Shown here: piece by piece, positions 1-64,000 of the stretch
Numbering within the stretch: the first letter of the stretch is position 1
Layout: each line of letters opens with the position of its first letter
Assembly: GCF_002214365.1 (NCBI RefSeq)
Contig: NZ_CP014854.1
Span: 868,001 to 932,000 of the forward strand
Source: Thermococcus celer Vu 13 = JCM 8558
Lineage (GTDB): Archaea > Methanobacteriota_B > Thermococci > Thermococcales > Thermococcaceae
Direction of reading: 5' to 3'
DNA: 64,000 bases
Translations under genes and position numbers: made by a program
The notes under the pieces: model-generated
Told to the model about the DNA's origin: nothing
What the model saw: the letters and a program-made list of their open reading frames with translations, nothing else
Databases searched by the model: none

Positions 1-485
1 CTTGTTACGGCGTTCTCAAAGTGAAACTCCATGAGCTCCTCGGCTAACTTAAGCTCAAGTTTGCTCCTTCCCGTTATGACGCCGAGCTTAAACCTCTCTT
101 TAGCCTTTTCAAGGAGCTCTCTCCTTACGATGGGTCTCTCCCTCTTCCAGAGGCCGTCGAAATTAAAGGCCCTCCCTTTATAATGCTCGCCCAGGTAGAA
201 GGTGTTGGATATTCTTTCGATTTCCTCCGGTTCAACAATGGTTCCAAACTTTTTCCTGACCCATTTTATTCCCTTTCCTTCCGGAAAGCGCTCGACGAGT
301 CCTTTCACATCGCCGCTCATTGCGAATGCGATTAGGGCCTCGCTGACCTTAAAGTCATCTCCAAAAGCGCCTTTTCTTCTCAACGTCCTTATACTCTCCA
401 CGTCGATTTCCATTTCCCTACCGAGCTCCTTTAGGAAGTATTCAGCGGTCAGCTTTGTCGCCAGGTCGTAACTCTCGCTCACATC
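1..485 (-). pseudogene. HAD-superfamily hydrolase, N-terminally truncated (and cut by window edge)
   Basis: Reading the minus strand, an open frame runs from about 515 to beyond base 1. It encodes a HAD-like hydrolase body: SESYDLATKLTAEYF, then GDDFKVSEALIAF, and VITGRSKLELKLAEEL, which looks like HAD motif II (Thr in ITG). Thermococcal homologues begin with a catalytic DxDGT/V segment just before VSESYD. Here that segment is absent and is replaced by a Phe- and Glu-rich string read out of the neighbouring transposase remnant. The catalytic aspartates are therefore lost and the gene is probably dead. A GTG at 482 could start a shortened product. Its 3' end lies outside the window. The family call comes from motif resemblance only. 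Confidence 0.6.
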
Positions 486-835
486 TTCCTCATCTTCAGC
501 AAAGAAAAAACAGACTCAACAACACTCCGCTCACTAAACTGCTTAAACCTCAACCCTAACCTCTGAAAAGCCCACAAACCCTTTATCAATCACAAACTCA
601 GGCTCACCCCCAGTACTTAAGAACCCTATGCAAGAACAGGTAAGCGTCCAGACTATCCAGCCTGCTCACACCTCATGACTCATTGTCTGGAATACTCATG
701 AACTTTTTTCTGAGGGAGATTCCAAGGTAGTACAGAATTGCGGCCAGAACTTTTAATCTGATGTCTTTCTTATTTCGCTTGAAGATTCTTCTACCCTTAA
801 TCCCCCCAATTAATACTTCACTGTTATCTTGACAG
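479..835 (-). mobile_element. Decayed IS6-like transposase remnant
   Basis: This 380-base gap between genes holds pieces of a DDE transposase on the minus strand. An N-terminal piece (about 828 to 673) reads EVLIGGIKGRRIFKRNKK and then ILYYLGISLRK before a stop. A second piece contains LDAYLFLHRVLKYWGEPEF. After a frameshift comes WAFQRLGLRFKQFSERS and VVESVFSLLKMRKM, ending with TGA at 479-481. These match the start and the end of the IS6-type transposases common in Pyrococcus and Thermococcus. The central catalytic part is deleted. The last codons overlap the truncated HAD gene, so the insertion or a later deletion explains its missing N-terminus. I did not identify terminal repeats. Confidence 0.65.
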
Positions 836-865
836 TCTCGTTTATGGAAAGGAAGAAAGAGAACC

Positions 866-1714
866 TCAGGCCCTCTCGAGGAGTTCCCTGACGTACCTCG
901 GCATCTGGAAGAGTGTCTCGTGCCTCTCCGGGTCGTAGTAGTGAAGCTTCAGTTTCCCGGCCCTCTCCCCCTTCACCTTCGTGAAGTCAACGTCGCCCTT
1001 AACCCCCACCAGAAAGCTCCAGGGGGAGGCGTAGCCGATGACGGGGAAGCTGAAGTAGTAGACCTTATCGAAGACCTTCTTCATGGCCCTGTAGGCGTCG
1101 AGGAGCTCGTTGGTGAAGAGGTAAACGCTTCCCGCCTGGGTGACGTAGAGGCCCCTCCCGTTCAGCTTCTCGTACGCCGAGCGGTAAAACTCCTCGCTGA
1201 AGAGGAGCTTCGCCGGGCCGACGGGATCCGTGGAGTCCACGATTATGACATCAAAACGTTCATCGGTTTCTTTTAGGTACTTCACGCCGTCATCGACCTT
1301 AACGTCGGCCCTTGGGTCCTCGAAGGCCCCCTTTGCGACGTCGAGGTAGAGCTTCGAGACCTCTATGACTTTCTCGTCTATCTCGACCATCGTGGCCTTC
1401 TCAACGGTCTCGTGCCTCAACACTTCCCTGAGCGTCCCGCCGTCGCCACCGCCGATTATGAGAACGTTCCTCGGATTTGGGTGGGCCAGCATGACCGGGT
1501 GAACGAGCGGCTCGTGGTAGCTCTCCTCCCCCCTCTCAACGAGCTGAACGGTACCGTCCAGAACGAGGAGCTTGCCGAAGCCCTCCGTCTCGTACAGCTC
1601 AAGCTTCTGATACTCCGTTTGGACCTCAAACAGCTTCCTTTTGACCTTAAAGCCGACACCGTAGCCGCGGGGATACCACTCTACGAAGGCTCTCTCCCTT
1701 TCGTTGAATCCCAT
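866..1714 (-). CDS. speE: Polyamine aminopropyltransferase (spermidine synthase family)
   Basis: It transfers an aminopropyl group from decarboxylated SAM to a polyamine. In Thermococcales the acceptor is typically agmatine or longer amines. The 282-residue protein has the family signatures: [15 protein letters not shown] near the N-terminus, the [14 protein letters not shown] nucleotide/dcSAM loop, [12 protein letters not shown], the catalytic-loop [10 protein letters not shown], and a C-terminal SWSFLVG. I chose the ATG at 1714 because GGTGA lies 6 nt before it and homologues start MxFNERE; an upstream ATG at 1741 would add nine residues. Pyruvoyl arginine decarboxylase lies about 600 bp away, supplying agmatine for the same pathway. 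Confidence 0.93.
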
Positions 1715-1810
1715 CGCTCTCACCGCCCTTAGGTACGGCAAGGGGTTTTAAACCTTGAGGTCTCTATCGTTTCGAAAGTTTTTTAATATAATTTCCCATT
1801 AAGTTACCTA

Positions 1811-2311
1811 ATGATGAACTGGAAGAAAATAGATAAGGATTTGCTGAGGTTCCTCGAAGACGCCGTACCGAGGACATACGAGGATACAAGATACGGAGTC
1901 CCACACCTCGTGGGCGAGATAGAACTTTCGAACGATGACCCCCGGGTTGATCTCTCCACCGTGATTTTCAACGGGAGCAGGTACCCCTTGGCCTTCCTTG
2001 ATGAAGGTTTTTTCAAATTCATGTACCCGATTGAAGATGCCAACCCCTACGTTGTCTTCCTCGAGGTAAGGAACTTTTTCGAAAAGACTCTGGGGGATTC
2101 CAGTTTTAGGGTCGTTCTCCGGACTTCTCCCCCGGAGTTTCTCAGGGGCATAGGGCTTGAAGTCCTGTGGACGAGCGAGTACATGATGGGCGGCTCTGAA
2201 TTCGTTCAGGTATGGGCCGTCTCTGAAACTTCTAGATACAACCTCCTCTTTGAGAAGAGGGGGGACTCCTTCCTCTTCAGGGATATAAAAAAGGTGGACG
2301 AGCCTCAGTAG
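1811..2311 (+). CDS. Conserved hypothetical protein
   Basis: A 166-residue soluble protein with no signal peptide or membrane segment. I do not recognise its family. It is mildly acidic with alternating beta-type segments (YVVFLEVRNFFEK, FVQVWAVSE). A TATA-like TTTTTTAATATAA at 1781-1793 sits about 25 nt before the first ATG, so the transcript is probably nearly leaderless. The adjacent ATG at 1814 could equally be the start. Its 3' end overlaps the end of the convergent arginine decarboxylase gene by a few bases. It lies between two polyamine genes, but nothing in the sequence ties it to that pathway. Confidence 0.75.
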   Translation: MMNWKKIDKDLLRFLEDAVPRTYEDTRYGVPHLVGEIELSNDDPRVDLSTVIFNGSRYPLAFLDEGFFKFMYPIEDANPYVVFLEVRNFFEKTLGDSSFRVVLRTSPPEFLRGIGLEVLWTSEYMMGGSEFVQVWAVSETSRYNLLFEKRGDSFLFRDIKKVDEPQ

Positions 2312-2778
2312 GGGAACATCACAACGGCGGCTATCGCGGCGGCCGGTTTTTCTCTCACGGTTACGCTCGCGCTCGCGACCTTGAACTCGGCCAGCTTCCA
2401 GCCGCGCACGGCGAAACCTTCCTCGACCATCCTCCTAACCATCTCCTCGGCCTCTTCCCGGGTGCAGTAACCGGAGTACTCGTAGATGAGGCCGCCCTCG
2501 TTGTTCTCACTTATCCCGACACCCAGGGCCGCGCTGATGGTCATGCCTGGCTCGTCGCTCTCTATGTGGGCGTAGACGGTCGGAAGAAGCATCCCCGTCG
2601 GGACGTCGTGGACCCTGTCTATCCACTCGATGTGCGCCGGAATCACGCTGCTGAGCTTGACGAGGTTGACGTTCCCTATGCCGAGCTTGAGGAGTGCGTT
2701 GTCGAAGGCGTTTAGCTTTGTGCCCCCCTCTGCTGTGGCGGCCCCAATGAAGGCCCTCCTGGGCGTTGTCCAGCTCAT
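2305..2778 (-). CDS. pdaD: Pyruvoyl-dependent arginine decarboxylase
   Basis: It converts arginine to agmatine and CO2, the first step of archaeal polyamine synthesis. The 157-residue proenzyme carries the self-cleavage site in VKLSSVIPAHIEW: cleavage between the two serines leaves a pyruvoyl group on the alpha chain. EYSGYCTREEAEEMVRRM and the Ala-rich C-terminus are also typical. Length matches the family. It has its own upstream region (2779-2936) with a TATA-like TTTTTAAG near 2860, giving a leader of about 60 nt. With the nearby aminopropyltransferase it covers two steps from arginine to N1-aminopropylagmatine; the agmatinase-type step is not in this window. Confidence 0.93.
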   Translation of the reverse strand: MSWTTPRRAFIGAATAEGGTKLNAFDNALLKLGIGNVNLVKLSSVIPAHIEWIDRVHDVPTGMLLPTVYAHIESDEPGMTISAALGVGISENNEGGLIYEYSGYCTREEAEEMVRRMVEEGFAVRGWKLAEFKVASASVTVREKPAAAIAAVVMFPY

Positions 2779-2936
2779 CCCGGTTTCCCCCTTATCTTTT
2801 TTGAGTTACAAGGGTACAGGTCAAAGTCACGTTTTCTATCGCTACTTCGGACTGCACTTAAAAACGTTTCGTTATGCCGAACGGCGGAACGACGATTGGA
2901 ATTCTGATGAAACGGCCACAAAAATGGGAGTTTCGC

Positions 2937-4085
2937 TTAATCCAGCGGCTCTCCGGCCCTGTACCTGTAGTGGTTTATTACCCTGCCCAACGTGGCCGAG
3001 GTGAAGACACCGAGGACGCTGGCGAGGGAGGCTATGGCGTAGGCGTGCTGGCTTAAAACCCCCGAGACGAAACCTATCTCACCAACGAGAAGGCCGAGGA
3101 CACCGAAGCTCGCTATTCCGGCCCCCCGTGCGAGTGACGTGGGGACGCTCCCGTGCCTAACCATAACCGACGAGAGGAGCAGCCTTACCGAGTACACCAC
3201 CACGAAGAACTCCACAACGACGAAGGACAGCTCCGTCTCAAAGTTCAGGCCGCGCCAGGCGAAGAATATGGGGGCAAATATCCCGTAGGTAACACCGCTG
3301 ACGATCGTCGTGAGCCTGTCGTACTGCTTCGTCCCCACCATGTCGCTGTGCATCATCAAGCCGGCCATGAAGCCACCTATGCTGAAGTGCAGGCCTATCT
3401 CCTCGCTGATGAAGGCAAGGGAAGTGGAGAACACCATGAAGAGACCGAAGACCGCCTCATCGCTCTTTAGCCTGCGGAGGAACCTTATTATCATGACCTT
3501 GTGCCTGATTCCTATTACGTAGTTGAGGTACAGCAAAATCCCAATGAAGATCGCATCCTTGAGCACCGTCTCGAAGACCGGTAGGTAGCTCCCGGGTTTC
3601 TCGTGCAGTCGCACCATAACGTAGACGATGAAGAGGCTCATTATCTCGCTTATGACCGCGTAGGAGAGGGCAACGTGGAGGAAGTCCCCGCCGAAGAAAC
3701 GCCTGAGCCTAAGAACCACGGGTGCCGAAGCCGTCGAGATTATGGATGCAACGATGAGGGCGTCGGAGTTAAGCCTCCATCCCGTAAAGGGCAGGGTCAC
3801 GAGCAGCATTACGAGGTACGTGACGACATAGAGCGGCAGGGTCTTCTTTCCGCCGTAGTGGAGCTCCTCCGGCGTTACCTCCAGACCCGCCGATATCATC
3901 AGGAAGAATAGACCGAGCTCCGCCAGCAGTGAGGTCTGCTCCCTCGGCATCTCGACCAGGAGGGCGCTGAGTATCATCCCTGCGGTTATCTCCCCGAGGA
4001 AGCCGGGGTAGCCCACCCTCTCAAAAACCTCCGCAAGGAGCCTCGCGAACGCTATAATGACGAAGATGTAGCCTATGATTTCCAT
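2937..4085 (-). CDS. CPA2-family cation:proton antiporter
   Basis: A 382-residue integral membrane protein of the monovalent cation:proton antiporter-2 family (KefB/NapA type). It exchanges Na+ or K+ for H+ across the cytoplasmic membrane. About twelve hydrophobic segments are visible. The N-terminal GYPGFLGEITAGMIL motif is diagnostic for the family. LGLFFLMISAGLEV and the later GGFMAGLMMHSD are also conserved in the fold. There is no C-terminal TrkA-N domain. Which ion it moves cannot be read from the sequence. The gene faces away from the ACT-domain gene, and a weak TATA (GTTATTAACC, about 4105-4115) places the transcript start close to the ATG. Confidence 0.88.
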   Translation of the reverse strand: MEIIGYIFVIIAFARLLAEVFERVGYPGFLGEITAGMILSALLVEMPREQTSLLAELGLFFLMISAGLEVTPEELHYGGKKTLPLYVVTYLVMLLVTLPFTGWRLNSDALIVASIISTASAPVVLRLRRFFGGDFLHVALSYAVISEIMSLFIVYVMVRLHEKPGSYLPVFETVLKDAIFIGILLYLNYVIGIRHKVMIIRFLRRLKSDEAVFGLFMVFSTSLAFISEEIGLHFSIGGFMAGLMMHSDMVGTKQYDRLTTIVSGVTYGIFAPIFFAWRGLNFETELSFVVVEFFVVVYSVRLLLSSVMVRHGSVPTSLARGAGIASFGVLGLLVGEIGFVSGVLSQHAYAIASLASVLGVFTSATLGRVINHYRYRAGEPLD

Positions 4086-4161
4086 ACTGGAATCTTACGG
4101 CGGCAGGGTTAATAACGCTTCCGCCGACAAGGTTTTATGGAGATTGATGTTACTTCCAAGC

Positions 4162-4569
4162 ATGAGGCACTATGAGATAGTCAGGATAAGAGAGACTGGA
4201 AAGGTTGAAATACCGAGGGATTACGCCTACGAGCTCGGTATCGTGGAAGGTGCATACTTCCTCCTGGAGATGGACACCGACCTCAACGAGGTCCACATGG
4301 AGCGCATAGCCCTTCCGGGAAAGAAGCTCGTCGAAGCCGAGCTGATAGTTGAGGACAAACCCGGTGTCCTTGCAAAAATAAGCGGGCTCTTCGGAAGACA
4401 TGGGGTGAACATACTTTTCAGCGAGGCCGAGGAGCTTGAGGGCATAGGGCTGGCTGGAATAGCTGCGGTCATAGATGTGAGTGGACTGAAGGGCACCCTT
4501 GAGGAACTTAAAGGGGAGCTTGAGGGGCTGAACGTCGTGAGGGAGGTTACCCTAAGACCACTGGAGTAG
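4162..4569 (+). CDS. ACT-domain protein with AbrB-like N-terminus
   Basis: About 135 residues. Residues 1-45 (YEIVRIRETGKVEIPRDYAYELG) resemble a swapped-hairpin AbrB/SpoVT fold. Residues 58-135 form an ACT domain: AELIVEDKPGVLAKISGLF, then GVNILFSEAEE. ACT domains bind small ligands, often amino acids, so this may be a ligand sensor or DNA-binding regulator; no target is evident. I chose ATG 4162 because TATA-like TTTTATGG (about 4130) is 25-30 nt upstream and the AbrB-like strand begins immediately. A longer start at 4147 is possible. The gene ends overlapping the convergent mrpD gene by 18 bases. Confidence 0.8.
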   Translation: MRHYEIVRIRETGKVEIPRDYAYELGIVEGAYFLLEMDTDLNEVHMERIALPGKKLVEAELIVEDKPGVLAKISGLFGRHGVNILFSEAEELEGIGLAGIAAVIDVSGLKGTLEELKGELEGLNVVREVTLRPLE

Positions 4570-6054
4570 GAGCATTATCAGGAGGAAGAAGACGAAGAAC
4601 CCCGTGAGTACATTGACTTCTCGCCCGATTTCCATTGTGTATCCTTTCGGCTCTTTTTCGAGTACTCCCGCTCTTTTGAGCGCCCAGAAAATCACCAAAG
4701 CCAGACCTATGTAGATAAGCTCCACCGGCTTTGGCCTTGATCCGAGGTAAATACCGAGGAAAAGGATGGTGAGGGCGAGAAAGAGGGAGCACACAAGGGG
4801 AACGCCCCCTGTTTTCCCAGCTCTGCCTTTTGAGAGGTGGTAGTTGAGCTTTGAAAGTGAGACCAGCGTTCCGAGGGTTCCTATCTGGATAACCCATCCC
4901 CAGGCCGCGGGGAGTCCAGCTGAGAGGAGCCCCTTGGCGTGGGAACCCATCAGCGGTGAAATTCCGCCCAGGGCAAGGCTGAGCGTCAGCACCGAAAAGG
5001 CTATCATCGGAGCGTTTCTGTATCCGAACTCCCCGAGCTTTCGTGACTTCCCTCCGAGGCTTCCAACGCTCAGGAAGAGGCCCCCCTTGGCCAGAGAATG
5101 CGCCAGCGCGTAGTAGGCCGCCCCCGTGAAGTTAAGGGTGCCTATCCCGAGCAGGACGTAACCCATCTGCGAAACCGTTGAGTACGCCAGGAAACGCTTC
5201 GCCTCCGCCTGAAGGAGCATCATAACCACGCCGAAAAAGATGGAAGCGGTGGCCACCGTTAACGCCGCGGTTTTCAGGCTCTCCCCAACCGGCAACGCCG
5301 AGAACAGGAGCATCATCCCGTAAGCTGGGGCATTCACAACGGCCCCGCTGAGCATCGCACTGACGGGCGTGGGGGCCTTTGAGTGAGCATCCGGGAGCCA
5401 GAAGTGGAGGGGGAAGACTCCGGCCTTCATGATGAGGGCCGTGAGCGCTATCCCCAGTGCGGCGTTTAACTCTCTGCCCGGGAGTGCAGTCCCGGCAACG
5501 AGCTTAACGTTGAGGTACCCCGTCTCCATGTACACCAGTCCGAGGGCGAAGATGAAGAGGTAGGAAGCTAAGAGGGAGAGGATGAGGTACTTGAAGGCGG
5601 CCCTTTTAGCTCCCTTCTCCCCCGAAAACGCAACCAGCGCGAAGGCCGAAACCGAGGCTATCTCCATGTAAATGTAGAAGTTGAAGAAGTCCCTCGCCAG
5701 GAACGCCCCCAGTAAGCCGGCGTGCATGAGGAGGAGAACCGCCAGAACCTTGGGGGTCTTCTTCTCCCTGAAATCGAAATAAGACAGGGAATAGAAGGCC
5801 ACCGTGATGAAGAGAATCAGCTCACCGGCGATGAGCGGGGCGTTTACCCCACCGATTCCAACCTCTATACCGGCCACCTTGCTCCAACCACCGACCACTT
5901 CCTCCCTTCCGTTTTCCATAAGGAAGATCCCCGCCGGGAAAGCCGCCCCGAGGAGGAAGGAGGTCTTTATCAGGGGTTTTCTCGCCCGTAGAGTGTCCAG
6001 GATGACGGTTATGAACGCGAACAGGAGTGGAAATGCCACCATAAGAGGAATCAC
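4552..6054 (-). CDS. mnhD: Mrp antiporter subunit D (ND2/ND4/ND5-type)
   Basis: A 500-residue polytopic membrane protein of the proton-conducting transporter family, homologous to MrpD/MbhH and to complex I antiporter-like subunits. It shows the TM5 glutamate in YIYMEIASVSAFAL and the conserved lysine and histidine region FPLHFWLPDAHSKAP followed by TPVSAMLSGAVVNAPAYG. It is the only large antiporter-type subunit of this operon and is the last gene transcribed. Its start overlaps mnhC by 4 nt, indicating translational coupling. It probably moves protons and/or Na+ as part of the complex encoded at 4552-8339. Confidence 0.9.
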   Translation of the reverse strand: MIPLMVAFPLLFAFITVILDTLRARKPLIKTSFLLGAAFPAGIFLMENGREEVVGGWSKVAGIEVGIGGVNAPLIAGELILFITVAFYSLSYFDFREKKTPKVLAVLLLMHAGLLGAFLARDFFNFYIYMEIASVSAFALVAFSGEKGAKRAAFKYLILSLLASYLFIFALGLVYMETGYLNVKLVAGTALPGRELNAALGIALTALIMKAGVFPLHFWLPDAHSKAPTPVSAMLSGAVVNAPAYGMMLLFSALPVGESLKTAALTVATASIFFGVVMMLLQAEAKRFLAYSTVSQMGYVLLGIGTLNFTGAAYYALAHSLAKGGLFLSVGSLGGKSRKLGEFGYRNAPMIAFSVLTLSLALGGISPLMGSHAKGLLSAGLPAAWGWVIQIGTLGTLVSLSKLNYHLSKGRAGKTGGVPLVCSLFLALTILFLGIYLGSRPKPVELIYIGLALVIFWALKRAGVLEKEPKGYTMEIGREVNVLTGFFVFFLLIMLLLQWS

Positions 6055-6341
6055 CGGCCATCCCTCCCCATGCGGATTACTATGGCCAGGGCGAGCGATG
6101 TTATCGTCACATCAACGACGAGGGTGGTCAGCATCAGTGTCGCGGGCAGTGGATCGACCGGGTTCGTCGGCATTATCGGAACGTCCTTTCCGGGGGAATA
6201 GGCCAGGCCGACGAAGAACAGGACGAGCCCGAGGGAGACCACGTTCATGGAGAGCACTAACTTTATCGGCTCCCTCCTGGCCATAAGGCCGTATATCCCC
6301 ACGAGCATTATCACAACCCCTGCCTGCTCCGGGCTAATCAC
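6051..6341 (-). CDS. mnhC: Mrp antiporter subunit C (NuoK-like)
   Basis: A 96-residue protein with three predicted membrane helices, homologous to NuoK/MrpC/MbhG. The features PIKLVLSMNVVSLGLVLFFV and DPLPATLMLTTLVVDVTITS are typical: the Asp-Pro-Leu-Pro turn and the conserved membrane Thr/Asp segment are family marks. It forms part of the membrane arm of the Mrp complex next to subunit D. It overlaps mnhB upstream by 8 nt and mnhD downstream by 4 nt, so the genes are translated as a tight series. Confidence 0.88.
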   Translation of the reverse strand: MISPEQAGVVIMLVGIYGLMARREPIKLVLSMNVVSLGLVLFFVGLAYSPGKDVPIMPTNPVDPLPATLMLTTLVVDVTITSLALAIVIRMGRDGR

Positions 6342-6735
6342 TCTCGACCCACCTCAGCAGTATGTAAAAGACGAACGTAAATGCCGCCCCAACCTCAAGG
6401 CCTACCAGAACGTTAAAGGGCAGGATTACGCCGCCCTCCGTGTGAAGGAAGTTGGAGTAAAAGCCCCCGAAGGTGATTCCCGCCATCCCCAGGAGAACGA
6501 GGAGTGTCCCCGCGGAGCTCTCCACCAGGCTCGCCCAGTTGAACCTGAACCTCTTCCTGACCTTCCGGTAACCGTGCGAGGTTATGAGGAGTATAACCGC
6601 GACCGCGAGAATAACCCCTCCCTGGAAGCCTCCTCCGGGGCTCAGATGGCCGTAGATCATGAGGTAGGCGGCGTAGGTTACCAGGAAAGGGCTCACCATC
6701 TTGGTGGTGCTCCGAACTACAGTGCTCATCTTCAC
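6334..6735 (-). CDS. mnhB: Mrp antiporter subunit B
   Basis: A protein of about 133 residues with four hydrophobic segments. It contains the MnhB signature YLMIYGHLSPGGGFQGGVILA, in which the PGGGFQGG loop is characteristic; this region is shown only in part. It is equivalent to MbhF. Two starts are possible: GTG at 6735, overlapping the preceding stop, or ATG at 6729 two codons later. Both are preceded by a purine-rich GGGGGGAAG. It works as a membrane subunit in the Mrp complex and has no separate enzymatic role. Confidence 0.88.
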   Translation of the reverse strand: MKMSTVVRSTTKMVSPFLVTYAAYLMIYGHLSPGGGFQGGVILAVAVILLITSHGYRKVRKRFRFNWASLVESSAGTLLVLLGMAGITFGGFYSNFLHTEGGVILPFNVLVGLEVGAAFTFVFYILLRWVESD

Positions 6736-6974
6736 TTCTTCTTCCCCCCGAGGAGCAGGTAGAAGCCCATAACGGCGGTGAATAGAAGACTCGCCTCGCC
6801 GAGGCTGTCGTAGGCCCTCCAGCCCGCCAGGATAGCCGAGACAAGGTTCGGGACTCCAATCTCATTCCAGTTGGAGACGTAGTAGGCGTAGCTGCCGCCC
6901 TGGGAGGGGGTGTAATCTAACCCGAGCAGGAAGGCCCCAAGGGCCAGTGTGAGGAGTAAAGCGGCCTTTCTCAC
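6732..6974 (-). CDS. MbhE-like subunit (corresponds to the C-terminal end of MrpA)
   Basis: An 80-residue protein with two hydrophobic segments flanking a soluble loop. The loop motif EIGVPNLVSAILAGWRAYDSLGE matches the conserved segment found near the C-terminus of large MrpA proteins and in the separate MbhE subunit of membrane-bound hydrogenase (gvpNxVxxILxxxRxxDxxGE pattern). Its start overlaps the preceding gene by 4 nt. In this operon the domains of MrpA are encoded as small separate genes, as in MBH. Confidence 0.8.
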   Translation of the reverse strand: MRKAALLLTLALGAFLLGLDYTPSQGGSYAYYVSNWNEIGVPNLVSAILAGWRAYDSLGEASLLFTAVMGFYLLLGGKKK

Positions 6975-7201
6975 TCGCCCACCTCCTCTATGGTGAAGAG
7001 GAAGACGCCTATCACTATCGCCCCGACCACTATCGCCGAGAGGGCAACGTCGGGCGCTCTGAGCTCGAAGAGGGCCAGGACGAAGAGCAGACTGAGGAGC
7101 GAGTACTTAACGACCGCACTAACCAGGTTCTTCTCTTCAACCACGGCCACCGCCAGCAGTATCATCACTATTAAAATCATGTCAAGAATTGTCCCAAGCA
7201 T
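6971..7201 (-). CDS. MbhD-like subunit (DUF4040; MrpA domain)
   Basis: A 76-residue protein with three hydrophobic helices, matching DUF4040/MbhD, which corresponds to another domain from the C-terminal half of MrpA. The motif ELRAPDVALSAIVVGAIVIG (APDVAL with following small residues) is the family's conserved core. It overlaps mnhG upstream by 20 nt and the MbhE-like gene downstream by 4 nt. No gene for the N-terminal ND5-like part of MrpA is present anywhere in the operon. Confidence 0.83.
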   Translation of the reverse strand: MLGTILDMILIVMILLAVAVVEEKNLVSAVVKYSLLSLLFVLALFELRAPDVALSAIVVGAIVIGVFLFTIEEVGE

Positions 7202-7496
7202 ACATATCCACCACTACCTCTGGCTTTACCCCGTATCTGTAGGCCGCCCTCGCGATGGCGTGGCTTACCATGGGGTTTATCATCGCTATAAGGAAGGCCA
7301 GCACCAGGAACTTGACCCTCACGACGGCCGGTGCGTCCATCGTCAATACAAGGGCAAGGATTATGCTCATGGCCCCGCCGGTATCGCACTTGGTTGCCGC
7401 GTGGAGTCTTGTATAGACGTCCGGAAAGCGAAGTATCCCCAGGGCCCCGAAGATCATTATCGCCTCTCCAAAGAGCATTAGGATTGCCTCAATCAT
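7182..7496 (-). CDS. mnhG: Mrp antiporter subunit G
   Basis: A 104-residue membrane protein with three helices, of the MnhG/PhaG/MbhC family. The signature GALGILRFPDVYTRLHAATKCDTGG is clear: RFPDVYTRLHAATK is almost invariant in the family. PMVSHAIARAAY near the C-terminus is also typical. It overlaps mnhF by 8 nt. It acts as a small membrane subunit required for assembly and ion transport of the complex. Confidence 0.9.
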   Translation of the reverse strand: MIEAILMLFGEAIMIFGALGILRFPDVYTRLHAATKCDTGGAMSIILALVLTMDAPAVVRVKFLVLAFLIAMINPMVSHAIARAAYRYGVKPEVVVDMYAWDNS

Positions 7497-7758
7497 AGCT
7501 TCTCCTCTCCATGTACTTGACCAGGATCAACCCGCCGACGGCGTTAACCATCAGCAGGACTATCGCGAGGTCCACCAGGTAGTACTCACCCCTGATGACC
7601 GAGACGACAGCTATTACAACGACGACCTTCGTCGTTATCGTGTTCAGACCCACTATCCTGTCGGGAAGGGTTGGTCCCCTGAGCACGCGGTAGGTTACCA
7701 GCATGGTCGTGAAGACGAGGACGTAAAACGCGCTCACCAGAATACCTTCTTGAGCCAT
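7489..7758 (-). CDS. mnhF: Mrp antiporter subunit F
   Basis: An 89-residue membrane protein with three helices of the MnhF/PhaF/MbhB family. The segment YRVLRGPTLPDRIVGLNTI is diagnostic (RGPTxxDRxxxLD/N). A conserved acidic residue in the last helix, YLVDLAIVLLMVNAVG, is also present. The gene overlaps the end of mnhE by 25 nt, so its ribosome binding site lies within mnhE coding sequence. Confidence 0.9.
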   Translation of the reverse strand: MAQEGILVSAFYVLVFTTMLVTYRVLRGPTLPDRIVGLNTITTKVVVVIAVVSVIRGEYYLVDLAIVLLMVNAVGGLILVKYMERRSYD

Positions 7759-8339
7759 TCCTCGATGTCCCCCTTTATCCTCTTCCCCGCCCTCTCCCTG
7801 TTGAGAGTTTCCACGTCTATCCAGTGGACGTAGACGTAGGTCCCGTCGAGCTTTTTGCTGACGTCAAGGGTCAGCGTTCCCGGAGTCAGGGTTATCGAGT
7901 TCGCCAGTATGGCCACGCCCGTGTCGGAGCGCAGGTCGGTCTTTATCTTCACTATCCCGGGGTTGATGTCCATGAGGAGCACGTTCCTCGCCACCTTCAG
8001 GTTGCTCTCCAGCAGGCGGAAGGCCATTATCACAAGGTACTGGGGGAGGTATATGAACGCGAAGTACAGGAGCTTTTCGATGATGTGCCCTGACCTGCGT
8101 ATGTCCTCCGTGAGGAGATCCCTCATGAAGATCGATATAACCAGCGTAACGAGGGCACCCGTTACCATAGCTTCTGCCCTGAGGTCTCCGGTTATGACCA
8201 CCCAGAAGGTCATGAGGATCGCCCAGGTCAGGACCACACGCTCCCAGGAGGGAAGTTTCGATGCCTCGAACCTCTCGTGGAGGACCCTTTTCCTCATGCT
8301 TTCGAGTCTTTCCTTAAGATAAAATAAGACGCGGCTCAT
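7734..8339 (-). CDS. mnhE: Mrp antiporter subunit E
   Basis: A 201-residue protein, first of the eight-gene operon. A charged N-terminal 35 residues precede hydrophobic helices and a cytosolic C-terminal domain. The motif ANSITLTPGTLTLDV followed by YVHWIDVET is the hallmark of MnhE/PhaE/MbhA. The gene has a good promoter: TTATAACC (minus strand, about 8362-8369) lies roughly 25 nt before the ATG, so the messenger is nearly leaderless. It starts a polycistronic unit E-F-G-(MbhD)-(MbhE)-B-C-D. Confidence 0.9.
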   Translation of the reverse strand: MSRVLFYLKERLESMRKRVLHERFEASKLPSWERVVLTWAILMTFWVVITGDLRAEAMVTGALVTLVISIFMRDLLTEDIRRSGHIIEKLLYFAFIYLPQYLVIMAFRLLESNLKVARNVLLMDINPGIVKIKTDLRSDTGVAILANSITLTPGTLTLDVSKKLDGTYVYVHWIDVETLNRERAGKRIKGDIEEWLKKVFW

Positions 8340-8483
8340 ATGATATTTTAGATAAAAGAAGGTTATAACGATTTTGCAGACGCAAATGATTGTCCAACAA
8401 TGTAAAATAAGCTCGAAAGAACAGCACCTTCAAATCCATACATCCCCGTGGTGTTTCCTATCTCGAGGCCGCCTTTTTCAGGA

Positions 8484-8498
8484 GAAAGGTTTAAATTC
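8484..8498 (+). promoter_or_regulatory. Archaeal promoter (BRE/TATA) of gcvH
   Basis: GAAAGGTTTAAATTC contains a purine-rich BRE followed by the TATA-like TTTAAAT. It lies about 25 nt before 8520, the expected transcript start, and about 35 nt before the chosen ATG at 8529. Confidence 0.65.
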
Positions 8499-8528
8499 CT
8501 GCCCGCGTAGGGAAAAACGGTGATGCTC

Positions 8529-8933
8529 ATGATTGAGGTTGGGGAATACAAGGTCAAGGAAGGTCTCTACTACACCAAGGACCACGAGTGGGCCCAGGTT
8601 CTCGAGGACGGCACGGTTCTCGTCGGGGTGAGTGACTACGCCCAGAAGGAGCTCGGAGACCTCGCCTACGTCGAGCTCCCTGAGGTTGGGAAGGAAGTCA
8701 ACAAGGGCGACGTTCTCTGCGAGCTCGAGAGCGTTAAGGCTGTCAGCGAGGTTTACGCCCCTGTTAGCGGCGAAGTAGTTGAGGTAAACGAAGAACTCGA
8801 GGACTCGCCCGAGCTCATCAACGAGGACCCCTACGGGAACTGGATAGCCAAGCTCAGACCGGACAACCTCGAGGAGGAGCTCAAGGAGCTCATGGATGCG
8901 GAGGCCTACGCCGAGTACCTCAAGAGCCTCTGA
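8529..8933 (+). CDS. gcvH: Glycine cleavage system H protein
   Basis: A 134-residue lipoyl carrier of the glycine cleavage system; it shuttles the aminomethyl group between the P, T and L proteins in the cytoplasm. The lipoylation lysine is in LCELESVKAVSEVYAPVSG (ESVKA). The N-terminal YYTKDHEWAQV and the C-terminal DPYGNWIAKLRP are conserved. I chose ATG 8529 because GGTGA sits 5 nt before it; in-frame starts at 8520 (GTG) and 8523 would overlap that site. The other glycine cleavage genes are not in the window, so it stands alone here. Confidence 0.93.
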   Translation: MIEVGEYKVKEGLYYTKDHEWAQVLEDGTVLVGVSDYAQKELGDLAYVELPEVGKEVNKGDVLCELESVKAVSEVYAPVSGEVVEVNEELEDSPELINEDPYGNWIAKLRPDNLEEELKELMDAEAYAEYLKSL

Positions 8934-8978
8934 ACAAGGTTTCAATACTCTTCTTTCCATATTCCTTTGGTGTTGCCC

Positions 8979-9332
8979 ATGGAGGTTCTCAAGGAGTGGA
9001 ACGTTAAGGTAAAGCTGGTCAGGACGAAGAGAGGCGCGATTCTGCACCTGATAGAGCTCGAGCCCGGGCACTTCTACATCGAGCAGAACCCTCTGAAGGA
9101 TTCCAAATACGGGGTCGCCTACAGAAGGATAAAGGAGAACTTCCCGGAGTTCTACATGTTCTGGGAGATAAAGAACAACCACTACACGGGCAAGCTCCTC
9201 GCCGGGGCCTTCCTCGAGAAGAAGGAGATAGACGAGTTCGCCACGTTGCTGGCCAAGTCGGAGGACTTCAAGAGGTTCGAGGAGGCCCGGGAGGAGAAGA
9301 TCCTCGAGGAAATAAAGAACCTAAAGGGGTGA
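8979..9332 (+). CDS. Conserved hypothetical protein
   Basis: A 117-residue soluble protein rich in Lys and Glu. It has an internal beta-strand pattern (KVKLVRTKRGAILHLIELEPGHFYIEQNP) and a helical, charged C-terminus. I do not recognise a domain. ATG 8979 follows a GGTG; upstream TTG/GTG codons are less likely. A weak TATA, GGTTTCAATAC (8938-8948), precedes it, but it is also only 45 nt downstream of gcvH and could be cotranscribed. Its stop codon overlaps the end of a small RNA on the other strand. Confidence 0.75.
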   Translation: MEVLKEWNVKVKLVRTKRGAILHLIELEPGHFYIEQNPLKDSKYGVAYRRIKENFPEFYMFWEIKNNHYTGKLLAGAFLEKKEIDEFATLLAKSEDFKRFEEAREEKILEEIKNLKG

Positions 9333-9397
9333 GCTCAGTTTTTGACCCTCATCATTTTTGTCCCGGGCATCAGATACCCTAGAGTTCGTCATCGCTC
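9331..9397 (-). ncRNA. Box C/D guide sRNA
   Basis: Read on the minus strand, this 67-nt stretch has every element of an archaeal C/D sRNA. In order: C box ATGACGA (9392-9386), a 12-nt guide, D' box CTGA (9373-9370), C' box ATGATGA (9355-9349), a 10-nt guide, and D box CTGA (9338-9335). The flanks GAGC and GCTC form a terminal stem. A TATA-like CCTTTTAACC (minus, 9428-9419) is 25 nt upstream of the 5' end. It should guide 2'-O-methylation of rRNA or tRNA at sites complementary to its guides; I could not name the target. Confidence 0.8.
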
Positions 9398-9445
9398 GTC
9401 CATCCTCATCCGGAAAAGGTTAAAAGGCTGACGGCCGCTGGAATT

Positions 9446-10606
9446 TCAGCCACGTGCGAGCTCGAGGGCCTTTTCATAAGTTCTCTCCACATCCTTCGCG
9501 ACGACCCTCCACGAGTACCTCTCCTCGACGGCTTTTCTACCGGCCCTCCCGAGTTTTCCCGCCAGGGTCCCATCCAAGAGGAGCTTTGAGATGGCATCCT
9601 TAAGTGCGGATTCGTCCCCTGGCGGCACCAGAAGGCCGCTTCCACTCTCCTGAACAACCTCGGGGATTCCCCCGGATGTGGTCGCCACGACCGGCACCGC
9701 GGAGGCCATCGCCTCAAGGATGACTATCCCGAAGGCCTCCGCCGTCAGGGAGGGGAGCACGAAGACGTCCGCCGAGGCGTACAACCGTGGGAGAACGTCG
9801 CCCGAAACGTGCCCGGGAAACTTAACCCTGTCCTCGATCCCGAGGAACCTCGCCTGGGCCTTAAGGAAGGGGAGCATCTCGCCGGAACCGACCATGACGA
9901 GGGAAGCGTCGTCCACCTCCCTGGAGAGGCTGTGAAAGGCGTTGAGGAGAACGTGGGGCCCCTTACGTGGGGACATCCTGCTAACGTATAGGATCACCCT
10001 TCCCTCGAGCCCCATCTCTTCCCTGACCTTTTCCTTCTCCCGATCGCTCAACGGCTGGAAAATCTCGTCCTCGACGCCGTTTGGGATGACCTCAACCGGA
10101 ACGTCCGTGAAGTGCTGGATGAAGGTTCTGGCCGCGTTGCTCACCGCTATTATCCGGTGGGGAAAGCTCAGGTAGTGGTTGAAGAGGGGAAAGCTCAGCC
10201 CCAGCGCCCTCCAGAGGTTCGACTCGTGGGAGAAGGAGATGCTGTGGGTCGTCAGGAGGGACGCCTTCCCGAGCTTTCTCCCCGCCTTCACGGCTTTGAG
10301 TGCCAGAGGTGTGAAGGCGTGGTGGGAGTGGATGACGTCGTAGTCCCCGAGGAACTCCCCCAGTTCAAGGTTCGACTTGAGGCCGTAGGTCAGGTTCACA
10401 CCCAGTAACGGGCTCACCGTTCCCGGGACCTTCACGAGGTCTATTCCCCGTCTTTCGAGCTCTTCCTCCTTTCCCGTCCGGAGGTCGTTGGTCATAACCG
10501 CAACCTCATGGCCCCGTTCCCTGAGGTGGAGGGCGAGGTGATGCATGTGGCTCGCGACGCCGCCGACCTTCGGGTAGTACCAGTCACTGACGAGCGCTAT
10601 CCTCAT
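9446..10606 (-). CDS. Glycosyltransferase family 4
   Basis: A 386-residue GT-B fold glycosyltransferase. The N-terminal acceptor domain begins RIALVSDWYYPKVGGVASH. The C-terminal nucleotide-sugar domain has ILYVSRMSPRKGPHVLL and the retaining-enzyme ExxxxxxxE motif in AEAFGIVILEAMASAVPVV. The donor and acceptor sugars cannot be read from sequence. The upstream gene encodes a UPF0104/flippase-like membrane protein and overlaps it by 4 nt, so the pair probably makes or exports a glycolipid or surface glycan. Confidence 0.88.
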   Translation of the reverse strand: MRIALVSDWYYPKVGGVASHMHHLALHLRERGHEVAVMTNDLRTGKEEELERRGIDLVKVPGTVSPLLGVNLTYGLKSNLELGEFLGDYDVIHSHHAFTPLALKAVKAGRKLGKASLLTTHSISFSHESNLWRALGLSFPLFNHYLSFPHRIIAVSNAARTFIQHFTDVPVEVIPNGVEDEIFQPLSDREKEKVREEMGLEGRVILYVSRMSPRKGPHVLLNAFHSLSREVDDASLVMVGSGEMLPFLKAQARFLGIEDRVKFPGHVSGDVLPRLYASADVFVLPSLTAEAFGIVILEAMASAVPVVATTSGGIPEVVQESGSGLLVPPGDESALKDAISKLLLDGTLAGKLGRAGRKAVEERYSWRVVAKDVERTYEKALELARG

Positions 10607-11499
10607 GCTTTACCCCCCAGTGTCCTGTAGAACTCGACCGCCCCCACAGCGGCCCATGAGTACTGATAGATGAACTTGTACATGAAAGCGATTATCGTGC
10701 TCCTCGTCGACGGACCAAGCGCGAGGGTGATGCCGAGCTCGTTCGCGCCGACCCCGGCTGGGATGCCGCTCACCGCCCCGAAGACGGTACTCAGGATGAA
10801 GGCGTTGAGGGCGTCGAGGAAGCTCACCGAGACCCCGAAGGCTTTTCCGACCACCATCACGCCCCACACCTGGAGTAACACCGCCAGCGCGGAGAGCACA
10901 GCGGCGGCCGTTAAGGTTCGGGGGTCTCTTGTGGCCACCCCCCATCCCGAGTAGGCCCGCTCCACGTAGCTCTCCAGTCTCCTTGATACACCCGGACTGA
11001 GGGCCCTCAGGGAACGGGTTGCTTTCAGGAGGAGGGTGTAGGCCCCCCTGCCGTAGACCAGGAGCAAGAAGAGGAACCCGAGGAGGGCGAGTCCCCAGAG
11101 GCTGGCACCGAGAACCACCAGGGATATCCCTATCACTATGATAACCTCGATGACGACACCGAAAGCGAGGGCCGAGAGGGCCCTGAAGTAGTCGCCCCCC
11201 ACGAGCTTGACCTTCGCCGCGTGCCCCACGCCCGGCGGGAGAAAGGCCATCATGTAGTAACCGCTCAGTACGGCCTTCAGGGTCCTCCTGAAGCACGTCC
11301 CCTGGACTTTCTTCAAAACTAGGTACCATCTGAGGGTGGAAACGAGTATCGAGGCAAGGGCCAGACCGAAGGCCATAACCACGAACCCCGGGGTCGCCGT
11401 TGAGAACGCTTCCACCATCTCTCTCATATCTACTGTGTGCGCCATGTACCCCACGGAAACGAGGAACGCGACGATTGAGAAGAGGGTCCTCTTCCTCAC
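10603..11499 (-). CDS. UPF0104 / lysylphosphatidylglycerol-synthase-type flippase-like membrane protein
   Basis: A 298-residue protein with about eight membrane helices, of the UPF0104/LPG synthase transmembrane family. Conserved features include LRWYLVLKKV in the first loop, FLPPGVGHAAKVKLV, and SGIPAGVGANELGITLAL near the C-terminus. Homologues are often next to glycosyltransferases and are thought to flip or position lipid-linked intermediates. The gene overlaps the GT4 gene by 4 nt, forming a two-gene operon. Confidence 0.82.
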   Translation of the reverse strand: MRKRTLFSIVAFLVSVGYMAHTVDMREMVEAFSTATPGFVVMAFGLALASILVSTLRWYLVLKKVQGTCFRRTLKAVLSGYYMMAFLPPGVGHAAKVKLVGGDYFRALSALAFGVVIEVIIVIGISLVVLGASLWGLALLGFLFLLLVYGRGAYTLLLKATRSLRALSPGVSRRLESYVERAYSGWGVATRDPRTLTAAAVLSALAVLLQVWGVMVVGKAFGVSVSFLDALNAFILSTVFGAVSGIPAGVGANELGITLALGPSTRSTIIAFMYKFIYQYSWAAVGAVEFYRTLGGKA

Positions 11500-11938
11500 G
11501 TGGGCATTCCCCCGGTGGTTGAGGGCGTTTTTCCGACCGCGGGGATTGGTGGGGCAATGCGGATCATCCCGTCGGGTGGTTGAACGCTCATAACGACCGC
11601 CTCCATCACCACATCTCGAGGGGGCGTCATAAACCTTTCCACAACGCCCCGGACGGTCAATGCAGTCAAACCCCTATAACCTCTGCCCCGGTAGTTAACT
11701 ACTGGGTGGTATTTGTGTACTTCGACATCCGACTAAGATATGCGGCAAGATCCGTGAGGGGGTGGCGAACTTTATCGGGGCAATCCCTTGAGAGAGCGTA
11801 TCCGACAGCGTTCTGGCAAGATCCCGCCTTCGTCGGGAAAATCGTTGAGGGGCGAAACGTCCGTTACAGGGTAGTCGACCCGGTACTCGAGGGGTGCTTT
11901 ACTTTAAAAGGATAACAGGGAGATAAGGAAAAGACAAG
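11500..11938. other. Intergenic region with a possible gene remnant
   Basis: This 439-base gap lies between two minus-strand operons. A plus-strand frame ending at 11915 closes with VRYRVVDPVLEG, which resembles the C-terminal end of archaeal AAA ATPases (YxxxDPxL). A different frame at about 11727-11789 reads KIREGVANFIGAIP. Frames do not join and no start or ribosome site is convincing, so any gene here is decayed. TATA-like AAAGGTTTATGAC (minus, about 11637-11625) could serve the flippase operon with a long leader. Otherwise I see nothing. Confidence 0.25.
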
Positions 11939-14247
<2,309 letters not shown>

Positions 14248-14290
14248 AATGAACACCTCCGTACATGAGCTCAAAGTTGGTCATCTAAGG

Positions 14291-14335
14291 GTTAGCAACC
14301 GGGAGTGCTTATAAATGTGTTGTTAACCTATGGTT
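14291..14335 (-). promoter_or_regulatory. nfnSL promoter with two SurR-type sites
   Basis: The minus-strand TATA box ATTTATAAG covers 14316-14308. On its upstream side, 14319-14335 reads GTTGTTAACCTATGGTT, an exact match to the extended SurR motif GTT-n3-AAC-n5-GTT known from Pyrococcus furiosus. On its downstream side, 14291-14299 reads GTTAGCAAC, matching the core GTT-n3-AAC. The expected transcript start is near 14284. SurR is the thermococcal redox switch for hydrogen versus sulfur metabolism, so control of nfn by SurR is a strong inference. Confidence 0.72.
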
Positions 14336-14413
14336 CAATACTCGGAAGGATTCTCGATATTCATAGGAAAAGACTAAAAAACGTTCGCGAAAAACAGGGG
14401 GTGGGTGAAGCCC

Positions 14414-14614
14414 ATGAAGAAAATGGTGTATCGCATTTCCATCCCGCTCGCCGCGCTGTTCCTGTTCTGGCCGGTTCTTTACGGTAACCTAACGGTGCTC
14501 CGCAGGATACCCGGGGACCCCGCGCTTCAGGCCATTGCAGGGGTTCTGGTCTTCGGTGGCCTCGCTTATCTCAGCTATGATGAAGGCGAAGACGAAGGGA
14601 TCACAGCTTCCTGA
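14414..14614 (+). CDS. Small two-helix membrane protein
   Basis: A 66-residue protein with two hydrophobic segments (ISIPLAALFLFWPVLYG and AIAGVLVFGGLAYLSY) separated by a short charged loop and followed by an acidic tail. I do not recognise a family. GGTGA lies 5 nt before ATG 14414; an in-frame GTG at 14405 overlaps that site. It is transcribed away from nfnSL and its end overlaps the convergent trmI gene by 14 bases. Confidence 0.65.
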   Translation: MKKMVYRISIPLAALFLFWPVLYGNLTVLRRIPGDPALQAIAGVLVFGGLAYLSYDEGEDEGITAS

Positions 14615-15362
14615 GGAAGGTTATGTAGCCCGTGTGGGCGAGCATCGTCGTCTTCGGCCTCATGCACTCCCTCTTTACCTCGTGCTCCCTGACCAGTACC
14701 TCGACGACCCTCGGTTTGTAGAACTCCCCTCGATACTCCTGGAAAGCCTGGAAGAAGCGGTGGACCTGGTTGGCGCAGGGGGTGTAAGCCACGAAGTAAC
14801 CTCCGGGTCGGAGGACCTCAATGGCGTGGGGTAGGACTTTCTCCGGTTGCGGTAGGTCGAGGACGATGTGGTCGGCGTGATCCTCCTCTATGCCCTCGTA
14901 GATGTTCCCGAGCTTTATCGTCACCCTGTCCGAAAAGCCGGCCATCTCGACGTTCTTCCTTGCTATCTCCGCGTGGTCTTCCCGAACCTCGTAGCTGATG
15001 ACCCGCCCCTGGGGGCCAACGACGTTCGCGAGGAACAGCGTGAGCGCCCCGCTACCGGCCCCGGCCTCTACAACGGTATCACCGGATGAGATGCCGGCGT
15101 AGGCGATGATTATCCCCGCGTCCTTCGGGTGGACGATCTGGGGACCGCGCTGCATCTTGGCTATGATGTCGTTGATGTCGGGTTTGAGAACCCTGAAGGT
15201 CTCCCCCCTGTGACTGCTTATCGAGGTTCCGTGGTCCTTTCCTATGAGCTCACCGAGATCGAGTACCCCCAGGTCGGTATGGAACTCCCGATTTGAGACC
15301 GCCACGAGGTACCGCTTTCCCCTCCTGTCGATGAGAAGAACCCTATCACCCTCCCGAATCAA
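14601..15362 (-). CDS. trmI: tRNA (adenine-N1)-methyltransferase TrmI
   Basis: A SAM-dependent enzyme that methylates N1 of adenine 57/58 in tRNA in archaea; it acts as a tetramer in the cytoplasm. The N-terminal barrel contains GDRVLLIDRRGKRYLVAV. The Rossmann domain contains GPQIVHPKDAGIIIAYAG, the SAM motif VVEAGAGSGALTLFLAN, and the catalytic DLPQPEKV. The TTG at 15362 gives the usual MIREGD start; the GTG at 15371 is the alternative. Its start overlaps the end of the upstream DUF257 gene, indicating cotranscription. Confidence 0.9.
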   Translation of the reverse strand: MIREGDRVLLIDRRGKRYLVAVSNREFHTDLGVLDLGELIGKDHGTSISSHRGETFRVLKPDINDIIAKMQRGPQIVHPKDAGIIIAYAGISSGDTVVEAGAGSGALTLFLANVVGPQGRVISYEVREDHAEIARKNVEMAGFSDRVTIKLGNIYEGIEEDHADHIVLDLPQPEKVLPHAIEVLRPGGYFVAYTPCANQVHRFFQAFQEYRGEFYKPRVVEVLVREHEVKRECMRPKTTMLAHTGYITFLRKL

Positions 15363-15981
15363 ACGCCTCACGCCCCTTCTTTACGGTCACACCGTCTTTG
15401 GACAGCCCGAACACCATAGATGCAATCTCCTCCAGCATGGCCAGGTGGGCCCTCTCCAGTACGTCCACGTTGATGAGGTGCACGCTGGCCCAGTCCTCCA
15501 TGGGGATCGTGCTTATCCCCGTGATCAGGGCTTTTATCGCCCCGTCCCCTCCGAAGCGGATGTAATGGGCGAGGCCGAAGGTCACGAAGTACTCGGGTTT
15601 GGTGGGAGAGTGTATCATTCTGTTAACGATGGCGTGGTAGTTCTTGAGGAAGTCCTGTGGGTTGTAGGACGGAACGACCTCATCTATGACCTCCCCGTAA
15701 CTGGCCGACCCGGGCCCGATTTTAACGATCTTTATCCTCTTTATGAGTTCGAGCACGCGGGAGTACGCCTTAACCGGGGCCCCGCGTATGTAGTTCCTGA
15801 ACAGGAGATCCCCCACTCCAAAGAAGTCCCCTATGGCGATCTCCCCCCTCTTCACGAGTCTGGGTATCAGGAAACCCCATGAGAACTCCTCGAGAGGATA
15901 GGTGGATGTATACTCGATAAGGACCATATCTCCCCCCTCGGCCCCTCCGAGGAGGTACTTCTCGAGGATGGGAATCTCCAT
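15346..15981 (-). CDS. DUF257 family protein
   Basis: A 211-residue protein of the Thermococcales DUF257 family. These look like diverged P-loop/KaiC-like folds that have lost the Walker lysine: LIEYTSTYPLEEFSW is at the expected position, and IKIVKIGPGSASYGEVIDEV and FLKNYHAIVNRM are family hallmarks. Function is unknown. ATG 15981 follows GGTGAGTCCT; an earlier start at 15993 is less likely. It is upstream of and overlaps trmI. A TATA (TTAAAAACC, minus, about 16004-15996) is shared in the divergent gap with srp19. Confidence 0.8.
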   Translation of the reverse strand: MEIPILEKYLLGGAEGGDMVLIEYTSTYPLEEFSWGFLIPRLVKRGEIAIGDFFGVGDLLFRNYIRGAPVKAYSRVLELIKRIKIVKIGPGSASYGEVIDEVVPSYNPQDFLKNYHAIVNRMIHSPTKPEYFVTFGLAHYIRFGGDGAIKALITGISTIPMEDWASVHLINVDVLERAHLAMLEEIASMVFGLSKDGVTVKKGREAFDSGG

Positions 15982-16039
15982 AGGACTCACCAAAAGGGTT
16001 TTTAACCGCTCCTCTTTTAAACCTTGTTGGGTGTAGGGA

Positions 16040-16384
16040 ATGAAACGATTCGTGGTGTGGCCCAGCGAGCTGGATTCAAGGCTCAGCAGGCGTTACGGCA
16101 GGATGGTTGGTAAAGAGTTCGCGGTCGAGGCCCCAGAGGTTCAGGAGATAGCCGACGCGGCGAAGGCCCTTGGTATGAAGGTGATCGAGATCGACGGGTC
16201 AAAGCTCAACCCCCGTCTGGCCGGCATCGACGAGGAGTACCGCCTCAGGGGAATGCTACGCCTCGAGAGCAAGCACCCCAAGGGGAAGAGCCTGAGAATG
16301 CTTGGGCAGAAGGTCAGGGAAATCAGAAAGATCCAGGTCAAAGCCGGGAGCAAGAAGCGCAAATCCCGGAAGAAAAAGAGGTGA
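16040..16384 (+). CDS. srp19: Signal recognition particle protein SRP19
   Basis: A 114-residue basic RNA-binding protein that helps SRP54 assemble on 7S RNA for co-translational targeting. It begins RFVVWPSELDSRLSRRYGR, the typical start in which W and P are nearly invariant. It continues through LRGMLRLESKHPKGKSLRML, the RNA-contacting segment, and ends in a Lys/Arg-rich tail. A TATA (CTTTTAAAC, about 16013-16021) is 25 nt upstream. The end touches the convergent Lrp-type gene. Confidence 0.93.
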   Translation: MKRFVVWPSELDSRLSRRYGRMVGKEFAVEAPEVQEIADAAKALGMKVIEIDGSKLNPRLAGIDEEYRLRGMLRLESKHPKGKSLRMLGQKVREIRKIQVKAGSKKRKSRKKKR

Positions 16385-16627
16385 TCACTCCTCTTCGGTC
16401 TCCACGACTATGGCTGTGGTAGTGTCGATAACGCCGTCGATGTTGTGGATGTCGTGGAGTATCTTTCTCGTGAGTTCCCCGAGGTCCTTGGCCTCTATGT
16501 GGACTATCGCATCGTAGGGGCCGGTGACGGCGTCCGCCTTCGTAACGCCCGGGATCTGCTTGAGGGCTTCTATAACGCTCTCGACTTTTCCAATCTCTAC
16601 GGTCAACAAAACATACGACCTGACCAT
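16385..16627 (-). CDS. Stand-alone Lrp/AsnC ligand-binding (RAM) domain protein
   Basis: An 80-residue single-domain protein without the DNA-binding helix-turn-helix. The beta-alpha-beta ferredoxin-like fold of Lrp/AsnC effector domains is visible: SYVLLTVEIGKVESVIEAL, IPGVTKADAVTGPYDAIVHI, and a C-terminal TTTAIVVETEEE. Such proteins form rings that bind amino acids and may modulate full-length Lrp regulators. It has its own TATA (GATAAAAAC, minus, about 16660-16652). Confidence 0.85.
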   Translation of the reverse strand: MVRSYVLLTVEIGKVESVIEALKQIPGVTKADAVTGPYDAIVHIEAKDLGELTRKILHDIHNIDGVIDTTTAIVVETEEE

Positions 16628-16847
16628 TTTCCACCACCGCTGAAAGGTTTTACGTTTTTATCTACCCTTCCATCTCATTTAAGCTTTTCGTAGTTTTTCA
16701 AGGGGTTTTTAAGATGGTCACACGATCCAACGGACCCGGGGTATTCCATCAACATAAAAATCGTCGTATCATTAAAAGGTACATCGAAAGCTTTATTACG
16801 GAATTCGCTGTAAAAATCAATGCCCTAATGTGCAGGGGTGGTTGTTA

Positions 16848-18865
16848 ATGAAGGCAAAAACGGCAATGGCCCTGCTGGTTGTGTTTTTAGTGGCCTTTTC
16901 TGTCGCCGCCAGCGGCTGCATCGGCGGGGGCAAGAGTGCCACAACGACGATTTCCCAGAGCAGCACGGGTGGCTCCGGTGGAGGGACGACCTCGAGTTCG
17001 AGCTCGGAAACCTCCCCCACGGGTACCACAACGACCCCCGCTCAGGTCAATCCAGGAATACTCGAGATGGACGAGGTTTACGTCATAGTCACGGACAAAA
17101 GCGTTGTCATCGTCGGCCCGAAGGGCGCGAGCCCGACCGTGAACATTCCCTCAGGCAAGAAGGTCATAAAGGTCCAGTACGAGGTTGACAAGGATAACAC
17201 CCCCGACATCAAGACCCTCATGGAGCAGGGGCAGGGATTCGGTGCCATCGACCCCGCCTTCTTCCGTGACGAGCACGTCGATGCCCTTATCGTGGCCGCG
17301 AGGCGCCAGACCGACCCGACGATAAGAACCGAGCTCTTCAAAGCAGTTTACATGCTCGGAAACAAGCTGGTTCCCGAGGTTATCCTCGGTCAGAACAGGC
17401 AGCTCCGCGTTTACTGGGACTGGGTCAAGGGTCGCTACTACCACCCGACCCTGGCCGAGCGCTACGACCTCCTCAGCGAGGACAAGAACGCCCCCTCCGT
17501 CAAGATAGGTATCAAGGACTACACTAACGACCCCGATACCTACGTGATAGCCACCATCGGCTGGCCGGAGAGCTTCGACCCGGCCATGACCTACGAGACC
17601 TTCGGATGGGAGGTATGGCACGAGATCGGCGATACCCTCGTCACCTACTGGAAGGAGAACACCGAGCAGGTCAGCCCGGACCTGGCCGTCGCCTGGGCCC
17701 ACAACGAGGACGGCACCGAGTGGTACTTCCTCATCCGCGGTGGAGTGAAGGCCTACGACCCGTGGGACGACAAGACCTATCCGATAGACGCCACGGACGT
17801 CGCGTTCACCTTCCTCCGCGTTGAGAGGCTCGGGCACAGCGTCAGCTGGATGGTCGATGCATTTATGGACGTCAACCACTCCGCGGCCATCACGGAGGAC
17901 GAGTTCGACCAGTACCTCAAGGATCACCCGCTCGTGGCGGAGTTCAACGGCAAGAGCACCCAGGTCAAGAGCGTTGACGAGCTCAAGAAGTTCTTTGGCT
18001 ACAGCGGTGATACCGCCGGTGTCTTCAAGCTCGTCCTTCCGGCCCCCTACGCGCCCGTCCTTGGAATACTCGCCGACCCGTTCCTCAGCGTCGTTCCGAT
18101 GGAGTACCTCCTCGGCGACACGTATCAGGAGGCCCTCCAGTCAAGTACAACCCGCACTACTGGAACGCCACCGCCAATCCGGGACACAAGAGCGTTATCT
18201 ACGTCATCAACAGCGACGCCATGGCGAGGATTAACCTGTTCAAGACCGGGACCGTGGATGTAGTCGCCATACCGCCCGAGAAGATGGACACCGTCAAGGG
18301 ACTCGAACTCAACGGCTTTAAGTCCGTGGTTCAGACCGACATCCTCCAGCCGATACTGACCTTCCTCGTCTTCAACACTCAGAGGGAACCCTTCAACAAC
18401 CCACTCGTAAGGGAGGCCTTGGCCTACGCCGTTCCCTACGACCAGATATCCCAGATCGTCTATAAGGGACTGCTCGAGAGGAACTACGGACCGATACCGA
18501 AGCCCTGGCCCGGCTACACGGAGGAGGGAATAATCAAGTACGACTACAACCTCGCCAAGGCCCAGCAGCTCCTCCAGAAGGCCGGCGTCGACCCGAGCAA
18601 GTACAAGATAGAGCTCATCTACAACGAGGGCAACTCGGCGCGCGAGAAGATAATGACGCTTCTCCAGAACGTCTGGAGCCAGCTCGGCTTCCAGGTTACG
18701 GTCAACAGCTACAACTGGCCCACCTACCTCGACAAGACCGAGCACGGCGAGTACGACGTCTACGTCGTCGGCTGGGTTCCGGACTATCTCGACTCTGACA
18801 ACTGGGTTGGGCCGTTCCTCTACGGCGCCACGGAGTTCAAGAGCCTTGAGGTAAACGTGAGCTGA
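16848..18865 (+). pseudogene. Peptide-binding lipoprotein of an ABC transporter, frameshifted with an internal deletion
   Basis: The N-terminal piece starts at ATG 16848 (GGGTGGT upstream). It has a signal peptide ending in a lipobox (AASGCIGGG), a Ser/Thr/Gly linker, and the body of an SBP family 5 protein through LSVVPMEYLLGD. Near 18140 the frame shifts. The remaining piece (VKYNPHYWNATANPG to the C-terminal WVGPFLYGATEFK) is in another frame. Family members have roughly 40-50 residues including a GTGPY motif between these points, and it is missing here. The defect is therefore a deletion plus frameshift, not a single-base error. The four transporter genes that follow are intact. Confidence 0.8.
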
Positions 18866-18933
18866 TAAAGGTTTCCTTTTCCATATTTTTGCGTCTTTCT
18901 CCGGAGATATCATAGAACACAGGGGTGATCGAG

Positions 18934-19935
18934 TTGGCCAACCTGAAGAAGTTCCTAATACGGAGGTTCCTCACCTTCATACCCACCCTCATCGGGGTCA
19001 CCCTCATCGTTTTCCTGATAGCGTACGTCATTCCGGCGGACGTTGCCAGGGCATGGGCCGGAGGTGAGAAGGCCAGCCAGGAGTACATGGAGCAGATAAG
19101 GAGGGAGTACCACCTCGACAGGCCGTGGTACGACCAGTACTGGTTCCTCACCAGTGGACTCATAAAGAACAGCATAGTTGACCCGAGAACCTCCAACTAC
19201 GTTTTCGACGATATAGGGAAGAGGTTTCCGGTGACCTTCGAGCTGGCCCTGGTGGCGTTCTTCTTCATACTCATAATAGGCATCCCCCTCGGTATAATCT
19301 CCGCCCTCAAGCGTAACACATGGGTGGACACCGTTATCAGGTTCTTCGCCCTCACCGGCGTTTCCATGCCCATCTTCTGGCTGGGGTACCTTTTGATATA
19401 CGTGTTCTTCGTCAAGATTCACTGGATAACCCTCGCCGGTTTTCCAGCTCCCCCTGAGCACCAGATAACCCACATACCGATGATAGACGCCCTGCTGACC
19501 GGTGACTTCTCGACGTTCAGTCAACACCTCCACAGGCTCTGGTTGCCCGGTTTCACCCTCGGCTTCATGGGTTCGGGAGTCCTCGCAAGGTTCGTGAGGA
19601 ACAGTTTCCTCGAGGCCATAAGCAGTGATTACGTTGCCTTCCTCAAGGCCAAGGGGGTCCCCAAGATGACCATATACCGTCACGCGCTAAAGAACGCAAT
19701 GGTACCCATCGTCACCGTTCTCGGCCTCCAGTTCGGTGGGCTCCTTGGGGGGACGCCCATCACAGAGACCGTCTTTGGTCTGCCGGGAATGGGCTTCTAC
19801 GTCGTGGATTCCATCAGAAACCTTGACTTTCCGGCGGTCGTGGCGATAACCATGGTCTTTGCCCTGATATTCCTCATAACGAACCTGGTTGTGGACGTAC
19901 TCTACGCCTTCATAGACCCGAGGGTGAGGTACTGA
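18934..19935 (+). CDS. Peptide ABC transporter permease (DppB type)
   Basis: A 333-residue inner-membrane permease with six helices. The N-terminal FLIRRFLTFIPTLIGVTLIVF is typical of DppB/OppB. The EAA loop, contacting the ATPases, is visible in DYVAFLKAKGVPKMTIYRHA. GLLGGTPITETVFGLPGMG near the end is also conserved. The likely start is TTG 18934, with GGTGA 5 nt upstream; a GTG at 18925 lies over that site. It imports di- or oligopeptides together with the DppC, D and F homologues downstream, but the window's binding protein is broken. Confidence 0.88.
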   Translation: MANLKKFLIRRFLTFIPTLIGVTLIVFLIAYVIPADVARAWAGGEKASQEYMEQIRREYHLDRPWYDQYWFLTSGLIKNSIVDPRTSNYVFDDIGKRFPVTFELALVAFFFILIIGIPLGIISALKRNTWVDTVIRFFALTGVSMPIFWLGYLLIYVFFVKIHWITLAGFPAPPEHQITHIPMIDALLTGDFSTFSQHLHRLWLPGFTLGFMGSGVLARFVRNSFLEAISSDYVAFLKAKGVPKMTIYRHALKNAMVPIVTVLGLQFGGLLGGTPITETVFGLPGMGFYVVDSIRNLDFPAVVAITMVFALIFLITNLVVDVLYAFIDPRVRY

Positions 19936-19947
19936 CGGGGTGATACA

Positions 19948-21126
19948 ATGGGAAGGGAAGAATACGCCAAAAACTTCCTTGATAGGTTCTCGGATGCCAT
20001 CGTTGAGGCTCTCGGCTCCTTTATCAGTCTCTTCAAAAAGGACTGGAAGGTGAAGAACCGCTCCAAGATGGAAGAGTGGAAGCTCATGCTCTACGCCCTG
20101 AACCGTTCGCCGCCGGGACTCATAGGCCTGTTCCTCGTGTTGATATTCGTGTTCCTCGGTATCTTCGGACCCCGCCTGGCCCCCTGGAGCTACCGCTTCT
20201 TCCCGAGCAACTACAACTTCAACACCTACCTCGCCCCCCCGGGTTCAACGTACACCATGAACGTTACCGAACTGAGGGGAGGTAACATAATCCAGTACAC
20301 GGCCACGATACAATACCTCCTCGGCGCCGACCATTACGGCAGGGACCTCCTGAGTTTAATCCTCTACGGCGCGAGGGTGTCCTTCGTGATATCCATAATC
20401 GTCATAGCCTTAGGCGTTCCCCTGGGTATCATACTGGGGTTGGTAGCCGGGTACTACGGGGGCAAGGTGGACGAACTGGTGATGCGTCTCACAGACATCT
20501 TCCTCGCGTTCCCCGCCCTCATACTGGCCATAGCCTTCTCGGCGGTGCTTCCCCAGAGGCTCCAGAACTTCATATCCGCCCACGGGTCGATTCAGAGTTT
20601 CGTGCTGTGGCTCTTCGCCCTCAAGCCTCAGGACGCCGGCAACCTCGGAAAGCTCCTCGCCGTCATACTGGCCATGATAATCGTCTGGTGGCCCGCCTAC
20701 GCGAGGATAACACGCGGTTCTACCTTAACCGAGAGGGAAAACCTCTACGTGGAAGCCGCGAGGGCGATAGGGCTCAGCTCGAGGACGATAATGTTCAAAC
20801 ACATCCTGCCTAACATAATCGGGCCGATACTCGTCTACATCACCCTCGACTTCGGTGGTGTGATCCTGATGGAAGCGGGTCTGAGCTTCCTCGGTCTCGG
20901 TGCGACACCCCCGATAGCCGACTGGGGAAGGATAGTCTACGACGGCTCCCAGTACTTCCCGGAGAAGTGGTGGCTGGTCACCTTCTCGGGTCTGATGATA
21001 ATGCTCGTCGCCCTCGGCTGGAACCTCCTCGGCGACACCATGAGGGACATCCTCGACCCGAAGACGAGGAGGAGCATAGAGTTCAAAGTCAAGAAGGCCA
21101 AGAAGGGGGATGAGAGCAATGCCTGA
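19948..21126 (+). CDS. Peptide ABC transporter permease (DppC type)
   Basis: A 392-residue permease. A charged cytoplasmic N-terminus of about 45 residues precedes SPPGLIGLFLVLIFVFLGIF. The DppC signature HYGRDLLSLILYGARVSF follows, where GxDxxGRD is conserved. The EAA loop is ENLYVEAARAIGLSSRTIMF, and LSFLGLGATPPIADWGRI is characteristic. A long insertion between TM1 and TM2 (about residues 85-130) is usual in thermococcal homologues. It starts 12 nt after dppB and overlaps the dppD start. Confidence 0.9.
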   Translation: MGREEYAKNFLDRFSDAIVEALGSFISLFKKDWKVKNRSKMEEWKLMLYALNRSPPGLIGLFLVLIFVFLGIFGPRLAPWSYRFFPSNYNFNTYLAPPGSTYTMNVTELRGGNIIQYTATIQYLLGADHYGRDLLSLILYGARVSFVISIIVIALGVPLGIILGLVAGYYGGKVDELVMRLTDIFLAFPALILAIAFSAVLPQRLQNFISAHGSIQSFVLWLFALKPQDAGNLGKLLAVILAMIIVWWPAYARITRGSTLTERENLYVEAARAIGLSSRTIMFKHILPNIIGPILVYITLDFGGVILMEAGLSFLGLGATPPIADWGRIVYDGSQYFPEKWWLVTFSGLMIMLVALGWNLLGDTMRDILDPKTRRSIEFKVKKAKKGDESNA

Positions 21127-22099
21127 ACCCATCCTTGAAGTCCGAGACCTCACGGTCCACTTCTACACCTACGCGGGCATAGTCAAGGCCATCGAAAAGG
21201 TCTCCTTTGACGTTTACCGCGGCGAGACCTTCGCGATCGTCGGGGAGACCGGCTGTGGAAAGAGCGTCACATCAAGGGCGTTGACCCAGCTCATCGAGAG
21301 CCCCGGGAAGATAGTCGGGGGAAGCGTTATCTACCACCGCGAGGACGGCACGACCGTCGACCTGCTGAAGCTTTCACCGGAGGAGATACGGGAGATCAGG
21401 GGCAAGGAGATAGCATATATCTTCCAGGACCCACACGCCTCCCTCGACCCTCTGTACACAGTCGGCTATCAGATCGCCGAGGCCATGGTGGTCCACAAGA
21501 CCGTGAAGGACTGGAAGGAGGGTCTCAAAAGGGCCGTGGACATACTCAGGCGCGTCCTCATCCCTGACCCGGAGAGCAGGGTGAAAAACTACCCCCACGA
21601 GATGAGCGGTGGAATGAAGCAGCGCGTCGTAATAGGGACGGGTGTCTCGAACAACCCGAAGATACTCATAGCGGACGAACCCACGACCGCGCTGGACGTC
21701 ACGGTGCAGGCCCAGATACTCGACCTCATGAACAAACTAAAGGAGGAGTACAACACCACGCTCATTCTCATCACCCACAACATGGGCGTCGTCGCCGAGA
21801 TGGCCGACCGCGTGGCGGTTATGTACGCCGGGAAGATAGTCGAGGTGGGGTCCGTCGATCAGATATTCAAGAACCCTCTCCACCCCTACACCCAGGGCCT
21901 CCTGAGAGCGGTTCCGAACCCGCTGGCCGAGATAAAGACCCTCGAGACGATACCTGGAACCGTCCCGAACCTGATAGAGCCGCCCAGCGGCTGCCGCTTC
22001 CACCCGAGGTGCCCCCACACCATGGAGGTCTGCAGGGAGAAGGTTCCTGAGCTGAAGGAGATGGAGCCGGGTCACTTCGTTGCCTGCCACCTGTACTGA
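21119..22099 (+). CDS. Peptide ABC transporter ATP-binding protein (DppD type)
   Basis: About 326 residues. ATPase motifs are complete: Walker A GETGCGKSVTS, Q-loop IFQDPHASLDP, signature MSGGMKQRV, Walker B ILIADEPTTALD, and switch histidine THNM. The C-terminal oligopeptide/dipeptide transporter domain has the cysteine set CRFHPRCPHTMEVC plus a final C, which may bind an iron-sulfur cluster in some homologues. ATG 21119 overlaps the dppC stop; an ATG at 21110 is possible but lies within its ribosome site. Confidence 0.9.
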   Translation: MPEPILEVRDLTVHFYTYAGIVKAIEKVSFDVYRGETFAIVGETGCGKSVTSRALTQLIESPGKIVGGSVIYHREDGTTVDLLKLSPEEIREIRGKEIAYIFQDPHASLDPLYTVGYQIAEAMVVHKTVKDWKEGLKRAVDILRRVLIPDPESRVKNYPHEMSGGMKQRVVIGTGVSNNPKILIADEPTTALDVTVQAQILDLMNKLKEEYNTTLILITHNMGVVAEMADRVAVMYAGKIVEVGSVDQIFKNPLHPYTQGLLRAVPNPLAEIKTLETIPGTVPNLIEPPSGCRFHPRCPHTMEVCREKVPELKEMEPGHFVACHLY

Positions 22100-22108
22100 G
22101 GTGATATA

Positions 22109-23089
22109 ATGAGCGAGCCGATACTCGAGGTTAAGCACCTCAAGAAGTACTTTCCGATTAGGGGTCTTTTAAGGACCGAGGGCTATGTTAAGGCGGTGGA
22201 CGACGTCAGCTTCACGATAAGCCGGGGCGAAACCTTCGGTCTCGTCGGGGAGAGCGGGTGCGGGAAGACCACCACGGGAAGAACCATCCTCCGCCTCATA
22301 GAACCAACGGACGGACAGATACTCTTTCAGGGCAGGGACGTGACCAAACTCAAGGGCGACGAGATGAAGTGGTTCAGGAGAAAGGCGCAGATAATGTTCC
22401 AGGACCCATACTCATCCCTTAACCCGAGACAGACTGTCTTCGAGATAATAATGGAGCCCGTCAGGTTCCACGGCATAGAGGTCGACGACCCCGAGGAGTT
22501 CGTGGTGAGGCTCCTCGAGAGCGTGGGACTGAACGAGATGCACCTCTACCGCTATCCCCACGAGTTCAGCGGCGGCCAGAGGCAGAGGATAGCCCTCGCG
22601 AGGCTTATGGCGCTCAAACCCGAGTTCATAGTCCTCGACGAGCCAACGTCCGCGCTGGACGTCTCGGTTCAGGCCAACATCCTCAACACCATGAAGGACC
22701 TCCAGAGAAAGTTCGGTTTCACCTACCTCTTCATCAGCCACGACCTCGGCGTGGTCAGGTACATGAGCCACAGAATAGGCGTTATGTACCTCGGAAAGCT
22801 CGTCGAGGTGGGCCCATCCAGGAAGGTATTCGAGAACCCCCTCCATCCGTACACCCGTTTCCTGCTCTCCGCCCTTCCGGTTCCCGACCCCGAGCTGGCC
22901 CGGGAGCTAAAGAAAAAGCGCATGAAGGTCGAGGGAGAACCACCGAGTCCCATAAACCCGCCGAAGGGATGCCGCTTCCACCCGAGGTGTCCCTACGCCA
23001 AGAAGGGACTCTGCGACGAGAAGGAGCCGCCCCTCATTGAGGTGGAGAAGGACCACTACGTGGCCTGCTGGCTCTACGGCAAGGCCTGA
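22109..23089 (+). CDS. Peptide ABC transporter ATP-binding protein (DppF type)
   Basis: A 326-residue ATPase pairing with the DppD homologue. It has Walker A GESGCGKTTTG, signature FSGGQRQRIALARLMAL, Walker B FIVLDEPTSALD, switch SHDLG, and the C-terminal CRFHPRCPYAKKGLC domain. GGTGATATA lies before ATG 22109, 10 nt after dppD. It ends the operon; a T-rich stretch follows in a short gap before the convergent gene. Confidence 0.9.
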   Translation: MSEPILEVKHLKKYFPIRGLLRTEGYVKAVDDVSFTISRGETFGLVGESGCGKTTTGRTILRLIEPTDGQILFQGRDVTKLKGDEMKWFRRKAQIMFQDPYSSLNPRQTVFEIIMEPVRFHGIEVDDPEEFVVRLLESVGLNEMHLYRYPHEFSGGQRQRIALARLMALKPEFIVLDEPTSALDVSVQANILNTMKDLQRKFGFTYLFISHDLGVVRYMSHRIGVMYLGKLVEVGPSRKVFENPLHPYTRFLLSALPVPDPELARELKKKRMKVEGEPPSPINPPKGCRFHPRCPYAKKGLCDEKEPPLIEVEKDHYVACWLYGKA

Positions 23090-23125
23090 GGCCACCCTTT
23101 ATCCCCACTTTTTAATTCACCCGTT

Positions 23126-23689
23126 TCACCCTCTGTTCTTCAACCGCAACCACTGGAGGGCCATCCCCGCGTTGGAGTCCACCCTGAAGAGCTCCCTGTA
23201 CACCGGGTCGCTGACCTCCCGCCCGCTGACCTCCAGCTCAAGGAAGGCGTAGCCCAGTGGCCTCACCACAGCCCGCTCAAGGTCCGACGGGTTCTTCACC
23301 CCCAGCACCTTCCTCATTATCGCCAGGGCGAGGAGGGCTTCCCTGTTCCTCTCCGCCAGTTCCTCGTCCCTGTCCACGTGCCTCTGATGCCCCGTTGGTA
23401 TCCCAAGGAGTCGCCAGAGGTTCCAGCGTCTCATGTGCTTTGTCCTCTCGTTGAAGCTCTCGCCGCTGAGCTCGCACAGCGTCAAGAAGAGGGAATTCAG
23501 GTACTCACCGAGCGATTCGATGTTGAGGAGGGCAGTCACGGGCTTTTCCCCGATAAGCTGGAGGCCCTCGGCCTTCCTTATCAGGGTCGCCCGCCTCTCC
23601 GGTTTCTCCACCCTCAGAGAGAAGTAGGCGTCGAGGCCGTACCTCCCGGTGGCCGTCTCGAAGAGCACGTAGGGAACCCTCAGCTTCAT
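23126..23689 (-). CDS. Conserved hypothetical protein
   Basis: A 187-residue protein that I do not recognise. It is predicted soluble, with many charged helices (ERTKHMRRWNLWRLLG; REALLALAIMRKVLGV). ATG 23689 follows GGGAGGGAAA; a longer frame to 23722 lacks a ribosome site. It shares the divergent gap with hel308, where a TATAAAA on one strand and a TTTTATAT on the other overlap (23718-23727). Confidence 0.7.
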   Translation of the reverse strand: MKLRVPYVLFETATGRYGLDAYFSLRVEKPERRATLIRKAEGLQLIGEKPVTALLNIESLGEYLNSLFLTLCELSGESFNERTKHMRRWNLWRLLGIPTGHQRHVDRDEELAERNREALLALAIMRKVLGVKNPSDLERAVVRPLGYAFLELEVSGREVSDPVYRELFRVDSNAGMALQWLRLKNRG

Positions 23690-23760
23690 TTTCCCTCCCA
23701 GGGGATTAACGTGGGAAAGCATATAAAACCGTCGGTGAACCCTCTCTGGAGCTGAGGGTT

Positions 23761-25941
23761 ATGAGGATTGAGGAACTCCCCGTTGACGAGAGGATCAGAA
23801 GGGTCATCCTGGGGAGGGGAATCGAGGAGCTCTACCCCCCGCAGGCCGAAGCTTTGAGGAGCGGCGTCCTGGAGGGGAAGAACCTCGTCTTAGCCATTCC
23901 CACGGCGAGCGGGAAGACCCTGGTGAGCGAGATAGTCATGATCAACAAGCTCCTCCGCGAGGGAGGGAAGGCGGTCTACCTCGTCCCGCTGAAGGCCCTG
24001 GCCGAGGAGAAGTACCGCGAGTTCAAGGCCTGGGAATCGCTCGGTCTTCGCGTCGCCGCCACCACCGGCGACTACGACTCGACCGACGAGTGGCTCGGGA
24101 GGTACGATATCATAGTGGCAACGGCGGAGAAGTTCGACTCCCTCCTGAGGCACGGTGCCGGCTGGATAAGGGACGTTAAGCTCGTCATAGCGGATGAAGT
24201 TCATCTGATAGGCTCCTACGACAGGGGCGCGACGCTGGAGATGATACTCAGTCACATGCTCGATAAGGCCCAGATACTGGCTTTAAGCGCGACCGTCGGG
24301 AACGCGGAGGAGCTGGCGGGATGGCTCGACGCCACCCTCGTCGTCAGCGACTGGCGGCCGGTGGAGCTCAGGAAGGGCGTCTTTCACCTCGGGGAGCTGA
24401 TGTGGGAGGATGGAAAGCGGGAGAGCTACCCAGAGAACTGGGAGAGTCTGGCGCTCGACGCGGTCAGGAAGGGCAAGCAGGCCCTCGTCTTCGTGAACAC
24501 CCGCCGTTCGGCGGAGAAGGAGGCCGTCTCGCTCTCATCCAAGATGGCCCGTCTCCTCACGAAACCCGAGGTTAGGGAGCTTAGGGAACTGGCCGACTCC
24601 CTCGAGAGCAACCCCACGAACGAGAAGCTCAAGCGCGCCATCCGCGGCGGCGTCGCCTTCCACCACGCCGGGTTGAGCAGAGCGGAAAGGACGATGATAG
24701 AGGACGCCTTCAGGGACGGCCTCATCAAGGTGATAACCGCCACGCCAACCCTGAGCGCCGGAATAAACCTGCCCGCCTTCCGCGTCATCATAAGGGACAC
24801 GAAGCGCTACTCCGGCTTCGGCTGGACGGACATCCCCGTCCTTGAGATACAGCAGATGATGGGGAGGGCCGGAAGGCCGAAGTACGACAGGGTCGGCGAG
24901 GCCATAATAGTCGCCAGAACCGAGGATCCTAAGACCCTGATGGAGCGCTACGTCAAGGGAAAGCCAGAGAAGCTCTTCTCCATGCTGGCGAACGAGAACG
25001 CCTTCAGGAGCCAGGTCCTGGCTTTGATAACGAACTTCGGGATAGGGAACTTCCGGGAGCTCATAGACTTCCTCGGGAGGACCTTCTACTTCCACCAGAG
25101 GAAGGACACGAGCTCGATAGAGTACAAGGCGAAGGACATCGTCTACTTCCTCATCGAGAACGAGTTCATCGACATGGACCTGAACGACCGCTTCATAGCG
25201 CTCCCCTTCGGAAAACGTACGTCCCAGCTCTACATCGACCCGCTGACGGCGAAAAAGTTCAGGGATGCGTTTCCGAAGCTCGAGGAGAACCCCAACCCCT
25301 TTGGGATCTTCCACCTCATCGCCTCGACACCGGACATGGCGACGCTCCGCGCCAGAAAGCGCGAGTTCGAGGATTACCTCGACTTAGCTTACGAGTTTGA
25401 GGAAAAGCTCTACACAGAGATCCCCTACTACGAGGACTACGGCTTCCAGGGCTTTCTGGGCGAGGTGAAGACCGCCAAGGTGCTCCTCGACTGGATAAAC
25501 GAGGTCCCCGAGGGGAGGATATACGAAACTTACGGCATCGACCCCGGTGACCTCTATCGGATCCTCGAGCTCGCGGACTGGCTGATTTACTCCCTCATCG
25601 AGCTCTACAAGCTCTTCGAACCTAAGAAGGACGTTCTAAGCTACCTCAGGGACCTGCACCTCCGCTTGAGGCACGGCGTCCGCGAGGAGCTCCTCGAGCT
25701 GGTGAGACTGCCGAACATCGGAAGGAGGAGGGCGAGGGCGCTCTACAACGCAGGCTTCAGAACGCAGGACGATGTAGTGCGCGCCAAGGTGAGGGACCTC
25801 CTGGCCGTCGAGGGCATAGGAATGAAGGTGGTCGAGGGGTTGTTCCGACACTTCGGCGTGGAGTTGCCGGAGAAGGCGAAGAAAGGCGGGAAGACCGCGG
25901 AGAGAAGGAAGAAAGGCACCCTGGACGATTTTCTCAGCTGA
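23761..25941 (+). CDS. hel308: ATP-dependent DNA helicase Hel308 (Hjm)
   Basis: A 726-residue superfamily 2 helicase (3'-5') that acts on stalled replication forks and recombination intermediates. Domains in order: a Q-motif region with YPPQAEAL; RecA1 with Walker A PTASGKT and DEVH box VIADEVHLIG; RecA2 with HHAGLSRAER and MMGRAGRPKYD; a winged helix; a ratchet domain; and a C-terminal helix-hairpin-helix (LPNIGRRRARALYNAG) with a Lys-rich tail. Length matches Pyrococcus Hjm. The TATA CATATAAAAC (23718-23727) precedes it by about 40 nt. Confidence 0.95.
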   Translation: MRIEELPVDERIRRVILGRGIEELYPPQAEALRSGVLEGKNLVLAIPTASGKTLVSEIVMINKLLREGGKAVYLVPLKALAEEKYREFKAWESLGLRVAATTGDYDSTDEWLGRYDIIVATAEKFDSLLRHGAGWIRDVKLVIADEVHLIGSYDRGATLEMILSHMLDKAQILALSATVGNAEELAGWLDATLVVSDWRPVELRKGVFHLGELMWEDGKRESYPENWESLALDAVRKGKQALVFVNTRRSAEKEAVSLSSKMARLLTKPEVRELRELADSLESNPTNEKLKRAIRGGVAFHHAGLSRAERTMIEDAFRDGLIKVITATPTLSAGINLPAFRVIIRDTKRYSGFGWTDIPVLEIQQMMGRAGRPKYDRVGEAIIVARTEDPKTLMERYVKGKPEKLFSMLANENAFRSQVLALITNFGIGNFRELIDFLGRTFYFHQRKDTSSIEYKAKDIVYFLIENEFIDMDLNDRFIALPFGKRTSQLYIDPLTAKKFRDAFPKLEENPNPFGIFHLIASTPDMATLRARKREFEDYLDLAYEFEEKLYTEIPYYEDYGFQGFLGEVKTAKVLLDWINEVPEGRIYETYGIDPGDLYRILELADWLIYSLIELYKLFEPKKDVLSYLRDLHLRLRHGVREELLELVRLPNIGRRRARALYNAGFRTQDDVVRAKVRDLLAVEGIGMKVVEGLFRHFGVELPEKAKKGGKTAERRKKGTLDDFLS

Positions 25942-25986
25942 GGGTCAAACTTTTAAACCCTCGCCTTTTACCCCAGTGTGGGCACC

Positions 25987-26544
25987 ATGATAATCATCGT
26001 GACTGGAATGCCCGGATCCGGAAAGAGTAAAATCGTTAAGGAGTTCGAGCGTAGAGGCTTTCCGAGCGTTTCTATGGGTGACGTCGTGAGGGAGGAGACC
26101 CTCAGGAGGGGCCTCGAGCTCACCCGGGAGAACGTCGCCAAGGTCAGCGTGAGGCTGAGGCAGGAGCTGGGGCAGAACGCGGTGGCGAAGCTCGCGGTCG
26201 AGAGGGTCAGGGCCCTTCTGGAGGAGAACGAGGTAGTCGTCATCGACGGAGTCCGCTCCCTCGACGAGGTCGGGACCTTCAGGGGGGCCTTTCCCGCGGA
26301 GAGGATACTCATCATCGCCGTTCACACGCCGCCCGCGCTCCGCTTCGAGAGGCTCAGGGCGAGGGGCAGGCACGACGACCCCAGGAACTGGGAGGACTTC
26401 GAGGAGAGGGACTGGAAGGAGCTGAGGTTCGGCATAGGCGGGGTCATAGCGATGGCCGACCACATGCTGGTGAACGACGGGAGCGAGGACGAGTACGATA
26501 AAAAGGTGAGGGAACTGGTTGATGCGATCCTATCCGAGCATTGA
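25987..26544 (+). CDS. UPF0200 family P-loop kinase-like protein
   Basis: A 185-residue nucleotide-binding protein. The N-terminus has a Walker A in VTGMPGSGKSKIV, followed by SMGDVVREETLRRG, resembling the substrate-binding region of dephospho-CoA and adenylate kinases. VVIDGVRSLDEV is the Walker B-like strand. The archaeal substrate is not known to me. ATG 25987 starts the protein at the beta strand; a GTG at 25978 would add three residues. A TATA (ACTTTTAAACC, 25950-25960) is 25-30 nt before. It ends overlapping the convergent ZIP gene. Confidence 0.83.
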   Translation: MIIIVTGMPGSGKSKIVKEFERRGFPSVSMGDVVREETLRRGLELTRENVAKVSVRLRQELGQNAVAKLAVERVRALLEENEVVVIDGVRSLDEVGTFRGAFPAERILIIAVHTPPALRFERLRARGRHDDPRNWEDFEERDWKELRFGIGGVIAMADHMLVNDGSEDEYDKKVRELVDAILSEH

Positions 26545-27339
26545 GTCGAGGAACAGCATCACGTAGAAGCCCAGGAAGAAGCCGAGGGTTACCATCGTCT
26601 CGCTCGTCTCCCCCCTGTATATCTCCGGTATCATCTCCTTGACGGTGACGTAGAGCATGGCCCCGCCGGCAAGTCCGAGGCCGTAGGGGAGAAGCCCGTG
26701 GAAGAGGGTGAAGAAGTACGCCCCGACCAGAACCATCACCATCTCTGAAACGCCGCTCAGGATCCCCATGATTATCGGCTGGAGCCGCTTTCCCTGTATG
26801 GCCGCGAGGGGCAGGGAGACGATCGTGCCCTCCGGGAAGTCCTGAATTCCTATGGCTATTGCGGTTACGAGACCCACCCTGATGTCGTACACGAGGGAGG
26901 TTCCGACGGCCAGGCCCTCCGGCAGGTTGTGGATTACCACCGCTATGACCAGGAGCCACACCCTTCTGAGCTTATCCTTCATCGATTGGGGTCCCTCGTA
27001 GCCCTTAACGAGGTGCTCGTGGGGCAGGAAGCGGTCTATCGCGTAGATGAGGAGAACGCCGAGGGCTATCCCAACCCCAGCCGGCGTGAAGGAACCCGTA
27101 TCCTCAATCGCAGGAAGGATGAGGGAGGTGAAGCTGGCCACCAGCATGACTCCGGCGGCGAAGCTCAGGGAGACGTCGACGCCGCCCCCGGGGATCCTCT
27201 TCGCGAACACCGCAACCAGGGCACCGAGGGAGGTCATGAGAGCGACGAAGAGGCCCGCGTAGAACGTAACCCACATTATGCTACCGTGTGAGATCCCGAG
27301 CATCCAGTTCGCGAGGTTCACCGTGAAGTTCTCTAACAC
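26530..27339 (-). CDS. ZIP-family metal transporter (GufA/ZupT type)
   Basis: A 269-residue membrane protein with about eight helices that imports divalent metals such as zinc. The ZIP signature is in helix 4, VIHNLPEGLAVGTS (HNLPEG), and in helix 5, GIQDFPEGTIVSL, which supply the metal site. The start is uncertain: GTG 27339 gives the longest frame, but it lies at the expected transcript start. GTG 27318 or ATG 27303 could be the true start. A 13-nt palindrome overlaps this promoter. Confidence 0.87.
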   Translation of the reverse strand: MLENFTVNLANWMLGISHGSIMWVTFYAGLFVALMTSLGALVAVFAKRIPGGGVDVSLSFAAGVMLVASFTSLILPAIEDTGSFTPAGVGIALGVLLIYAIDRFLPHEHLVKGYEGPQSMKDKLRRVWLLVIAVVIHNLPEGLAVGTSLVYDIRVGLVTAIAIGIQDFPEGTIVSLPLAAIQGKRLQPIIMGILSGVSEMVMVLVGAYFFTLFHGLLPYGLGLAGGAMLYVTVKEMIPEIYRGETSETMVTLGFFLGFYVMLFLDSMLG

Positions 27340-27361
27340 TGTTAGGGCACCCTAATTAAAT
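27333..27361 (-). promoter_or_regulatory. ZIP promoter with palindromic operator candidate
   Basis: The minus strand has TATA-like ATTTAATTAGG (27361-27351). Eight nt downstream lies the perfect palindrome CTAACAGTGTTAG (27345-27333), about where transcription should start. A repressor bound there would block initiation. As the gene is a metal importer, a metal-responsive regulator (DtxR/MDR1-like) is a reasonable guess, but that is inference. Confidence 0.45.
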
Positions 27362-27410
27362 GGGCGGTTGGGTTTATAAGCCTTCCCTCGACCCTTCGTT
27401 GGGTGAGAGG

Positions 27411-27824
27411 ATGGAGCTATTCGAGGAGGTTGAGGCCGAGGCCTACGTTTACCCGACGGAGGACGTCGAGAAGGTGAAGAGGGCGATGCTGAACCTCATC
27501 CCGGACCTTGAGTTCGAGGCCTTCGATAAAGGGGACCACATCATCCTGACGGGCAGGACGAGGAGCAGGAAAGCCCTGAGCAGGCTCTACGAGCTCTTTC
27601 GTGGCCAGGCGATACTCGACACCGCCCGCTCCTTCCTCGAGGAGGGCTACTTCGGCGAGGAGATAATCGTCAGGGTGAACAAGCAGGCCGCCTACGCGGG
27701 GGTTGTGAACTTCAACGAGGAGAGCCCGCTCGGGCCGATAACGATAATCATAAGGACGAAGGACCCCGGGAGGCTGATGAAGTGGCTCGCCCCGAGGACG
27801 AAGGACGGCGTCCCGGTGGAGTGA
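27411..27824 (+). CDS. Archaeal RNA-binding-domain protein (COG1325)
   Basis: A 137-residue protein of the COG1325 'exosome subunit/RNA-binding' family, found in archaea. It starts [20 protein letters not shown], and contains [20 protein letters not shown] and [20 protein letters not shown]. The fold is alpha-beta and related to RNA-binding dsRBD/RRM-like modules. Its exact role is unproven. ATG 27411 follows GGTGAGAGG. A TATA, GGGTTTATAAGCC, lies about 40 nt upstream at 27368-27380. Confidence 0.8.
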
Positions 27825-27842
27825 TATCACGCCGGAAGGGCG

Positions 27843-27857
27843 CGTTTTTTGTTTTTC
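27843..27857 (+). terminator. T-rich terminator
   Basis: CGTTTTTTGTTTTTC, about 20 nt after the COG1325 stop, fits the oligo-T terminators used by archaeal RNA polymerase. Confidence 0.5.
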
Positions 27858-27903
27858 CACGTTATGGTGACTTCTTGGGGGCAGAAAACCGCGGAACGGT
27901 CGC

Positions 27904-28040
27904 GGGAATTGAAAGAAGGGCCCGTTCCGGGAGGGGGATCTTGTGAATTTCGAGGTTGCAATAAGACTCGGTGAGAATTGAAAGCTTTGGAGTACCTCTG
28001 ATCCAGAGGTTGCAATTGGACTCTCCAGGTCGTATTGCAT
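27904..28040 (+). CRISPR. Relic CRISPR mini-array without cas genes
   Basis: One intact-looking 30-nt Thermococcales-type repeat covers 27955-27984 (begins GTTGCAATAAGACTC, ends GAGAATTGAAAG). Exactly 39 nt upstream, a normal spacer length, a repeat 3' end survives as GGGAATTGAAAG (27904-27915) with its 5' half decayed. After a shortened 24-nt spacer, a second repeat start GTTGCAATTGGACTC (28009-28023) follows with a degenerate rest. That short spacer contains the palindrome ACCTCTGATCCAGAGGT. No leader or cas gene is visible. It is best read as a dead remnant. Confidence 0.65.
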
Positions 28041-28117
28041 CTTCAGCCCGGATAAAATTTAAAACAGAAACCAACCCAAAGGTTCGCGACCCTCTCGATT
28101 TTTCAACCGGAGACGGG

Positions 28118-29392
28118 CTATCCCCTCTTCCTCCCCCACCTGACCTGAGCCGTGAGGATCTTCTCGGTGGAGAACAGCCGGGCCGTTGCGTAGAGCACCG
28201 CGATGGCCACGATGGCCAGGTAGGCGAGACTTATCCCCATCGGCGCGTAGTCCCTCATGAGCACGTACCTGTAATCCACCACCGGATGCGTGAAGGGTAT
28301 GGTCAGCAGGGCGTACCTTGCAAGGGCAGGGAGATCGTTGACGTCGGTGTACATGAGCAGGAACGCGGGAAAGGCCAGCGGGAGTATCACGGCGCTGACG
28401 AGGGTCGTGGCGCTCTGGACGTCCTCCGCGAAGGTTGCCACCATCATCGCCAGGCCGAGCGCTATGATTATCGCGAGGAAGACGACGAGCGCGAACATGA
28501 GCGCCCCAGTGGCGGTAACGGTTAAACCGAGGTCCTCGAGGCTTATCCCCGCGGATCCGAGGTTAAAGGAGCCCATGTAGTAGCGCATACCGACCATGTA
28601 CGCCACCGCCGCGACCAGGCCCATCATCGCCGTCCCGAATATCTTGGCGGCCACTATCTTCGTCCTCGCCACAGGGAGCGTCAGGAGCGTCTCCAGCGTC
28701 TTGTTCTCCTTCTCGCTCGCCACCGCCCCGGCCGCCATCTGCGAGGTCACCATTATCATCAGGAAGACTACGAGCGGTATCGTGAAGGCCTGCGTTGCTA
28801 TGACGCTTGAAACCACGGCTGGAGAAGCGTTAACGATGTTGTTGCGTATCACCGACCTGCTCTCGACCGTTATCGGCCTAAGGATCGCATCTGGATTGCC
28901 CGCCCCGAGCTTCTCCACCTTTATCTTCGCTATCTCGTCGCTCAATATTCCAATGACGGCGTTTATTCTGCCCTCGCTGACGCTCTCCTTCATCCCCGTG
29001 CTCACGGTGGTGAAGATGCCGTATATCCCCACCGTGGCGGTCTCGTTTGACTCGAGCCTGGCCGTGAAATCCGGTGGGATAACCACAAGAACGTTCTGTT
29101 TCTCCCGGATGGCCCTATGGATGGCTTCATCGAGCGTCGTCGCGTTGACCACGGTTACGGTGACGTTCGGGGTCACCTCGAGGGCCTTTATCAGAACACC
29201 GCCGTAGGCGCCCTCATCGAAGTTGACTATCGCGACGTGGGTCTCTCCCTGGGCCCTCTCCATCCCGACGTTCACCGCCTTACCCATCGCCGGGAGGAGA
29301 ATGAGCGGCACGACGACGAGGCCGAAGAGGAGCTTCTTATCGCGGAACAGGTTCCATACTTCTTTCTTCGCCATCACCCAGAAGTCGCTCAA
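28118..29392 (-). CDS. ABC-2 type transporter permease (NatB-like)
   Basis: A 424-residue permease. The N-terminal helix (LLFGLVVVPLILLPAMG) is followed by a large extracytoplasmic domain of about 150 residues. A cluster of five or six helices comes after it. The EKENKTLETLLTLPVARTKIV segment is the conserved cytoplasmic loop of NatB/CcmB-type exporters. Its substrate is unknown: such systems export Na+, drugs or lipids. The 5' end overlaps the ATPase gene by 4 nt. It is the last gene of the operon that starts near 31045. Confidence 0.87.
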   Translation of the reverse strand: MSDFWVMAKKEVWNLFRDKKLLFGLVVVPLILLPAMGKAVNVGMERAQGETHVAIVNFDEGAYGGVLIKALEVTPNVTVTVVNATTLDEAIHRAIREKQNVLVVIPPDFTARLESNETATVGIYGIFTTVSTGMKESVSEGRINAVIGILSDEIAKIKVEKLGAGNPDAILRPITVESRSVIRNNIVNASPAVVSSVIATQAFTIPLVVFLMIMVTSQMAAGAVASEKENKTLETLLTLPVARTKIVAAKIFGTAMMGLVAAVAYMVGMRYYMGSFNLGSAGISLEDLGLTVTATGALMFALVVFLAIIIALGLAMMVATFAEDVQSATTLVSAVILPLAFPAFLLMYTDVNDLPALARYALLTIPFTHPVVDYRYVLMRDYAPMGISLAYLAIVAIAVLYATARLFSTEKILTAQVRWGRKRG

Positions 29393-30147
29393 CTCCCCTC
29401 ACCCCCTATGGGCTCGCCTGCCTCCACCCCAACGGCCCTCATGAAGACCTCCTCGAGGTTTCTGGCGTCGTAGCGCTCCTTCAGCTCCTCCGGCGTTCCC
29501 ACCTCGACTATCCTCCCCTCGTTTATCAGGGCGACCCTGTCGCACAGGAACTCGACCTCGAGCATGTTGTGGCTCGAGAGGAGAAACGTAACGCCCTCTT
29601 TCCTCGCGAAGCGCCTTATCGTCTGCCTTATGGTGTAGGCGTTGACTATGTCGAGGCCGCTCGCGGGCTCGTCGAGTATGGCCAGCCGCGGTTTAACCAT
29701 CAGGGCCCTCGCTATGAGGAGCTTCCTCGTCATCCCCTTGGAATAGGTGGAGACCTTGTCGTGAAGCCTCTCCCCCAGGCCGGAGAGCTCTACCCCGAGC
29801 TTTAGCATCTTCCGGGCCTTTTCTTCGTCCTTAGCATAGAGCCTCGCCATGAAGTCGAGGTACTCGTAGCCTGTGAGGTTCTTGTAGGCCCCGGCCTCCT
29901 CCGGCAGGTAGCTTATGATCCTCCTGACCTCGTCGGCCTCCCCGACCACGTCGTGGCCGTCCACCCTCGCGCTCCCGCCGGTGGGTTTGAGGAGTGTGGA
30001 CAGGATCTTCAGCGTCGTGCTCTTTCCAGCCCCGTTCGGGCCGATGAGCCCGAATACTTCGCCCTCTTCGATGGTGAAACTTATCCCTTTGAGCGCCTTC
30101 ACCCTTCCGTAGTCCTTCTCGAGGTTCAGAACTTCAACCAGGGACAT
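29389..30147 (-). CDS. ABC transporter ATP-binding protein (NatA-like)
   Basis: A 252-residue ATPase partner of the permease. Motifs: Walker A GPNGAGKSTTL, Q-loop SYLPEEAG, signature STYSKGMTRKL (a YSKGM variant in place of LSGGQ, seen in NatA-type exporters), Walker B LAILDEPASGLD, and switch SSHNM. ATG 30147 overlaps the end of the upstream membrane gene; a longer frame to 30177 is not supported by a ribosome site. Confidence 0.88.
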   Translation of the reverse strand: MSLVEVLNLEKDYGRVKALKGISFTIEEGEVFGLIGPNGAGKSTTLKILSTLLKPTGGSARVDGHDVVGEADEVRRIISYLPEEAGAYKNLTGYEYLDFMARLYAKDEEKARKMLKLGVELSGLGERLHDKVSTYSKGMTRKLLIARALMVKPRLAILDEPASGLDIVNAYTIRQTIRRFARKEGVTFLLSSHNMLEVEFLCDRVALINEGRIVEVGTPEELKERYDARNLEEVFMRAVGVEAGEPIGGEGS

Positions 30148-30466
30148 TCCGAGCCCCCCGGATTTTGTGGAACGCAACGCCGAGGGTCGCCAGAACCAGC
30201 CCGAAAAGGAAAAGGCTCCAGATTCTGGAATAACCGCCGATTATTGCGATCCCCACCCCGCTCGAAAGGGCGATCCAGGCGTCGCGGTAATTTGAGTCCC
30301 CGAATTCATGGGCGAACCCGAGCAGGAGGGAGCCGATGATAACGAGGCCGAGCCCGGCAAGCAATAGGACATCGATCCCTGCGGTTTCGGCCATGAAGGG
30401 TACGGTGACGCCGAGGGCGATGCCCCCAAGATAAAGCAGGACCCCAACGGCTTTTTTAGCGTTCAT
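30134..30466 (-). CDS. Small membrane protein of unknown function
   Basis: A 110-residue protein with four hydrophobic segments ([60 protein letters not shown]). I do not recognise the family. It sits between the HTH regulator and the ABC transporter genes. It overlaps both, so it probably belongs to the transporter system. ATG 30466 follows GGTGA; a GTG at 30475 is an alternative. Confidence 0.75.
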
Positions 30467-30665
30467 CCCCTTCACCCCCGTAGATGAACACTTCCTCGAT
30501 TTTAACCCCGAAGAACCTCGCGATTCTGAAGGCCAGCCTAAGCGAGGGGTCGTACCTGCCCTTCTCGATGGCGATTATCGTCTGCCTCGTAACGCCCAGA
30601 GCCCTGGCGAGCTCCTCCTGGGTCAGACCCCTGCCCTCCCTCAGCTCGCGGAGGCGGTTCCTCAT
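30456..30665 (-). CDS. Small HTH transcriptional regulator (XRE family)
   Basis: A 69-residue protein made almost entirely of a helix-turn-helix: [19 protein letters not shown], then [18 protein letters not shown], and [15 protein letters not shown]. This is the compact Cro/YgzD-like type that accompanies DUF2178 proteins and ABC exporters in archaea and Firmicutes. ATG 30665 has GGTGA upstream and overlaps the DUF2178 stop by 1 nt. The longer frame to 31112 is not coding. It is the obvious candidate to bind the double palindrome at 31057-31088 upstream of its operon. Confidence 0.9.
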
Positions 30666-31045
30666 CACATCACCCTCGAGTAGTGGTGCCTCAGCCCGAC
30701 CTTCAGGACCGCGACGAGGACCATGAGGATGGACGATAGGTAGTAAGCGCTTCTGAGGCTTGGATGGGTGTCTGAGAGAACCGCGAGGGTCAGGGTCACG
30801 AAGGCCAGGACGATTACCATCGCCTGGAGAGTTCTCCGCGATGCGGCCTCGTCTATCCTGAGCGTCCTCTCGTCGCTGAAAACCTCTCCCCTGCCCTTTA
30901 ACCACTCGGAGTAGAACAAAGACGCAACTATGGCCACGGCCAGAACTCCAAAGGCGAGGGGCAGACTCCTCATCCAGACGGCCACCGCCAGGAGGACGGC
31001 CACGATTACGGTTATCGCGTAACCGGTGATTCTCCCTCTCTCCAT
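30665..31045 (-). CDS. DUF2178 family membrane protein
   Basis: A 126-residue protein with four hydrophobic helices. A cytoplasmic loop reads [20 protein letters not shown], where DER..RI...A.RRT is the DUF2178 core. DUF2178 genes are commonly found just before a small XRE regulator, as here, and may act as its membrane sensor. It is the first gene of the operon DUF2178-HTH-membrane protein-ABC ATPase-ABC permease (31045 down to 28118). Confidence 0.85.
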
Positions 31046-31056
31046 GCTCCCACCAT

Positions 31057-31100
31057 GTAAAGTTTCCTTTACGTAAAGCTTCCTTTACATCCTTATAAGG
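31057..31100 (-). promoter_or_regulatory. Operon promoter with two adjacent palindromic operators
   Basis: Two 16-nt units stand back to back: GTAAAGTTTCCTTTAC (31057-31072) and GTAAAGCTTCCTTTAC (31073-31088). Each is GTAAAG-n4-CTTTAC. Immediately upstream in the minus direction is the TATA CCTTATAAGG (31100-31091). The expected start of transcription (about 31070) falls inside the operators, so a bound protein would repress. Autoregulation by the HTH protein at 30456-30665 is the likely purpose. Confidence 0.7.
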
Positions 31101-31112
31101 CTTTCCCCTCAA

Positions 31113-31122
31113 AGCTTTTAAA
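31113..31122 (+). promoter_or_regulatory. tRNA-Leu promoter (TATA box)
   Basis: The TATA element GCTTTTAAAG lies about 27 nt before the mature 5' end of the tRNA gene, the usual spacing in Thermococcales. Confidence 0.6.
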
Positions 31123-31146
31123 GGAAGAGCGAAAACTCAACCCCGC

Positions 31147-31234
31147 GCGGGGGTTGCCGAGCCTGGCCAAAGGCGCGGGATTTAGGGTCCCGTCCCGCAG
31201 GGGTTCGCGGGTTCGAATCCCGTCCCCCGCACCA
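31147..31234 (+). tRNA. tRNA-Leu, anticodon UAG
   Basis: A type II (long variable arm) tRNA of 88 nt including an encoded CCA. The acceptor stem GCGGGGG pairs with CCCCCGC, followed by discriminator A and CCA. The anticodon stem CGGGA/TCCCG encloses the loop TTTAGGG, giving anticodon TAG (leucine, CUA codons). The T arm has GGGTTCGAATCCC. No intron is present. Confidence 0.95.
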
Positions 31235-31282
31235 TTCAGCCCTTTTAAAAAGCGCCCTTCTCACTATCGTTCGAACATCCTT

Positions 31283-31842
31283 CAGCCCTTTGCTCCGCAA
31301 GCGCTGGCGGAAATGGGCGTGGCTCCTTTTAAGGTGGTTGTGATGTGTTTGCATTGTAAAGAAGTTTTTTGAGTTTGGAATTCGCCGTTAACGTGTTATT
31401 GGTGGGGGGTTTGCTTTTGGATAGCGCTCCTTCGGAGCGCGGGAGATTGCAAACCCCTTGAATTTGACCTTTTAATCCCGAATTCGAGTTTTAAACGCCT
31501 TTTAACAGCGCAAACACAACTAAACAGCCCCCTGAAGGAATCACAAGCTTTTCGCCAGCCTTTTCCCAAAAGGCTGATTACAACCCTTTGGGAAAGCGTT
31601 GACGGAAAACTGGCGTGCGGTTTTAAAGTTCGGTGTTTTAGCGTGGATTAACGCTCAAACTGATTTTGTAGTGTTTCACTCTCACAAGGCGTTCGGAGAA
31701 CGCCAGAATAAAAAGTGAAACCTGTTCAGGGATTGGTCTTAATGCTAATCCCTCTTTGATTCTCCAACTTTTAGAGTGCACGCTCTCATCCCAGCCTTTT
31801 ATGAGAAAGGGCATTTTTCGCCAGCCTTTTCCCAAAAGGCTG
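31283..31842. repeat. Foldback repeat block, copy A (two tandem REP-like hairpin-bounded elements)
   Basis: This is most of a 750-bp gap without genes. It consists of two elements, 31283-31576 and 31581-31842. Each begins with a hairpin such as CAGC..GCTG or CAAC..GTTG followed by a foot GCGGAAA/ACGGAAA, and ends with the same kind of hairpin inverted (TTTTCGC before CAGCCTTTTCCCAAAAGGCTG). The interior folds back too. In element 1, GGGGTTTGC (31406) pairs with GCAAACCCC (31449) around GCGCTCC-TTC-GGAGCGC. In element 2, GTTTCACT (31673) pairs with AGTGAAAC (31714) around GGCGTTC-GGA-GAACGCC. A near-identical block is at 60011-60571. No protein is supported. Confidence 0.8.
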
Positions 31843-31985
31843 CAAGACGCCCGACGGGCGCCAGAATAAAAAGTGAAACCCCCCTGTTTTCAGGCTAATT
31901 GAGAGCGAGCTATCCCCCGTTTGCTCAAGTTTTCCAAAAAGTTGAGAGGTGGAAAATCCGGAGAACAGAAAGGGGAAGGGGGGAG
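31843..31985. repeat. Partial third foldback unit and non-coding remainder
   Basis: Immediately after copy A, 31844-31882 repeats the core of element 2: CAAGACGCCCGACGGGCGCC followed by AGAATAAAAAGTGAAACC. The outer pairing arm is missing, so it is a truncated copy. From about 31885 to the stop of the rhomboid gene I see nothing further. Confidence 0.55.
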
Positions 31986-32597
31986 CTACCACCCGTAGCC
32001 GTACATCCTCGCCATGAGATGCCTCCTGATGCGCTTCCCGTAGTAGTAACCCATGGCCATCCCGACGAGCAGTCCGCCGAGGTGAGCCAGGGCGTTGACG
32101 CCCGGCAGAAGGCTGTTTATCAGGAAGAGCACGAAGGCGTTCATCAGCGCACCCTGAATGTTCCCGCCGACGACGCCGGTGATCAATATCAGCGCGCCCG
32201 CTATGCCGAAGAGAGCCCCGCTCGCGCCGGCGCTGACCACCATCGGGGACATGAGGAGCGTCAGCAGGTTCCCGGCGAGGCCCGAGACGAGGTAGACGAG
32301 GACGAGCCTCTTCGGCCCGATGATTCCCTCGAGCTGCCGCCCCATCACGAGGAGGAAGTACATGTTGAAGCCTATGTGGAGTATCCCCACGTGCACGAAC
32401 ATCGCGGTGAAGGGCTGCCACCACCAGCCGTAGTGGAGGACGGCGTAGTTCCACTGGCCGAGCAACTTGAGAACCCAACCGCTTATGGCGAAGGGGTTCA
32501 GGCTGAGTATCGACTCCACGGTGTAGACGGCGACGTTTATCAGGAAGAGCGTGAAGGTCGCCTTCCCGTAGCGGTGGAAGTAGCGTTCAAGGCTCAT
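31986..32597 (-). CDS. Rhomboid-family intramembrane serine protease
   Basis: A 203-residue protein with six helices. The catalytic dyad is visible: the serine in SAGASGALFGIAGAL and the histidine in NALAHLGGLLVGM. The HIGFNMYFLLVMG motif in helix 2 forms the oxyanion region. It cleaves membrane-spanning substrates within the bilayer; the substrates here are unknown. It overlaps the upstream IMPase gene by about 11 nt and is probably cotranscribed with it. Confidence 0.9.
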   Translation of the reverse strand: MSLERYFHRYGKATFTLFLINVAVYTVESILSLNPFAISGWVLKLLGQWNYAVLHYGWWWQPFTAMFVHVGILHIGFNMYFLLVMGRQLEGIIGPKRLVLVYLVSGLAGNLLTLLMSPMVVSAGASGALFGIAGALILITGVVGGNIQGALMNAFVLFLINSLLPGVNALAHLGGLLVGMAMGYYYGKRIRRHLMARMYGYGW

Positions 32598-33357
32598 TCT
32601 CCAGCTCCTCCAGGATTAAGTCGAGCAGGTAGCGGTCGTTCACGGCTACTATGTTCGTCTTGCTCGTCGCGTCGAGCCTCAGCTTCAACTCCCGCCCCCT
32701 CTCGTCCGTGATGAGCGCGCCCGCTTCCCGCGCTATGAGCGCGCCCGCGGCTATGTCCGTGGTTCTGACGTAGTTCCTCACGTCAAGCACCCCGTCGAGC
32801 GCCCCCTTGGCCAAGTAAGCCAGCTCGACGGCTATGGCGCCGAGAACGCGGACCCGCTTGACCTTTTCTATCAGCCCCGTGCACCTGCCGCGGGTGTAGA
32901 AGCTCAACGCCTCCTTTCCGCGTTCGGGTTTCCTGACCTTTATCGGCTTCCCGTTCATGAAGGCGCCCTCACCGGGTATGGCCTCGTAGAAGTTTCCCGG
33001 CACGAACTCGTAGATGGCGCCGTAAACCGGCTTTTTGTCCCTGAAGACGGCGAAACTGAGGGCGAACACCGGTATCCCTGCCGTGAAGTTGTAGGAGCCG
33101 TCTATCGGGTCAACGATGACCGTGTAGTCGCTCCCGTTGTCGACGAAGCCCCTCTCCTCGCTGACGACGTTGACGCCCAGCGGCTGGAGCCTGCCCAGAA
33201 CGACGTCTTCGGCCACCTTATCGACGTACTCGGTTACGTCGCCGCTGACGTTCGTCCCTATGGTCTCCCCGGCTTTTGGAGTGCCAAAGAGGGGCATAAC
33301 CTCTCTCTCCACTTCTCTGGCGATTTCCAGAGCTATTTCGTTCCAGTGGACCTCCAT
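32587..33357 (-). CDS. Inositol monophosphatase / fructose-1,6-bisphosphatase family enzyme
   Basis: A 256-residue Mg-dependent phosphatase. The archaeal enzymes of this family hydrolyse both inositol-1-phosphate and fructose-1,6-bisphosphate. Metal ligands are visible: the glutamates in VVSEERGFV, the aspartates in IVDPIDGSYNF, and the C-terminal TTDIAAGALIAREAG. ATG 33357 overlaps the preceding stop, with GGTGGT upstream. In hyperthermophiles inositol phosphatase is linked to the solute di-myo-inositol phosphate, but the gene order here does not show which role applies. Confidence 0.9.
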   Translation of the reverse strand: MEVHWNEIALEIAREVEREVMPLFGTPKAGETIGTNVSGDVTEYVDKVAEDVVLGRLQPLGVNVVSEERGFVDNGSDYTVIVDPIDGSYNFTAGIPVFALSFAVFRDKKPVYGAIYEFVPGNFYEAIPGEGAFMNGKPIKVRKPERGKEALSFYTRGRCTGLIEKVKRVRVLGAIAVELAYLAKGALDGVLDVRNYVRTTDIAAGALIAREAGALITDERGRELKLRLDATSKTNIVAVNDRYLLDLILEELENEP

Positions 33358-33358
33358 T

Positions 33359-34171
33359 TCAACCACCCATGAGTGCTATCAACAGGTTCCTCGTGCCGGG
33401 GCCGAAGCCGAGTACGAATATCGTGAGCTTCACGAAGTTTATCAGGTCGGGGTCCTCGTCTTCCATCCAGTTGTCCAGTATCCAGACGATGGGCCACAGT
33501 ATAAAAAACTTCTCGGCGTACATGACGGCGGGCGTTCCAAAGGTGCTCATCAGCCACCTCGCGAGGACGTGCTGCTCCCAGAAGCCGAAGAACTGAATTC
33601 CCACGAAGGTCGTGGTCGCGTCGTAGAAGTGTGTATAGAACAGTAGGGAGTTGTCCCTAACCGAGGGGAGAACCCTCGCGAGGAGCCATACGGAGGCCTC
33701 GGCGAGGAGCAGAATCGGGATGAAGTACTCGAGCACCCTCCAGTTGAAGCTGACCTTATCGAGGTTTATTATCAGGACGAAGAGCAATCCGCCCACAAGA
33801 ACCCAGCCGAAGTCCCGATAGATGGGGTACAGCCTCTCGTCCGGCCCGAGGTGGATCCAGACCGCGAAGAGGGCGGCTATCGCGAAGGTCGCTATGACGA
33901 AGTAACCGCCGGGGCTGACCGTCAGGTAAGTCCTCGGAAGGATTCCGACGTCGGTCATGCTCCTCATCAGCGGGCCGAGGATTATGTAGGGGATGAGTGC
34001 CTTGAAGAAGCGGTCGTCGACCCGTATCCCCATGCGCTTGAGCATCTTGTAGATGAGTATCACCGCCACGCCGAGGATCACGGCGTAGGTGAGCGTGTTC
34101 ACGGGATTGTAACCCTGATTCTGCTGGATGGGTTCAATGAAGTACCGATGAAAGAATCCCTGGAGACCCAT
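33359..34171 (-). CDS. DUF63 family membrane protein
   Basis: A 270-residue archaeal membrane protein with about eight helices of the DUF63 family. NPVNTLTYAVILGVAV near the N-terminus and FYTHFYDATTTFVGIQFFGFWEQHV in the C-terminal half are family-conserved; the His and Asp residues in a membrane-embedded segment suggest a catalytic or metal role, but none is proven. ATG 34171 follows GGTGGT; the longer frame to 34249 has no ribosome site. Confidence 0.83.
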   Translation of the reverse strand: MGLQGFFHRYFIEPIQQNQGYNPVNTLTYAVILGVAVILIYKMLKRMGIRVDDRFFKALIPYIILGPLMRSMTDVGILPRTYLTVSPGGYFVIATFAIAALFAVWIHLGPDERLYPIYRDFGWVLVGGLLFVLIINLDKVSFNWRVLEYFIPILLLAEASVWLLARVLPSVRDNSLLFYTHFYDATTTFVGIQFFGFWEQHVLARWLMSTFGTPAVMYAEKFFILWPIVWILDNWMEDEDPDLINFVKLTIFVLGFGPGTRNLLIALMGG

Positions 34172-34243
34172 TCGACCACCGTAGAGACTCCTTCCGATAG
34201 CCTTAAAGCTTTTCCCACCGTAGAGGATGAGGTGGTGAGGAAA

Positions 34244-35284
34244 GTGCATCTAATGCAGCTCCCGCGTGAGGTTTTGCTGGGCGAGAACCTCAAGGGAGAG
34301 GTCGTCAACGTCGCGAAGAGGCTCGGACTGGGCGAGAAAGCCCTGATACTCTACGGTCCGAGGACTAAGGAGATAGCCGGGAGGGAGGTCGAGAGGAACC
34401 TCCAGGAATCCTTCGACGTGAGCGCCCTGACGGTTAAAGCCGCTACCACCGGGGAGGTCGAGAGGGCGCTGGCTAAAATAAGAGACGAGGGCGCTGACTG
34501 GCTCATTGCGGTTGGCGGCGGGAGCATAATAGACGTCGCCAAGCTCGCCTCGTTCAAAGCGGGCGTTCCCTTCATCAGCTTCCCCACCACGGCCTCGCAC
34601 GATGGCATAGCGAGCGCCAACGCCTCCATCAAGGACCTCGGATCCAAAACCTCGGTTAAGGCGGTGCCGCCGGTTGCTGTGATAGCGGACGTCGAGGTGA
34701 TAAAGACCGCCCCCTACCGCTACTTGGCGGCGGGAGTGGGGGACATGATAAGCAACCTGACGGCGGTGAAGGACTGGCGGCTGGCCCACAGGATAAAGGG
34801 GGAGTACTACAGCGAGTACGCCGCTTCGCTGAGCCTGATGAGCGCCAAGATGGTGATAAAGAACGCGGACATCATAAGGCTGGGCAACGAGGAGAGCGTG
34901 AGGAAGGTGGTGAAGGGACTAATCTCGTCGGGCGTGGCCATGAGCATAGCCGGTTCCTCGAGACCCGCCAGCGGTGCCGAGCACCTCTTCAGCCACGCGC
35001 TCGACGCCATAGCCCCGAAACCAGCACTTCACGGCGAGCAGGTCGGCGTTGGGACGATAATCATGGCCTACCTCCACGGCCTCAAGTGGGAGCGCATCAG
35101 GGAAACATTAAAGAGGGTGGGGGCGCCAACTAACGCATACGAGCTCGGGATAGAGCCCGACATTATCGTCGAGGCGCTGACGATTGCCCACACGATAAGG
35201 CCCGAGAGGTACACCATCCTCGGGAGGGACGGTTTAACGAGGGAAGCGGCCGAGAACGCCGCTAAAATCACGGGGGTCATTTGA
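34244..35284 (+). CDS. egsA: sn-Glycerol-1-phosphate dehydrogenase
   Basis: A 346-residue NAD(P)-dependent enzyme that reduces dihydroxyacetone phosphate to sn-glycerol-1-phosphate, the backbone of archaeal ether lipids. NAD-binding [14 protein letters not shown], substrate/metal segment [16 protein letters not shown], and the zinc ligands around LFSHALDAI and [11 protein letters not shown] are present. GTG 34244 is preceded by GGTGA and gives the usual MHLM start; ATG 34253 is an alternative. It supplies GGGP synthase (48065-48826) in the same pathway. Confidence 0.93.
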
Positions 35285-35313
35285 CTATCATCACTCACAC
35301 GGAGGTGTTTGGA

Positions 35314-35748
35314 ATGGCAATAATCACGTTAGTTGGGGAAAAGCTGGCAAGACCGGGTGTCGAGTTCATATACTACGGCCCCGCTGAACCGTGCAAAACG
35401 TGCAAACTGGCCGGAGTCTGCGTCGGGAACCTCGAACCGGGCAGGAGGTACAAGATACTCCGCGTTAGGAGCATGCCCTCTCACTCCTGTCCCCTCCACG
35501 AGGGGAAGGTCAGGGTCGTGGAGGTTGTCGAGCCGAGCATCGAGGTCGCGGTGGAGCCAAGGCTGGCCATAGCGGGTTCGGTAATAAAGCTCCACTTCGG
35601 AGATTGCGACGACCCTGAGAAGATCGACCTGTTCAAACCCGAGGGGCTCTTCGAGGGCGACAGCGTCAAAGTAATAGAGGTGCTCGGCGACGTCGAGTGC
35701 AACGGCAGGACCTACAAGGTCGTCAAGGTCATGCGCAAGAAGGATTAG
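35314..35748 (+). CDS. UPF0179 family protein
   Basis: A 144-residue archaeal protein of family UPF0179. Conserved cysteines occur as [36 protein letters not shown] and VECNG, suggesting a metal or iron-sulfur site. Function is unknown. ATG 35314 follows a strong GGAGGTG. The gene begins 29 nt after egsA and is likely cotranscribed. Confidence 0.87.
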
Positions 35749-35752
35749 CACC

Positions 35753-36754
35753 TCATTCCTTTTCCACTTTTGCGAAGGCCACCAGCTCTTCTTCCCCGGT
35801 TTTTATCCTGTATGCACGCAGCTTCCCATCGAGGAAATCCCTTATCGCCATCAGGGCTCTCTCGCGTTTCACGAGCAGCTCCCTCCCATCCTCAACGCCC
35901 ACCGCCTCGAACCTCAACCTCTCCCCCGGCCGGCTCTGGGCAACGACCGGCAGGTCCACCGTTATCACCGTCCCGATCTTCGCGTAGCCGCCAGTGGTCT
36001 GGGCGTCGCGCATCATCACTATCGGCTTTCCGCCCGCGGGTACCTGAACCGTCCCGGGAAGAAGAGGTTCGGTAACGATGTCCGCGCCCTTTTCGGAGTG
36101 CTCCACCACCGGGCCGTCCAGCCGGTAGCCCATCCTGTCGCTCTCGGCCGTTACTTTGTATTCCGAGTTGAGGAAGGTCTCGATACCCTTCTTCGTGAAG
36201 CGGTCGAGGTTCGGGCCGAGGAGAACCCGAACGGTCTTTTTCCGGAGAGAATAATCGGGCCTCAGCTCCCGAGGAAGGTATCGGCCCTCTTTTCCCGATA
36301 GCATGGCGTAACCGAGGTTTAGCCTATCCCCTGCCTTCAGGGGTCCCCCGAGGCCCGCCCTCGGATAGGTCGAACAGCTACCCAGGAGGGCTTCACATTT
36401 TATCCCGCCTGCGAAGGCCACGTAACCGTATAGGCCGCTTTTTAAAGTCCCTGCTTTAAGGACGTCCCCCCTCTTCGCCCAGTAACTCTTCCAGGGCTCT
36501 ATCGGGGTCCCGTTTAGGCTAACATCGACGTCCCCGGCAACCGCGAAGACGGAAGAGGCGTTGAACCTGATCGTCGGCCCCCTCAAAAGGAACTCGAGGA
36601 GTGGTGTACCCCCGGGGTTTCCGACGAGGTAGTTGGCGATCCTCGCCGAATAATCGTCCATGAACCCGGAAACCGGAACGCCCAGCTTTCTATAACCGGC
36701 TCTGCCCGAGTCCTGGACGGTTAGGGGTGAGGGCACTTCCAGAAGCTCAATCAT
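35753..36754 (-). CDS. pxpC: 5-Oxoprolinase subunit C (biotin-dependent carboxyltransferase fold)
   Basis: A 333-residue protein, the AHS2/KipA-like subunit of ATP-dependent 5-oxoprolinase, which opens pyroglutamate to glutamate. Marks: LTVQDSGRAGYRKLGVPVSG at the N-terminus, VLLGPNLDRFTKKGIETF, DRMGYRLDGP, and MMRDAQTTGGYAKIG near the end. ATG 36754 overlaps pxpB by 8 nt. Third gene of the pxpA-pxpB-pxpC operon. Confidence 0.9.
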   Translation of the reverse strand: MIELLEVPSPLTVQDSGRAGYRKLGVPVSGFMDDYSARIANYLVGNPGGTPLLEFLLRGPTIRFNASSVFAVAGDVDVSLNGTPIEPWKSYWAKRGDVLKAGTLKSGLYGYVAFAGGIKCEALLGSCSTYPRAGLGGPLKAGDRLNLGYAMLSGKEGRYLPRELRPDYSLRKKTVRVLLGPNLDRFTKKGIETFLNSEYKVTAESDRMGYRLDGPVVEHSEKGADIVTEPLLPGTVQVPAGGKPIVMMRDAQTTGGYAKIGTVITVDLPVVAQSRPGERLRFEAVGVEDGRELLVKRERALMAIRDFLDGKLRAYRIKTGEEELVAFAKVEKE

Positions 36755-37442
36755 CCTCCCCACCCCATTCGCGCTCGTAGAGCTCCACGAACTCGGACCC
36801 GTCTATCGGCCGGAACCTGACCCTATCGCCGGGTCTCAGCAGCGTGGGTGGTTCTTTCCCAGGGTTGAAGAGCCTCAGGGGGGTTCTTCCTATGATCCTC
36901 CACCCGCCGGGGCTCTCGAGGGGGTAGATGCCCGTCTGGTTTCCGGCTATCCCAACGGAACCGGCCGGAACCCTCAGCCTCGGCCTCTCAAGGCGCGGTG
37001 CCGCTATCCTCCCGTCCATCCCGCCGAGGTAAGCGAAGCCCGGGAGGAAGCCGAGGAAGTAAACGCGGTAGGTGGGCTTCGAGTGTATATCCACGACGTC
37101 GTCGACGCTAAGGCCGTTGTGCCTCGCCACGAACTCGATATCCGGGCCGTGGGCACCCCCGTAGAGCACCGGAACCTCGACGAGTCTTCCCTCACTCGAT
37201 ACTTGGGGAACGCCGAATAGGGTCTCTATTGCTCCCTCCACCTCCTCCAGGCCTGCCATGAGGGGGTCGTAGATCACCGCGAGGGAAGAGTAAGCTGGAA
37301 CTACCTCGACCAGCCATTCGAAGTTTGCCCCTTCTATGGCCCGCGCCAGGGCGTGGACGCGGCCGTTGGTTTCCTCGTCTATCGCCTCCCCGAAGGAGAT
37401 CAGCAGGGCCGAGTCCCCGAGGGGTTTTATAACCGGTCCCAT
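36747..37442 (-). CDS. pxpB: 5-Oxoprolinase subunit B (KipI-like)
   Basis: A 231-residue protein with the AHS1/KipI fold. It has IKPLGDSALLISFGEAID at the N-terminus, VYFLGFLPGFAYLGGMD in the middle, and VGIAGNQTGIYPLESPGGWRIIGRT, all diagnostic. It pairs with PxpC and PxpA to hydrolyse ATP and 5-oxoproline. It starts about 36 nt after pxpA and overlaps pxpC. Confidence 0.92.
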   Translation of the reverse strand: MGPVIKPLGDSALLISFGEAIDEETNGRVHALARAIEGANFEWLVEVVPAYSSLAVIYDPLMAGLEEVEGAIETLFGVPQVSSEGRLVEVPVLYGGAHGPDIEFVARHNGLSVDDVVDIHSKPTYRVYFLGFLPGFAYLGGMDGRIAAPRLERPRLRVPAGSVGIAGNQTGIYPLESPGGWRIIGRTPLRLFNPGKEPPTLLRPGDRVRFRPIDGSEFVELYEREWGGEDD

Positions 37443-37478
37443 CCTCTCACCTTTCCAGTCAGTCCACTTGATGAACCC

Positions 37479-38246
37479 TCACCCTATGAACCCGCCCATC
37501 GCCACGACCTTAACGCCCTCCTCCTCGAGGGCTTTCCTCACGCGGGCCGCTATCTCGACCGCCCTGGGGTTGTCGCCGTGGACGCAGATCGTGTCCACTT
37601 TCAGATCGATCCACTCGCCGTTTATCGCCTTAACCCCGCCGTCCTTGACCATCGAGACGACGCGCTCCGCTATCTCCTCCTTATCCTCGATCACCGCCCC
37701 GGGTTTTGAGCGGGAGACCAGCGTCCCGTCCGGGTTGTAAGCCCTGTCCGCGAAGACCTCGTGGGCGACCCTAACCCCCATCTCCCCGGCTATTTCGACC
37801 GCTTTTGAGCCCGAGAGGGTGACGAAGATGAGGTTTCTGTCGAAGTCGGTTATCCCCTCTATAACCGCCCTCGCGAGCTCCTCCCCCCTCACAAGGGCGT
37901 TGTAGAGGGCACCGTGTGGCTTGACGTGCTGGAGCTTGATGCCCTCCGCTTTCGTGAAGGCGTAAAGGGCACCTATCTGGTAGAGGACGTAGTTCCTTGC
38001 TTCCTCTGGGGTTAGCTTCATGTACCTCCTCCCGAAGCCGAGAAGGTCGGGATAGCCCGGGTGGGCGCCGACCGCCACCCCCCTCTCCTTCGCGAGCCTC
38101 ACGGTTTTTCGCATAACCAGGGGGTCGCCGGCGTGCCAGCCCGTGGCGACGTTGGCGCTCGTGATGTACTCCATAACCCTCTCGTCGAGGCCGAGCCTGT
38201 ACCTCCCGAAGCTCTCCCCGAGGTCCGAGTTCAGGTCAACCCTCAT
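37479..38246 (-). CDS. pxpA: 5-Oxoprolinase subunit A (LamB/YcsF family)
   Basis: A 255-residue TIM-barrel-like protein, first gene of the operon. The N-terminus is [18 protein letters not shown], then [41 protein letters not shown] and CVHGDNP. Bacterial relatives usually have Cys in the ANxACGxHAGDP motif; here it is Thr. ATG 38246 follows GGTGAGAGC. The longer frame to 38306 overlaps the divergent nob1 start and is not supported. Confidence 0.9.
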
Positions 38247-38304
38247 GCTCTCACCGGTTTCATTTCGACGGAAATCTAAAAAAGGGTTTCTCCAAGTTTG
38301 GGCC

Positions 38305-38805
38305 ATGAAGGTTCAGGTCATCGACGCGGCGATATTCATCCAGGGCATGGACGTGGAGGGCGTAACCACACCAAAGGTCATCGACGAGGTTAAAGACCCC
38401 GAATCGAGGCTCTTCCTCGAGGGTTTGATCAGCGCGGGCAAGGTTAAGGTTCTCCAACCCTCGGAGGAAAGCATCCGGGCGGTGAGGGAGGCCGCGAGGA
38501 GAACCGGCGAGCTGAACGAGCTCAGCGAGGCCGACCTCGAGGTTCTGGCCTTAGCCTACGAGGTTGGAGGGGTACTCCTCACCGACGACTACAACCTGCA
38601 GAACATAGCCAGAACCCTCGGGATGGAGTTCAAAACCCTGAAACGCGGGATAAAGCGGGTGATACGGTGGAACTACGTTTGCGTTGGCTGTGGAAATAGA
38701 TTCTCCGAGATGCCACCGGGCGGGGTCTGCCCCGACTGCGGCAGTCCCGTGAGGCTGATACCGAGAAGGAGGAAGAAAAAGCGGAGGGGAAAGGGAAAGG
38801 GCTAA
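38305..38805 (+). CDS. nob1: rRNA maturation endonuclease Nob1
   Basis: A 166-residue PIN-domain nuclease that cleaves the 3' end of 16S rRNA precursor. The PIN acidic residues are in [27 protein letters not shown] and [10 protein letters not shown]. The zinc ribbon follows as [10 protein letters not shown] and [10 protein letters not shown], with a basic Arg/Lys tail for RNA binding. ATG 38305 matches the usual start. It ends overlapping the convergent gene by 4 bases. Confidence 0.92.
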
Positions 38806-39656
38806 TCCTTCGGGGTTTCCTCATCTTCCGGACAGATCCCGGTGCGTGGATTGCATCCTGGCCCGGATAAGGGAGGTACCCAAACATCCCTCAGGCTCCT
38901 TGAAGATCTGAACTGTTCCCGTAGGTACACATCCTGGATCTCACTCACATCCCCGTGTAAGAAGGCGGCGGCTAATGGTATCACAGTGTTGTCTTCAGTG
39001 TCGTAAACCTTCTCGAGCACCCAGTCAACGCACTCCGAAGTGCCGTAAGGGCCAGGGTAGCATTCTCCCGGAAAGTAATCCGGTGGAAAGGAGCCAACTT
39101 CCACCTTTCCTTTATCGATTGCACTCGATTCAACGGAGCTCAACCGCTCAACTTCCCCGGAAGACAGAAGGGGGCGAAAGGCATCGGCGTTGGTTATAGA
39201 AACCCGCAAACTCCTCCCCTTTAGAACATCATCGGAGTTCAACGGCACGCCTTCGGTGAAATAGCTGACTCCATCCTTTTCCATGCTTGTACCGAGGAGA
39301 ACCACCCCCGGGTTCACGAGTGAAGGATCCGTTCCGGTGTTCCTGAGATGTTCCGCCCATGTTAGGATGTACCGTTCAATCCGTTTGTAGTCCAGCTTGA
39401 TCGAATCCCTGCCTATGTAAGTGCCGAGGTCAACTGGCGTACCGTTGGGAAGCATTCCAAGTATGGTGACGGTGTTCACGGCCCTGCGGGGAAGGAGGAT
39501 CATTATCTCGGGCTTCTTGAACGGGGGGGTTCTATAGTAAGAGATCCTGACGGTCTTATAGTCGCTGGCCCCAACGGGCGTGATGAAGACGCTCCAAAAA
39601 ATGGACAGTATTATAAAAATGACGAGGACTAACGCCGCAATTCTCTTAAGTCTCAT
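38802..39656 (-). CDS. Exported protein of unknown function
   Basis: A 284-residue protein with an N-terminal signal or anchor, [20 protein letters not shown], and the rest outside. I do not recognise a family. It has four cysteines in the last third ([28 protein letters not shown]), which may form disulfides. Base composition is slightly lower in GC than the neighbours, and the promoter region is AT-rich (TATA ACTTTTTATATG, minus, about 39700-39687). It has no operon partner, and may have been acquired. Confidence 0.7.
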
Positions 39657-39829
39657 TTACACCACCAATAAAAGTTAAAAATCGAAACATATAAAAAGTT
39701 TTCTGAGATTAATCGCCTAAAAGAAATCAGGAATTCTCACGTATTAACGCCCCGGACGGGCTCGGCGCTCATAGGGTACGTCATCGCGTCGCTCGGCCCG
39801 TCTTGGAATCGTCACCGCCCGCCCGGAAC

Positions 39830-39886
39830 GGCGTCAGGATAGCTTCTCGTCATCTCGGTCGGTGCAATTCGCTATCATCATCCGCG
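39830..39886 (-). ncRNA. Box C/D guide sRNA (probable)
   Basis: On the minus strand: C box ATGATGA (39881-39875), a 12-nt guide (39874-39863), a weak D' box CCGA (39862-39859), C' box ATGACGA (39853-39847), a 9-nt guide, and D box CTGA (39837-39834). TATA-like CTTATATCC lies at about 39919-39911, inside the end of the upstream gene and about 28 nt before the 5' end. D' deviates from CTGA and the second guide is short, so this is less certain than the one at 9331. The rest of the gap (39735-39829) is GC-rich and I see nothing else in it. Confidence 0.55.
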
Positions 39887-39888
39887 GT

Positions 39889-40287
39889 TCAACCTTGGAG
39901 GTAGTAGGATATAAGCTTTCTCAGCCCGGCGTTGCGCTCGGGCTTCAGTCCCAGGAACCTCCTCAGCTGGCTGTTCTCGGCGAGCAAACCTGAGAGCTCG
40001 ATCGCCAGGACCTTGTTGTCCTCGCTAAGACCGTAGGCCCTGAAGCGGAGCGGGGCGTATTCCCTTTCGAGTTCCCAGGTTTTCTTCTCGAGTTCCCCGG
40101 CCTTCCCCTCGAGCTCCTCGAGGTCTCCCCCCGGCTTTTTAAACTCCCCTACCAGCGCTATCTCGATGATCCTCTCAGGAGGAACCCCGTAGCGCTCGCT
40201 GAGGCGTTCCACCTCGGCCCACGTTTCCCCGCTTAGCTCGACCTCGATCTTCCCTAAGCCCTTGTTAGGCTTGATGACGAGTCTCAT
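39889..40287 (-). CDS. Hypothetical protein
   Basis: A 132-residue protein with a central Glu/Lys-rich helix (LEELEGKAGELEKKTWELER) that may form a short coiled coil. I do not recognise the family. The N-terminus (VIKPNKGLGKIEVELSGETW) looks like a small beta domain followed by WAEVERLSERYGVPPERIIE, resembling a ribbon-helix-helix. It is the last gene of a four-gene series with an AlkA-like glycosylase. Confidence 0.65.
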   Translation of the reverse strand: MRLVIKPNKGLGKIEVELSGETWAEVERLSERYGVPPERIIEIALVGEFKKPGGDLEELEGKAGELEKKTWELEREYAPLRFRAYGLSEDNKVLAIELSGLLAENSQLRRFLGLKPERNAGLRKLISYYLQG

Positions 40288-40291
40288 TTAT

Positions 40292-40627
40292 TCACGCCCC
40301 GCTGAGCTTCCTCTCGAGTTCTCTCTTTCTCTCCTCCACCTTTTTCCTCAGCTCCTCGTTCTCCTCCCTCAACCTCTCGCGCTCTCCCCTCATGAGCTCC
40401 CTGTCCTTCAGGGCCTTCTCGTAGAACTCCCGCAGTTCCTCGAGTTCGCTCTCCATCTTTTCAAGTTTCTCCTCGAGTTTTCCCACCCTCTCGAGCAGGA
40501 ACTCCTCGCGCTCCGCCCTCAGGGTCTCCTCGACCAGCGGAAGGTTCTCGCGGATGACCGCCTCAACGTCCCGCCCCCTGAGGGCTCTGAACCTTCCCCT
40601 CTCTATGACGACCTCGAGCTTTTTCAT
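40292..40627 (-). CDS. Coiled-coil protein of unknown function
   Basis: A 111-residue protein. An N-terminal beta hairpin (KKLEVVIERGRFRALRG) is followed by about 80 residues of continuous heptad-like helix (ERVGKLEEKLEKMESELEE and onward). ATG 40627 overlaps the glycosylase stop as ATGA. It may interact with its neighbours, but no function can be assigned. Confidence 0.7.
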   Translation of the reverse strand: MKKLEVVIERGRFRALRGRDVEAVIRENLPLVEETLRAEREEFLLERVGKLEEKLEKMESELEELREFYEKALKDRELMRGERERLREENEELRKKVEERKRELERKLSGA

Positions 40628-41454
40628 CCCTTCCTCCTCTCCAGCTCCGTCTTCCTGTCGTAGCAGAGGACGTAGAAGGCCAAGAGCCCCTTCCACTTCC
40701 CGTAGGGCTCGATGACCTCGCGGACGTCCCTCTCCTTAACCTCCTTAAGCCTCCTCCCCAGGATCTTCGCTATCCCCCTCCTCAGGCCGAGGTCTCCGGC
40801 GGGGTAAACGTTCTTCCTCAGGCCGTAAGCTAAGAAGAGCTCTGCGCTCCACCTCCCTATCCCGCGGAACTTCGTGAGGTATTTGATGGCCTCCTCAGCC
40901 TCCAGGTCCCGGAGCTCGAGGTTGAGCTTTTTGCTTAAATAGAGCTCCGTGAGGGACTTTATGTAACCCGCCCGGTAGCCGAGCTTGGTCTTTTTCAGCT
41001 CCTCCCCATCCAGAGAGGCTATCCTTTCCGGCGAGGGGAACGCGTGCAGATCCCCCACGGGCTTCCCGGCGAGCCGGACGAGGTTCGCTATCGTCCTCTG
41101 GGCGAAGTCGAAGTTCACCTGCTGCTGGGCTATCGTCTCCACCAGCGCCTGATAGGGGGTCGGGGAAGCTGGAGGGGTGAGGCCGCGGAACTCGTCCGCG
41201 AGGAAGGCGAAGGGGGAGTCGCTTATCTCGGCGTAGAAGGAATCCAAGTCGGTGTCCAGGCCGAGGACGAACCTCAACTTTTCCTCGGCCCCCTTGCGTT
41301 CCGCCCCCGACCACGAATGGGGGAAGAGGAAGCCCTCCCCGTCGTAGCCGGCGATACCACCCTCGAAGGCCTGGTAGAAGGTACCGTTCTCGAACTTCCA
41401 CGTCCCGTTGCGTACCATCTCGCCCGCGATCTTCCTCAGGTCAACCCCAGCCAT
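40624..41454 (-). CDS. HhH-GPD DNA glycosylase (AlkA-like)
   Basis: A 276-residue base-excision repair enzyme. An N-terminal AlkA-like beta domain precedes the helical HhH-GPD core: TPYQALVETIAQQQVNF, then the hairpin LTKFRGIGRWSAELFLAYGL, and the catalytic Asp in YPAGDLGLRRG. The Trp in GIGRWSA is typical of AlkA (3-methyladenine/hypoxanthine type), and no catalytic Lys of OGG1 type is seen. No C-terminal iron-sulfur cysteines. It overlaps its neighbours on both sides. Confidence 0.87.
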   Translation of the reverse strand: MAGVDLRKIAGEMVRNGTWKFENGTFYQAFEGGIAGYDGEGFLFPHSWSGAERKGAEEKLRFVLGLDTDLDSFYAEISDSPFAFLADEFRGLTPPASPTPYQALVETIAQQQVNFDFAQRTIANLVRLAGKPVGDLHAFPSPERIASLDGEELKKTKLGYRAGYIKSLTELYLSKKLNLELRDLEAEEAIKYLTKFRGIGRWSAELFLAYGLRKNVYPAGDLGLRRGIAKILGRRLKEVKERDVREVIEPYGKWKGLLAFYVLCYDRKTELERRKG

Positions 41455-41735
41455 CGGTCGAGCCTAACGGGATTCCTCCTTATATCCTTTAGGGTCGAGA
41501 CGTAGAGCCTCCTTCCGTCGGCGGAGCGCTTGATCTCGACCTCTCCCCGCCCCTCCAAGAAAAGGAGGGCGTCCTTTATCTCCTTCGCGCGGACGTCGAA
41601 GCTCTCCCTGAGGTAGTCCCAGTAGGGCTCGTGGGTGGAGTACCTCGCCGCCTCCCTCACGAGCCCCCAAGCCAGCCCGACCTTCTCGTCTCCCCGGGCA
41701 ACCCGGTAGAGCCTGGCGAGGGTCTTCAGTTTCAT
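41436..41735 (-). CDS. Predicted winged-helix protein
   Basis: A 99-residue protein. ARGDEKVGLAWGLVREAARYS and ESFDVRAKEIKDALLFLEGRG followed by a beta wing (EVEIKRSADGRRLYVSTLK) suggest a winged helix-turn-helix. I do not recognise a named family. First gene of the series leading to the AlkA-like glycosylase, overlapping it by 19 nt. Possible DNA-binding partner or regulator. Confidence 0.7.
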   Translation of the reverse strand: MKLKTLARLYRVARGDEKVGLAWGLVREAARYSTHEPYWDYLRESFDVRAKEIKDALLFLEGRGEVEIKRSADGRRLYVSTLKDIRRNPVRLDRWLGLT

Positions 41736-41820
41736 GTCCGAGAATCGGTGCTGGAACTATAAATCACTTTTGGAGAAGAGGCAAAGGATTTAAACCATTA
41801 AGTGGTACTATTATTGGGCG

Positions 41821-43161
41821 GTGCCGGTGAGGGTGAGGATTCTCTTGATTGCGCTGTTGATGTTTGCCCTGCTACTTCCGAACGTCCATGCCCGGAGTAA
41901 CGTGGTCTACGTTGCCAGAGTTGACGGCATGATAACGGGTTACACCGTCGACCAGTTCGACAGGTACATCGGCGAGGCCGAGCGAAACAATGCCGAGGCG
42001 ATAATAATCGAGCTCAACACCCCCGGCGGCCGCGCCGATGCGATGCAGGCCATCGTCACGAGGATCCAGAACGCCAGGGTTCCGGTTATCATCTACGTCT
42101 ATCCCTCCGGTGGAATGGCCGCCTCCGCCGGCACCTACATAGCCCTCGGCTCCCACCTGATAGCGATGAGCCCCGGCACCGTGATAGGGGCGTGCAGGCC
42201 GATACTCGGCTACGGGGGGAACGGGAGCATAGTGGAGGCGCCACCGAAGATAACCAACTTCTACACGACCTACATCCAGGAGCTGGCGAACATGAGCGGC
42301 AGGAACGCAACCCTTGCCGGGGAGTTCATAACCAAGGACAGGAGCGTAACCCCCGAAGAGGCCCTGAAGTACGGCGTTATCGAGGTCATCGCTTCCAACG
42401 TTGACGAGCTCCTACAGAAGGCGGACGGGATGCAGACCAGGATCCCCGTAAAAGGGAGGGGGAAGGTGACCCTGCACCTCAAGGACGCGAGGGTAGTCTA
42501 CATAGAACCCTCATTCAGGGACAGCGTCGTCAAGTACATAACCGATCCCACGATAGCTTACCTCCTCCTCAACATCGGCCTACTCGGCCTCGTACTCGGT
42601 TTCCTGACCCCCGGATGGCACGTTCCGGAGACGGTGGGGGCGATACTGCTCGTCCTCGGCCTCATCGGGCTGGGTTACTTCGGTTACAGCAGTGCGGCCC
42701 TGATCCTCATCGTGCTGGCGATGATATTCTTCGTGGCCGAGGCGCTGACGCCGACCTTCGGCCTCTTCACGGTTGCAGGAGTCGTGACGTTCATCCTCGG
42801 TGGGATAATGCTCTTCAGCGGGGGAGGTGAGTACCTGGTGAGCGGTGAAACGTACTCCGTGCTGAGGGTGGCCATCATAGCCATGGCGGTGCTCCTCGGG
42901 CTGTTCTTCCTCTTCGGCATGGCGGCCGTCGTGAGGGCCCGCAGGAGGAAGCCGGAGGCGGGGCGGGAGGAACTCGTGGGGGCCGTTGGAAAGGTAGTTG
43001 AGGAGCTCGACCCGGAGGGAGTCATAAAAGTGCGCGGGGAGCTTTGGAAGGCCGTGAGCAGGGACGGGGGCAGGATACCCGTCGGGGAGAGGGTGAAGGT
43101 CGTTGAAGTCAGGGGGCTCACCCTCATTGTGGAAAAAACTGAAGAAAGGAGGGATGACTGA
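41821..43161 (+). CDS. nfeD: NfeD-family membrane serine protease (1510-N type)
   Basis: A 446-residue protein with signal peptide, an N-terminal ClpP-like protease domain, several membrane helices and a C-terminal soluble OB-like domain. The catalytic serine is in SGGMAASAGTYIAL and the lysine in VEAPPKITNFY, as in Pyrococcus 1510-N, which cleaves the C-terminus of its slipin partner. EELVGAVGKVVEELDPEG is the OB domain. The slipin gene begins right after the stop. The start is uncertain among GTG codons at 41821, 41827 and 41833; TATA GGATTTAAACC lies at 41788-41798. Confidence 0.9.
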   Translation: MPVRVRILLIALLMFALLLPNVHARSNVVYVARVDGMITGYTVDQFDRYIGEAERNNAEAIIIELNTPGGRADAMQAIVTRIQNARVPVIIYVYPSGGMAASAGTYIALGSHLIAMSPGTVIGACRPILGYGGNGSIVEAPPKITNFYTTYIQELANMSGRNATLAGEFITKDRSVTPEEALKYGVIEVIASNVDELLQKADGMQTRIPVKGRGKVTLHLKDARVVYIEPSFRDSVVKYITDPTIAYLLLNIGLLGLVLGFLTPGWHVPETVGAILLVLGLIGLGYFGYSSAALILIVLAMIFFVAEALTPTFGLFTVAGVVTFILGGIMLFSGGGEYLVSGETYSVLRVAIIAMAVLLGLFFLFGMAAVVRARRRKPEAGREELVGAVGKVVEELDPEGVIKVRGELWKAVSRDGGRIPVGERVKVVEVRGLTLIVEKTEERRDD

Positions 43162-44007
43162 ATGGCCCTTATGACGGCCACGAACGTTGTGCTGGGCATA
43201 GTTTTGTTGTTTGTTTTGATGGTACTGGCCTCGGCCATAAAGATAGTCAAGGAGTACGAGAGGGCGGTGATATTCCGCCTCGGAAGGGTAGTCGGTGCCA
43301 GGGGACCCGGGCTGTTCTTCATAATCCCCATATTCGAGAAGGCGGTGATAGTCGACCTCCGTACGAGGGTGCTCGACGTCCCGGTTCAGGAGACGATAAC
43401 CAAGGACAACGTCCCGGTCAAGGTCAACGCGGTGGTTTACTTCAGGGTGATAGACCCCGTGAAGGCGGTGACGCAGGTTGCCAACTACATCATGGCCACC
43501 AGCCAGATAGCGCAGACGACCCTCAGGAGCGTCATCGGTCAGGCCCACCTTGACGAGCTCCTCAGCGAGCGCGAAAAGCTCAACCTCCAGCTCCAGAAGA
43601 TCATAGACGAGGCCACCGACCCGTGGGGCATAAAGGTCTCGACCGTTGAGATAAAGGACGTTGAGCTCCCGGCCGGGATGCAGAGGGCCATGGCAAGGCA
43701 GGCAGAGGCCGAACGTGAGAGGCGTGCCAGGATAACCCTCGCCGAGGCGGAAAGGCAGGCCGCCGAGAAGCTCCGCGATGCGGCTGAGATAGTCTCCCAG
43801 CACCCGATGGCGCTCCAGCTCAGGACGCTCCAGACGATAAGCGACGTGGCGAGCGACAAGAGCAACGTCATAGTCCTGACGCTACCGATGGAGATGCTGA
43901 AGCTCTTCAGGAGCTTCGCCGACACCGCAGAGGTTGCCAGGATAAAGCTCGAGAAAGAGATAAAACTCGAGAAAGGGAAGGCCGAGGGGGAAGCTACGGA
44001 AGAATGA
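43162..44007 (+). CDS. Slipin (stomatin/prohibitin family)
   Basis: A 281-residue membrane-anchored SPFH protein. One N-terminal helix ([18 protein letters not shown]) precedes the SPFH domain: [37 protein letters not shown], and [17 protein letters not shown] long Ala/Glu/Arg helix for oligomerisation follows. [19 protein letters not shown] near the end is the hydrophobic segment that NfeD cuts. It is translationally coupled to nfeD with no gap. Confidence 0.92.
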
Positions 44008-44126
44008 ACCGATGCCAGCCTTCCACACCCTTTCTTTTCTTTCCAGTTAAAAACCGCAAAGAATAAAAGTATCGCTCACGTATCCCATGTACGCAAAGGT
44101 AGTTCCCTGCATAAAATCTGGAGGCC

Positions 44127-44957
44127 ATGAATGTTTTAGAGGAAAGGGCGTCAACGCTCATACCGGGGGTGTTAGCTTTGGAAGGTCGTTCGATTGTCTT
44201 TGCATCGGGAAAGGGTGGAACGGGTAAAACGACGACCGTTGCCAATCTGGGTGTTGCCTTGGCCCAGTTTGGGAAGGAGGTCATCCTTCTGGACGCCGAC
44301 ATAACCATGGCGAACCTCAGCCTCGTTCTCGGCATGGAGGACATACCGATAACGCTTCACGACGTCCTGGCTGGAGAAGCCGAGCTCAAGGATGCCATCT
44401 ACGAGGGTCCAGCGGGGGTCAAGGTGATCCCGGGTGGGCTGAGCCTCGAGAAAATAAAGAAGGCAAAGCCGGAGAGACTCAGGCAGCTGATAAGGGAGAT
44501 CGGTCAGATGGCCGACTTCGTTCTTATCGACGCCCCAGCTGGTCTTGAGATGACGTCCGTTACGGCTCTCCTCATCGGCAAGGAGCTCATAATCGTTACC
44601 AACCCGGAGATCTCCGCCATCACGGACTCCCTCAAGACCAAACTGATAGCCGAGAAGCTCGGAACGCTCCCGCTCGGGGCCATACTCAACAGGGTAACCA
44701 ACGAGAAGACCGAGTTGACCCAGGAGGAGATAGAGGCCATCCTCGAGGTGCCGGTTCTCACGATGATACCGGAGGATCCAGAGGTCAAGCGCGCGAGCGC
44801 CTACGGTGTACCGCTCGTCATCAAGAACCCAACGAGTCCAGCCGCAATAGCCATCAAGCAGCTCGCGGCCAAGCTCGCGGGAATCAAGTGGGAAGCCCCA
44901 GAACCCGAGAGCCCGATAAAGAGGGTGTTCAAAGCGCTGTTCGGAGGGAAGAGGTAA
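44127..44957 (+). CDS. minD: MinD/ParA-family ATPase
   Basis: A 276-residue deviant Walker ATPase: FASGKGGTGKTTTVANLGVAL, Walker B LLDADITMANLSL, and VLIDAPAGLEMTSV. It probably positions cell-surface or division complexes; archaeal MinD homologues are often not tied to FtsZ. The C-terminal region is basic (IKRVFKALFGGKR) and may bind membrane like the MinD tail. ATG 44127 follows GGAGGCC. The next gene, a small membrane protein, overlaps its stop by 1 nt. Confidence 0.88.
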   Translation: MNVLEERASTLIPGVLALEGRSIVFASGKGGTGKTTTVANLGVALAQFGKEVILLDADITMANLSLVLGMEDIPITLHDVLAGEAELKDAIYEGPAGVKVIPGGLSLEKIKKAKPERLRQLIREIGQMADFVLIDAPAGLEMTSVTALLIGKELIIVTNPEISAITDSLKTKLIAEKLGTLPLGAILNRVTNEKTELTQEEIEAILEVPVLTMIPEDPEVKRASAYGVPLVIKNPTSPAAIAIKQLAAKLAGIKWEAPEPESPIKRVFKALFGGKR

Positions 44958-45205
44958 TGGCCGCCGCATTGCTCTACGGAATAGTGATCATCCTGCTCGT
45001 GCTCAATATCGCCCTCCTGATGCTCTACTATTCAGCCAGGAGCAACCCCTACTACGTCGTTTACGATGAGGAGACAAAGAGCGCCCTCAAGAGACGTGTC
45101 ACAAACCTCAAGGAAGACCTTGAGAGCGAGCTCGTCGACTTCGACGTCGAGGAGTGGGAGAAGACCCTCGAGGAGTCCATAGAGGAGGAAGTTAAAAACC
45201 TCTGA
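44957..45205 (+). CDS. Small single-pass membrane protein
   Basis: An 82-residue protein. One N-terminal helix (LLYGIVIILLVLNIALLML) is followed by an acidic cytoplasmic tail with helical repeats (EDLESELVDFDVEEWEKTLE). Overlap with minD suggests a membrane partner for that ATPase. I do not recognise a family. Confidence 0.72.
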   Translation: MAAALLYGIVIILLVLNIALLMLYYSARSNPYYVVYDEETKSALKRRVTNLKEDLESELVDFDVEEWEKTLEESIEEEVKNL

Positions 45206-45208
45206 GCT

Positions 45209-45226
45209 TTTTTGTTCTTTTGTTAT
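45209..45226 (+). terminator. Oligo-T terminator after the minD operon
   Basis: CTTTTTTGTTCTTTTGTT begins a few bases after the stop of the small membrane protein, a typical archaeal intrinsic terminator. Confidence 0.55.
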
Positions 45227-45294
45227 TAAACACTTTTGTGGCGTTAAATTTTAAAATACTTCTCGCATTAACCCTATTCTGGGGGTGGGGCGCT

Positions 45295-45546
45295 ATGAAG
45301 TTGAGACTCGGCTATCCCGATAGGATAGTCGAGGTTGACGGTGAAACCGTCCGTGTTTTTAAGGGCAGACTCGTAAGCGCCCCTCTCGATGAGGTCGTGA
45401 AGTACTACCTCAGTGGGAACGGACTGATTCCTCCCGCTGTGAGGGAGGTAGTCTCCGACGTGATCAGGGCCCTTCTGAGTGCGGGAGAGTTTCATGAGGA
45501 CACCCTGACTACGGTAGAATACGAACACAGTATCAGCGGCTCATGA
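45295..45546 (+). CDS. Hypothetical protein
   Basis: An 83-residue small soluble protein (KLRLGYPDRIVEVDGETVRVFKG core) with no recognisable domain. ATG 45295 follows a GGGGGTGGGG stretch. The TATA TTAAATTTTAAAAT (45244-45257) is about 40 nt upstream. Composition and codon use look coding, but there is little else to support it. Confidence 0.65.
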   Translation: MKLRLGYPDRIVEVDGETVRVFKGRLVSAPLDEVVKYYLSGNGLIPPAVREVVSDVIRALLSAGEFHEDTLTTVEYEHSISGS

Positions 45547-45669
45547 TTTTACATTTTTCTGCCAAGCCAGGTGGGGGCCTTCTCCGGCTTTAAGGTTAAC
45601 CCGTCGAAAAATTTTAAGTACTATTCTGTTCAATAATATAAACTCGTGTGTAAAAAGGGAGGGATCGCC

Positions 45670-47181
45670 ATGAAGGCCAGGGTTAGGATACTCGACGTGT
45701 ACAGCGGGAGGTATACGGTTTTCATAAACGAAAACGACGCAAAGAACGCCAAGCTACACCCCGACGACCTCGTCAGGATAGAGGCCGGGAAAAAGACGGT
45801 CTACGGCAGCGTGGCCATCAGCGGGGTTGTTGGTGAGGGGGAGATAGGCGTAAGCAGGGACGTACTCGGGCTCCACAACTTCTCCGAGGGAGAGATAGTT
45901 AACGTGATGCCCAGCGGCATTCCAGAGAGCGTCAGGTACATCAAGAAGAAGATGCACGGCGAGAAGCTCAGGAAGGTCGAGATAGAGGCCATAGTTAAGG
46001 ACATAGTCGACAGGAAACTCAGGGACATAGAGATAAGCTCATTCGTCACCTCGCTCGAGATAAACGGCCTCGACATGGACGAGATAGCCGCCTTAACGGT
46101 CGCCATGGCAGAGACCGGCGACATGCTCGACATCGACAGGAAGCCGATAATGGACGTCCACAGCATCGGCGGCGTTCCGGGGAACAAGACCAATATCCTC
46201 GTCGTCCCGATAGTGGCGGCCGCTGGATTAACCATACCCAAGACCAGCTCGAGGGCCATAACAAGCGCCGCGGGAACCGCCGACGTGGTTGAGGTCTTCG
46301 CGGACGTGAGCTTCTCCCTCGACGAGATAAAGCGCATAGTGGAGAAGATAGGCGCCTGTCTCGTCTGGGGTGGTGCCCTGAACCTCGCTCCGGCCGACGA
46401 CATAACCATCAAGTCCGAGCGCGCCCTCAGCATCGACCCAACCGGGCTGATGCTCGCCAGCATAATGTCCAAGAAGTACGCCATGGGGAGCCAGTACGTG
46501 CTCATCGACATCCCGACGGGTAAGGGAGTCAAGGTCGAGACCGTTGACCAGGCCAGAGCCCTCGCAAGGGACTTCATAGAGCTCGGAAAGAGACTCGGTC
46601 AGTACGTCGAGGTGGCGGTGACCTACGGCGGCCAGCCCATAGGCCACACCGTCGGTCCAGCTTTAGAAGCCAGAGAAGCCCTTTCAACCCTGATGACGGG
46701 CAAAGGGCCCGGGAGTTTGATAGAGAAGGCCACGGGACTCGCGGGGATCCTCCTCGAGATGGGGGGAGCCGCACCATCGGGAATGGGCAAGAAGATGGCC
46801 AGGGAGATCCTCGAAAGTGGAAAGGCCTGGGAGAAGATGAGGGAGATAATAGAGGAGCAGGGAGGAAACCCGGACATAAAACCGGAGGAGATACCCATTG
46901 GGGACAAGACGTACACCTTCACGGCATCCACAAGCGGCTACGTGACGGCTATAGACAACAGGGCGGTAACGGGGATAGCGAAGGCCGCGGGTGCTCCTGA
47001 GGACAAGGGGGCCGGAATAGAGCTCCACGTCAAGGTCGGAGAGAAGGTCAAGGAGGGCGATCCCCTCTTTACTGTGCACGCCGAGAGCGAGGCGAGGCTC
47101 GACCAGGCCATAGTCCTCGCCAGGAGAACAGAACCTATAAGGATCGAGGGGATGGTCCTTCAACGGATAGGGAACATCTGA
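45670..47181 (+). CDS. deoA: AMP phosphorylase
   Basis: A 503-residue enzyme that converts AMP (also CMP, UMP) and phosphate to ribose-1,5-bisphosphate and base. It is the first step of the archaeal nucleoside monophosphate pathway ending at type III RuBisCO. An extra N-terminal domain of about 85 residues distinguishes it from thymidine phosphorylase. [16 protein letters not shown] and [19 protein letters not shown] are the phosphate and base-binding loops. ATG 45670 gives the 503-residue length of characterised Thermococcus enzyme. TATA AATAATATAAAC at 45631-45642. The isomerase and RuBisCO genes are not in this window. Confidence 0.93.
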
Positions 47182-47565
47182 TCACCCCCTTTTCCTATGC
47201 CTATCGTACCATCCCCACTCCTTTTTTGAGCCGAAGGCCCTTACTCCCCTCTTGACGAGGGTTATGCGGAGGTCTTTGGCCATCTCCGGGGTTATCTCGC
47301 CCTTCGCCTCCATCCAGTTGATTATCTCGAGCGCCTCGTCGTCCGTCTCGCACCTCCTCAGGAAGTCTATGACAGTTGGGTTGTAGCCCGAGAAGTCCAT
47401 CAACTCGTCCTCGACGTCCCTCTCCTCGCCCGTTCTGTAGGAGTCTATCGGAACGCCCTCTTCCTCAAGCTCCTTCGCCAGGGCAGGAAAATTCTCCCTG
47501 AACTCATCCCTATCGTACTCCTGCCAGGCGAAATCATCCACAACCTTCTTTTTCTTCTTGTCCAT
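47182..47565 (-). CDS. DUF2095 family protein
   Basis: A 127-residue, strongly charged soluble protein of an archaeal family (DUF2095). It has KKKKKVVDDFAWQEYDRDEF, then YNPTVIDFLRRCETDDEALEI and ITPEMAKDLRITLVKRGVRAFG. Function unknown. ATG 47565 follows GGTGTGCCGC; the longer frame to 47655 crosses the divergent promoter (GGGTTTATAAACCC, 47594-47607) and is unlikely. Confidence 0.8.
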   Translation of the reverse strand: MDKKKKKVVDDFAWQEYDRDEFRENFPALAKELEEEGVPIDSYRTGEERDVEDELMDFSGYNPTVIDFLRRCETDDEALEIINWMEAKGEITPEMAKDLRITLVKRGVRAFGSKKEWGWYDRHRKRG

Positions 47566-47625
47566 GCGGCACACCGGGGAGGAGTCAGGTCGAGGGTTTA
47601 TAAACCCTGAGGGGAACCGGTATTC

Positions 47626-48090
47626 ATGAAGGGATCCTACTTCCTGGTCATCCACTTACCGACCGGGAAGGAGATAGCCACGAAGGGCCGCAGGTTCGCC
47701 CTGAAGGAGGGTTACTACGTCTACGTCGGCTCGGCCATGAACTCCCTCGAGAAGAGGGTCGCACGGCACTTCAGGGAAAACAAGAAGCTCCACTGGCACA
47801 TCGACTTTCTCCTGGAGGAGGCGAGACTTCTCAGGGCCTACATGATCCCGAGCGGGGTCAGGCTCGAGGAAACCCTCTCCATTGAGGTGTCGAAGTTCGG
47901 CGAGCCGGTGGAGGGCTTCGGCGCGGGCGACGTCAGGGTGAGCACCAACCTCTACAGATTTGAGAGAGAGCCGGATGCGCTTTTGAGGGTGATACTAAAA
48001 CGACTGGGCCTCGAATGGAAAAGGGTTAAAAGCGAGGGGGAAGCTATGGAATTCGGTGGGAAAAATGAAGCTCGAACTGGGAAAGGTTGA
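47626..48090 (+). CDS. DUF123 / GIY-YIG-like nuclease-domain protein
   Basis: A 154-residue protein of archaeal family DUF123 with a GIY-YIG-like fold: GYYVYVGSAMNSLEKRVARHF has the YVG and Arg pattern, and HWHIDFLLEEARLLRAYMIP is family-specific. A role in DNA or RNA processing is presumed from the fold; no experiment is known to me. The end overlaps the start of GGGP synthase by 26 nt, so these are cotranscribed. Confidence 0.83.
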   Translation: MKGSYFLVIHLPTGKEIATKGRRFALKEGYYVYVGSAMNSLEKRVARHFRENKKLHWHIDFLLEEARLLRAYMIPSGVRLEETLSIEVSKFGEPVEGFGAGDVRVSTNLYRFEREPDALLRVILKRLGLEWKRVKSEGEAMEFGGKNEARTGKG

Positions 48091-48826
48091 GTCATACATC
48101 CACGAGAAGCTCGAGAGGGAGAAGCTTCACTTCGTTCTCATCGATCCCGACGACGTTACGCCGGAGGTTGCCGGAGAGATGGCGAGGATGAGCGAGGAGG
48201 TTGGGGTGGACGCGATAATGATAGGTGGCTCCACCGGGGCCGAGGGGGAGGTTCTTGACGGCGTCGTGAAGGCCATAAAGGAGTCCTCCAGCCTGCCGAC
48301 GATACTCTTCCCGGGCTCCCACGGCGGGATAAGCAAGTACGCCGATGCGATATTCTTCATGAGCCTGCTCAACTCGAGGAACCCCTTCTTCATAACCGGC
48401 TCCCAGGCCCTGGGGGCTTTCACCGTCAAGCGCTACGGAATAGAGCCCATCCCTATGGCCTACCTTGTCGTCGAACCCGGAGAGACCGTGGGCTGGGTGG
48501 GCGACGCCAAACCAATTCCGAGGCACAAGCCGAAGATAGCCGCCGCTTACGCCTTAGCGGGACAGTACCTCGGGATGCGCCTCGTCTACCTCGAGGCTGG
48601 GAGCGGGGCGAGGGAGCCGGTTCCCCCGGAGATGATATCCCTCGTCAGGAGGGTCATAGACGTCCCCCTCATCGTCGGAGGGGGGATACGAACGGGTGAA
48701 GAAGCGAGGAGGGCGGTTGAGGCCGGGGCCGACATAGTCGTTACGGGGACCGCGATAGAGAAAGCGGGTTCGCTCGAGAAGGCCGGAGAAAAGCTGAGAG
48801 AACTCAAGAGGGGGATAAAGGGGTAG
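48065..48826 (+). CDS. Geranylgeranylglyceryl phosphate synthase
   Basis: A 253-residue TIM-barrel enzyme that joins geranylgeranyl diphosphate to sn-glycerol-1-phosphate, making the first ether bond of archaeal lipids. Motifs: HFVLIDPDDVTPEVAG, DAIMIGGSTGAEGEVLDGVV, YLEAGSGAREPVPPEMI, and the phosphate-binding PLIVGGGIRTGEEARRAVEAG and GADIVVTGTAIEKAG. ATG 48065 follows GGTGGGAAAA; GTG 48056 is an alternative. It uses the product of egsA (34244-35284). Confidence 0.94.
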   Translation: MKLELGKVESYIHEKLEREKLHFVLIDPDDVTPEVAGEMARMSEEVGVDAIMIGGSTGAEGEVLDGVVKAIKESSSLPTILFPGSHGGISKYADAIFFMSLLNSRNPFFITGSQALGAFTVKRYGIEPIPMAYLVVEPGETVGWVGDAKPIPRHKPKIAAAYALAGQYLGMRLVYLEAGSGAREPVPPEMISLVRRVIDVPLIVGGGIRTGEEARRAVEAGADIVVTGTAIEKAGSLEKAGEKLRELKRGIKG

Positions 48827-48830
48827 GGCT

Positions 48831-49070
48831 TCAGGCTTCCGACAGAACCCTGAAGCTTACCTTTCCGTTCTTGATTATCTTTTTGAGCTCGGATAGGAGT
48901 TTGGGGGCGTCTTCCTCGACTATCTCCATCCTTACCTCGCTTATGCCCTCGGGAGTTGGCGGGGAGAAGTGCACGTCCCTGATCCTGCCCCTAACCTTTT
49001 CATAAAGACGACTCAGAATCTTTCCCCTACCCTCGTAGGGCAGTTTAAGGTTGAGTTCAACGATTTGCAT
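48831..49070 (-). CDS. Hypothetical ACT-like small protein
   Basis: A 79-residue protein with a beta-alpha-beta-beta-alpha-beta pattern (QIVELNLKLPYEGRGKILSRL; ISEVRMEIVEEDAPKLLSEL; KVSFRVLSEA), suggesting a small ferredoxin-like or ACT fold. Function unknown. ATG 49070 follows GGTGATGAGT. TATA AGGTTATATAG at about 49115-49105. Confidence 0.65.
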   Translation of the reverse strand: MQIVELNLKLPYEGRGKILSRLYEKVRGRIRDVHFSPPTPEGISEVRMEIVEEDAPKLLSELKKIIKNGKVSFRVLSEA

Positions 49071-49185
49071 ACTCATCACCGTTCTATTCTATGAAAGAAG
49101 GTCTATATAACCTTTTTTATGAGCGAGAATTATCGAATTCCGCCCCTTATATTCCCAGTGGTTATAAAAAGGTTGCTGGGAACTT

Positions 49186-49262
49186 GGATGTGCCCCCGGG
49201 GAGCGAAGGGGAATCACCGCTCGCCGAGGCGCTCATCCCCCGCGGTTTCCCGGGGGCGGTTC
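49186..49262 (-). ncRNA. H/ACA guide sRNA
   Basis: On the minus strand a single long hairpin ends in ACA (49191-49189) three nt before the presumed 3' end. The lower stem GCCCCCGGG pairs with CCCGGGGGC. An internal loop (the pseudouridylation pocket) is followed by an upper GGGG/CCCC stem. At the top is a K-turn-like pair of UGA elements (ATGAGCG... and ...GGTGATT). TATA-like AACTTTAAGG (49289-49280) is about 25 nt before the 5' end, and CAACCTTTTT (49176-49167) is a terminator. The target was not identified. It lies just after hef on the same strand. Confidence 0.7.
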
Positions 49263-49281
49263 AGTATCCTTGAACCGGGCC

Positions 49282-51678
49282 TTAAAGTTTATCCTCTTCT
49301 TCCACGTAGGGTGCGGTGATGACCCTCCTAATCTCCCTCGCCTTCTTCGGACCGATACCCTCGACCTCCTGGAGCTCCTCTTCCGTGGCGGTAAAGACCC
49401 TCTCCACGTTTCCGAAGTGCCCCAGCAGTCTCTTCGCGAGCGTGGCGGAGACGTTCGGAAGTCCCTCGACTATCAAACGCTGTCTCTCGGCGAGGGTCAG
49501 GGCCTTCTTCTCGCTCCTCAGGCGAACCTCCTTTTTCCTCTCCTCCTGCTCGCGCTTTGCCATGAGGTAGATGAACTGGGCGGTCTCCTCAGTTCCCGAC
49601 GAGAAGAGTACCGGAACCCCCCAGTCGAGGGTTACCGCCGTTAAGGCACCCCTTATGGCGTTCGGGTGAACGTTCCTTATGCCGTAGAGCTCGCCCTCCA
49701 CGATTATCACGGGCTTCTCGTAGGCCCTCTTGAGCCGTTCGACCTGGTCGAAGAGCCTGCCGTCTATTATCGACTGGATGAAGTCGTTGGCGCTCTTCCT
49801 CTCTATCCCGACGTCCTCGCTCACCACGTAGTCGGCGACGTCGAGCGTTTTAACCTCCACCTCCGCCCCGAGCTCCTTCAGGTGCTTCGGAACGCCGCTC
49901 CTCAGCTCGCGGTTGTCAACGTAAACGACTATCCCCTTCGGTTTCCTCACGAAGACGGGTTTTATGGGGAGCTTCTCGTAAACCCCTTCCTCCGAGGTTT
50001 CGGCTTTTTCGGGCCTTTCGGCTTCCCTTCCGGTTTTCTCCGCCTTTTCCCTGTCCTCCAACTTCCTCGACTTCGGCCTGAGGAACTCATCGAGCGGGGT
50101 TATCTTTCCCCTCGGGGGCATCTCAACACGCTCCACGACGCTTTTATCTATTTCATCCTTCTCCGAGCGGGCCTTCTCGAGTTCCCTCGCGAGTTTCCTA
50201 ATCGTCTCGAACATGCGCCTTTCCTTTCTCCGGGAACTCCAGTAGTAGGCCTCGTCCCGCGTCCCCTTGGCCATCAGTATGACCACCCTTCCCGGCCTGT
50301 GCCTCCCAGTCCTCCCGCGCCGCTGAATGCTTCTTATGGCCGAGGGCACGGGCTCGTAGAAGACGACGAGGTCAACCTCCGGAACGTCGAGGCCCTCCTC
50401 CCCGACGCTTGTGGCAACCAAAACGTTGAACTCCCCGCGGGAGAAGCGTTTCAGCGTCTCCTTCTGCTCCCTCTGGCTCATCCCTTTGTCCTTGCCCCTG
50501 CTCGCCTGTCCGATGAATCGCTCGGCGCTTATTCCCCTCTCCCGAAGGACCTCAACTATCTTCCTTCCGGTGTCGCGGTAGTTGGTGAAGACGATTATCT
50601 TCGAGTTCGGCTTTTTTCTCAGCTTTTCCTCGATCAGCCCCATCAACTTCCCCATCTTCGGGTGGTCGAGGCCGAGCTCCTTCGCCTGAACGAGGAGATA
50701 AACGACCTTCCTCATGCGCGGGTCTTCCATGAGCTCCCTGCTCGACTTCGTTCTCCTATCCTCCCGGAGCTTCTTGAGGTAGCCCCTCAGGGCCGTCAGC
50801 CCCTGCGTCTCGAGGAGCTCTATCGCGTGCTGGAGCTTAACCGCTTTGGCCTGGTGCATCCTCAGCCTTCCCATCTCGTAGTTGCCCCTCGCGACCTCCT
50901 GATTTATCTTTGAACCGGCCTGAAGAACCTCCCTTTTAGAAATGTCGGGCGAATAGGTTGATACAAGCCTGAACTGGGCGAGGGGTTTGAGGCTCTCCTT
51001 CAACATCTCCCTCAAAAGGGAGCGGACTTCCTTATAGATGCCGGGCAGCTCGACCTTCACCCACTCGAAGGCGATCCTCTGGACGTAGGGTTTGACGTCC
51101 GGCGAGCTCTCCGTCCTTATCTCGATGTGCTCTATCCCGAGGTTGTGGATTATCTCCCGTATCCTATCCTCGTCGCTCCCGGGCGATGCGGTGAGGCCAA
51201 GAACGAGCGGATGTCTCGCGGTTTTGAGGTATTCTCTGGCTATGAAGACGTAGGAGTAGTTCCCAACTGCCCTGTGGGCCTCGTCGAAGACGAGCAGTAC
51301 AACGTCCTCGAGGGATATCTTCCCTGTGATGATGTCGTTCTCGACGGTCTGTGGGGTTGCGGTCACGATAACGCTCTCCCTCCAGAGTTCTGTCCGTTTC
51401 TCGGGCGGAAGCTCGCCCGTGAGGACGTTGATCCTCTCCGGCGGAAGGTCGAAGAGTTTTCTAAAGCTCTCCGCGTGCTGCAGGGCGAGGGGCTTCGTGG
51501 GGGCAAGCATGAGGACCTTCCCGCCGTACTTGGAAAGCCGATAATCGGCTATGAGCATGGCTACGAGCGTCTTTCCCAGCCCCGTCGGAAGGACGACGAG
51601 GCAGTTCCTCTCCTTGCATTTCGCGTAGATGACCTCCTGGTAAACGCGGGGCTCGATCAGGTCGCGGCGAAGGTGCAT
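49282..51678 (-). CDS. hef: Hef: fork-structure helicase/nuclease (XPF/FANCM type)
   Basis: A 798-residue protein that unwinds and cuts branched DNA at stalled forks. The N-terminal SF2 helicase has Walker A PTGLGKTLVAM, DEAH box LVFDEAHRAVG, and QRRGRTGRHRPG. A charged linker (about residues 510-580) follows. The C-terminal XPF nuclease has YVDNRELRSG and the GIERKSANDF core, and it ends with helix-hairpin-helix units (LPNVSATLAKRLLGHFG; VEGIGPKKAREI). ATG 51678 starts at the usual MHLRRDLIEPR; a longer frame to 51765 is not supported. Confidence 0.95.
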   Translation of the reverse strand: MHLRRDLIEPRVYQEVIYAKCKERNCLVVLPTGLGKTLVAMLIADYRLSKYGGKVLMLAPTKPLALQHAESFRKLFDLPPERINVLTGELPPEKRTELWRESVIVTATPQTVENDIITGKISLEDVVLLVFDEAHRAVGNYSYVFIAREYLKTARHPLVLGLTASPGSDEDRIREIIHNLGIEHIEIRTESSPDVKPYVQRIAFEWVKVELPGIYKEVRSLLREMLKESLKPLAQFRLVSTYSPDISKREVLQAGSKINQEVARGNYEMGRLRMHQAKAVKLQHAIELLETQGLTALRGYLKKLREDRRTKSSRELMEDPRMRKVVYLLVQAKELGLDHPKMGKLMGLIEEKLRKKPNSKIIVFTNYRDTGRKIVEVLRERGISAERFIGQASRGKDKGMSQREQKETLKRFSRGEFNVLVATSVGEEGLDVPEVDLVVFYEPVPSAIRSIQRRGRTGRHRPGRVVILMAKGTRDEAYYWSSRRKERRMFETIRKLARELEKARSEKDEIDKSVVERVEMPPRGKITPLDEFLRPKSRKLEDREKAEKTGREAERPEKAETSEEGVYEKLPIKPVFVRKPKGIVVYVDNRELRSGVPKHLKELGAEVEVKTLDVADYVVSEDVGIERKSANDFIQSIIDGRLFDQVERLKRAYEKPVIIVEGELYGIRNVHPNAIRGALTAVTLDWGVPVLFSSGTEETAQFIYLMAKREQEERKKEVRLRSEKKALTLAERQRLIVEGLPNVSATLAKRLLGHFGNVERVFTATEEELQEVEGIGPKKAREIRRVITAPYVEEEDKL

Positions 51679-51727
51679 GTGAGTACCTCGCCGGCGGGAT
51701 TTATAAACTCTCGGACGGAGTTGCTGT

Positions 51728-52195
51728 ATGCTCCTAACGAGACACGCCCGTGAGAGGGTCGTCAAGCGGCTCGCCAGAAAGCGAAAGCTCGAGCGGATCT
51801 ACTCGGTTCTGTGGGACTTCATCGACCGCTCCCAAAGAATTGAGGTGAACGATGGGGTGGTGATCCTCACCAATGGGGAGAAGAGCCTCGTCTGTGCAAG
51901 ACTCGAATGCGAGAGGCTTTCCCTTGAGGAAATCCAGGAGAGGGTTTCCGGGATCTCGAGGACCTACGACTGCGTCTTCCTCGATGGGAGAAGGGCCAGG
52001 AGCACCGTTCCGCGGAAGTTCGTCGAGGGCATTCCTGAGGGGGAGTACTGCTTCTACCTCAACCGTGAAAAGAGGAGCCTCTACGTGGGGAGCGAGGAGC
52101 CCCTGCTGGTTATAACGATGAGGCCCGCGAAGGAAAGGGAGAGAGTTTACGCTTCGAGGGGCACCACGAGTATCTCCCCGAAGGGCTCCTCCTGA
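51728..52195 (+). CDS. Hypothetical protein
   Basis: A 155-residue protein that I do not recognise. It has two cysteines close together (VCARLECERLS) and one later, and alternating strands (EYCFYLNREKRSLYVGSEE; LLVITMRPAKE). It is divergent from hef, sharing a short promoter gap with TATA GATTTATAAAC (51698-51708), and overlaps the convergent scpA 3' end by 49 nt. Confidence 0.7.
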   Translation: MLLTRHARERVVKRLARKRKLERIYSVLWDFIDRSQRIEVNDGVVILTNGEKSLVCARLECERLSLEEIQERVSGISRTYDCVFLDGRRARSTVPRKFVEGIPEGEYCFYLNREKRSLYVGSEEPLLVITMRPAKERERVYASRGTTSISPKGSS

Positions 52196-52803
52196 ATCAG
52201 GTCGACCTTGCCCATGTTGGAGAGGAACAGGAGGTAGAGGAAGGTCCTCGCGATTATCTTCGGCGTCGGGTCGAAGATGAGGTCCCGGAACCTTATGGGC
52301 CCGCCGCTCTCGCGGTACATCTCCTTCACCAGCTCGTGGAGCCGGTAGACGTGTTTCTCGATGTCGACGCGGAAGTCGTCGACGACGAAAACCTGCTCCT
52401 CTATCTCGACCTTTTTCTTCTTCCTCGGTTTCCTCCTCTCGGCTTCCTCGAGGGCGTCCATGAGGGCGTCGAGCAGGTCGTCGAAGGTGTAGTAACGCTC
52501 CACCCTCCTGAGAGGAGGGGTTAGAGGTTCCACATCGACCCTTAGGTGCTCCTCGCCCCGCTCCTCCTCTTCCTCGCCGTCGGCGTTGAGCAAAGCCTCG
52601 CTCTTCATCCTGACGAGTATCGAGGCGGCCAGGATGGCCCTCGCGGAAACGCGGAGGTCGAGCTCCCTCATCTCCCTCAGCCGCTCGATGTACTTTTCGG
52701 TTAGGTCAACGATGTCTATGTTCCAGGGGTCAACCTTTCCCATCGTGACGAGCTGGAGGAGGATGTCGACGGGCGTTACCTCCTCCTCGCGGCGCGATTC
52801 CAT
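52147..52803 (-). CDS. scpA: Segregation and condensation protein ScpA
   Basis: A 218-residue kleisin. It bridges the SMC heads in the archaeal condensin complex. It has the N-terminal PVDILLQLVTMGKVDPWNIDI, ARAILAASILVRMKSEALL, a charged linker, and a C-terminal winged helix that binds SMC (ARTFLYLLFLSNMGKVDL). ATG 52803 follows AGGTGAAACC; the earlier start at 52812 is less likely. It lies downstream of smc, separated by a broken nucleotidyltransferase gene on the same strand. Confidence 0.92.
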   Translation of the reverse strand: MESRREEEVTPVDILLQLVTMGKVDPWNIDIVDLTEKYIERLREMRELDLRVSARAILAASILVRMKSEALLNADGEEEEERGEEHLRVDVEPLTPPLRRVERYYTFDDLLDALMDALEEAERRKPRKKKKVEIEEQVFVVDDFRVDIEKHVYRLHELVKEMYRESGGPIRFRDLIFDPTPKIIARTFLYLLFLSNMGKVDLIQEEPFGEILVVPLEA

Positions 52804-52808
52804 GGGTT

Positions 52809-53170
52809 TCACCTCTCAATTCTAATCCATCCCCTCTCAAAGCGGCGGAACCTCCCCTTGGCGGCGTTAAACATCCTCATTATTTCGTGAAGGTAATCGC
52901 CGTGGGCGTAGAGAACCAGCCCATCTGCCAGGGCGTCCATTGTGAGGGGGTGTCCCTTGTTGATCATCCTCTTGACCTCCCGGGGGTGTAAGCTTTTGCA
53001 TCGATGGGGGCGTGCGACCTGTCGAGGCCATCAACGTCACTTCCCAGCCCGAAGGTTCCCCCTGCCACGGAGCCGTGGAGCAGTATCAACTCTGGATGGA
53101 GGGTTCTTTTGAGTGTCCCCACGTATTGCAGGACGTCTTCCCTGTAAGGAACGTCACTGGACTTCATCAC
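52809..53170 (-). pseudogene. Minimal nucleotidyltransferase, broken by internal deletion and frameshift
   Basis: Starting at ATG 53170, the frame encodes SSDVPYREDVLQYVGTLKRT, then the nucleotidyltransferase motif GSVAGGTFGLGSDVD. It then jumps straight to SHAPIDAKAYTP, skipping about 25 residues expected in MNT-domain proteins, including the third catalytic strand. After TP the frame is lost by one base. The next frame continues EVKRMINKGHPLTMDALADG to FERGWIRIER and stops at 52809-52811. It lies in the smc-scpA unit. An intact gene may exist in sister species. Confidence 0.75.
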
Positions 53171-53173
53171 ACC

Positions 53174-56100
53174 TCACCCGCTCAGGTGGCCGAACATCTC
53201 CTCGTGCTCGGCCTCGCTCCTCTTCCGGGCCTCCTCGAGGATCTTCATGGCCTTCTCGAGGCTGAGGGCGACGACCTTGGACACGCCGTTCCTCATGCTG
53301 ACGCCGATTATCTTGTCAGCGTTGGCCATCATGACGTCCCTCAGGGTTATCACGATGAACTGGCTGTTCTCCGAGGCCTCCTTGATGAGGTCCGCGACGC
53401 GCTTGACGTTGGCGTCGTCGAGGTGGGCGTCGATCTCGTCGAAGAGGTAGAACGGGGCCGGTTTGTAGCGCTGAATGGCGAAGACGAAGGCGAGGGCGGT
53501 TAAGGCCTTCTCGCCGCCGCTCATGGCCTCTATCCTCTTGACGTCCTTCCCGGCCGGCTTGGCCTCTATCTCGAGGCCTCCGGCGAATGGATCGTCGGGA
53601 TTCTCGAGGATGAGCCTGGCGCTTCCTCCCGGGGAGAGCTTGGCGAACAGCTCCGAGAAGTTCTTCGCTATCTGGTTGAGGGTCTCCATGAAGACGTTCC
53701 TCTTCTGACCCTCTATCTCCTCTATGAACTCCTCTATGCTCTCCTTCTCGGCGACAACCTGCTCGCGCTTGCTGCTCAGCTCGAGGTACCTCCTCTCGAC
53801 GACCTCGAAGTCCTCTATGGCCTTCATGTTGACGGGCTCGAGGGAGCGTATCTCCTCCTCCATCTCCTCTATTTCCTTCCTCAGGGCCTCGAGCTCGAGC
53901 GGGATCTCCTTGATGCCCTTCACGATCTTGGCGTCGTGGTGTTTTAGCTCCTCCCGTTTCTCCTTCAGCGTCGCCTCGTACTGGGCGAGCTTTATCTTCA
54001 GCGTGTTGGCCTCGATGCGGAGCTCCTGGAGCTTTGAACTCAGCTCCTCCTTCTCGGAGCGGAGCTCTGCTATCTCCTTCCTCAGGCTCTCGCGCCTCTC
54101 GCGGAGCTCCTTGAGCTCTTCCTTAACGCCCTCCTCGGCTTTCCTGAGTTCCTCAAGCTCTCCCTCGAATTCCCCTATGGCCCTCTCGTTCTCGGCGATG
54201 TTGGCCTTTAGCGCGTTTATCCTGTTCACAAGCCCCTCAATCTCCTCCTCCAGATCGGCTTTCCTTGGAAGGAGCTCCTCGTTTATCCTCGCCTCGAGGC
54301 CTTCGAGCCTGCTCTCGACCTTGCCGAGCTCTTCTCTGAGTTTGCTTATCTCGTGCTCCGCCTCCCTGATCCTCTGGTTGAGCTCCCTCGCCTCCGGGTT
54401 CTCCAGCGCTTTCTTGAGTTTATCCCTCTTCCTCTCGAGCCTCTCTATCCTCCCGCGGAGCCTGGCCATCTCACCCTTTGCATCGTGGATCCTCTTCTCG
54501 AGGGCCTCGATCCCCCTCTCGCTCTCCTCGATCTCCTCCTTCAGGGCCTTATCCTCCGCCAAAAGGCGCTCCATCTCTTTCTGGATAACCTGAAGATCCT
54601 TGTTAAGCCCGCTCTTCTTCATGCGCAGCTCGAAGAGCCCGTCCTGGAGCCCCTTGATCTCCACCCTGAGGGCGTTAACGGCCGATTCAAGGGCCTCCCT
54701 CTCCCGCTCGAGTTTTTCGACCCTCTTCCTTATCTCGTCGACGTTCACGCCGAGCCTGCCCCTCGGCCTGTAGTGCCCCCCGGTTATGGCCCCGCTCCTC
54801 TCGAGGAGCTCACCGCCGAGGGTCACCATGCGAACCTTCCCGATCCCAACGGTTCTCGCCTCGTCCATGTCGTTGACGATGAGCGTGTCCCCGAGGGCGT
54901 AGGCGACGGCGTTCTTGAAGCGGGCATCGTAGCTGACGACGTCCATCGCCGGAACACCGAGCGGCGGCTTCCCGCGCATCGAGCGGGGCTTTATTTTGTT
55001 GAGTGGCAGAAAGGTCAGCCTTCCGAGTTTATTCTCCTTCAGGAGTTTTATCGCCTTCTCGGCGACTTTATCGTCCTCCACCACGACGTTGTCGTAGTTC
55101 CCGCCGAGGGCGACCTCGACGGCCAGGGCGTAGTCCTTCTCCGCCGTTATTAGCTCCCCGAGCGGACCGTAGAGGCCCGGTACCTTCTGCCGTTTCAGGA
55201 ACTCCACGGCCCTGTTGCCCCTGATCTCGCGGTGGGCCTCGGCCTTGATGAGCTCTTCCTTAGCCTTGGAGAGCTCCCCCTCAACCTTTTTGAGGGACCT
55301 GCCCTTCTCCTCGAGCTCCTTCTCGGCCTTCCTGAGCCTCGCCTCGGCCCGGGATATCTTACCCTCCACCTCCCCGAGCTCGGAGCGCCTGGCCTCGAGG
55401 GCCCTTCTGGTTTCCTCTATCCTGGATTTGAGCGCTGTTCTCTTCGCGCTATCCTGGGCGATTTTAGTTTTGAGGCGCTCTATCTCCTCCTCGAACTTCT
55501 TGACGTCGCCCTCCTTCATGTAGAGCTCCTTCTTGCCCTCCTCGAGCTCGGCAACGACCTTATCGAACTCCTCCCTGGCCCTCGCGAAGTCCCTGTCGAT
55601 CTCGCCGAGTTTGACCACCAGCTCGTTCTTGGCGACCTCCTTCTCCTTTATCTCCGCCTTGAGCTTCTCTCGCCTCTTACTCCAGCGCTGAATTGCGTTT
55701 CTGCTCTTTTCTATCTCCTCGGAGACCTTCTTCAGTTCCTCCTTCGTCTTGGCGAGCCTGCGCTGGCTTTCCTCTATCTCCTTCTCGGCCAGCTCGATGT
55801 TCCTCCGGGCCATCTCTATCTTCGACTGGACCTCGCTGATCTTCCTCGTGACCTCGAGGATGCCGTCCTCGCTCTTCTCCTCGAGTTCCCTCTCGACGTC
55901 ACTCAGTTCCCTCTCTTTGGAGACTATCTCCCTGGCTATATCCTTGAGGCGCTCCTCTATGGCAGCCATCGCCGCCTCTATCTCCCGATCGCGGGCGTTG
56001 CTCTCCTCGATCAGGGACTCGAGTTTCCTTATCTCGCCGAGGAGGAGGGTAACCCGGGCCTTCTCGACGCGCTCCTTGAGATCGAGGTACCTCAGGGCGT

Positions 56101-56737
56101 CGTTGCGCTCCTTCTCGAGCTTGTCGAGCTGGGCCTTAACCTCCCTGATGAGCAGGTCAACGCGCGCCAGGTTCTCCTCGGCCTGTTTCAGCTCGCTGAG
56201 GGCCTTCTCCTTCTTCGCGTCGTACTCCGCTATCCCGGATATCTCGTCGATTATCATCCTCCTCTCGGTGGGGCTCATCTTGATGAACTTGGTGATGTCC
56301 CCCTGGAGGACGAGGTTGTAGCCCTCGGGCGATATCATGGCCGCGCTCAGGATATCGAGGATGTTGCTCCTGCTCGTTCTCTTGCCGTTTAGCCAGTAGT
56401 TGCTCCTGCCGTCGGGGTAGACGCGGCGCTTTATCACCACCTCGTCCTCATCGACCGGAAAGCCCCTGTCCTCGTTGTTGAAGTGCATGGCAACTTCCGC
56501 GTACTTCGCCGGTGCCTCCGTCTTGGTGCCCGCGAATATCAGGTCGCTTATCCTGGTCGCGCGCATGGCCTTGGCGGACAGCCCACCGAGTACGAAGAGA
56601 ACCGCATCGCCGATGTTGCTCTTTCCAGAACCGTTGGCGCCCACTATCGCCGTGAAACCCTTAGAAAGTGGAACGACTACCTTCCGGTTACCGTAGGATT
56701 TGAAGCCCTTCATTTCAATCTTCTCGATGTACGGCAT
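53174..56737 (-). CDS. smc: Chromosome segregation protein SMC
   Basis: A 1187-residue ATPase of the archaeal condensin, which organises and separates chromosomes. The N-terminal head has KIEMKGFKSYGNRKVVVPL and Walker A GANGSGKSNIGDA. Two long coiled coils flank the hinge (about residues 500-680, VALGGNYDNVVVEDDKVAEK; GAITGGHYRPRGRLG). The C-terminal head has the signature MSGGEKALTALAF and Walker B YLFDEIDAHLDD. Length matches Pyrococcus SMC. ATG 56737 follows GGTGTAAGGC. ScpA is encoded downstream. Confidence 0.96.
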   Translation of the reverse strand: MPYIEKIEMKGFKSYGNRKVVVPLSKGFTAIVGANGSGKSNIGDAVLFVLGGLSAKAMRATRISDLIFAGTKTEAPAKYAEVAMHFNNEDRGFPVDEDEVVIKRRVYPDGRSNYWLNGKRTSRSNILDILSAAMISPEGYNLVLQGDITKFIKMSPTERRMIIDEISGIAEYDAKKEKALSELKQAEENLARVDLLIREVKAQLDKLEKERNDALRYLDLKERVEKARVTLLLGEIRKLESLIEESNARDREIEAAMAAIEERLKDIAREIVSKERELSDVERELEEKSEDGILEVTRKISEVQSKIEMARRNIELAEKEIEESQRRLAKTKEELKKVSEEIEKSRNAIQRWSKRREKLKAEIKEKEVAKNELVVKLGEIDRDFARAREEFDKVVAELEEGKKELYMKEGDVKKFEEEIERLKTKIAQDSAKRTALKSRIEETRRALEARRSELGEVEGKISRAEARLRKAEKELEEKGRSLKKVEGELSKAKEELIKAEAHREIRGNRAVEFLKRQKVPGLYGPLGELITAEKDYALAVEVALGGNYDNVVVEDDKVAEKAIKLLKENKLGRLTFLPLNKIKPRSMRGKPPLGVPAMDVVSYDARFKNAVAYALGDTLIVNDMDEARTVGIGKVRMVTLGGELLERSGAITGGHYRPRGRLGVNVDEIRKRVEKLEREREALESAVNALRVEIKGLQDGLFELRMKKSGLNKDLQVIQKEMERLLAEDKALKEEIEESERGIEALEKRIHDAKGEMARLRGRIERLERKRDKLKKALENPEARELNQRIREAEHEISKLREELGKVESRLEGLEARINEELLPRKADLEEEIEGLVNRINALKANIAENERAIGEFEGELEELRKAEEGVKEELKELRERRESLRKEIAELRSEKEELSSKLQELRIEANTLKIKLAQYEATLKEKREELKHHDAKIVKGIKEIPLELEALRKEIEEMEEEIRSLEPVNMKAIEDFEVVERRYLELSSKREQVVAEKESIEEFIEEIEGQKRNVFMETLNQIAKNFSELFAKLSPGGSARLILENPDDPFAGGLEIEAKPAGKDVKRIEAMSGGEKALTALAFVFAIQRYKPAPFYLFDEIDAHLDDANVKRVADLIKEASENSQFIVITLRDVMMANADKIIGVSMRNGVSKVVALSLEKAMKILEEARKRSEAEHEEMFGHLSG

Positions 56738-56792
56738 GCCTTACACCTAAACTGGAGAATAACAAGAAGGGTTATATAACTTTACCCGCGGC

Positions 56793-57218
56793 TCACTCGA
56801 CTATCCTGCGGAGGATGTTGAGCACCCGCTCGTCCAGTCCGTTGCTCACTGTAACGTAGAATTCGGAGTCCCTCATCAGGGTCATGTCCCTCATCTTACC
56901 CACGAAGCGAAGGGTGGGTTCAACCCCGTTCTCTATCATCAGGTACTCGAAGGCGTCCAAAATCACGTCCGACGCGGTTTTATTGAGCTGGTTCCATATT
57001 ATCTGCTCGATGACGTGAAGTTTGGTCGGGGGAACCGCCTCCGGATGCGGTACTTTGGTCACCCACACCTTACGGACGTTGGGGGCCTTGACCTCAAAGG
57101 GAGGCCTCCGGGTTATGAGGATCTTGCCGCGCCGCGGGTCTTTGGAGAGGACTTCGTTGAGATGGCGGTAATCAACGATCCGAGACTTACTCCTCTGGGG
57201 TCGCCCCCTGAACATCAT
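56793..57218 (-). CDS. DUF835 family protein
   Basis: A 141-residue protein resembling the Thermococcales DUF835 family, thought to be a diverged P-loop or signalling fold. RGKILITRRPPFEVKAPNVRKVWVTK and SDVILDAFEYLMIENGVEPTLRFVGKM fit that pattern, which resembles a KaiC/RecA remnant without Walker A. Function unknown. ATG 57218 or 57215. The upstream gap (57219-57398) is AT-rich, with the direct repeat TTATGACCGTTATGACC at 57256-57272. Confidence 0.72.
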   Translation of the reverse strand: MMFRGRPQRSKSRIVDYRHLNEVLSKDPRRGKILITRRPPFEVKAPNVRKVWVTKVPHPEAVPPTKLHVIEQIIWNQLNKTASDVILDAFEYLMIENGVEPTLRFVGKMRDMTLMRDSEFYVTVSNGLDERVLNILRRIVE

Positions 57219-57398
57219 AGGCCATCACTTCACACTATTTACTTAAAGCCATAACATTATGACCGTTATGACCATGGGAAATTCACCAATGTTCTTATAA
57301 ACGTTACGGTATGCTATTAAAAATCCAGTTATGTGTATTACTCTATCAAAAAGAAAAGAATAAGAAACCAGATCAATTTAAGTTCGGGAAATTCATCT

Positions 57399-57800
57399 TC
57401 ACTTTTCCCTCTCGCATAGTTCGAGAAGCACACCCGTTACCGACTTGGGGTGAACGAAGGCTATCTTCGCACCTCCCGCACCGATGCGCGGCCTCTCGTC
57501 GATGAGGCGGTAACCTTTATCCTTGAGCTTCTCGAGATGCTCCTCGATGTTATCGACGCCGAGGGCTATGTGGTGTATCCCCTCACCACGCTTGGCGATG
57601 AACTTCGCTATGGGCGAGTCCTCCGCCGTCGGCTCGAGGAGCTCTATCCGGCTCTCGCCGACGTGGATGATGGCGGTCCTAACCTTCTGGTCCGGCACCT
57701 CTTCGATCTCGTCCACCTTGAGGCCGAGACCCTCCCAGACCTTCACGGCCTCGTCGAGGTTCTTGACGGCTATACCGACGTGGTCTATCTTCTTCATCAT
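57399..57800 (-). CDS. mce: Methylmalonyl-CoA epimerase
   Basis: A 133-residue VOC-fold enzyme that interconverts (R)- and (S)-methylmalonyl-CoA. [19 protein letters not shown] contains the first metal His. The second half has [21 protein letters not shown] with its metal His pair, and ELLEP and LLELCE give the Glu ligands. It overlaps meaB by 4 nt (ATGA type). It is the third gene of a unit with the MCM small subunit and MeaB. Confidence 0.93.
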
Positions 57801-58756
57801 ACCTTCACCCCCAGGGCTTTTTCAAGGACAACGTCAGCGGCAGAGTACGGGTCAACCTCCCGCCTGACGATCCTGTCTATGAGCGACGCCACCTCCTCCT
57901 CGTCAAACCGCTCGCTTATCGCCCGGGCTATTCTGCCCGAGACTATCGTCTTGACCTCCTCCTGGGCGCGGAACCTCCTCTTCCGCTCCAGCTCGCCGCT
58001 CTCCTCGAGGAACTCGCGGTGCCTCTTTACCTCCCCCCAGAGCTCCCGGATTCCCCTCATCGTCGTCGCCACCGTCTCGACTATCGGCGGCCTCCAGCCA
58101 CGCTTCTCCCAGCGCTCCTTCTCGAGGTCAAGCATCATGTTGAGCTCGAAGTAGGTTGCGTCGGCGCCCTCCTTGTCGGCCTTGTTGATGACGAAGAGGT
58201 CGGCTATCTCCATGAGCCCGGCCTTTATCGCCTGCACGTCGTCGCCCAGGCCCGGAACGGTGACCATAACCACGGTGTCGGCCGTCTTGACGATGTCAAC
58301 CTCTATCTGGCCGACGCCGACCGTCTCGACGAAGATGACGTCGCAGCCGTAGGCGTCGAGAACCTTTATCGCATCGCTCGTGGCCTTGGCGAGCCCGCCG
58401 AGGGAGCCGCGCGTCGCCATGCTCCTGATGAAGACCCCCGGATCCGTCGAGTGCCTCTGCATCCTTATCCTGTCCCCGAGGAGCGCGCCGCCCGTGAAGG
58501 GCGAGGTGGGGTCTATGGCTATAACCCCGACGATTTTACCCTCCTCCCTGGCGACCCGGATGAGCTTGTCGAGAAGGGTCGATTTTCCCGCCCCGGGCGG
58601 TCCGGTTACGCCGACGATGTAGGCGTTTCCGGTGAGGGGGTATATCTTCCGCACGATCTCCCTCGCCTTCTCCTCGTCGTTCTCCACGAGGGTTATCAAC
58701 CGCGCGGTGGCGCGTCTGTCCCCCTTCAGCATGCGCTCTATAAGGTCGTCTATCAT
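57797..58756 (-). CDS. meaB: Methylmalonyl-CoA mutase-associated GTPase MeaB
   Basis: A 319-residue G3E-family GTPase chaperone. It gates cobalamin delivery and protects methylmalonyl-CoA mutase. Motifs: Walker [35 protein letters not shown], switch EVDIV preceded by ETVGVGQ, and NKAD ([11 protein letters not shown]). ATG 58756 is the likely start; the frame opens at 58765. Starts 45 nt after the MCM small-subunit gene. Confidence 0.93.
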
Positions 58757-58800
58757 GGCCATCACTTGGAGTAATTATCCAAAAGGATATAAAGGTTGGG

Positions 58801-59232
58801 TCACTCCGACCTGAACTTCTTGAGCTTCGGAACGTTCTCGTCGATGAACTTGATGGTGTCGCCTATCGGGCTCCCGGGGCCGAAGACCTCCGCAACGCCC
58901 ATCTTCTTGAGCTCCTCGGCGTCGTCGGGCGGGATTATGCCCCCCGCTACCACGAGTACGTCCTCGTTGGGCTTTATGCCGCGCTCCTCGAGGAGCTTCA
59001 GTATCTTGGGAATCAGAACCATGTGCGCCCCCGAGAGGATGCTTATCCCGAGGACGTCGACGTCCTCCTGGATGACGCTCTCCACTATCTGCTCTGGAGT
59101 CTGCCTTATGCCCGTGTAGATGACCTCGAAACCGGCATCGCGGAGGGCCCTCGCAACGACCTTGGCCCCCCTGTCGTGACCGTCAAGCCCCGGCTTTGCA
59201 ACGAGAACCCTAACTTTTGAGCGCTCGACCAT
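58801..59232 (-). CDS. Methylmalonyl-CoA mutase B12-binding subunit
   Basis: A 143-residue cobalamin-binding domain, encoded separately from the catalytic subunit. The DxHxxG motif is in AKPGLDGHDRGAKVVARAL, where His is the lower cobalt ligand. ISILSGAHMVLIPKIL and VAGGIIPPDDAEELKKMG are also conserved. ATG 59232 follows GGTGGGA. The catalytic large subunit is not in the window, so the complete enzyme must be encoded elsewhere. Confidence 0.92.
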   Translation of the reverse strand: MVERSKVRVLVAKPGLDGHDRGAKVVARALRDAGFEVIYTGIRQTPEQIVESVIQEDVDVLGISILSGAHMVLIPKILKLLEERGIKPNEDVLVVAGGIIPPDDAEELKKMGVAEVFGPGSPIGDTIKFIDENVPKLKKFRSE

Positions 59233-59353
59233 TCCCACCACCGGATAAGTTTTCTCCCTCGCCGTATTTAAATGTTGTCAAAGTTCAAGGGCCGGCTTTA
59301 CGTTGGATATTTTGTCCAGAAGGCTTTTTAACTCCAGCGGGAAACCCCTAACC

Positions 59354-60010
59354 ATGCTCGAGTTTCCCCACGACACGCACACCCACTCGGTTTACTCCGA
59401 CGGCGTTGGCGGGATAATGGAGAACGTCGCCGCCGCGGAGCTCAGGGGCTTGAGCCTGGTCGGGATAAGTGACCACACTCACTACCTTGGCGGGAAACCC
59501 TTCAACCGCTACCTCAGGGAGATCCGTCGCTGGGGCGGGGAGAGCGATGTAACGGTTCTGGCCGGGATCGAGGCCAACGTAACATGGGAAGGCGTCGACG
59601 TACCTCCCGAAATCGCCGGAAAGCTCGACTACGTCATCGCCAGCGTTCACCTGTGGCTGGACGACCCCGGCGAGTACATCAAGCTGGCTGAACTCGCGCT
59701 CCTCGATGAGAACGTTGACGTTATCGGCCACTTTGGGGCGAGTTTTCCCTACATCGGTTATCCCGACGGGGAGGATCTCCTCGGCCTGATCGAACTCGCG
59801 GAGGAGAGGGGAAAGGCCTTCGAGATAAGCTCACGCTACCGCGTCCCCGACCTCGACTTCGTGAGGGAGTGCGTTAGGCGGGGTGTGAAGCTGACCTTTG
59901 CCAGCGACGCCCACAGGCCGGAGGACGTTGGGAACGTCTCGTGGAGCGAGAGGCTCTTCAGAAAGGCGGGTGGGACAAAGGAGGACCTGCTGTTCGGGGA
60001 GTTATTGTAA
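59354..60010 (+). CDS. PHP-domain phosphoesterase
   Basis: A 218-residue metal-dependent phosphoesterase of the PHP family (histidinol phosphatase/PolX-like). Metal ligands: DTHTHSVYSDG, ISDHTHYLG, an internal Glu (LAGIEANVTW), IASVHLW, VIGHFG and TFASDAHRPEDVG. The exact substrate is unknown. ATG 59354 has TATA GGCTTTTTAAC (59320-59330) about 25-30 nt upstream. The stop codon is at 60008-60010 and foldback repeat block B starts at the very next base. Confidence 0.87.
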   Translation: MLEFPHDTHTHSVYSDGVGGIMENVAAAELRGLSLVGISDHTHYLGGKPFNRYLREIRRWGGESDVTVLAGIEANVTWEGVDVPPEIAGKLDYVIASVHLWLDDPGEYIKLAELALLDENVDVIGHFGASFPYIGYPDGEDLLGLIELAEERGKAFEISSRYRVPDLDFVRECVRRGVKLTFASDAHRPEDVGNVSWSERLFRKAGGTKEDLLFGELL

Positions 60011-60571
60011 CAGCCCTTTGCTCCGCAAAGCGCTGGCGGAAATAGGCGTGGCTCCTTTTAGGATGGTTTTGATGTGTTTGCATTGTAAAGAAGCTTTTGA
60101 GTTTGGAATTCGCCGTTAACGTGTTACTGGTGGCGGGTTTGCTTTTGGATGGCGCTCCTTCGGAGCGCGGGAGATTGAAAACCCCTTGAATTTGACCTTT
60201 TAATCCCGAATTCGAGTTTTAAACGCCTTTTAACAGCGCAAACACAACTAAACAGCCCCCTGAAGGAATCACAAGCTTTTCGCCAGCCTTTTCCCAAAAG
60301 GCTGATCACAACCCTTTTGAAAAGCGTTGACGGAAAACTGGCGTGCGGTTTTAAAGTTCGGTGTTTTAGCGTGGATTAACACTCAACTTGTCCATTTTGC
60401 AGGGTTTCCTGTCCACAAGGCGCCCTTCGGGCGCCAGAATAACCGTGAAACCTGCTTAATATCTTGTTTTAAGGTTAATCCACTATATTATCCCCAATTT
60501 TAAAGCGCACGCTTTCATCTCGGCCTCTTATGAGAAAGGGCTTTTTTCGCCAGCCTTTTACGAAAAGGCTG
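60011..60571. repeat. Foldback repeat block, copy B (two tandem REP-like hairpin-bounded elements)
   Basis: This is the same arrangement as at 31283-31842: element 1 is 60011-60304, element 2 is 60309-60571. The first about 390 nt are nearly identical by eye to copy A; the rest diverges but keeps pairing. In element 2, GGCGCCC-TTC-GGGCGCC (60419-60435) lies inside GGTTTC/GAAACC. Further out GTGGATTAAC (60371) pairs with GTTAATCCAC (60474) and GCGTGCG (60341) with CGCACGC (60506). Terminal hairpins: CAGC..GCTG with foot GCGGAAA at 60011, and CAGCCTTTT-ACG-AAAAGGCTG at 60551. No coding frame is convincing. Confidence 0.8.
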
Positions 60572-60572
60572 A

Positions 60573-60599
60573 TCAATTCTCCTCGAGTCTTATTGCAAC
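60573..60599 (-). repeat. Solitary CRISPR repeat
   Basis: On the minus strand 27 bases match the repeat at 27955 at 25 of 27 positions (begins GTTGCAATAAGACTCG, continues GAGAATTGA). Its final three bases are missing, replaced by the end of foldback block B. I see no second repeat at spacer distance upstream and no cas genes. The rest of the gap, up to the pyk stop at 60695, holds nothing I can name. Confidence 0.65.
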
Positions 60600-60694
60600 G
60601 AGCCATGACAATGGCGGAATCTCCAAAAGGGTATCAGAAAGCACGAAAAACCGAAAAATGGGAAAACACCGGCGTGATACAGGGCTGGAGGGTC

Positions 60695-62131
60695 TCAGAC
60701 GGTGAATATCCTGATGGTGTTGGTTCCGACGGTCTTACCTATGGGTGTGCCCTTCGTCAGCAGGACGTTGTCGTTCTCCTTCACTATGCCGAGGCCCTTT
60801 ATCAGGCCCAGTATCTCCCCCTCGCTGGCCTCCTCGACGACGAACGGGTAGACGCCGTAGGAGAACATGAGGTTCCTCGCGACCCGTTCCTCCGTTGCGA
60901 AGGCCAGGATCCACTGCTTGGGCTTGAAGCGGGAGATGAGCCTCGCCGTTTTTCCGGTTCTCGTCGGCGTCAGGATGTACCGGATATCCATGGAGTTGAG
61001 GGCCTCTATTATGCTCCTCGTTATCGTCTCCTTTATTGTCCCCGTCCTTGATCCTCTCTCGTTCCAGCGCGTCATCTTCCACTCGAGTATCCGGGTGGAC
61101 CACTGGGAGTCCCTGTGGGCCTCGGTGGTCTTGGCTATCCTCGCCATCATCCTGACGGCATCGACGGGGTACTTTCCGACGGCCGTTTCCTCCGAGAGCA
61201 TAACCGCGTCGGTTCCGTCCAGAATAGCATTGGCAACGTCCGTGACCTCTGCCCTCGTCGGGAGCTTCTCCTCCGTCATGCTCTCGAGCATCTGGGTGGC
61301 GGTTATCACGGGCTTACCGGCAACGTTGGCCTTGAATATGAGCCTCTTCTGGAGGACTGGGAGCTTCTCGATGGGCATCTCGACGCCGAGGTCCCCCCTC
61401 GCCACCATTATCCCGTCGGCGGCGTTGAGGATATCGTCGAAGTTCTTCACGGCGTCGGGCCTCTCGATCTTGGCTATCAGGAAGAGGTTCCCGCCGTTCT
61501 CCTCCACGAACCTCCTCACCTTGAGGACGTCGTAGGCGGAGCCGACGAAGCTTATCCCGACCGCGTCGATACCCTGCTCTATGGCGAACCTGATCAGCTC
61601 GAGGTCCCTCTCGGTTACGGCGTCGATGACCATCCCGGCCTTCGGAACGTTGATGCCCTTGTTGGAGAACAGCGTCCCGCCAACGATGACCTTACAGATG
61701 ACGTCCTGATCCTTAACCTCCTCCACGCGGAGCGCTATGAAACCGTCGCTGAGGTAGATGGTGTCCCCCTTGGACACTATCCTCGGAAAATCCTTGAACT
61801 GGACGGGTATCTCGGACTCGTTTCCGATCACGTCCCTCGTCGTCAGAACGACCGTCTGCCACCGCCTCAGCGTAACCGAACCGCCCGCTATCTCACCGAC
61901 GCGTATCTTTACCCCCGGCAGGTCACCGAGGATGGCCACGGGTCGGTTCAGCCTCCTTGAGACGTCCCTTACGGTCTCGATGACCCTCGCGTGTTCCTCG
62001 AGATCCCCGTGGGCGAAGTTTATCCTCGCGACGCTCATGCCGGCCTTTACCATGGCCTCAAGGGTCTTGCGCTTCTTCGACGCCGGGCCTACGGTGGCGA
62101 CTATCTTCGTCTTGTGCGGCGGTAGCCTCAT
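60695..62131 (-). CDS. pyk: Pyruvate kinase
   Basis: A 478-residue glycolytic enzyme: PEP and ADP to pyruvate and ATP. LPPHKTKIVATVGPASK at the N-terminus, the catalytic lysine region LIAKIERPDAVKNFDDIL, and Mg/PEP-binding IMVARGDLGVEMP. The C-terminal allosteric domain ends KGTPIGKTVGTNTIRIF. ATG 62131 follows GGTGATGGC; the frame to 62161 adds ten residues not usual in the family. The upstream gap lacks the full TATCAC-n5-GTGATA glycolytic motif; only a half-site is seen. Confidence 0.95.
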   Translation of the reverse strand: MRLPPHKTKIVATVGPASKKRKTLEAMVKAGMSVARINFAHGDLEEHARVIETVRDVSRRLNRPVAILGDLPGVKIRVGEIAGGSVTLRRWQTVVLTTRDVIGNESEIPVQFKDFPRIVSKGDTIYLSDGFIALRVEEVKDQDVICKVIVGGTLFSNKGINVPKAGMVIDAVTERDLELIRFAIEQGIDAVGISFVGSAYDVLKVRRFVEENGGNLFLIAKIERPDAVKNFDDILNAADGIMVARGDLGVEMPIEKLPVLQKRLIFKANVAGKPVITATQMLESMTEEKLPTRAEVTDVANAILDGTDAVMLSEETAVGKYPVDAVRMMARIAKTTEAHRDSQWSTRILEWKMTRWNERGSRTGTIKETITRSIIEALNSMDIRYILTPTRTGKTARLISRFKPKQWILAFATEERVARNLMFSYGVYPFVVEEASEGEILGLIKGLGIVKENDNVLLTKGTPIGKTVGTNTIRIFTV

Positions 62132-62227
62132 GCCATCACCTTGAAGAATAATCTTGCTCAACCTAAATAACGTTATCCCATCCGAAACGTTTATGAGTTA
62201 GGCCACCCTAATAATCCCGGTGATACT

Positions 62228-62701
62228 ATGAACCCTCTGGATGTAAGGGTGTTCGATGAGGACGGGAACGAGGTAAGCCTCGGGGACGTCATCCTGGGGA
62301 AGTGGACGGTGCTCTACGTCTATCCAAAGGACAACACACCCGGGTGCACCACGGAGGCGAAGGAGTTCACGGAGCTCCTCCCGGAGTTCGAAAAGCTCGG
62401 CTTTCAGGTCATCGGCGTTTCGAAGGACTCCGTGAAGAGCCACGCCCGCTTTAAGGAGAAGCACGGGCTGAAGGTCAAACTGCTCAGCGACCCCGGTGCG
62501 GAGCTCATCAAAGCCCTCGGCGCCTGGGGGAAGAAGAAACGCTATGGAAGGGAGTACGAGGGAGTGATGAGGAGCACGTTCATATTCAATCCCGAGGGAG
62601 AACTCGTCTGGAAGAAGATCAATGTCCGCGCAAAGGGGCACGCGGCTAAGGTTCTTGAGGAGGCCAAAAAACTGGTGGAGGGGCCCAAAAGCCCTAACTA
62701 A
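62228..62701 (+). CDS. Peroxiredoxin (Bcp/PrxQ type)
   Basis: A 157-residue thiol peroxidase reducing hydrogen and organic peroxides. It has VLYVYPKDNTPGCTTEAKEF with the peroxidatic cysteine in PGCT. Many Bcp proteins have a resolving cysteine five residues later (GCTxExC); here that position is Lys, and no other Cys is present, so it should work by a 1-Cys mechanism or with a partner thiol. GVMRSTFIFNPEGEL is family typical. Starts at ATG 62228 after GGTGATACT. Confidence 0.9.
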   Translation: MNPLDVRVFDEDGNEVSLGDVILGKWTVLYVYPKDNTPGCTTEAKEFTELLPEFEKLGFQVIGVSKDSVKSHARFKEKHGLKVKLLSDPGAELIKALGAWGKKKRYGREYEGVMRSTFIFNPEGELVWKKINVRAKGHAAKVLEEAKKLVEGPKSPN

Positions 62702-62708
62702 CGCTCCA

Positions 62709-62717
62709 GCTTTTTTG
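62709..62717 (+). terminator. Oligo-T terminator
   Basis: AGCTTTTTT follows the peroxiredoxin stop by about 8 nt, in the short gap before the convergent protease gene. Confidence 0.5.
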
Positions 62718-62754
62718 ATCTGGATGCCACGTGAACTTTAGGGCAACGTTGTCA

Positions 62755-63456
62755 CTACTCCCTCCGGTTGCGTTCGGACCATTCGAGCGCCCTTTTCAGG
62801 TTGATGAAGCAGGAATCGCAGTAACCGAGCATCCTGGAGTCCCATTCCCCCATGCTCGACGGTGGGTTCATGACGCAGTCGTTGGTGCAGTGGCCAAGGT
62901 CGAAGCCGTGCCCGACCTCGTGGAGGACACCCTTGAGGAGGCGGTTCTTGAACAGCTCAAGCTTTTCCCTCAGGAGGGCCCTCTCCGCGGGGGATGCGCT
63001 CCCCCTTTGAACAGTTTTTATGAGTTCGGAGAGTTCCGGTGGCTCAAAGGGCTTCATCGACAGGAGCATGACCCTCAACCCTACCAGGGTCTCCTGTACC
63101 CCCAGGAACTTCTCGTAGAAGTCAAAGTATGGGTTGCGGGAGACGAGGGGAAAGGTGGTGAGTGCGAATATCCTGTTCATCCTGATGTCCGGTTTCTCCT
63201 CTATCTCGCCCAGGAGCTTGGCGTGGAGGACCTCAACGAGTACCTCCACAGGATAGGCCTTGATCTTCTCTTCCCCGGAGTATATGTTTATCAGGTAGCC
63301 GGGCTCGAGCTTTAGCTTTCCGATGTAGAGGAACCTCAGGGGAAGGTTGTTCTCCTCGAAGAACCTATTCGCTCCGTCGAACACGTCAAAAACGACCTCT
63401 TTCATCACCCCATCGTTCACGAAGTTTCCGACGTACGTGAAGGCTATGAACTCCAT
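62755..63456 (-). CDS. Archaemetzincin-like metalloprotease
   Basis: A 233-residue protein. The zinc site is in HEVGHGFDLGHC followed by TNDCVMNPPSS and GYCDSCF. This fits the archaemetzincin pattern HExxH, third His, CxxxxCxM and a CxxC zinc knot, though the glycine normally at the eighth position of HExxHxxG is Asp here. The rest, with MNRIFALTTFPLVSRNPYFD, is consistent with the family. Physiological substrates are unknown. It is convergent with the peroxiredoxin gene. Confidence 0.83.
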   Translation of the reverse strand: MEFIAFTYVGNFVNDGVMKEVVFDVFDGANRFFEENNLPLRFLYIGKLKLEPGYLINIYSGEEKIKAYPVEVLVEVLHAKLLGEIEEKPDIRMNRIFALTTFPLVSRNPYFDFYEKFLGVQETLVGLRVMLLSMKPFEPPELSELIKTVQRGSASPAERALLREKLELFKNRLLKGVLHEVGHGFDLGHCTNDCVMNPPSSMGEWDSRMLGYCDSCFINLKRALEWSERNRRE

Positions 63457-63526
63457 GATTTCATCCCGCCTTAAGTTGCCCTTTCCCTAATTAAATTTTT
63501 AGGTACACTACCTTTCACCAAAAACG

Positions 63527-63537
63527 TTTTAAAACGC
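63527..63537 (+). promoter_or_regulatory. Promoter of the fluoride riboswitch transcript
   Basis: The TATA element ACGTTTTAAAA lies about 25 nt before the riboswitch 5' end near 63553. Confidence 0.6.
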
Positions 63538-63550
63538 CTTTCGGATGTTC

Positions 63551-63620
63551 CACCGGGCGATGGCGTCCGCCCGGGCTTCGAGCCGAACCGCCCTCCAGGG
63601 CTGATGACGCCTGTTCTCCG
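63551..63620 (+). promoter_or_regulatory. Fluoride (crcB) riboswitch
   Basis: The sequence carries all the conserved parts of the fluoride aptamer. GGGCGATGGCGTCCGCCC (63555-63572) forms the first stem. A small GGCTTCGAGCC hairpin (63574) follows, then the conserved GAACCGCCC (63585) and its pairing partner GGGCTGATGACGCC (63598-63611). The pseudoknot is GGCGT (63562-63566) with ACGCC (63607-63611). This matches the layout of the bacterial T. petrophila and P. syringae aptamers. It sits in the 5' leader of the gene at 63644; a SD region AGGAGGCGGTGG lies between and may be sequestered or freed when fluoride binds. Confidence 0.88.
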
Positions 63621-63643
63621 CAAAACCATGAGGAGGCGGTGGA

Positions 63644-64000
63644 ATGGGCTCGAAGCTTTACGAGATGGGGAGATTCATCAACGCCGATTCCCTCGTCAGG
63701 TACATCGAGGAGAGGCGCCACGAGGACGGCGGTTACTGCTTCGTCAGCGTCCTCAGCGATACCAACGTCAACGACACCTACTACGCCATCAAAATCTACG
63801 ACCTCCTTGGACTGGATTTCCCGGAGCCGGAGAGGACTGTAGAGTTCCTTGAGAAGACCATACAACCCCAGACGGCGGTCGTTGCGATAGCGATGGCCAT
63901 GGAGGGTTTGGCCCTGCTCGGGGCCGGGGACGTGGCGAGGGAGCACCTCGACATCGTATTCACCAAGTACAACCCGCTCGAGGGTAAGTTCGCGGTGGGC
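63644..64000 (+). CDS. Alpha/alpha-toroid (prenyltransferase-like) protein, partial
   Basis: The first 119 residues of a gene that continues past the window. It starts at ATG 63644 after the strong site AGGAGGCGGTGG. RRHEDGGYCFVSVLSDTNVND and TYYAIKIYDLLGLDFPEPERT followed by helical repeats resemble the repeat unit of prenyltransferase/terpene-cyclase alpha-alpha toroids (DGGYxxxxxxxxDxxxTYxAxxxL). It is preceded by a fluoride riboswitch, so it or a downstream gene is expected to respond to fluoride. Its function is not known to me. Confidence 0.8.
   Translation, partial: MGSKLYEMGRFINADSLVRYIEERRHEDGGYCFVSVLSDTNVNDTYYAIKIYDLLGLDFPEPERTVEFLEKTIQPQTAVVAIAMAMEGLALLGAGDVAREHLDIVFTKYNPLEGKFAVG

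Follow-up and report, generated by a model that had tools for sequence, protein, structure and literature searches.

Twin abutting palindromes in the promoter of a Thermococcus celer ABC exporter operon as a probable double operator of the operon's own small XRE regulator

The window analyzed here, i.e., the whole stretch of 64,000 nucleotides from the Thermococcus celer Vu 13 genome, contains a minus-strand operon with genes for, in this order, a DUF2178 protein, a 69-aa XRE regulator, a small membrane protein, an ABC ATPase, and an ABC-2 permease. The features of the operon and its promoter are as follows:

31093..31098, minus strand: TATA box TTATAA of the operon promoter, with a BRE-like AAAGCC before it (from the sequence)
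31055..31090, minus strand: 36-bp conserved putative operator block AT-GTAAAG-N4-CTTTAC-GTAAAG-N4-CTTTAC-AT (from column conservation)
31073..31088, minus strand: candidate TATA-side operator GTAAAGGAAGCTTTAC, between the TATA box and the predicted start (exact sequence)
31057..31072, minus strand: candidate promoter-proximal operator GTAAAGGAAACTTTAC (operon strand), from about +1 into the leader (exact sequence)
30665..31045, minus strand: DUF2178 small membrane protein with a DER motif and C-terminal HYYSRVM, a candidate sensor partner (Pfam PF09946, E 1.2e-10)
30456..30665, minus strand: 69-aa XRE/Cro-C1 regulator with recognition helix RQTIIAIE (residues 27-34; Pfam HTH_3, E 2.1e-20)
30134..30466, minus strand: 110-aa membrane protein without a Pfam family, kept in part of the relatives
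29389..30147, minus strand: ABC transporter ATPase (Pfam ABC_tran; 76-88% identical in relatives)
28118..29392, minus strand: ABC-2 type permease (Pfam ABC2_membrane_3, E 5.3e-36)

The start of the XRE gene overlaps the stop of the DUF2178 gene. The XRE protein belongs to the XRE/Cro-C1 (HTH_3) family based on its match to PF01381 over residues 5-58 (E 2.1e-20); its structure model (pLDDT 91.8) places the recognition helix at residues 27-34, and the model and the PDB matches agree with the HTH_3 assignment. A PDB search with the window's DUF2178 protein gave no match, and we found no paper in the open-access literature on DUF2178 or on the archaeal operator described here.

The sequence GTAAAG-N4-CTTTAC occurs twice at 31057-31088. 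On the plus strand, 31057-31072 reads GTAAAGTTTCCTTTAC and 31073-31088 reads GTAAAGCTTCCTTTAC; on the operon strand, the TATA-side copy is followed by the promoter-proximal copy without a gap. The first-pass annotation had described two abutting 16-nt palindromes with one loop base different, lying directly after the TATA box of the operon; sequence and coordinates proved exact, and the pair begins 4 bp downstream of the TATA box. The distance from the center of an archaeal TATA box to the transcription start is usually 22-27 nt, and because of this spacing, the start is predicted at ~31068-31074, i.e., at the junction of the two palindromes. The half-sites within each palindrome are 10 bp apart, close to a full turn of the helix, which suits a Cro/C1 dimer, and the centers of the two palindromes are 16 bp apart, which places them on nearly opposite faces of the DNA. 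On the other side of the operon promoter, a tRNA-Leu gene (31147-31234, plus strand) diverges from the operon; its likely TATA box at ~31114-31122 is within ~30 bp of that of the operon, and the two promoters are back to back. The lower-GC intergenic stretch adjoining the tRNA-Leu gene (31240-31960) contains dispersed repeats (TTTTCGCCAGCCTTTTCCCAAAAGGCTG twice and ...GCCAGAATAAAAAGTGAAACC twice) and has no relevant Rfam family; an 80-nt probe from it had 25 matches in the genome.

No exact match to GTAAAG-N4-CTTTAC other than these 2 copies exists in the 1.87-Mb genome. A simple composition model predicts that chance would yield ~0.06-0.11 such matches in each genome and adjoining pairs at ~1e-9 to 1e-8. 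When two mismatches or fewer were allowed, we obtained 31 matches versus 32 in a reversed control. We rejected a wider regulon in the T. celer genome, as matches with one or two mismatches (e.g., L003, L004, L008, L009, and L014) are no commoner than in the control and those inspected lack a convincing TATA/operator arrangement. The search of the genome for further copies, proposed at first pass to define the regulon, thus returned the two exact copies alone; elsewhere, the regulon is not always one operon (see below).

We surveyed 94 genomes of the family for the 32-bp twin, allowing up to 3 mismatches and using a reversed control. The twin was identified in 80 of the 94 genomes, including 69 of the 74 of good quality, and the control gave none. 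It is present in exactly one copy per genome, except for G084 with two, and always heads an operon holding the 69-aa XRE gene (the G085 twin is at a contig end, and no XRE gene was found there). XRE orthologues with 75-90% identity were found at 86 loci in the 94 genomes, all 86 with TRQT in the recognition helix, and wherever there is enough sequence, the order of the ABC genes behind them is unchanged. Because one to five small membrane genes, mostly for DUF2178 proteins, intervene, the distance from the twin to the XRE start varies (~0.3-1.65 kb), unlike the distance from the twin to the TATA box, which is nearly constant in most of 81 promoters. Among the 175 ORFs between twin and XRE gene, 168 fall into one similarity cluster and 158 have the DER motif; most of the examples tested score as DUF2178, with 1-5 tandem paralogues in relatives. 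In G084 (locus L096), two complete twins are located at about −1416 and −516 from the XRE gene, an arrangement that would fit a duplicated operon head or its division into two units.

A comparison of 78 distinct promoters revealed that the palindrome arms and the outer AT/AT are near invariant and that the TATA-side loop varies; the promoter-proximal 16-mer is identical in 64 of 81 orthologous promoters. Column conservation falls off on leaving the 36-bp block, except at positions of the TATA/BRE and the ribosome-binding site; the coding sequence that follows is not conserved. TATA box and BRE are kept in nearly all orthologous promoters. The conserved unit is slightly longer than the 32 bp originally noted, i.e., 36 bp with AT at both ends. 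Whether the palindrome precedes orthologous operons had been left as a check; it is present in essentially every family genome with an intact region, and this conservation ahead of the regulator's own operon across relatives marks regulator and site as a probable autoregulatory pair.

Five good-quality genomes lack the twin (G034, G006, G056, G040, and G009). The complete genome of G034 keeps the ABC ATPase (at 82%) and the permease, while the DUF2178 and XRE genes and the operator are gone; the TATA box of its ABC operon remains, without operator or regulator. In G006, also complete, the ATPase is kept at 78%, all that is left of the XRE gene is a small reading frame similar to its C-terminal end (MFIYEED), and the decayed operator reads GAAGTTTACTCTAC and then ATAAAGGAAACTTTAC. 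Operator loss or decay accompanies XRE loss in both of these complete genomes, as predicted, though the number is small. In G056, XRE and ABC ATPase are both absent, possibly on missing contigs, and incomplete genomes without twin and without XRE (G045, G051, G056, G083, and G088) were left out as evidence. G040 has a single site 85 bp before the XRE gene, and in G009, the XRE gene is intact, the TATA-side site is degraded, and the other site is near-perfect. Because G009 keeps XRE with a degraded site and G040 has a single one, two perfect sites appear not to be indispensable.

Seven genomes, six of genus g5 and G093 of g6, have a single exact extra site. It lies upstream of another ABC-2 permease gene, with the TATA box on one side and the start codon on the other; where there is enough sequence, an ABC ATPase gene comes next. 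The loci of this second ABC operon with a single site are L140, L141, L143, L145, L167, L168, and L169, and in most of the seven, a gene for a conserved 109-aa protein, which we take to be YbjQ-like, lies beside it. Because a second ABC exporter also has a single site in its promoter, the sites would act in trans and would not merely reflect the history of one operon. The single-operon picture drawn at first pass stands insofar as the twin heads the XRE operon, and it is widened by the second ABC operon of genera g5 and g6. As further targets, we considered additional exact sites in G022 and G063 and rejected them, since they are not in promoters of such a type.

Related sites were also found beyond the family. 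In the f2 relative G094, whose XRE protein is 65% identical, a TATA box is followed by two sites 21 bp apart, a small ORF, a DUF2178 gene, and the XRE gene, and four f3 genomes have ATGTAATATATTTTTTACAT directly after the TATA box and before DUF2178-like genes and an XRE gene. The sites of the f2 relative and the four f3 relatives are of the ATGTAA/TTACAT type and adjoin the TATA box. We then used 78 further XRE homologues from many archaeal and bacterial phyla, picked by protein similarity and not by site. TGTAA-N8-TTACA with at most one mismatch is present upstream of 41 of these 78 XRE genes (12 exact); the remaining 37 have no such site upstream within one mismatch. No permuted half-site exceeded 5 genes (0 exact) and no alternative spacer exceeded 6, and a downstream control gave 7. 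Site pairs are 18-23 bp apart in the archaeal loci L180, L193, and L197 and in the bacterial L249, 42 bp apart in the archaeal L187, and 40-47 bp apart in the other, bacterial loci. In bacterial loci, the sites cover the −35 and start region, and TTGACA, i.e., the −35 hexamer, often forms the right half of the upstream one. Between site and XRE gene, 35 of the 41 operator-bearing distant loci have a small multi-TM ORF, 23 of these with DER; the archaeal ones tested are DUF2178, and the bacterial ones tested match no Pfam family above its cut-off. The half-sites accompany XRE homologues that share the recognition helix in other archaea and in bacteria. A paralogous XRE group (L102-L105 and L160-L162) has the helix RRETI, and several of its loci adjoin small membrane-protein-like ORFs; L102-L105 have no such palindrome upstream, and an operator of the group's own was not found.

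Based on these comparisons of sequences, we consider it highly probable that the palindromes are the double operator of the operon's own 69-residue XRE protein, with two dimers occluding the promoter in a self-repressing circuit. That the small XRE protein of the operon is the candidate regulator had been suggested at first pass, and family conservation, co-loss, and the half-sites shared with homologues all support this suggestion. One XRE dimer would bind downstream of the TATA box and ahead of the start, and a second, beside it, over the start and early leader; this putative pair of physically bound dimers would block the pre-initiation complex by denying promoter access to RNA polymerase and perhaps to TFB. 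Against this reading, the 16-bp spacing would place the two dimers on nearly opposite DNA faces, and any direct contact between them is hypothetical. XRE would thereby repress its own operon, including the membrane partners and the ABC exporter, and in some genera also the second ABC exporter; with the repressor encoded in the operon that it controls, the circuit would be self-limiting. The DUF2178 proteins, whose genes come first in the operon, would be membrane sensors or anti-repressors that release XRE upon a presumed signal, in the manner proposed for CylR1/CylR2; the gene order makes a pairing of DUF2178/DER proteins as sensors with XRE likely.

The sequence alone does not name the binding protein, and another cellular regulator could bind the palindromes. 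We regard this as quite unlikely, since the sites are confined to the XRE operon and, in two genera, a further ABC operon, track the presence of XRE, and follow XRE homologues with the same helix into other phyla. Slightly less improbable, and still unlikely, is that XRE is an activator, or both activator and repressor, aiding TBP/TFB or RNA polymerase from downstream of the TATA box. Some archaeal regulators do activate, while repression by promoter occlusion is common in archaea (PMC5569661). The retention of TATA box and BRE in nearly all promoters would suit an activator; however, sites that fill the interval from the TATA box to the start and cover the start itself are typical of occlusion, the bacterial sites cover the −35 and start region, and the ABC operon of G034 keeps its TATA promoter without operator and regulator. 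We therefore favor repression rather than activation by XRE.

Two further alternatives concern what the palindromes are. The junction CTTTACGTAAAG is an uninterrupted 12-bp palindrome and near invariant, and it could be the functional site of one dimer in place of two N4-spaced sites. This is very unlikely given that G040 and the second ABC operon each have a single N4-spaced site without the junction and that pairs in distant relatives are 18-47 bp apart. The least probable reading, to which we give hardly any credence, is that the palindromes act in the transcribed 5′ leader, folded into RNA hairpins: although the promoter-proximal copy could pair into a 6-bp stem capped by a GAAA loop, the TATA-side copy would be untranscribed given the predicted start, loops vary and include non-GNRA ones, and the bacterial upstream copy overlaps the −35 box. 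Rfam contains no family on the palindromes. The double operator of two N4-spaced sites bound by XRE remains the reading that we adopt.

With this analysis, what began as a guess based on a single sequence becomes a testable pair of regulator and operator spanning a whole family. The archaeal group concerned is amenable to genetics, and most of its regulators are without a known site; the analysis provides a sharp annotation motif, two natural knock-outs, and a route to the exporter's trigger. The data also suggest that, in Bacteria and Archaea alike, the DNA half-site recognized by this one type of small, membrane-partnered repressor is the same. More tentatively, and as a possibility that we rate just short of an even balance, Bacteria and Archaea may share a phosphorylation-free membrane-signaling module in which small multi-TM DER-loop proteins, of the DUF2178 family in archaea and of unnamed families in bacteria, govern the activity of a CylR2-like repressor. 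In such a module, the operator ATGTAA-N8-TTACAT would be kept across the domains and the two-operator spacing would differ, i.e., 16-23 bp downstream of the TATA box in most archaeal loci versus 40-47 bp framing −35/−10 in most bacterial loci, with 1-5 tandem sensors acting on one ABC-exporter repressor in Thermococcales-like archaea.

Among solved structures, DR_2454 of Deinococcus radiodurans (PDB 9k3w) is closest to the window's XRE protein (53-56% identity, TM 0.84-0.90). CylR2 of Enterococcus faecalis (PDB 1utx and 2xiu) is a small XRE repressor (66 aa) with the same fold over its whole length; it and the window's XRE protein share the RQTI recognition residues at 44-45% identity and TM 0.82-0.86 (Foldseek TM 0.86), and the phmmer match over residues 3-62 (E 3.8e-12) makes the protein CylR2-like. 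The CylR2 gene has a partner gene for the small membrane protein CylR1, and in the window, the DUF2178 gene, which overlaps the XRE start, takes the corresponding place. However, CylR1/R2 are transcribed divergently from their target, which makes a lantibiotic toxin, whereas in the window, membrane proteins, XRE, and exporter are in one operon with an archaeal TATA promoter. After 9k3w and CylR2, the nearest solved structure is C.AhdI. This restriction-modification controller and C.BclI are small autoregulatory XRE dimers with a similar fold (TM about 0.7), but they have only 30-37% identity and neither a membrane partner nor an exporter. Restriction-modification controller proteins have two neighboring operators in their own promoter. 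Phr of Pyrococcus furiosus is an archaeal repressor that binds 29 bp overlapping the transcription start (PMC6316755) and differs in being an ArsR family protein with a heat-shock regulon and a different site. Together, the comparisons support a CylR2-like membrane-partnered autorepressor acting on an archaeal promoter through a tight twin operator kept across the family; such an autorepressor is of a known kind, and the tight twin operator on an archaeal TATA promoter would be a new variant of it.
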